Part shown: positions 1 to 22,238 of the stretch, piece by piece | Numbering within the stretch: the first letter of the stretch is position 1 | Layout: every line of letters begins with the position of its first letter | IMG/VR virus record: IMGVR_UViG_3300006793_000320 | Span: 1 to 22,238 of that record | DNA: 22,238 bases | DNA from: a virus | Strand: one strand, 5' to 3' | Notes under the pieces: model-generated | The model's input: the letters and a program-made list of their open reading frames with translations, nothing else | Databases searched by the model: none | Told to the model about the DNA's origin: nothing | Position numbers and translations under genes: made by a program

Positions 1-90
1 GGTGTCTGCTGTTGATGCACTAAGGGATACAGTCAATCTGTTGCCCGATACATTGGTTCGCCCTGCTTGAGTAACTGTAAGAGTCGTCAT
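1..90 (-). CDS. Hypothetical protein, N-terminal 30 residues only
   Basis: An open frame runs from an ATG at position 90 to the window edge, so only the first 30 residues are seen (beginning MTTLTVTQAGRTNV). The frame has no stop, and the residues alternate hydrophobic and Thr/Ser as in a beta strand-rich virion protein. It follows the 196-residue beta-rich protein after a 49-base gap, wider than most gaps in this operon, which contains a palindrome and an AT-rich stretch. No strong ribosome binding site is visible; GGATTGAT is the nearest candidate. Its place after the capsid genes suggests a head-completion or tail protein, but this is inferred from position only. Confidence 0.6.
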   Translation of the reverse strand, partial: MTTLTVTQAGRTNVSGNRLTVSLSASTADT

Positions 91-132
91 TGCTATCAAT
101 CCGTTCAGTATGTCTTTCCTTATAACAATAAC

Positions 133-152
133 TTACTATTCAAGAATAGTAA
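133..152. repeat. Perfect 9-base inverted repeat overlapping a stop codon
   Basis: TTACTATTC and GAATAGTAA are exact reverse complements separated by AA. The palindrome spans the end of the 196-residue gene, and that gene's TGA (140-142) lies at its centre. Downstream on the minus strand is AT-rich sequence (GTTATTGTTATAAGG) before the next gene. It could fold as an RNA hairpin at the end of the upstream transcript or serve as a symmetric protein-binding site before the next gene. No poly-T tract follows directly, so a classical terminator is not supported. Confidence 0.5.
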
Positions 153-730
153 ACTATGACTCGGATTGGCCCTGTGGAAGTATGAAATGTGTTTGCACTT
201 AGGAATTGAAGAACAAACTTGACACTGCCACAGACTCTCCCGGTCCATGGTTGAACACTGCCGACCACTCTAGGGGTTCCGCCTGCATCAGCGACATTAG
301 GGGCCGCTGGTGTGCTATGCCCTGACAGCCCAGTCCTAACACTCAATGCAATATCCATTGTAGTCCCGTTCTGTGCCGCACCTTCATTGGTTTGAAATTG
401 ATAAAAGGTTTCAGGGTTTTGTCCTGTGAAGTCAACGCCTCCAATAGGTGTGAAGAGGTTTTCTTGACTACCTGACATGGTAAAGAAGTCACCATTGACC
501 ATACTGAATTGTCCTTTAGTGGTTTCAACATCAGACTGTGTAGTAGCCAGCGACATACCCACATCAAGTTTAATCGTATGGATTTCACCGTTGATCGGAA
601 TCTTTGCTGATTCAACCATTGGGTTTGACGCTAAATCAGCCTCATCGAATTGATAGACTAGACGATTGACACGAGTCCTAGAAGCGTATCGCCCATCACC
701 ATCATCAATGGTGTGTTCAATAATACCCAT
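140..730 (-). CDS. Beta-rich virion protein, function unknown
   Basis: A 196-residue protein. The start is the ATG at 730, which shares one base with the TGA of the preceding gene (TGATG), a translational-coupling arrangement; an in-frame TTG lies directly before it. The sequence is rich in Thr, Gly, Ser and Val, has few charged residues, and reads as alternating beta strands, ending in VIVYYS. I see no catalytic motif, signal peptide or membrane segment. It is the third gene after the major capsid protein, a position often held by head-tail connector, decoration or tail-tube proteins. I do not recognise the family, and the structural role is inferred from context. Confidence 0.75.
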   Translation of the reverse strand: MGIIEHTIDDGDGRYASRTRVNRLVYQFDEADLASNPMVESAKIPINGEIHTIKLDVGMSLATTQSDVETTKGQFSMVNGDFFTMSGSQENLFTPIGGVDFTGQNPETFYQFQTNEGAAQNGTTMDIALSVRTGLSGHSTPAAPNVADAGGTPRVVGSVQPWTGRVCGSVKFVLQFLSANTFHTSTGPIRVIVYYS

Positions 731-1197
731 CAAGCATCAACCCCTGCATTGAATGCAAGGGCCTTTTCAATCAAAGTGGCTTTGGTATCCTTCGTAACCG
801 TAGGAATGCCTTTACTTCTGCACCATGACATCATTTGCGCTCTTGACATTGATTCACTGAATTGAGGTCCTTCTTCGATTGCATCAATCATTGCTTGAGA
901 CTGTTCAGTAGTGGCGGGTGGTGTTTCAACCACTGTTTCAACTACTTCTTCGACAACTGGGGTTTTATCCTCAACTGCGTCAAGCATTGCTTTTGATTTG
1001 TCTTCAGGTTCTGAATCCGATACTGTCCACATTGAAGCACCATTGTCGATCATCGGGATGATGACTTCTTTGATGAATGCTTCAGGGACATCTGTTCGGG
1101 CCTCGCCACGAGCGAATCCAAACTTAAGTGGATGCAATTTGAAGTGCGTCAATTCAGCGTAAGGCCTTGCACCTGTGTAGGTTAAGGTTAGAGTCAT
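730..1197 (-). CDS. Small virion protein with C-terminal SAP/HeH-like motif
   Basis: A 155-residue protein with a strong GAGGTGA ribosome binding site before its ATG. Residues 1-60 form a small domain with the pattern 'VPEAFIKEVIIPMIDNG' near its end, resembling small phage proteins that lie next to capsid genes. Residues 62-112 are an acidic Glu/Val-rich linker holding two copies of a short motif (AMLDAVED at 70-77 and AMIDAIEE at 102-109). Residues 117-149 (SRAQMMSWCRSKGIP, then KATLIEKALAF) read as the helix-turn-helix of SAP/HeH/LEM-type domains, which bind nucleic acid or partner proteins. A connector or genome-contacting role is plausible but unproven. A related linear motif recurs in the 476-residue protein at 11508. 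Confidence 0.75.
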   Translation of the reverse strand: MTLTLTYTGARPYAELTHFKLHPLKFGFARGEARTDVPEAFIKEVIIPMIDNGASMWTVSDSEPEDKSKAMLDAVEDKTPVVEEVVETVVETPPATTEQSQAMIDAIEEGPQFSESMSRAQMMSWCRSKGIPTVTKDTKATLIEKALAFNAGVDA

Positions 1198-1208
1198 AAA
1201 GACTCACC

Positions 1209-1598
1209 TCAAGCATACAAGAAGCAAAGTCGGTGCGTATCGCCAGCGGTTCCTGAACCGGAGGTGAAGTTGATCACAGCGTTGTTTGTTCCTGAAAGGT
1301 AAACTGCTGTTGGGACTTCAAAGCCACCGGACATGTTGTTGACTGAAAGAATTGCTAGTCCGTGGGTCCCACTGACTCCGACAATTCCTGTTGAGGTCAA
1401 GTCGATTGCTGATGCACCTGCGGCTGTGCAGACTACATCAAGAATCATCATCTTGACTCCGCCTTCCGCTTGTGAATCTGCGGCAACACCTGTAATGCCT
1501 GCCAACCATGCGGTTGAATCATTTCGGGTTCCCATCCAAAGACCTTCGTCTAGGACTACGCTTGCTGTTGTTTCTTCGATATTTGTTACTACTGCCAT
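1209..1598 (-). CDS. Probable capsid decoration or minor head protein
   Basis: A 129-residue protein encoded directly after the major capsid gene. Its ATG follows GAGATGAT and abuts the TAG of a seven-codon mini-ORF. The chain is Gly/Ala/Thr/Ser/Val-rich, poor in charge and has strand-like alternation throughout, with the end (RLCFLYA) also strand-like. Small beta-rich proteins immediately downstream of an HK97-type major capsid gene are often decoration or cement proteins that bind the shell. That family-level position is the only basis for the call; I see no diagnostic motif. Alternatives are a head-tail adaptor or a tail-tube component. Confidence 0.65.
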   Translation of the reverse strand: MAVVTNIEETTASVVLDEGLWMGTRNDSTAWLAGITGVAADSQAEGGVKMMILDVVCTAAGASAIDLTSTGIVGVSGTHGLAILSVNNMSGGFEVPTAVYLSGTNNAVINFTSGSGTAGDTHRLCFLYA

Positions 1599-1622
1599 CT
1601 AAATCATCTCTTTAATTTTCAT
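1599..1622 (-). other. Seven-codon mini-ORF between capsid gene and next gene
   Basis: ATG AAA ATT AAA GAG ATG ATT TAG encodes MKIKEMI. It has its own CGGAGAA ribosome-binding-like sequence and ends so that TAG directly touches the ATG of the 129-residue gene. It could modulate translation of the downstream gene by re-initiation, or it could be chance: its GAGATGAT codons are also the apparent binding site of the next gene. Confidence 0.25.
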
Positions 1623-1635
1623 TTCTCCGTTGAGA

Positions 1636-2805
1636 TCAAGCACTTAGGTCCCTCACCTTGCCGTGTGCGCCATAGAACAGTTGCCATAGGTTGCCCATCG
1701 TGTGGAACATTCCCATTTGACCTAGACGGTTGATACCGAATGGGTCTCCTGTCTCAATGCCTGATTCGTGATAGAGAGTTGGTTTTGCAGTGCAGAAGTA
1801 GGTGTAATCAGTATCCATGTAGTATAGACGGCTGATTCCTGCTCCTCCTTCGTTGTGAACATCCTTAGAAGGAATAAGAGGCACACCGTTGTATGTAGCA
1901 ACGATAAACCCTGCCTCCATACCCGGAACACCTTTCACGCCGTTGACACCCGGAACAACTTTCTTCATTTCAGTGAAGCGTTGTTGAGGTTGTAGCAACT
2001 GTTGAATCTTCTCAAGAGTATCGTATCCAGTCATGATGACCTTTGGTTGTCCACCACGCTCCCAAATGTTGCGGAACATGCCATCGAGGATGTTCAGTGT
2101 AAGTGGGCGTTCATCACCATTGGTTCCCGCATCAACATTTGCATCAGACCATTCTTGCGTTGCCGCTTCAGGTCGGCTGATGTTGTATTGGTCGTGGTCG
2201 CCTGCCGATACATCGCCAAAGGTTGAAGCCTTCTCGATCTTAGCGGATGAAGTAATACGGTCAATAGAGTCAAAGTCATTCAATGTGGTGCTACGGTAGG
2301 AAATATCCTTTAGAAGCATTTTGTTGATGGTTTCAGCGTGGTGCTTGGCCATCTCCATTTTCATGACAGCACGAGCATCACCAAGACCGTCATCCTTGTC
2401 AGCAAGGAACATTGCGGTTTCAGTGAGGTCAAAGGTGTGAGCCACTGTGCGTGGTTTGTCATTGACATGCAAGAAAGTTGGTTTGCTTGTTTCAGGCAGT
2501 GTTGCGTTTTCAGGAACGCCGCCACCCTTGCTAGAATCAGGCTTGCCAGTGACGACTCGCCATCCACTCTTTTCCCATGGTTTCTTTGGCATGATTGAAA
2601 ATGCGTTAAACTCTTGGTTCAACTGTGACCAAACCTTACGGCCAAAAATAGCCTGATAGGTTCCGCTTGTAGTGGACATCAATGGAGAGTCAGCCTTCAA
2701 TAGGTCTGTTCCGCTGTATGCCCATGCGTTGTTTCCTGCTCCTGCACCGTAATACAGTCGCTCCATGTCTTCAATTGTTCGTAGGTATCCTCGTGATCCG
2801 CTCAT
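1636..2805 (-). CDS. HK97-fold major capsid protein
   Basis: A 389-residue protein of the length expected for an HK97-type shell subunit, encoded directly after the protease-scaffold gene. Residues 1-40 form a flexible N-terminal arm ending in LLKAD (35-39). The core carries the usual pattern: a long-helix region rich in Met/His/Lys (about 140-170), a segment 'KVIMTGYDTLEKI', and a late strand-loop pattern 'NGVPLIPSKDV' seen in many HK97-like subunits. The ribosome binding site GGAGATGA is the best in the window, fitting high expression. The short arm lacks a large delta domain, in keeping with the separate scaffold-like tail on the protease. The LLKA site may be a maturation cleavage point (inference). 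Confidence 0.88.
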   Translation of the reverse strand: MSGSRGYLRTIEDMERLYYGAGAGNNAWAYSGTDLLKADSPLMSTTSGTYQAIFGRKVWSQLNQEFNAFSIMPKKPWEKSGWRVVTGKPDSSKGGGVPENATLPETSKPTFLHVNDKPRTVAHTFDLTETAMFLADKDDGLGDARAVMKMEMAKHHAETINKMLLKDISYRSTTLNDFDSIDRITSSAKIEKASTFGDVSAGDHDQYNISRPEAATQEWSDANVDAGTNGDERPLTLNILDGMFRNIWERGGQPKVIMTGYDTLEKIQQLLQPQQRFTEMKKVVPGVNGVKGVPGMEAGFIVATYNGVPLIPSKDVHNEGGAGISRLYYMDTDYTYFCTAKPTLYHESGIETGDPFGINRLGQMGMFHTMGNLWQLFYGAHGKVRDLSA

Positions 2806-2811
2806 TTCTTT

Positions 2812-2819
2812 TCATCTCC
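2812..2819 (-). promoter_or_regulatory. Strong ribosome binding site of the major capsid gene
   Basis: On the minus strand GGAGATGA lies six bases before the ATG at 2805. It sits in a 40-base leader between the protease and capsid genes, which also holds a short inverted repeat (TTTCAA/TTGAAA). Confidence 0.7.
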
Positions 2820-2845
2820 TTTTTTCAAGTTGTATTTTGAAAGGA

Positions 2846-4174
2846 TTATTCTCCTCTCAAGGCCCTCCGTGCCAAGTCTTCAGCCGCAAGCCATCCATCG
2901 ACACCATTGCCCATTGCGTTAAACTCGTCATGGGTTGGCACACGAACAGATGTTGTTGCAGGTTCAGCAACGACGGACTTCTGCAAGTCAGTGTTTTCTT
3001 GCTTCAATGAGGCAATCTCATTTCGCAGGGAGTTGATTTGTCCACCAAAGTCATTTTGCTTTTGGATGGCCAATGCATTTTCCGTTTCAGCATTGTAACG
3101 GTCTTTCCACTCTTTTTCAACAAGGGATTTGACTGCTTCTTCATCACGAATGGATGCGTAAGCGTGGTATCCTCGTTCAAGGGATTGAGGTGAAAGGTTC
3201 AAGCCGCCTTTGATAACCTGCTTGTTACCTGAAGGTGCATTCATCTTCATCGAGCCAGTTTGCTTGATGACATTCTGATTGCCGCTTGCTGATGGCAAAC
3301 TTGGGTAAGATGGTTCAGAAGCGGATTCTCCACTTCCTTCAGCATCTCCTTGACCACGGTGACTGTATCCGCCACTGCCTTCTTGGAGGTAAGCCTTCTC
3401 AAGACCGAAGTGGTTACGGAGGGAATCAAGGTTGACTCCACTCTCGTGAGCAAACTTCTCAAGCGTATCGATGTATGCAATTGCACTACTATCGGCATGT
3501 TGATCAGTCTTAACAACTGGTTCATTTGCTGGTTCTTCGTCTTCAATGTGCTTTAACACACGGCTTAGGCTGTCTCGTATTTCGCTCAATGCTTCATTAC
3601 TCATTTCTTGTTCACTTCCTGTATTGTCCATTTTAAGGATTGTATATCGGGCTTCCGGGTTGATGCCCTTTTTGCACAAGGTAATCTCGTGCAATTCTAA
3701 ATCGGTAATCTCCCTGTGTGTCCCATGTTCAGGGGTGGTTTTGGTTACACGGAATAACGCTTGACCACCGATAGAGAATGCTTTGAGGTCGCCACTGCGA
3801 ACCTGCTTTTGGACTTCACGAGCCTTTTGGATGTCGTCACGGACACGGCATACGACAAAGAGTCCATGCTCGTCCACTTCTGATTTCCAAACTCGTCCTT
3901 CCGAATCTGTATAATTGTCAACTACTTCACCGACTTGAATGCCGCTATGTGCTAGTTGAACATTTCTGAATGCCTTGTTACCCATAAACTTCGTGAATGC
4001 CTTTGACAATGCAGATGCTGGGATTCGATCACCCTGCTTGTCAACCATGTCCACACTTGCATATCCCGCAATGTATAGGTCACTACCTTCTGACGCTTTC
4101 AGAATAAAATCGCTTCCAACAGCCGAGAACCCTGCGGTTCTGACAGTAGGATTAGCCATTATACTGGTCGCCAT
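2846..4174 (-). CDS. Prohead protease fused to a coiled-coil scaffold-like domain
   Basis: A 442-residue protein. Residues about 30-185 match the HK97 prohead protease family (U35, herpesvirus-assemblin fold). 'YIAGYASVDMVDKQGD' opens the domain, His76 (in LAHSG) and Ser134 (in KAFSIGG) sit where the catalytic His and Ser are expected, and 'LELHEITLCKKGINPEA' closes it. Residues 190-340 are low-complexity. Residues 355-400 form a heptad-rich coiled coil (INSLRNEIASLKQEN), as in scaffolding proteins, so this is probably a protease-scaffold fusion that is processed inside the prohead. Hydrophobic-Lys sites occur at 23-27 (FILKA), 178-182 (TILKM), 302-304 (VIK) and 320-322 (VIK) and may be self-cleavage points (inference). 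The ATG lacks a ribosome binding site but lies about 26 bases from a TATA-like box, which suggests leaderless transcription; ATG 4159 is an alternative. Confidence 0.88.
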   Translation of the reverse strand: MATSIMANPTVRTAGFSAVGSDFILKASEGSDLYIAGYASVDMVDKQGDRIPASALSKAFTKFMGNKAFRNVQLAHSGIQVGEVVDNYTDSEGRVWKSEVDEHGLFVVCRVRDDIQKAREVQKQVRSGDLKAFSIGGQALFRVTKTTPEHGTHREITDLELHEITLCKKGINPEARYTILKMDNTGSEQEMSNEALSEIRDSLSRVLKHIEDEEPANEPVVKTDQHADSSAIAYIDTLEKFAHESGVNLDSLRNHFGLEKAYLQEGSGGYSHRGQGDAEGSGESASEPSYPSLPSASGNQNVIKQTGSMKMNAPSGNKQVIKGGLNLSPQSLERGYHAYASIRDEEAVKSLVEKEWKDRYNAETENALAIQKQNDFGGQINSLRNEIASLKQENTDLQKSVVAEPATTSVRVPTHDEFNAMGNGVDGWLAAEDLARRALRGE

Positions 4175-4196
4175 GAAATCCGAGAATCATGTCTTT

Positions 4197-4205
4197 CTAT
4201 ATGAA
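4197..4205 (-). promoter_or_regulatory. TATA-like box for the protease-capsid operon
   Basis: TTCATATAG on the minus strand is centred about 26 bases before the ATG at 4174. Archaeal TATA boxes lie about 25-27 bases before the transcription start, so the mRNA would begin at or beside the ATG. The absence of a Shine-Dalgarno sequence fits this. No convincing BRE purine run precedes the box. Confidence 0.45.
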
Positions 4206-4227
4206 GGGTGTGCATTATCAGTTGATC

Positions 4228-4236
4228 TAATATATT
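4228..4236 (+). promoter_or_regulatory. TATA-like box for the plus-strand zinc-binding gene
   Basis: TAATATATT is centred about 25 bases before the ATG at 4257, again with no ribosome binding site in between, so a leaderless start at that ATG is predicted. The box lies in the 82-base divergent region (4175-4256) shared with the protease promoter. The AT core is near-palindromic, so it could also act on the minus strand with a longer leader. Confidence 0.45.
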
Positions 4237-4256
4237 GAATGTGTATGGGTCTAAAT

Positions 4257-4469
4257 ATGTCAGACGAGGAACATGAATGCAGTATATGTGGTGGGGAGTT
4301 TAATGGTGAAAATGGACGACTGGCGTTCATTGGGGGTGTTTTAATCAAAATAGGACCGTGGTGCATATCTCCTATCATGGAGATGTTCAAAGACCAAATT
4401 ATTGGGGATTTCATAGAAGACCTCCCCGATGCACTTAGAATAGAGATTGAAAAACACTCAAGCGAGTAA
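4257..4469 (+). CDS. Small zinc-binding protein, only plus-strand gene
   Basis: A 70-residue acidic protein starting MSDEEHECSICGG. Cys8 and Cys11 form a CxxC knuckle; Cys36, in PWCISP, with His6 or another residue, could complete a single metal site, so this resembles the short zinc-finger proteins common in archaea and their viruses. The rest is a hydrophobic strand followed by an acidic amphipathic helix. ATG 4257 is chosen because the TATA-like box at 4228-4236 would start the mRNA there; in-frame ATGs at 4239 and 4245 would give up to 76 residues. It is divergent from the protease gene, and its 3' end overlaps the end of the 1161-residue gene by 12 bases. A regulatory or inserted accessory ('moron'-like) role is possible; the function is unknown. 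Confidence 0.65.
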   Translation: MSDEEHECSICGGEFNGENGRLAFIGGVLIKIGPWCISPIMEMFKDQIIGDFIEDLPDALRIEIEKHSSE

Positions 4470-7400
4470 TTCATCTTCTTCAAGTTGGTCAGTGGCTTCA
4501 ACCTTAGTCCTTACTTCTTCTTCAGTTGCCTGTGCTTGAGGAGTCCTCAATGGATAGGAGAGTTTGGCCCGACCCATTTCAATATCAATACTAGCGGGTC
4601 CGTCTTTCTGTGGGTCCATACTAATTTGCAGGTGGTATGGCTGTTCCACCTCCTCCTCCGGTTCTTCATCATTCAAATTAGACAAAGCACCTATTGTTGT
4701 AGCATCATCGTCGGTCAACTCCGTTGGACCTCTTGGTGCGGTAATATCTGCTTGCATTCCTGACCATGCGCCGCCATCAGGCGAAGCACCATTCATACGA
4801 GGATATACGAAGTTTTCAATGATGTCATCATCAATTGCCTCATTTACGGTCCACTTATCTCCCTCCTCGGTTCTTTCAACACCGTATTCAGGGCCAAAAA
4901 CCTCAATCATTTTAGGGGTCAACCCCTTGACAGCAGTGCATAACTCATCTGAAGTCATTGCTTCTTCAGCATCAGACAACGCCCTGCGTGCGTGAACCAT
5001 CATGTGAGACTTTTCTTCACGATCACCGCTGTCATCAAGTAATTCAGGCGCACGGAGAATCAAATCGTCTTCTGTATTGACACGCTTACGAGGTTTCTTT
5101 CTTTTAGAAGGGGCTGAATGTATTGCGGAATGTGTCCCGCCTGTTGTTGACGACACCGTGCCAGCACCACCAGCACCAGCACCAGCACCAGCACCACCGC
5201 CGCCAGCCGCACCTTCTTTCAATAAGGCAATAGCAACTGGACCCCATAGTTTCAGTTGAGTCCTCGCATGTTTCACTAGCGTGGTGGTTCCCCTATACAG
5301 GTCGATGTCCATAGCATGTCTGCCATTGAATTGACCTTTAACGATAACTGGCTCTAATAACCCCGGATACTCCAAAATGATGTCCTGTCCTTTCACCATT
5401 ACTTCAGGCAGTGGTCCATATGGGACTGTCTTAGCAATTTCTTCATCAGCAAAGTGAACCCATTTAGGGTGCATCTCTTTACCTTTGATAAAAGTCGAGG
5501 TGGCATCCCTAATCAACAAACCAGTGCCGCCCAATTCGTCCACTGCCTTTGCTAAACCATGCTCATCAGTAGTGATACATGAGTTTGGCATTGGGAAGTG
5601 AAGGTATTCATCTGAATGATAAAGTGTTCTTAGAGCGTTCAATCTGTCTTCTAAAGGCTCCATGTGAAGGTCTGTTCCTTTATGGACTAGGAGGTCAACC
5701 ACATTCAGTTTGTCTCCTTTCACATATGCATCAACCGTAAAGTCACCTTTACGCTCTTTCAATGCTTTTTTGACCTTTGATGGCAAGTCGATTGGGTCAA
5801 CTCTTTTACCCTCTTTCTTAACAAGCATTCTCTTACCTTCAGGCATTTTCTGAACAACCCACTCACCACTAAATCCTTTGATAGTGGATAGGTCATCTAA
5901 ATCGTAAACCGTGTGGGCTGGCTTGATCATCGTTTCAAACACACCAGTCGGCTCATAGTCATCCGCTTTTCGCAATGAACCTGTTTGAAGAGGTGCATAC
6001 CCGCTTTGATCAACTGAAGAGATTGCATTGATGTCCTTTGTTTTAGGCGATAACTTTGACATTGGACCCATGAGAGCAGGGGATATTGCCCTCACTAAAT
6101 CAGCATGAGCCGTTCTTTGGAGTATGTTGAAAGGGGCATCAGCAATGTTGTATGCGTATCCCTGTTGTTCCGGGTCATAACGCCATGTTAAGGTGGCGGG
6201 CATGTCATGCCCCCAAGCGTCAGTATCGCCACTCACATAAGTTGGGGGAACGATAGCATGGGAATCAGGGGAGACTGGCCCCACTGAACCCATAGTCGAA
6301 GACATTTCCGCATTCGGTGCTAGAGTTTTGTAGGACTCGCCCATTTGCATACGAAGTAATGAATGGTTTGCCGCCGCCGCTATTTGTTGAAGGTTGCCTC
6401 GACAAATAGTATGCATCATCTCATCATCAGAACCCATTGGATTCAAAACTTGAGGACCAAATTGAGCAATCACCTTTTGAGCATGTTGTTGCATAACACG
6501 AGACATATGACTGTTTGAGGCCCTAAAGTGTTCGTTATGATGACTCCAATAGTCATCAGTTGAAAACGGATGCTCCTCTCGCCCATAGCCGGTTCTAGGT
6601 CCCCCCATGTCGGTTTGAGCGGCTAATGCACGCCCTAGACTGGACATCATCAAAGCGTCATCGGGGACATCAATACGACCACCGCTCAATTCTGAAGGGT
6701 GTTCATGTAACCTGTTTGATGCCGCTGAATACATTGCGAGCCTCTTTTGATAATCATTGTCAGGGTCGAAGGTTGAACCCAATGCGGCCCTGCCGGGGTG
6801 GTCCGGCTCCATTTGATTAACAGCACTAGGAAAATGAGTCCCACCTTGATTAAACGAGCCAGCCTCTTCTAAGTCATGGTTGATCAGATGTTTATTCATC
6901 CAACCCCCATTGAATATATCAGGGTAAGACTGACTTAATATGCTATCCAATGAATCTATACTCCTGCCAACTCCCCCCCAATACTGGTATGGTTCCCAAT
7001 GATGGTAATTCATTGAAGGCTCGATACCTGACTCACTTGATACCCAAGGAGACATGTAATGCTGTAAGTCTCCCCCCGGATGTGGTTCTGTTGGCCCGTG
7101 TCTATCAGGGGACCTTTGCCACCAAGACGACATTGGCTTGAATCGTTCTCTCCAATTTCTCAATGCACGCCCCCAAGAGATGCCTGCCTTTTCTTGAAAT
7201 TGATTCTCTATTCGTTTTGCATCAGGCGAACCCTCTTCGGTCATTGCCATTTGTCCCATAAGGTCCATGAAATTACTACGCTGTCCTTCAGTAATCCATT
7301 CTAAACCAAACAACTGTGGCAACATGCCAAACGAGGTGGACAACTCCTGTCGCTTATTGTCGTGATATTCCTCATCGCTAAGGAATGAATTACGATTCCG

Positions 7401-7943
7401 ATCACGAGTATAAAGGTCATGTTGGCTCTCAATAGGCAGGCCTAGATAATTGACAACTGACATCTCACTGGTTGGGACCTTTGCTTTAGCCTTTTCATTT
7501 TCAGCCATGATTGGCAGTTGCTCAATAGAACGCATGATGTGATGAACATATTCAGGGTCTCCATGTGCCGCACCATGCAATAGAGGGTGGCTATTTGATT
7601 TCATGCCAAAGGGATGGTGTTCACCAAATGGGTTATCCTCCTTCGCCTGTGGCCAGTCTTGAGTATAATCGGTTGTAACCTTTGCATGACCTGAAAGGTA
7701 ATTCTTGAGGTTTTCAGGGATTACCATGCTAGTGGCCGAGACTGGGCTATTCAAATCACGCATCGAATATGCCGGTGTCGATTCAGCCACGGCTAATGTC
7801 GAAGCCAAAGCCTCATCTTCAGGCGTGGGCATACCCCCCTGCATTGCTTCGGTATAGGAGGGAATGTCAACATCCTTCAACAAAAGTATTGACAGGACGG
7901 TATCGGTTCTTTTGAGAATCAACTCTTCCTGTTCTTTAGACAT
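4458..7943 (-). CDS. Large virion-module protein with degenerate DNA-ligase-like domain
   Basis: A 1161-residue protein, with AAGGGGG before its ATG. Residues 1-650 are His/Met/Trp-rich with no recognised domain. Residues about 670-835 follow the order of an ATP-dependent DNA ligase nucleotidyltransferase domain: 'YDLDDL' lead-in, EWVVQKMPEGKRMLVKKEG (motif I region, Lys699), 'TVDAYV' (motif III, 736-741), 'VVDLLVHKGTDLHMEPLEDR' (IIIa, 748-767), TGLLIRDATSTF (IV, 807-818) and PKWVHF (V). Key acidic and lysine residues of motifs III-V are replaced, and motif I carries an extra residue, so activity is unlikely. Residues 845-905 may be an OB-like beta module. A Gly/Ala repeat (911-928), a basic patch KRKKPRKR and an acidic tail follow. 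The N-terminus has LILKR (8-12) and LLLKD (20-24). An internal or minor virion role is inferred from position. Confidence 0.8.
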   Translation of the reverse strand: MSKEQEELILKRTDTVLSILLLKDVDIPSYTEAMQGGMPTPEDEALASTLAVAESTPAYSMRDLNSPVSATSMVIPENLKNYLSGHAKVTTDYTQDWPQAKEDNPFGEHHPFGMKSNSHPLLHGAAHGDPEYVHHIMRSIEQLPIMAENEKAKAKVPTSEMSVVNYLGLPIESQHDLYTRDRNRNSFLSDEEYHDNKRQELSTSFGMLPQLFGLEWITEGQRSNFMDLMGQMAMTEEGSPDAKRIENQFQEKAGISWGRALRNWRERFKPMSSWWQRSPDRHGPTEPHPGGDLQHYMSPWVSSESGIEPSMNYHHWEPYQYWGGVGRSIDSLDSILSQSYPDIFNGGWMNKHLINHDLEEAGSFNQGGTHFPSAVNQMEPDHPGRAALGSTFDPDNDYQKRLAMYSAASNRLHEHPSELSGGRIDVPDDALMMSSLGRALAAQTDMGGPRTGYGREEHPFSTDDYWSHHNEHFRASNSHMSRVMQQHAQKVIAQFGPQVLNPMGSDDEMMHTICRGNLQQIAAAANHSLLRMQMGESYKTLAPNAEMSSTMGSVGPVSPDSHAIVPPTYVSGDTDAWGHDMPATLTWRYDPEQQGYAYNIADAPFNILQRTAHADLVRAISPALMGPMSKLSPKTKDINAISSVDQSGYAPLQTGSLRKADDYEPTGVFETMIKPAHTVYDLDDLSTIKGFSGEWVVQKMPEGKRMLVKKEGKRVDPIDLPSKVKKALKERKGDFTVDAYVKGDKLNVVDLLVHKGTDLHMEPLEDRLNALRTLYHSDEYLHFPMPNSCITTDEHGLAKAVDELGGTGLLIRDATSTFIKGKEMHPKWVHFADEEIAKTVPYGPLPEVMVKGQDIILEYPGLLEPVIVKGQFNGRHAMDIDLYRGTTTLVKHARTQLKLWGPVAIALLKEGAAGGGGAGAGAGAGGAGTVSSTTGGTHSAIHSAPSKRKKPRKRVNTEDDLILRAPELLDDSGDREEKSHMMVHARRALSDAEEAMTSDELCTAVKGLTPKMIEVFGPEYGVERTEEGDKWTVNEAIDDDIIENFVYPRMNGASPDGGAWSGMQADITAPRGPTELTDDDATTIGALSNLNDEEPEEEVEQPYHLQISMDPQKDGPASIDIEMGRAKLSYPLRTPQAQATEEEVRTKVEATDQLEEDELLA
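5168..5191. repeat. Four tandem copies of CACCAG within a coding region
   Basis: The hexamer encodes the alternating Gly-Ala linker (about residues 911-928) of the 1161-residue protein. It separates the ligase-like/beta module from the basic and acidic C-terminal tail and is likely a flexible spacer; such repeats expand and contract by slippage. Confidence 0.8.
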
Positions 7944-7957
7944 TCAAAAACCCCCTT

Positions 7958-8413
7958 TCACAGGCGGTTCTCAATTTGTTTGAGCAATGCCTCTATTTCA
8001 TTGATGACTTGAATATCTCCGGCATCAGCGTTTTTCTTGATCATTGTCAACTTAGACATTTTATCCTCAACAGAATCTCGATACATCCCTTTGGTGGTTC
8101 CGCCATCATTCATGTGCATGTGCAATGATGAGCCTTTTACATCGTATCCGGTTTGATATGATGCGGGCATTGAATATACCTCGCTAATTGGTTTTGATGC
8201 CGGTGCTGAATCTGAAAAATGTGGGTAAACTTGGTTGGTTGTATAACCCGCCGCCGCTTGAACGGGAACGCCACCAGCGTGGTCCATAAAAGTAGGAACA
8301 GCATTATCGCCGGTTGGGTCCTGCTGATATTTCAAAAGGTCTAACTCCATGGTTAGGATGTCTTTCAATAAACTGCCTTCGGGGGTATTGGAGGGGTCGT
8401 GCCATTCAATCAT
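7958..8413 (-). CDS. Hypothetical small protein of the portal-protease interval
   Basis: A 151-residue protein beginning MIEWHDPSNTPEG. The start is placed at ATG 8413 because GGTGAT lies seven bases upstream and the ATG overlaps the TGA of the preceding gene by four bases (ATGA); an in-frame GTG at 8446 would add 11 residues but has no comparable site. Residues 14-30 form a Leu-rich helix, the middle is Pro/Ser/His-rich and probably disordered, and residues 115-151 are a charged amphipathic helix (VINEIEALLKQIENRL at the end). I recognise no family. Translational coupling to its neighbours indicates co-production with the portal and other virion components. Confidence 0.7.
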   Translation of the reverse strand: MIEWHDPSNTPEGSLLKDILTMELDLLKYQQDPTGDNAVPTFMDHAGGVPVQAAAGYTTNQVYPHFSDSAPASKPISEVYSMPASYQTGYDVKGSSLHMHMNDGGTTKGMYRDSVEDKMSKLTMIKKNADAGDIQVINEIEALLKQIENRL

Positions 8414-8748
8414 TGTCGCATCACCGTCTGTTCTGCTTGCTTCCACTCTTCTAATTCATCGTGTCTCGATTGCTTTTGAAAAGTGTCCCCAGTCCCATTA
8501 AATGGTCCTGAAAAGGATTGAGAATTGTCAGATACATCCCTTTGTAGGGGGTCGTAGGCCTCATCAGCCATTGGAGTTATTACTTTCAACCACCCTGCTT
8601 TCTTCATCATGGTTTCAGGGTCATCGAGAGATTTGGTTAGCATGGTGTTCTGTGTTTCTAATGAGACCACACGCTGGCGCAATTCCTTGATTTCAGTGAC
8701 CATCTCTTTCATCAGGTCGATCTTGGCTTGCTCCTGTTCGTCACTCAT
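8410..8748 (-). CDS. Hypothetical coiled-coil protein
   Basis: A 112-residue protein with a TGTGAT site before its ATG. Residues 4-45 (KEMVTEIKELRQRVVSLETQ) have clear heptad spacing of Leu/Ile/Val and should form a coiled coil. The C-terminal half is polar and Gln/Asp-rich. It lies six bases after the Met/Pro-rich gene and overlaps the next gene by four bases. It may be an oligomeric assembly factor or a minor head protein, but no motif identifies it. Confidence 0.7.
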   Translation of the reverse strand: MSDEQEQAKIDLMKEMVTEIKELRQRVVSLETQNTMLTKSLDDPETMMKKAGWLKVITPMADEAYDPLQRDVSDNSQSFSGPFNGTGDTFQKQSRHDELEEWKQAEQTVMRQ

Positions 8749-8754
8749 TTCAAA

Positions 8755-9276
8755 TCACATCGCTTGAGAGGGGTTCATAGTTGCCGCATCTTGTGGTGGC
8801 ATTGGTTGAGGCATATTCATTGGGTCTTGTTGCATTGATGCCGCCGCCATTGGGTCATTTACAGGTGGTCCGTGTTGACCTAGTGATGCGTGCATCTCCT
8901 TTATCATGGCTAAATCCTGCAATAGGCTCAATTGCTTTTGCCTCATTTTTTCAACATCACCCTGCATTGCTAAAGTGGGTTCAGGGGCAATGCCTGTTGC
9001 TCGACTTTGTGAAAGTAATTGTCCAACACTAGCAAACATGTCAGCGAGGCCTTGAATGCCCGAATCCATTTCATCAAGCATACTTCCTATTGCCGATTTA
9101 GGAGGTGCGGGTGGCATACCCATTCCCGGCATACCCGCTTCCATTCCCGGCATTTGACCGGCTGGTGAAGGCATTGGAGGCATCATAGCCTGCTTGATGA
9201 TCAAGCCGTTGTATGCTTCGCCTTCATGACGGAATCTAGGAGATACCGCTTTACTGTTGCCTTCATCCCAATACAT
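8755..9276 (-). CDS. Hypothetical Met/Pro/Gly-rich protein
   Basis: A 173-residue protein. Residues 25-30 are LIIKQA, a variant of the hydrophobic-Lys motif found near the N-termini of other proteins here. Residues 31-58 are an unusual Met-Pro-Gly stretch (several GMPGM units), residues 60-130 are helical (IGSMLDEMDSGIQGLADMF, then a Leu/Met heptad segment), and the tail from 140 is again Met/Pro/Gln-rich. The ribosome binding site is GAGG, directly after the stop of the preceding gene. Low complexity and lack of motifs prevent a functional call; the neighbours imply a virion or assembly role. Confidence 0.7.
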   Translation of the reverse strand: MYWDEGNSKAVSPRFRHEGEAYNGLIIKQAMMPPMPSPAGQMPGMEAGMPGMGMPPAPPKSAIGSMLDEMDSGIQGLADMFASVGQLLSQSRATGIAPEPTLAMQGDVEKMRQKQLSLLQDLAMIKEMHASLGQHGPPVNDPMAAASMQQDPMNMPQPMPPQDAATMNPSQAM

Positions 9277-9286
9277 TCTAAACGCC

Positions 9287-9652
9287 TCAAAATACTCGGT
9301 GTGGTCGCATTATTGTTGTTGAGCGGCCTTTGCGTGAAACACCAGTCACTTGTTGGTCTTGGGTTCCATCGTAATCTGAATCTGTTGCTTTGAATTGGTA
9401 TAGATTGCCAGCCGACTTTTGAAGTTGGCTAGAATCTGTTGCCGAGGTAAAGGATTTGGCGAGTCGGTCATGTAGGTCGAGGTCAGATTTCAATTGCGAA
9501 AGTGCGTTTTGAGCCGCCTCTAAATGCTTGGCAATATCATCACGATTGTTGTGCTGTATTGCTGTTTGCATTGCTTCTAGTTGCGCTTGCGCTCGACGGG
9601 CCATAGGGTCCATCTTCGTAATAATTCCAAAATCTCCAATCGTTTCGCTCAT
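9287..9652 (-). CDS. Hypothetical helical protein following the portal gene
   Basis: A 121-residue protein beginning MSETIGDFGIITK. ATG 9652 is preferred because GGAGTGG lies at suitable spacing; GTG 9661 is the alternative. Residues 15-75 are two or three amphipathic helices (ARRAQAQLEAMQTAIQ, then LEAAQNALSQLKSDLDLHD), followed by a disordered basic tail ending RPHRVF. FKATDSD near residue 90 resembles the hydrophobic-Lys-Ala sites discussed for other proteins. It lies directly downstream of the portal gene, where small head-assembly proteins are often encoded. Family not recognised. Confidence 0.68.
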   Translation of the reverse strand: MSETIGDFGIITKMDPMARRAQAQLEAMQTAIQHNNRDDIAKHLEAAQNALSQLKSDLDLHDRLAKSFTSATDSSQLQKSAGNLYQFKATDSDYDGTQDQQVTGVSRKGRSTTIMRPHRVF

Positions 9653-9685
9653 CTCGACCACTCCATCCCATGCATAGGTTGCGTA

Positions 9686-11518
9686 TTATCGTTGCCCCTT
9701 TGAACCGGCTCTCCGCTCGATTTGTTTGATTCTATCGTCAACCGCCCTCTCGCTCGATGACTTCATGTCTCTTTTGTCTCCCTTAGTGGATGACAAAGCC
9801 GCCTCACCGTCAACTCGTTTGATGTGGTCGGGGGATTGACCGCCGCCTGCTCTATCGCCCATTTGACTGTCGCCAATGGTTCTCAAAGAAGGGAGGTCAT
9901 TCGCCGCATTTACCGCCGCTGATTCAGGGATTACCATTGAACCCCCTCTATTCGGTGTAAACTCGGTTCGCTTGAATAACATTTCAGGGGTAATCTCCAA
10001 CTGTTCAACACTGGTCTGAACCGGACCTCCACCCTGCTGTCCACCCTGCTGTCCACCCTGCTGTTCAGCCGCCGCCGCTTGTTGAGCCGCCGCTACTTCT
10101 TGAGGGTCAGGTTGCTTGTAATCAAACTCTAGCATTTGGTTGTCCGTGCCGTCTCTTAGGTTAGCATCGAAACCTGCCTGCTTCATTTGCATCATGTTTC
10201 TAATCGCCATTTCATCTCGGCGTAGCGTCATGATTTCATCCTCTTCTTCGTGTGGACTCAAAGTCAAGGTCCACTCGCTGATCGTAAATGCCTCCATCAA
10301 TGCGGGGAATAGAACCGTATTGTAAATGGATTGCGAATAAGCAACTGACCTGTTACTGACCACGATTTGCATACCTTCATTGTTTAAGCCTCCACCTGAA
10401 ACATCGTTCATGAATACATTTGAAACACCAAAGAATGCGGCTATTCGCTGACGGATGTCATCCTTGATTGGGATATACTGCAACTCTTCTAAAGTGTCCA
10501 TCATACGGACATATTCAAGACCGCCTCTTCCTGATTCGGTTTCAACACCAACAGTCGGAATGTAATTTGGGTCTCTTTCAAGATGCTCTTGGATATTGCG
10601 TGCTGTTCTCTCAACTGTTTCAAGGTTCGATGATTTGATGACCATCACACCACGAGGCATCCTTCGCTTCTGATATGCGGAATAGACATAGTTGTCCATT
10701 GCGATTAAGGTGTTTACCTGCCTCCACATTGTAGCAATTGGGCTACGGCCATAGAGTTTAGAAGGAGACCATTTACTTACATGAATGATTTCGTCATCAG
10801 TGTAAACTTGACCTGAACCGACTCCTGCTAGGTTCATGTAATGAATCGGGACAACGGCCATTCCTGTTTTAGGACACTTCGCATCTTTGTCAGTGGTTCT
10901 AAAGGACCGATCAACAAGACTGGTGAATTGACGGCCACCACGAACACCACGCTTATCTGAAACAATACGCATGAAAATAGGGTCGGCACGAGTAACCTCT
11001 TTGATTCGATAAAATTGAGGTTTCTTAGTCGCAGGGTCAATGAAGTATTCCTTTGTCAAAACAATATATGCGTCATCAACAATGTTCAAATCCATTTCGA
11101 TTTCACGAAGGACTTCAATGAATGACTGCTTCATTCGGTTACTATCGTTAAGAATCAAGTCGGCGTATTCAAGTTGCTCTTTATCGGGGGGCCTGACCTC
11201 GCCCCCGCACATTTCACAGGACTCAACCTGTTGCTGATATTGTTCATCACATTCCCTGCATTTAACAACAAACTTTGGCTTCCATGCCCAGCCTTTTCTG
11301 AATGTTTCAACATTCAAATGATTTAGAATTGAGCGAAGGACTACACACTCGTATGCCGCCGCATAGAGAGCGGGGATTGTAATTCCTTGAAGCAAAGGTG
11401 GTTCCTGAACACCACTTGTAAACAGCGGCATGGCAGGGACCGGCGTGGTATGGCGTTCCATGTCAACGCCAATAGCCGAGAATAACCTTTGCATACGCTT
11501 TGAGTTTTCATTGGCCAT
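9686..11518 (-). CDS. Portal protein with N-terminal zinc ribbon
   Basis: A 610-residue protein starting MANENSKRMQ, with GGAGG nine bases before ATG 11518. Portal hallmarks are a clip/wing/stem-like layout, the segment 'YGRSPIATMWRQVNTLIAMDNY' (a typical portal signature near the middle), 'IKDDIRQRIAAFFGVSNVF' and a following helix. Portals form the dodecameric DNA channel at one capsid vertex and dock the terminase during packaging. Cys87, Cys90, Cys101 and Cys104 form a CxxC-x10-CxxC zinc ribbon near the N-terminus. The C-terminus has an Ala/Gln-rich linker with QQGG repeats, then a polar tail. The start overlaps the end of the preceding gene by 11 bases. Length is within the upper range for portals. 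Confidence 0.87.
   Translation of the reverse strand: MANENSKRMQRLFSAIGVDMERHTTPVPAMPLFTSGVQEPPLLQGITIPALYAAAYECVVLRSILNHLNVETFRKGWAWKPKFVVKCRECDEQYQQQVESCEMCGGEVRPPDKEQLEYADLILNDSNRMKQSFIEVLREIEMDLNIVDDAYIVLTKEYFIDPATKKPQFYRIKEVTRADPIFMRIVSDKRGVRGGRQFTSLVDRSFRTTDKDAKCPKTGMAVVPIHYMNLAGVGSGQVYTDDEIIHVSKWSPSKLYGRSPIATMWRQVNTLIAMDNYVYSAYQKRRMPRGVMVIKSSNLETVERTARNIQEHLERDPNYIPTVGVETESGRGGLEYVRMMDTLEELQYIPIKDDIRQRIAAFFGVSNVFMNDVSGGGLNNEGMQIVVSNRSVAYSQSIYNTVLFPALMEAFTISEWTLTLSPHEEEDEIMTLRRDEMAIRNMMQMKQAGFDANLRDGTDNQMLEFDYKQPDPQEVAAAQQAAAAEQQGGQQGGQQGGGPVQTSVEQLEITPEMLFKRTEFTPNRGGSMVIPESAAVNAANDLPSLRTIGDSQMGDRAGGGQSPDHIKRVDGEAALSSTKGDKRDMKSSSERAVDDRIKQIERRAGSKGQR
10029..10064. repeat. Three perfect 12-base tandem repeats in the portal gene
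   Basis: CCACCCTGCTGT is repeated three times exactly and encodes the GQQGGQQGG linker of the portal C-terminal region. The copies have no spacers, so this is a coding minisatellite and not a CRISPR array. Confidence 0.9.
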
Positions 11519-12938
11519 CAGCAACAACCTCCTTTAGAACCTGATCGAATGTCTCAATGGACCAATTCCATGCTTTCATCATTTCCATTTGTTTCGTGGG
11601 CAATGCGTAATTGAATGCTAAAACTTTCTGTGCGTTTTCATCGCCGTCTAAGGATTTCTTCATAATGACCGCATCCTGCTTCTTTTCGTTCATCGAAGGT
11701 ATTGCCCATTCTAAGGCTTTACGGACAGCAAAGTCCCCCTCAATAATCAAAGATGAACCCTCCGCCCTAACATTCCTGACACCCATCTCACTCTTAACAG
11801 CGTTGGCATAGGACGGGGCGTTCAGACTAGAAAATTGCATTGTAAGCCGTGGTTCACCACGAGGTCCAATGCCTAATTCTCCGCTAGTGTCTAGCAATGA
11901 ACCGACGAGCCTGCCAACATTCTTGATTAGAATATCAGGACGGTCTATGTCATAAAACAAACTTCTTTCATCGGCTCTTGTTCCTTGGCCCGCCGTGATT
12001 ATATCAAACAAAAAACCATGAGATTTGATGAGTTTTGCTATTTCTTTAGAAGGAGATGATACTCCATATGACTGTAAGGTTTGAGCATTCATCGGACCTC
12101 TTTCATACATCACACTCGCACACCGCTCTAAAACTGCATTTTCACGAGATGAAAGCCTTGATGATTTATCAATTCGATTCCGCCATATGTTATGCGCTCG
12201 TTCCTTTTGAGCGTCATCGCTAGAAGATGTCCAAGCCTTGACTAATTGTAAAAACGGTATTTTTAGACGGTCAAGGTTCTTGTTTAACTGTTCATAGTCC
12301 TTATCATTCAATGGCAATTCATTTACAATATCGGGGTTTACTCCCTCGTAATACTTGACAATGGCTTTTCGTTCTTCGATAATTAGTGGTTGCATTGACT
12401 CTAGTGCGTCAAACCTCTCGGCTTTGATCAGAATATCTGTAACCTTTGCACTACTCATGCCAAAGTTATCCTGAAAGTAAGAGCGTGTTATTGGCACTTC
12501 GGCTTGAAGAGGAGGAGGTGCTTCAACCCCGTCCGACTCTCCCGGTGCAGACCCGCTCAAATTATTTTTCATACCCCTTACTCCGACATCGGTCCGAGGA
12601 CCGCCTAGATTCTCCGGTTCTATTGAATCCAATAATGCTTGTCCATCATCAACCGGCTCACCCGGCATTTCAGGTTCAGGCGTTGGGATGTCATCAATGA
12701 CTGGCTGTTCAACCGTTGCTTCTTGTTCCTCGGCGGTTGCTAATTCCTCTTCGGCTTGTCGCTGTTCAGAAGAAGTGTCCTTGACTTTTTTTCTTGCTTC
12801 ATTCAGCAATGCGCTACCCATACCCGCCACCTGTTGACCACGGCCATAGGGGTTATCCTGTCGCTGATTAGGATTAAACTTCAATATAGAATCAACAATA
12901 CATTCGACTCCGATTACTGCTTCTATTCGATCACGCAC
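11508..12938 (-). CDS. Protein with winged-helix and degenerate LAGLIDADG-like domain
   Basis: A 476-residue protein between terminase and portal. The GTG at 12938 is preferred because GGGGTGG precedes it and it overlaps the terminase stop by 8 bases; ATG 12974 would add 12 residues without a ribosome binding site. Residues 40-145 are acidic, Pro-rich and disordered, and include ALLDSIEPE, a motif shared with the 155-residue protein. Residues 150-265 are helical (with DILIKAERFDALE). Residues 270-330 look like a winged helix (VMYERGPMNAQTLQSYGV, then EIAKLIKSHGFLFDI). Residues 340-427 follow LAGLIDADG homing-endonuclease order: VGSLLDTSGELGI, 'PRLTMQFSS', 'SLIIEGDFAVRKALEWAIPSM' and 'KK'. The catalytic acid of the signature is Ser, so cleavage is unlikely. 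A DNA-binding role in packaging is inferred. Confidence 0.75.
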   Translation of the reverse strand: MRDRIEAVIGVECIVDSILKFNPNQRQDNPYGRGQQVAGMGSALLNEARKKVKDTSSEQRQAEEELATAEEQEATVEQPVIDDIPTPEPEMPGEPVDDGQALLDSIEPENLGGPRTDVGVRGMKNNLSGSAPGESDGVEAPPPLQAEVPITRSYFQDNFGMSSAKVTDILIKAERFDALESMQPLIIEERKAIVKYYEGVNPDIVNELPLNDKDYEQLNKNLDRLKIPFLQLVKAWTSSSDDAQKERAHNIWRNRIDKSSRLSSRENAVLERCASVMYERGPMNAQTLQSYGVSSPSKEIAKLIKSHGFLFDIITAGQGTRADERSLFYDIDRPDILIKNVGRLVGSLLDTSGELGIGPRGEPRLTMQFSSLNAPSYANAVKSEMGVRNVRAEGSSLIIEGDFAVRKALEWAIPSMNEKKQDAVIMKKSLDGDENAQKVLAFNYALPTKQMEMMKAWNWSIETFDQVLKEVVADGQ

Positions 12939-14346
12939 TTTGCCACCCCAGTCTCTTACTCCATGTGTCGGCATCAAGGATTACAATGTTATCCCTATAC
13001 TCTTTTGTTGCTTGAACAGACAAAGCGAGCGCAATGACCATATCGTCGTGTGCGCCTAAACTCTCCATCCTGCCATTCTCAAGCATGGTAAATGTTGACA
13101 ATTCAGTGATAAGGTTGTTCATGTGCCTCAATGTCGAGCCTTGGTCCTTGTAAGGAATCGCTAAATGCCCTTGTTCAAAGTGTAACTGCAATGTATGAAT
13201 TAACGCTTCTTTCTTCATACGGCTCATATTGAACGGTTTGATTGGTAAATCGCTAATCTCTTTTAATACTTGATTGAATGCTACTGCAAAGTTGTTTGTC
13301 TCTAATTCGATAATAACTGGGTTAAATCGTGCATTCAATTCAATGATTTTATCAATCTGACTACTGAAGTCCATCCCCTTTTCATGATGGGTGTGAATCA
13401 CTCTCTTATGCCTGTTCTCATCCATAGCGATGACCATCATGCAGGTGTAATCCGCTTTTCTGTTTGCACTGATAGCAGGGTCCCAGCCAATGTAGTAATT
13501 GAAATGTTCATCGGGGTCGGGGTAATATGAGAGGGATAATGAATCGTCCTTTGCGTTTGCGATCATCTCTTCAGGGAATAGGCTCTCTTCACTGGATAGT
13601 GGTTGACATAGGTATTCACGGGTAAATGCAATAGAAGTCATCTCATTGCGTCTTGAGTTTAATGCGTCTATGTTCCACCGTTCAGGCCATAGGGGGTCGC
13701 CAGTCTTTTCGTTGATTGCCGGATACTCCCTGACTTCATACCCCTTGAGTCCTTTCAATTCAGCATAAAGGTCTGTGAAAGAGAACGGAGTCCCAACTAT
13801 GCACAACTGTGCGGTGTGGTGAAGAACAGGCAATAGTGCGGTGTAAAACCATTGAGCGACGGACTTCAATTGAGTTGCCGCTTCACTGGATAAAATATCG
13901 TCAAGCACTACAATATCAGGGTGCGCTCCACGAACCGCTTTGCCAACAGACATTGCCCGAATAGAAGACTTGTTTGTCATTTTGAACAATTGCTTCGCCC
14001 ATCCACGCTTCGGTTTTAGGTGCTGTAAAGCGGGGGTCATCATAATCAATTCATCCATTTTCGCCATGTGGTCAATGGATTGATGTTGACTGTGTGAAAA
14101 GAATAGGACTTCTGTTCCGGGGTTGTATGCCATTTTCCAAAGAAGGTAAACACGATAGAACACAGACTTGCCGTGGTCTCGTGATGCAATAACGCAGGTT
14201 TTGTTATGTCCCTCCGACATCTCATACCATTCTTTGTGAAAGTGTGCTAACTGAAATCCGCATATGTCTTCAAAGAAGTATTTGAAATCACGGCGACCCA
14301 TCTCATAATCGACTTTTCCGGTTAAGTCGAGCAGGGGGTTACTCAT
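12931..14346 (-). CDS. terL: Terminase large subunit
   Basis: A 471-residue packaging motor protein, normal length for the family. The N-terminal ATPase has a Walker A-like motif SRDHGKS (55-61), Walker B 'DIVVLDD' (144-150) followed by the catalytic-Glu region ILSSE, and the coupling motif VGTPF (184-188). The C-terminal RNase H-like nuclease has Asp289 (GWDPA), Glu347/349 (IIELETNN) and Asp434/435 (GAHDDM), the metal-binding acids that cut concatemeric DNA. It would pump DNA through the portal. The ATG overlaps the preceding TGA by four bases and has GGGGTGAT upstream. No small terminase subunit is recognisable next to it; one of the unknown upstream genes might fill that role. Confidence 0.93.
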   Translation of the reverse strand: MSNPLLDLTGKVDYEMGRRDFKYFFEDICGFQLAHFHKEWYEMSEGHNKTCVIASRDHGKSVFYRVYLLWKMAYNPGTEVLFFSHSQHQSIDHMAKMDELIMMTPALQHLKPKRGWAKQLFKMTNKSSIRAMSVGKAVRGAHPDIVVLDDILSSEAATQLKSVAQWFYTALLPVLHHTAQLCIVGTPFSFTDLYAELKGLKGYEVREYPAINEKTGDPLWPERWNIDALNSRRNEMTSIAFTREYLCQPLSSEESLFPEEMIANAKDDSLSLSYYPDPDEHFNYYIGWDPAISANRKADYTCMMVIAMDENRHKRVIHTHHEKGMDFSSQIDKIIELNARFNPVIIELETNNFAVAFNQVLKEISDLPIKPFNMSRMKKEALIHTLQLHFEQGHLAIPYKDQGSTLRHMNNLITELSTFTMLENGRMESLGAHDDMVIALALSVQATKEYRDNIVILDADTWSKRLGWQSA

Positions 14347-17300
14347 TGGTCATCACCCCAGCCCGCAGGCAATAGGCTCATGTTATCCTGAACCGCCATT
14401 TGTTTCTGTGGACCCTGATCAAAGAATGATGAAGGTAATAGGGAATAATTGTCATTAGAGTTTTCTGATTTTAGCATTCGTCGGGGTGGCGTTCCATCTT
14501 CGCTTATTGTCCTTGGTGCAATATGCATACTCATCGGAATGCCTTCACCCAGTTGACTTGAGACCGACATCGGCCCCACGCCATCCTTCATACCTTCGCC
14601 CGGATAACGGACCGCCATATCCTTGGTTGGCCAATGATTCAAAGCCGCCAATAAACTAGCACTAAACGACTGGTTGCCAATCATTCTCTCTCCTTCTTTT
14701 CCTGCTAACAATTCTTTGAAATCATTTGGGCCGGTCTCATGTAAAGTGGCGTTGACATCATCAATAGGCATTCGGCGGGAGACTTCACTACGCATTTGTC
14801 TATCAGGCAGGGCGTGCATCTCCGGGTTGAGGTCATCAAATCCAAATTGTCCTTTCATGCCGGGGACCATTTTACCGGATTTTGGCGTGCCTTGTCCTTG
14901 GCCAAACATGATTCTAGTCTCCGAGTCGTCAGGGCGAGCGGAGCGATTCTTCGGTCTGAACCCTTTTTTCTTCAAAGCGTTGATGATCGAGAATGGCATC
15001 CCCGCTACTTTTTTTCTTGGCAACCCGCTCATCCCTTGTCCAGTCCTAGTGGCGAAGTCATACTGCGGCAGTTTCATCCCATCGAGACCTGTATGTCCTT
15101 CAGGATTAAATGGATGAATCAACTCCCCCGCTTCGTTTGTTGCCGTTGGGTCGGGGAACATTGATGGAGTTGTAATTTTCTTTGGTGAGTCTTTGTATTT
15201 ACGCTCTAAAGCCCTTTGTAATGAGGAGAGATATATGTCTCGTTTCAAGTAATTACCATGTTCGTCTTTTTCGTCCAATCCGGGGACATCATCAATGTGT
15301 GAAAAACTGGGACCTTCAAAAGTCCGGTATTTGCTTTTTCCTGATGAGGACCCAATTGGTCCAATGGCCTTCACAGCCTCCGCTATTTTATCGGGGTCAA
15401 CTTGAGTCACCCTGTATTTTTGGTTAGCATAGACATCTCTTGATTCATCCTTGAATCGCTGTCGGTCTTCAGGTGAAACAAAATTAGGGTCGTCCTTGTC
15501 TAATTCGCTTTCAAAAAACATGTTGTCATAGGTCTCCATTGGTTTACTCATGCCGGGGAGTTGAGTCGCCCCCACATTTAACATTCGACCAGTGTATCTG
15601 TCAATCGCTCTCATTCCAACCGGCTCCCCTGCGTCATTCCAATACACATAGGTATTTGGGGGGTTTCGTTGTTTACCTGTCCCTATTGTAAGTTTTCTTG
15701 CATAAGAGATTGCGGCGATCAACTCATCAGGAGATAGAGTTGGCGGTTCGGACTCTAACTCGTCAAAGTCGTAATGAGTCCCAAACTCATCCGGTTTCAT
15801 ATATCTCCTCATATTAGGGTCCCGGTCATTACCATAAGTGTATTTTTTTGCATAGCCTTCTTCACCTAGAGCCTCCCTTTCGCTTAGGATGCTCGGTGAC
15901 TTTTGGTCTCCTTCAATAGAGGCAATGAGGTCGTTTAAGTCATCATACATGTCGTCATAATTCTCACCAAGAGCATTAGCCAAGTCTTCATCAAGACTAT
16001 TCTTCAAATGTTTAGCGGCGGCGAGATTCCCTCCCTCGGCCTCCTCCATATACATCGGCCAATACTCCTCGGCATTTGAAGCGTATATCATAGGGAAGTC
16101 CTCCGGCTTATCCGGCTCATCCTTTGGCTTATCTAGGATGTCAGGCATCTCCATCATACTGCCCATAGTCTCGCCGTCCTCCGGTCCGAGGTCGGGGTTA
16201 TCGAGGTCTCCGGGTGTTGCCCCTTCTATATCGGTTCTGATTGCATCCATGACATCAGTTTCAAACTCATGTCCGATGATGTCCTCTTCAGTAAGAGTCG
16301 GTTCTTCAAAGTCCTCTCCTTCATCAGCATCCTCCCATTCCTCATCATTAGGAGGCTCAACCTTTGCGTCTTCGACTAAATCATCGACTACTTCAATAGG
16401 AACAGATTGACCTTTTTCATTGTCCCACCTTGATGATGCCATTTGCTTTTCTTTGTCAGTGGGCGGTCTATTCAACTGCAACACTTTACCGTCGAATGTG
16501 GCTTCGCCTCCGATCAACTTCTCGGCCTTCTTTTTAGTGATTTTACTGCCGATGATAGTGCCATCATCCGCCACTTGATACATACGCTTAGGCATTTCAA
16601 CCTGCATTGTCTCCTCGGCAATGTCTTCAGTTGATTCCTTTTTGCCACCAACTGGGACAAGGTTCAACAAGTCTAGCAACTTATCATTGTCAACTTTATT
16701 AGACAGGGGGATTACTTCAAGTAAACTATCGGAGTTTGGAGGCTTAGTTTCTTCAATAATCTCTTCTTGAATACGCCGGTTTACCCCCCCAATATCAGGA
16801 TTCGTCTCGCTTTCAGCGGAGTCCAAATCGTTATTTGACATCATTTCGTCAAAGCCTGCTAGAGCCGCTTTATCCTCAACGGTCTGTTCAGTTTCCTCCA
16901 CCTTTTCTTTTTTGGACGGAGAGCCTGACCAATTCACCACCCTTGTTGGGTTTTCCTCTTCCTCTTCAGATTCAGGGGTCGAATCAGCAGGAGGATTTGG
17001 GACCACATCAGCAACTTCTGTATTTGTTGCACTAGGGACTTCGGACACTAAGTCCTCTTTCGCATCATCCTTGTTTGACTTATTTTGTCTTTTAATCGAT
17101 GCCCGCACCGCCGCCAGTTGTTCTTTCAACTCCTTTATTTCGACTTCCCGTGCTTTGACCTGTGCGGCTCGTTTTTTTGAGGCGGATATTTCCTTTGTTC
17201 TCGCCGCTGATTGGGCTTTGCTTTGATTGACTTTGTTGTTGATGTCATCAGGCTTCCCCAACTTTGAGCCGGGGGGTGCGCTTACTACTTCTTCAACAGG

Positions 17301-17633
17301 AGTTGCTGGGGGGGTATTGTCAGGAACAATGTCAGCAGGAACATATTCAGTTGTTGTATTTTGCACTACACCGGGGTCGGCAGGTGCTTCTGTGTCCTCA
17401 CTGATCGTGCGAACCGATGGTGCGGCGGCGGCTTCACGCCTCTCCGTCATTCTCTCCATTGCACCCGGTATTCGTCTTGCTCTTTCTTGGGCTTGTCGTT
17501 TTGCACGACCAAAGGACTCAAAGAATCCCTTTTCTAAATCATCCCAAACTAAATCAAATGCTTCATCATGCCTATCGGACTGCTTACCCTCGGCCTTCAA
17601 TAGCAAGACATCAAACTTGTCTTCGCCTTCCAT
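14343..17633 (-). CDS. Large acidic, mostly disordered virion-module protein
   Basis: A 1096-residue protein with GGAGAT before the ATG, which lies 23 bases inside the preceding gene. Residues 7-16 hold FDVLLLKAEG, the shared N-terminal motif. Residues 145-195 are a Lys/Arg/Glu coiled coil. Residues 200-570 are strongly acidic with Pro/Glu runs. A small folded unit may exist at 350-390 (MYQVADDGTIIGSKITKKKA) and another near 660-695 (TYVYWNDAGEPVGMRAIDRY). The C-terminal third is Gly/Met/Pro-rich, and the last 35 residues contain SLLPSSF and SLLPAGW, a duplicated short motif. I recognise no family. It is coupled to the terminase gene by a four-base overlap. Candidate roles are internal head protein, scaffold-like factor or terminase partner, all inferred. 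Confidence 0.75.
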   Translation of the reverse strand: MEGEDKFDVLLLKAEGKQSDRHDEAFDLVWDDLEKGFFESFGRAKRQAQERARRIPGAMERMTERREAAAAPSVRTISEDTEAPADPGVVQNTTTEYVPADIVPDNTPPATPVEEVVSAPPGSKLGKPDDINNKVNQSKAQSAARTKEISASKKRAAQVKAREVEIKELKEQLAAVRASIKRQNKSNKDDAKEDLVSEVPSATNTEVADVVPNPPADSTPESEEEEENPTRVVNWSGSPSKKEKVEETEQTVEDKAALAGFDEMMSNNDLDSAESETNPDIGGVNRRIQEEIIEETKPPNSDSLLEVIPLSNKVDNDKLLDLLNLVPVGGKKESTEDIAEETMQVEMPKRMYQVADDGTIIGSKITKKKAEKLIGGEATFDGKVLQLNRPPTDKEKQMASSRWDNEKGQSVPIEVVDDLVEDAKVEPPNDEEWEDADEGEDFEEPTLTEEDIIGHEFETDVMDAIRTDIEGATPGDLDNPDLGPEDGETMGSMMEMPDILDKPKDEPDKPEDFPMIYASNAEEYWPMYMEEAEGGNLAAAKHLKNSLDEDLANALGENYDDMYDDLNDLIASIEGDQKSPSILSEREALGEEGYAKKYTYGNDRDPNMRRYMKPDEFGTHYDFDELESEPPTLSPDELIAAISYARKLTIGTGKQRNPPNTYVYWNDAGEPVGMRAIDRYTGRMLNVGATQLPGMSKPMETYDNMFFESELDKDDPNFVSPEDRQRFKDESRDVYANQKYRVTQVDPDKIAEAVKAIGPIGSSSGKSKYRTFEGPSFSHIDDVPGLDEKDEHGNYLKRDIYLSSLQRALERKYKDSPKKITTPSMFPDPTATNEAGELIHPFNPEGHTGLDGMKLPQYDFATRTGQGMSGLPRKKVAGMPFSIINALKKKGFRPKNRSARPDDSETRIMFGQGQGTPKSGKMVPGMKGQFGFDDLNPEMHALPDRQMRSEVSRRMPIDDVNATLHETGPNDFKELLAGKEGERMIGNQSFSASLLAALNHWPTKDMAVRYPGEGMKDGVGPMSVSSQLGEGIPMSMHIAPRTISEDGTPPRRMLKSENSNDNYSLLPSSFFDQGPQKQMAVQDNMSLLPAGWGDDQ

Positions 17634-18642
17634 TGCGTAGCATCTCCGTTGTATTTCTTGCTTGATAGCCTTTTCTCAATTCAATGGTTTGATACGCATT
17701 GCTGATTTGATTTTGAAAATGAATGGATTTGCTAAAGTCGCCTCGACCATATGAATTAAGACGCTGACGGCCTTGGTTCCGTTGGTATGCATTGTATGCA
17801 CCACGAGCCATACCTGACGCTCCTAATGTTAAGAGGTTGGACATAAAGCCGGTTCCAATACCGCCCTTTGTTCTCGCTTGTGCTTGAGCGTCTTGGATTT
17901 GAGCCGCTTGAGCCATTGCCTGCGGGCTACCTTGAGGTGCGCCGCCTTGTTGTTGCTGACCACCTTGTTGTTGTTGCTGGTTGACATTTTGCACTTTCTG
18001 ATCCATTGTCGGATTTTGTTGTGCGGTCAATGCATCTAAGTCAGGTGCGCCGGGAACAGTCGTTGCATTTATGTCTTGATTGGCGGCTTCGGCATTTGCT
18101 GATGCTTGAGCGACGGTTTCCCCCTTAGAAGCATCAGGTGCGACCTTTCCTGCGTTATACGCATCGGTTTGTAACTTGGATTTCGCATTGTTTTTTAGTG
18201 CTTGTCCTTGGCCCATTGAAATGTCTGATTGCTCATTTGGCCTGATATGTGTGTTCGCCTGTTGACCGGCAATAGCCGCCGTTTCAAGTCCCGCACCAAT
18301 TGTGTTTCCAAGTTTGCCAGCGGCCCTGATTGGAGCCATTGCTGTTTGACCGAACCTGCGAGCAAGACCCTTTGCTTTTCCTTTAACTCCTTGTGCCGAA
18401 ATTGGCCCTTCGCCACCGTAAAAGCCTTTATCGGCCCAATTTGCCGCTCCACCCATCAGGCCTGCCCCGATGTCTTTAGCCTTTTGACCGGGAGTGGTTG
18501 CGACATAATTCTTAATCAGCAAATGATTATCTGAACACCATTGAGCGGAAACACCATGGTCTGACATCAAATACGATTTGACCAAAGTGGTCTTGTCTTC
18601 GATCATCTGTTCTTCTCTTGCTTTTAGGATTAAGTCATTCAT
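17611..18642 (-). CDS. Gly/Ala/Gln-rich protein, possible internal head or ejection protein
   Basis: A 343-residue protein with GGTGAT upstream; its ATG overlaps the previous stop by 8 bases (ATGAATGA). It begins MNDLILKAREEQ, the clearest copy of the shared N-terminal motif, and has a second site HLLIK at 40-44. Residues 55-130 alternate Gly/Ala-rich, weakly amphipathic segments (IGAGLMGGAANWA; LGNTIGAGLETAAIAG) with basic residues, as in proteins that contact membranes. Residues 195-255 are Gln-rich (a QQQQQGGQQQQGG run). The C-terminus is basic and Tyr/Arg-rich. Such composition is seen in some phage internal or pilot proteins ejected with DNA, but homology is not shown and the call is inference. 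Confidence 0.72.
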   Translation of the reverse strand: MNDLILKAREEQMIEDKTTLVKSYLMSDHGVSAQWCSDNHLLIKNYVATTPGQKAKDIGAGLMGGAANWADKGFYGGEGPISAQGVKGKAKGLARRFGQTAMAPIRAAGKLGNTIGAGLETAAIAGQQANTHIRPNEQSDISMGQGQALKNNAKSKLQTDAYNAGKVAPDASKGETVAQASANAEAANQDINATTVPGAPDLDALTAQQNPTMDQKVQNVNQQQQQGGQQQQGGAPQGSPQAMAQAAQIQDAQAQARTKGGIGTGFMSNLLTLGASGMARGAYNAYQRNQGRQRLNSYGRGDFSKSIHFQNQISNAYQTIELRKGYQARNTTEMLRNGRRRQV

Positions 18643-20533
18643 TGAATATCACCTTTACTTCTTGGACCGCTTCATGAGGGACATTGAATGATTTAGCAAT
18701 ATCCCGCCAGTCACCACGGCTGTGAATAATTGCAGTAATGTCGCTTGATGTCTTTTTCAAGCGGCCTGCTACAATTGAAATATCGACGGGAGACTCCGGG
18801 TTCATTGGTGTCGCACTTATGGTCAATTCGGACTTTGCTATATCAATTTGAACCTGTTCTAGGTATTGTTCGATTTGCTGTTTTTCGCCGTCAGACTTGC
18901 CAAAGATGCCACCGGGAAATCTGTTCCCGTATAAGCGTCCTAATGCGCCTCCAAGTGAATCCATAACGCCTCGCCGTGTCGAGGGAGGAGATGCCGCCCC
19001 TAAAGCATTGTTCATGCCGAGCGAGGGAGGGGGTGCGATTTGAGTATCAACTTTTGGAGGAGGGGGAGCCACCGCACCAGCACCTAAGCCGGGGGGTGAC
19101 GAAAGGACATCTGTTGGAGGAGGTGCGACAGTTGGGGGACCCGAATGCATTGTCATTCCACCGTGTTTAGTATCCATGCCGGGGGCTGTCACTTTACTAG
19201 GGGTAGCCTGTTGAGGGGTGTCAGAATCAGGGGCAGGAGGGGGGGGTGATGCTGACAAAGGTTGTTGAGGCATTGGCATGTGCGTTCCTTGAGCAACCCA
19301 ATTTGGGGCTACGCCTCCACTGTTGGCCAATGTCGCATGAGCCAATGCAGTATTCCAACGCTGTCTAAAGTTGCCTTCTTTTCTAGTCCCTGCGTGAGCG
19401 GTTTGCCAAACACCTCTAGCCTGTTCCTCGGTCAACCCCTGAAGGGCCATTAGGTCCTTTACGCCCGCTTCCATACCTCCGCCCGCTTGTGAATGACCGT
19501 TCTTACCGCCAATGTGGAGATTTTTATGCCAGCCTTTTTCCTGTAATTCAGGATGCGTCCAGCCCGACAAATCAGTGCCTAATGGCATTTGGGCTAATTC
19601 GCTACTGACTGTTGGGTCGCCCATCGAATCAGTTTGCATTTCATTAGGAATGTTTTGATTTTCAGGAGTAAACATTGCGGCGTTATCAGCGTATTGCCCA
19701 TATGACTCCTCAAAGGAACGGTGATGAATACCACCAGTTACTTTCTTGAATGTTTTATTTTGCATCAATGCCTGATGTGCGGCTTGAGCGGGGTCGGCCC
19801 CAGTTTGTTGAGCCGTTGCCTGTGCCTCTTTGACAGTGTTCCATAATTCAACCAATGCTCGCCTGTCCGGTATTCTGATCGTGTTCCTATGAACCAAACC
19901 GGGGTGAATTGTATCATTAGTCTTTTTTCTGTGCTGTGGGCCTCCTTGACCTCTCCTCTCCTCCAATGCTTCTGAATAAGGTCTAAGCCATCCCTCTCCT
20001 TGTAAATTGATTTCACTTTTGATATTAGTGACCAACTTTCTTGTTTGAGGGTCCCAAGGGTCAATAAATCGACCATTGCTGTTCCTTTTTACATCCTTCA
20101 TTGACAATGCATGAGGCTTATGTCCCCATTGCCCATCGACTTGGTAATCCTTGCCCATCACATTTGAAAAGGGTTTATTCATTGCATGTATGCCTCTCGA
20201 CGCATTGATTACATTCTGTCTTTCAACTAAACTGTTAATCAAGGGTGCGCCCGCTAAAGCCGCCCTTCTAAAGGCCTCCATGTATTTGGGGTTGCTCGGA
20301 CCCTCGTGGTATATGCGTGCGGTTTCTTCATCAATCAACCCTTTGCGATATGCCTCGTGTGCGGCATCACCTTCAACACCAGTGATTTCTGAATGCTGGA
20401 TGTCGTGATGTGAATTGGCTAAAGCCGCCGTTGTCAGTTGGGGGTTATCCGTTTGTAATGCCGCATTGATGAAATCCCAAAGGTCGTGGACTCCTTCACC
20501 TTTGATGATCAAGAATCTATCGAGGTGCAACAT
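18635..20533 (-). CDS. Large protein with Pro-rich linker and C-terminal helical domain
   Basis: A 632-residue protein whose ATG is preceded by GGTGAT, a site that overlaps the stop of the upstream gene. It starts MLHLDRFLIIKGEG, with the shared hydrophobic-Lys-Gly motif at 8-12. Residues 15-420 are His/Gln/Asn-rich and partly helical (for example ALVELWNTVKEAQATAQQTG). Residues 425-510 form a Pro-rich linker with PPPP runs. Residues 550-632 carry two further hydrophobic-Lys-Ser sites (IFGKSDG, DIAKSEL) and a compact helical end (SDITAIIHSRGDWRDIAKSF, then VPHEAVQEV) that looks like a helix-turn-helix pair. No enzyme motif is visible. It may be a virion-internal or assembly protein. Confidence 0.75.
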   Translation of the reverse strand: MLHLDRFLIIKGEGVHDLWDFINAALQTDNPQLTTAALANSHHDIQHSEITGVEGDAAHEAYRKGLIDEETARIYHEGPSNPKYMEAFRRAALAGAPLINSLVERQNVINASRGIHAMNKPFSNVMGKDYQVDGQWGHKPHALSMKDVKRNSNGRFIDPWDPQTRKLVTNIKSEINLQGEGWLRPYSEALEERRGQGGPQHRKKTNDTIHPGLVHRNTIRIPDRRALVELWNTVKEAQATAQQTGADPAQAAHQALMQNKTFKKVTGGIHHRSFEESYGQYADNAAMFTPENQNIPNEMQTDSMGDPTVSSELAQMPLGTDLSGWTHPELQEKGWHKNLHIGGKNGHSQAGGGMEAGVKDLMALQGLTEEQARGVWQTAHAGTRKEGNFRQRWNTALAHATLANSGGVAPNWVAQGTHMPMPQQPLSASPPPPAPDSDTPQQATPSKVTAPGMDTKHGGMTMHSGPPTVAPPPTDVLSSPPGLGAGAVAPPPPKVDTQIAPPPSLGMNNALGAASPPSTRRGVMDSLGGALGRLYGNRFPGGIFGKSDGEKQQIEQYLEQVQIDIAKSELTISATPMNPESPVDISIVAGRLKKTSSDITAIIHSRGDWRDIAKSFNVPHEAVQEVKVIFNE

Positions 20534-20539
20534 TGATAA

Positions 20540-21844
20540 TCACCGCTTACTAACAATGTGTTCAACCAGTGAAGTATCATCAAACATTCTGTAAGCCTCT
20601 TTATCCTCATCAAGTGTCGTCATTCCTTGGGGGGCGGAGGCTTTGTCCTTGCCCGCTTGGTTTCCAATTTTGGCTTCTTGACCGTGTTCAGGAGTTGACT
20701 TTTTCATCCTATTGAGTTTGTTTAGCATCTGTTCGATTTTACGGAGGAGGGATTTGACCTCGGCACGGTTCAATGATGCGAGACCGCCGCCCGACTTTGC
20801 TAGAGAAGGCAATGCGTCTGATGTCCCTAATGGGTCTCCAACTCCTCCGGGGCTAATGCGCTCCCTTCTTGATGCTGATGCTGATGTGGGGTTTGTCCCC
20901 ATTTTGGGACTAGAAGGCATTTTTGTTGAGGTTCCTTTGGTTCCTCCAATTGTTCCCCCTCGTCCACCTGATGCTGAAGTATCATAGTGGTGAGACATCC
21001 CACGAGGCATTGCCCCTTGCTTTCTTCGCTCACGCTCATATGCCTTTTTCCTCTCCCATGCAACAGGGTCTCGGAGTCGGAGAGGGATACCCTCCGCTCT
21101 AGTAGCACCAAGCATTCTCAACGGCAGGCTCTTTGTATTCGGATTGAACGCTTGACGCTTTGAATATCGGTTGAGGTTTCTTTCTGCTGAAGCGGCACGC
21201 CTTTTCGTAGCGGATTTGATTTCACGACCACCACGGGCTGTTTTCTTGCCTTTTCCTTTTCGTTTCTTCTCACGCTTGCGCTTGAGTTTTCCTTTACGCT
21301 CGTCTTCATGAGACTCGTCGTCCTCTTCGTATTTGCGACCTTTGTATCTTCGCTTTGCTTTTTGAAGGACATCAGTCATTGAAAATGGGACATACCCAAT
21401 GTGAAGTGCTATTGATTTACCTATGTCGGATTGATATGAGATTTGGCCTGTTGGACTTCTGATCGGACCAACATTCGCACCAACTGCTTGAGATATACCT
21501 CGGCCCGCTAAACCCATGTCAACGCCCAAAGCACTTTCTAGTAATTCGCTTGAACCTTCACCTTGAGGACTTCTTGAAATCTCCTCATCAATTTTAGCAG
21601 GCTTCATTGAGATATGCGGCAATGCTGGTTCTAATTCAGCCAATGCACGCTTTCGTCTTTTCTTAGCATCGGCTTGGTCCGTGCTTTCATAGTCTTCAGG
21701 ACTTTGACGGCTATGGTGCGACAACCCCTCATTGTCCTCATTTGGGTTGACATCGTAGTCGCCCAGCATCTCCCTTGGGTTATGACCTCCGGTAAACTCT
21801 TGGGTTCTAGGTGTCCAAAGAGCAGGGTCACGAGGGTTAGACAT
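20540..21844 (-). CDS. Highly basic protein, possible DNA-condensing virion protein
   Basis: A 434-residue protein. ATG 21844 is chosen because it overlaps the preceding stop by eight bases (ATGTCTAA); GTG 21850 is a weaker alternative. The N-terminal 100 residues are polar. Residues 140-160 are hydrophobic (SIALHIGYVPFSMTDVLQKA). Residues 163-230 and 262-275 are exceptionally Lys/Arg-rich (KGKLKRKREKKRKGKGKK) and resemble histone-tail-like or nucleic-acid-condensing regions. Residues 285-350 are Gly/Ser/Thr-rich, and 360-382 form a Leu-heptad helix (SLLRKIEQMLNKLNRM). An internal head protein that neutralises packaged DNA is a fair hypothesis; binding to an acidic partner such as the 1096-residue protein is another. 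No family recognised. Confidence 0.72.
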   Translation of the reverse strand: MSNPRDPALWTPRTQEFTGGHNPREMLGDYDVNPNEDNEGLSHHSRQSPEDYESTDQADAKKRRKRALAELEPALPHISMKPAKIDEEISRSPQGEGSSELLESALGVDMGLAGRGISQAVGANVGPIRSPTGQISYQSDIGKSIALHIGYVPFSMTDVLQKAKRRYKGRKYEEDDESHEDERKGKLKRKREKKRKGKGKKTARGGREIKSATKRRAASAERNLNRYSKRQAFNPNTKSLPLRMLGATRAEGIPLRLRDPVAWERKKAYERERRKQGAMPRGMSHHYDTSASGGRGGTIGGTKGTSTKMPSSPKMGTNPTSASASRRERISPGGVGDPLGTSDALPSLAKSGGGLASLNRAEVKSLLRKIEQMLNKLNRMKKSTPEHGQEAKIGNQAGKDKASAPQGMTTLDEDKEAYRMFDDTSLVEHIVSKR

Positions 21845-22235
21845 TACCACGGGCTTCCCTCCTCATTGTGTTGTAATAATTCTGAACCTTTACTGGCAGG
21901 GATAGATACCAGTGTGCTAAAGAAGGTGTTCTAGCGTATGACTTCGCCATGGTGATCATCGATTGCTTCAAGCAATTTAGCACCTTGACGGCTTCGGTGA
22001 AAGGGATTTTAGGACCGCCGGTCTCCATCAAATCGACAAAGAGCATACGGACTTGTAACAAATCACCATAAATGGTCATTGCTACATCCTCCTGTCCTTC
22101 AATATCAAAAGAATCCATTGCTTCATTCCATTCTTTAACCACGAAGTCCAATGCATTCAAAAAACAAACCGCATCAGTTGGATTATCAACAATACCCTCG
22201 TGCAAGATGTCCTCAAGGTCTGTATCCTTAAGCAT
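21837..22235 (-). CDS. Hypothetical helical protein at window edge
   Basis: A 132-residue protein beginning MLKDTDLEDIL. At the edge the sequence reads TTGATG on the minus strand, so a preceding gene could end in TGA sharing one base with this ATG, as happens at 730; extension beyond the window cannot be excluded. The chain is almost wholly alpha-helical, acidic in the first half (AVCFLNALDFVVKEWNEAMD) and more basic toward the end (VQNYYNTMRREARGN). There is no catalytic motif and no membrane segment. Size, helicity and position at the start of the packaging/head block would fit a small terminase subunit or assembly factor, but no DNA-binding motif is evident. Confidence 0.6.
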   Translation of the reverse strand: MLKDTDLEDILHEGIVDNPTDAVCFLNALDFVVKEWNEAMDSFDIEGQEDVAMTIYGDLLQVRMLFVDLMETGGPKIPFTEAVKVLNCLKQSMITMAKSYARTPSLAHWYLSLPVKVQNYYNTMRREARGNV

Positions 22236-22238
22236 CAA

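What the first reader, a model, noticed from the sequence alone, without database searches (positions are those of the whole stretch)
5439..5933. A decayed DNA-ligase-type nucleotidyltransferase domain inside a 1161-residue virion-module protein
Seen: residues 670-835 keep the order and spacing of ATP-dependent ligase motifs I, III, IIIa, IV and V, and the IIIa segment (DLLVHKGTDL, then PLEDRLNALRTLY) is especially close. Known: active ligases need KxDG, an acidic Glu in motif III, EG in motif IV and Lys in motif V. Here motif I reads KMPEG, motif III is DAYV, motif IV is TG and motif V is WVHF. Inference: a pseudoenzyme kept for its DNA- or nick-binding shape, or a structural reuse, sits between head genes rather than with replication genes.
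Basis: partly seen in the sequence, partly recalled or inferred. Interest (0 to 1): 0.78.

Follow-up and report, generated by a model that had tools for sequence, protein, structure and literature searches.

The report
Dead ligase fold in head-module protein
A large protein encoded among the head-building genes of ocean viruses that infect Poseidoniales archaea contains a DNA-ligase-shaped domain that has lost the ligase's working residues in every relative examined but is still tightly conserved, so the "ATP-dependent DNA ligase" credited to these viruses in the literature is probably a non-enzymatic structural or binding module.

Summary
Residues ~660-912 of the 1161-aa ORF (4458-7943, minus strand) form a covalent-nucleotidyltransferase domain. 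AlphaFold plus Foldseek gives DNA ligases as the five best solved structures (best E 4.8e-9, probability 1.00) and almost only ligases and capping enzymes below. Sequence-only evidence is marginal: Pfam DNA_ligase_A_M never passes its cut-off, but 11 of 16 relatives match it (best 5.7e-4).

The catalytic set is lost family-wide: none of 65 distinct domains has KxDG, none of 60 has the motif III Glu, and one has the motif V Lys. The domain is not decaying: dN/dS is about 0.02, and TerL-p489-portal-[this]-protease-MCP order is never contradicted.

Host link: a Poseidoniales single-cell genome contig. In about 30 related virus records no intact ligase was found. A published read placed a magrovirus "ATP-dependent DNA ligase" gene beside the prohead protease, so the literature's magroviral ligase is very probably this pseudoenzyme. 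Best reading: a non-catalytic module of a minor head or assembly protein. Its ligand is unknown, and nick binding is untested.

The parts
4458..7943 (-). 1161-aa minor head / assembly protein carrying the ligase-like domain
   Evidence: homologues in about 80 virus contigs; gene order TerL-p489-portal-this-protease-MCP never contradicted
5208..5966 (-). Ligase-like (covalent nucleotidyltransferase fold) domain, residues ~660-912
   Evidence: AlphaFold pLDDT 81; Foldseek PDB top hits DNA ligases E 4.8e-9; Pfam PF01068 weak; dN/dS ~0.02
5829..5852 (-). Degenerate motif I, QKMPEGKR (residues 698-705); nucleophile position = Met700
   Evidence: residue 700 is K in 38, M in 20, V in 2 of 60; Gly703 60/60; Arg705 46/60
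5724..5732 (-). Degenerate motif III, DAY (738-740); the ligase Glu is replaced
   Evidence: Position 740 is Y 44, V 10, F 6 of 60; never Glu
5667..5699 (-). Motif IIIa-like segment VDLLVHKGTDL (749-759)
   Evidence: D750, L751, L752, H754, D758 invariant in 60/60
5505..5525 (-). Degenerate motif IV, TGLLIRD (807-813)
   Evidence: R812 and D813 invariant 60/60; position 808 D/E in 55 of 60 but Gly in the window
5451..5462 (-). Degenerate motif V, WVHF (828-831)
   Evidence: W828 60/60; the motif V Lys position (830) is Lys in 1/60
4689..4886 (-). Very conserved but mostly low-confidence (probably disordered) segment, residues ~1020-1085
   Evidence: Mean pairwise identity 0.73-0.81 over 1001-1080; pLDDT mostly ~30 beyond residue 1035
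9686..11527 (-). Portal protein (context)
   Evidence: PF04860 E 1.4e-13; PHROG 18178
12931..14346 (-). Terminase large subunit (context)
   Evidence: PF17289 E 1.8e-10; PHROG 38
2846..4174 (-). Prohead serine protease S78 (context)
   Evidence: PF04586 E 2.6e-10
1636..2805 (-). Major capsid protein (context)
   Evidence: PHROG 24667 E 8.5e-44; PF17236; HCTV-1-type MCP relatives

Best explanation
A pseudoenzyme: a ligase-type nucleotidyltransferase fold embedded in a ~1150-aa protein that belongs to the head/packaging gene set of tailed viruses of Poseidoniales archaea. Shown: the predicted fold, loss of the ligase catalytic set in all relatives, strong purifying selection, fixed place between portal and prohead protease/MCP, and no other detectable ligase gene in about 30 related virus records. 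Inferred: it does no ligation; the domain serves as a rigid binding or structural module of a minor head or assembly protein, most likely holding a protein partner or nucleic acid near the portal during head assembly or genome packaging. The partner is not identified.
For: Fold. Family-level Pfam matches. Catalytic residues: no KxDG in 65 domains, no motif III Glu and one motif V Lys in 60; nucleophile position K in 38, M in 20, V in 2 of 60, and R in one further relative, with at least three changes on the tree. Constraint: dN/dS 0.020-0.021 versus 0.045-0.051 for residues 1-640 in the same pairs. Gene order: 106 loci (some from the same contig), no contradictory order. No other ligase: PF01068, PF01653, PF09414.
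Against: Presence in the virion is inferred from gene position only. Sequence-only homology to ligases is marginal. Model coordinates were not inspected, so the pocket is unseen. Residues R812, D813, S816, K820, H825 and W828 are invariant and could form a different active site. The virus records may be incomplete, so a missing ligase gene is not proven.
Confidence: 0.68

Rival explanations
1. Nick- or DNA-end-binding pseudoligase: the domain keeps the ligase's DNA-facing surface and holds genome ends or nicks at the portal during packaging or ejection.
For: Ligase fold; place next to portal and terminase genes; residues 690-735 positively charged in all 60 domains (+2 to +11).
Against: Whole domain net negative in every relative (-1 to -20); no DNA-binding domain of full-length ligases detected; no experiment.
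Confidence: 0.25
2. Still an active ATP-dependent DNA ligase with unusual residues, as the published annotation implies.
For: Annotated as ATP-dependent DNA ligase in the magrovirus literature (PMC7318539, PMC10160649, PMC10768690, PMC12999244); no other ligase gene found.
Against: No KxDG in 65 domains, no motif III Glu, motif V Lys in one of 60; 22 of 60 domains including the window lack a Lys at the nucleophile position.
Confidence: 0.05
3. A different covalent or nucleotide-binding chemistry (for example protein NMPylation, or nucleotide sensing) using the new invariant residues.
For: A consistent invariant set unlike ligases: H754, D758, D766, R767, R812, D813, S816, K820, H825, W828.
Against: Neither Lys699 nor Lys700 is universal (Q/V in L016 and L017; S/R in L172); I know of no family with this set.
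Confidence: 0.1
4. An internal virion protein ejected into the host with the genome, the fold acting inside the cell.
For: Large protein beside the portal; HCTV-1 has a 1210-aa zeta-toxin-domain protein (E 7.5e-20) in the same region of the head cluster.
Against: No sequence similarity to that HCTV-1 protein; no proteomic evidence; catalytic residues absent.
Confidence: 0.15

Closest known systems
ATP-dependent DNA ligases (PF01068; archaeal Lig of Thermococcus and Pyrococcus, 4eq5 and 2cfm)
   Same: Nucleotidyltransferase fold, order of motifs I-III-IIIa-IV-V, FDLLY..G.DL-like and PLxxR-like segments
   Different: No KxDG, no motif III Glu, motif IV EG not conserved, no motif V Lys; shorter between motifs I and IIIa; embedded in a head-module protein
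Magroviral 'ATP-dependent DNA ligase' of published annotations (group A magrovirus contig_156409; Aoguangviridae; Apasviridae)
   Same: Very probably the same gene: a published read covered a ligase gene together with the prohead protease gene (PMC7318539), the order seen here
   Different: Published as part of the replication machinery; here found to lack the catalytic residues and to lie in the head module. The reference records themselves were not available
Snurportin-1 cap-binding domain (non-catalytic guanylyltransferase-like fold; identity of 3nc0_E recalled from memory)
   Same: Same superfamily fold apparently reused for binding without catalysis
   Different: Eukaryotic nuclear-import adaptor that binds RNA caps; no evolutionary link proposed
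HCTV-1 gp109 (zeta-toxin-domain protein, Druskaviridae)
   Same: Giant protein with a nucleotide-enzyme-type domain between portal and protease/MCP in a related head module
   Different: P-loop kinase-type domain, not a ligase fold; no detectable sequence similarity

Membership tests
ATP-dependent DNA ligase (covalent nucleotidyltransferase) | Nucleotidyltransferase fold | tested here: met
   AlphaFold model and Foldseek, DNA ligases E 4.8e-9, probability 1.00
ATP-dependent DNA ligase (covalent nucleotidyltransferase) | Motif I KxDG with the nucleophilic lysine | tested here: not met
   0 of 65 domains have KxDG; window has MPEG at the register
ATP-dependent DNA ligase (covalent nucleotidyltransferase) | Motif III glutamate | tested here: not met
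   Tyr, Val or Phe in 60 of 60
ATP-dependent DNA ligase (covalent nucleotidyltransferase) | Motif IV Glu-Gly | tested here: inconclusive
   No EG in any of 65; an acidic residue at position 808 in 55 of 60; register uncertain
ATP-dependent DNA ligase (covalent nucleotidyltransferase) | Motif V lysine | tested here: not met
   Lys in 1 of 60; mostly Leu, Arg, His in the rest
ATP-dependent DNA ligase (covalent nucleotidyltransferase) | Passes the curated Pfam PF01068 cut-off | tested here: not met
   15.7 bits for the domain against 26.2; no virus record over cut-off
ATP-dependent DNA ligase (covalent nucleotidyltransferase) | C-terminal OB domain | tested here: inconclusive
   Four strands and two helices follow the core; coordinates not available to identify them
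ATP-dependent DNA ligase (covalent nucleotidyltransferase) | Nick sealing with ATP | not testable with these tools
   Needs a bench assay
Tailed viruses of Poseidoniales (magroviruses and kin) | Caudoviricetes head module of the halovirus/magrovirus type | tested here: met
   TerL, portal, S78 protease, MCP related to Druskaviridae
Tailed viruses of Poseidoniales (magroviruses and kin) | Poseidoniales host | tested here: inconclusive
   A relative lies in a 106-kb contig of a Ca. Poseidoniales single-cell genome (L124); indirect for the window itself
Tailed viruses of Poseidoniales (magroviruses and kin) | Family B DNA polymerase (magroviruses in the strict sense) | tested here: not met
   No PF00136 match in the 97-kb record matching the window; present in 3 of 15 records, all more distant relatives. 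The record may be incomplete

The most novel reading that the evidence does not exclude
The 'ATP-dependent DNA ligase' that gives magroviruses a supposedly near-complete replisome is a dead ligase fold fixed as a conserved head-module component, so these viruses carry no ligase of their own and depend on the host's to seal their genomes.
Probability: 0.6. Interest if true: 0.62.

Novelty: new variant of a known kind. Interest (0 to 1): 0.55.

Why it matters
It probably corrects a repeated annotation: ICTV profiles and magrovirus surveys list an ATP-dependent DNA ligase among the replication genes of these abundant ocean viruses. If it is a dead head-module protein, their dependence on the host differs from what is stated, and a nucleotidyltransferase fold has been reused in a capsid-building gene set, which can be tested directly by expression and structure.

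Tried and rejected
Sequence-only searches of PDB (phmmer, profile): nothing significant. hhalign of the domain alignment with two types of ATP-ligase from archaeal genomes of the host's class: probability under 1 percent, both alignments shallow, although one search places IIIa-V in the expected register. A 9-sequence ligase HMM did not separate real from shuffled domains. tblastn in annotated phages: no relative of the window protein; for a distant relative only chance hits. Similarity to HCTV-1 head proteins by profile: none; the weak gp111 hit looks like chance. Separate ligase genes of ATP, NAD or RNA-ligase type in related viruses: none. Published magrovirus and Poseidoniales virus reference records OR863078, PP497040 and ON649702 are not held; Philosof 2017 and Prabhu 2025 are not held. 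Artefact (broken or chimeric ORF) rejected: intact ORFs across about 80 contigs. BFVD top hit A0A516LT18 (827 aa, E 9.7e-11) has no name and could not be fetched.

Full report
What was checked. The window is a 22,238-base virus record. A 97,368-base IMG/VR record (G002) matches it almost exactly: 10 of 11 sampled 60-base words spaced along the window are found in it, in order. All main genes run on the minus strand. In transcription order they include TerL (12931-14346), a 489-aa protein, the portal (9686-11527), four small proteins, the 1161-aa protein (4458-7943), an S78 prohead protease (2846-4174) and a major capsid protein (1636-2805).

Is there a ligase-type domain? Pfam DNA_ligase_A_M aligns with residues 745-828 but below its cut-off; 11 of 16 family members hit the same model, best 5.7e-4, and no other model is hit by more than two. 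Sequence searches of PDB and hhalign with shallow ligase alignments are not significant, and a home-made ligase HMM does not separate real from shuffled domains. The structure prediction is what decides: with a 60-sequence alignment and no templates the domain models at mean pLDDT 81, and Foldseek ranks five archaeal DNA ligases first (4eq5 E 4.8e-9, probability 1.00), followed almost entirely by other ligases and capping enzymes. The full-length model gives the same answer, and named viral matches are mostly DNA ligases and capping enzymes. TM-scores of 0.38-0.50 with large rmsd suggest that the part after the core is oriented differently from ligases; coordinates could not be inspected.

Is it active? 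In 60 distinct domains the motif III glutamate is Tyr, Val or Phe without exception, and the motif V lysine is present once. Motif I needs a correction: the ungapped match to ligases (GDWVVQKKPEGKRV with GESCFEWKYDGLRV) places residue 700 at the nucleophile. It is Met in the window, Lys in 38, Met in 20 and Val in 2 of 60; one further relative has Arg (L172). No KxDG occurs in 65 domains. On a 41-sequence tree the residue-700 letter needs at least three changes for Lys. Ligase activity by the standard chemistry is therefore very unlikely.

Is it decaying? No. Between the window and its closest relatives dN/dS is 0.020-0.021 in the domain against 0.045-0.051 in residues 1-640 (dS is near saturation in the second pair). 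Residues 761-800 are among the most conserved of the protein. An invariant set, partly unlike ligases, is kept: H754, D758, D766, R767, R812, D813, S816, F818, K820, H825, W828.

Context and distribution. About 80 IMG/VR contigs carry the protein. Across 106 loci (several from the same contig) the order TerL-p489-portal-[this]-protease-MCP is never contradicted; I take the missing genes to lie beyond contig ends. One relative lies in a 106-kb contig of a Candidatus Poseidoniales single-cell assembly, which points to the host. Most long relatives have no family B polymerase match; a deeper clade does.

The literature ligase. Magrovirus papers and ICTV profiles list an ATP-dependent DNA ligase among replication genes (PMC10160649; PMC12999244; PMC10768690). 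[quoted passage not shown] In about 30 virus records no PF01068 match passes the cut-off, and every weak match reported with its open frame lies in the 1085-1185-aa protein. This includes polymerase-bearing records of 96 and 101 kb: both carry the protein, the 96-kb record has no ligase match outside it, and the 101-kb record has no PF01068 match at all. NAD-ligase and RNA-ligase models find nothing in the records searched. I infer that the published ligase is this pseudoenzyme; the annotated records themselves were not available, and fragments cannot prove absence.

How it may work. The gene's fixed place suggests a minor head or assembly protein. The N-terminal 640 residues are mostly confidently modelled and mostly helical but match nothing known; residues 914-960 and 1035-1109 are probably disordered, with a very conserved stretch at about 1020-1085. 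The ligase-like domain is net negative (mean -7), with only residues 690-735 positive, which does not favour a DNA clamp but does not exclude local DNA contact. The related halovirus HCTV-1 has a 1210-aa zeta-toxin-domain protein in the corresponding region, hinting that this locus accommodates large proteins with nucleotide-enzyme folds. I therefore commit to a non-catalytic binding or structural module, with the partner unknown.

Novelty. Ligase-type folds without catalysis have precedents (snurportin-1, recalled from memory; a chain of a snurportin-containing complex, 3nc0_E, appears). A conserved one in a tailed-virus head module, apparently mistaken for a replication ligase, is a new variant of a known kind.

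Noticed in passing
L118 (G002 85715-95162, minus strand), and window N-termini at 7943, 17633, 18642, 20533: Seven short proteins of the 97-kb relative match FDx[AL]WxLLK at their start (mostly M(T/S)AFDxAW) and two more are similar; [ILV][ILV]K lies within the first 22 residues of 22 of 92 ORFs against 5.9 expected. Several window head-module proteins share it (ELILKR, VLLLKAEG, LILKARE, FLIIKGEG). Possibly a shared targeting or propeptide signal.
   Followed up: partly
4689-4886 (residues ~1020-1085 of the 1161-aa protein): One of the most conserved stretches (WTVNEAIDDDIIEN..PRMN..SPDGGAWSGMQADITAPRGPTEL) is mostly predicted with very low confidence, as if disordered until bound to a partner.
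   Followed up: no
L122 8672-12304 (HCTV-1 gp109): A 1210-aa protein with a zeta-toxin domain (PF06414, E 7.5e-20) and a GPPGAGKG P-loop sits between the gpF-like gene and the protease/MCP of a related halovirus.
   Followed up: partly
L131-L142 (genomes of the class of G020): Twelve of 60 genomes carry a ~460-aa ATP-ligase-like protein with K(F/Y/H)(D/N)G as motif I, and 42 of 60 have no PF01068 match at all.
   Followed up: no
L114 2156-3799 and G002 93103-93996 (in L118): The 97-kb relative encodes a chaperonin of the TCP-1/cpn60 family (PF00118 E 2.8e-154) and, by eye, an HMG-CoA-lyase-like protein; chaperonin and HMG-CoA lyase are also listed for Aoguangviridae.
   Followed up: partly
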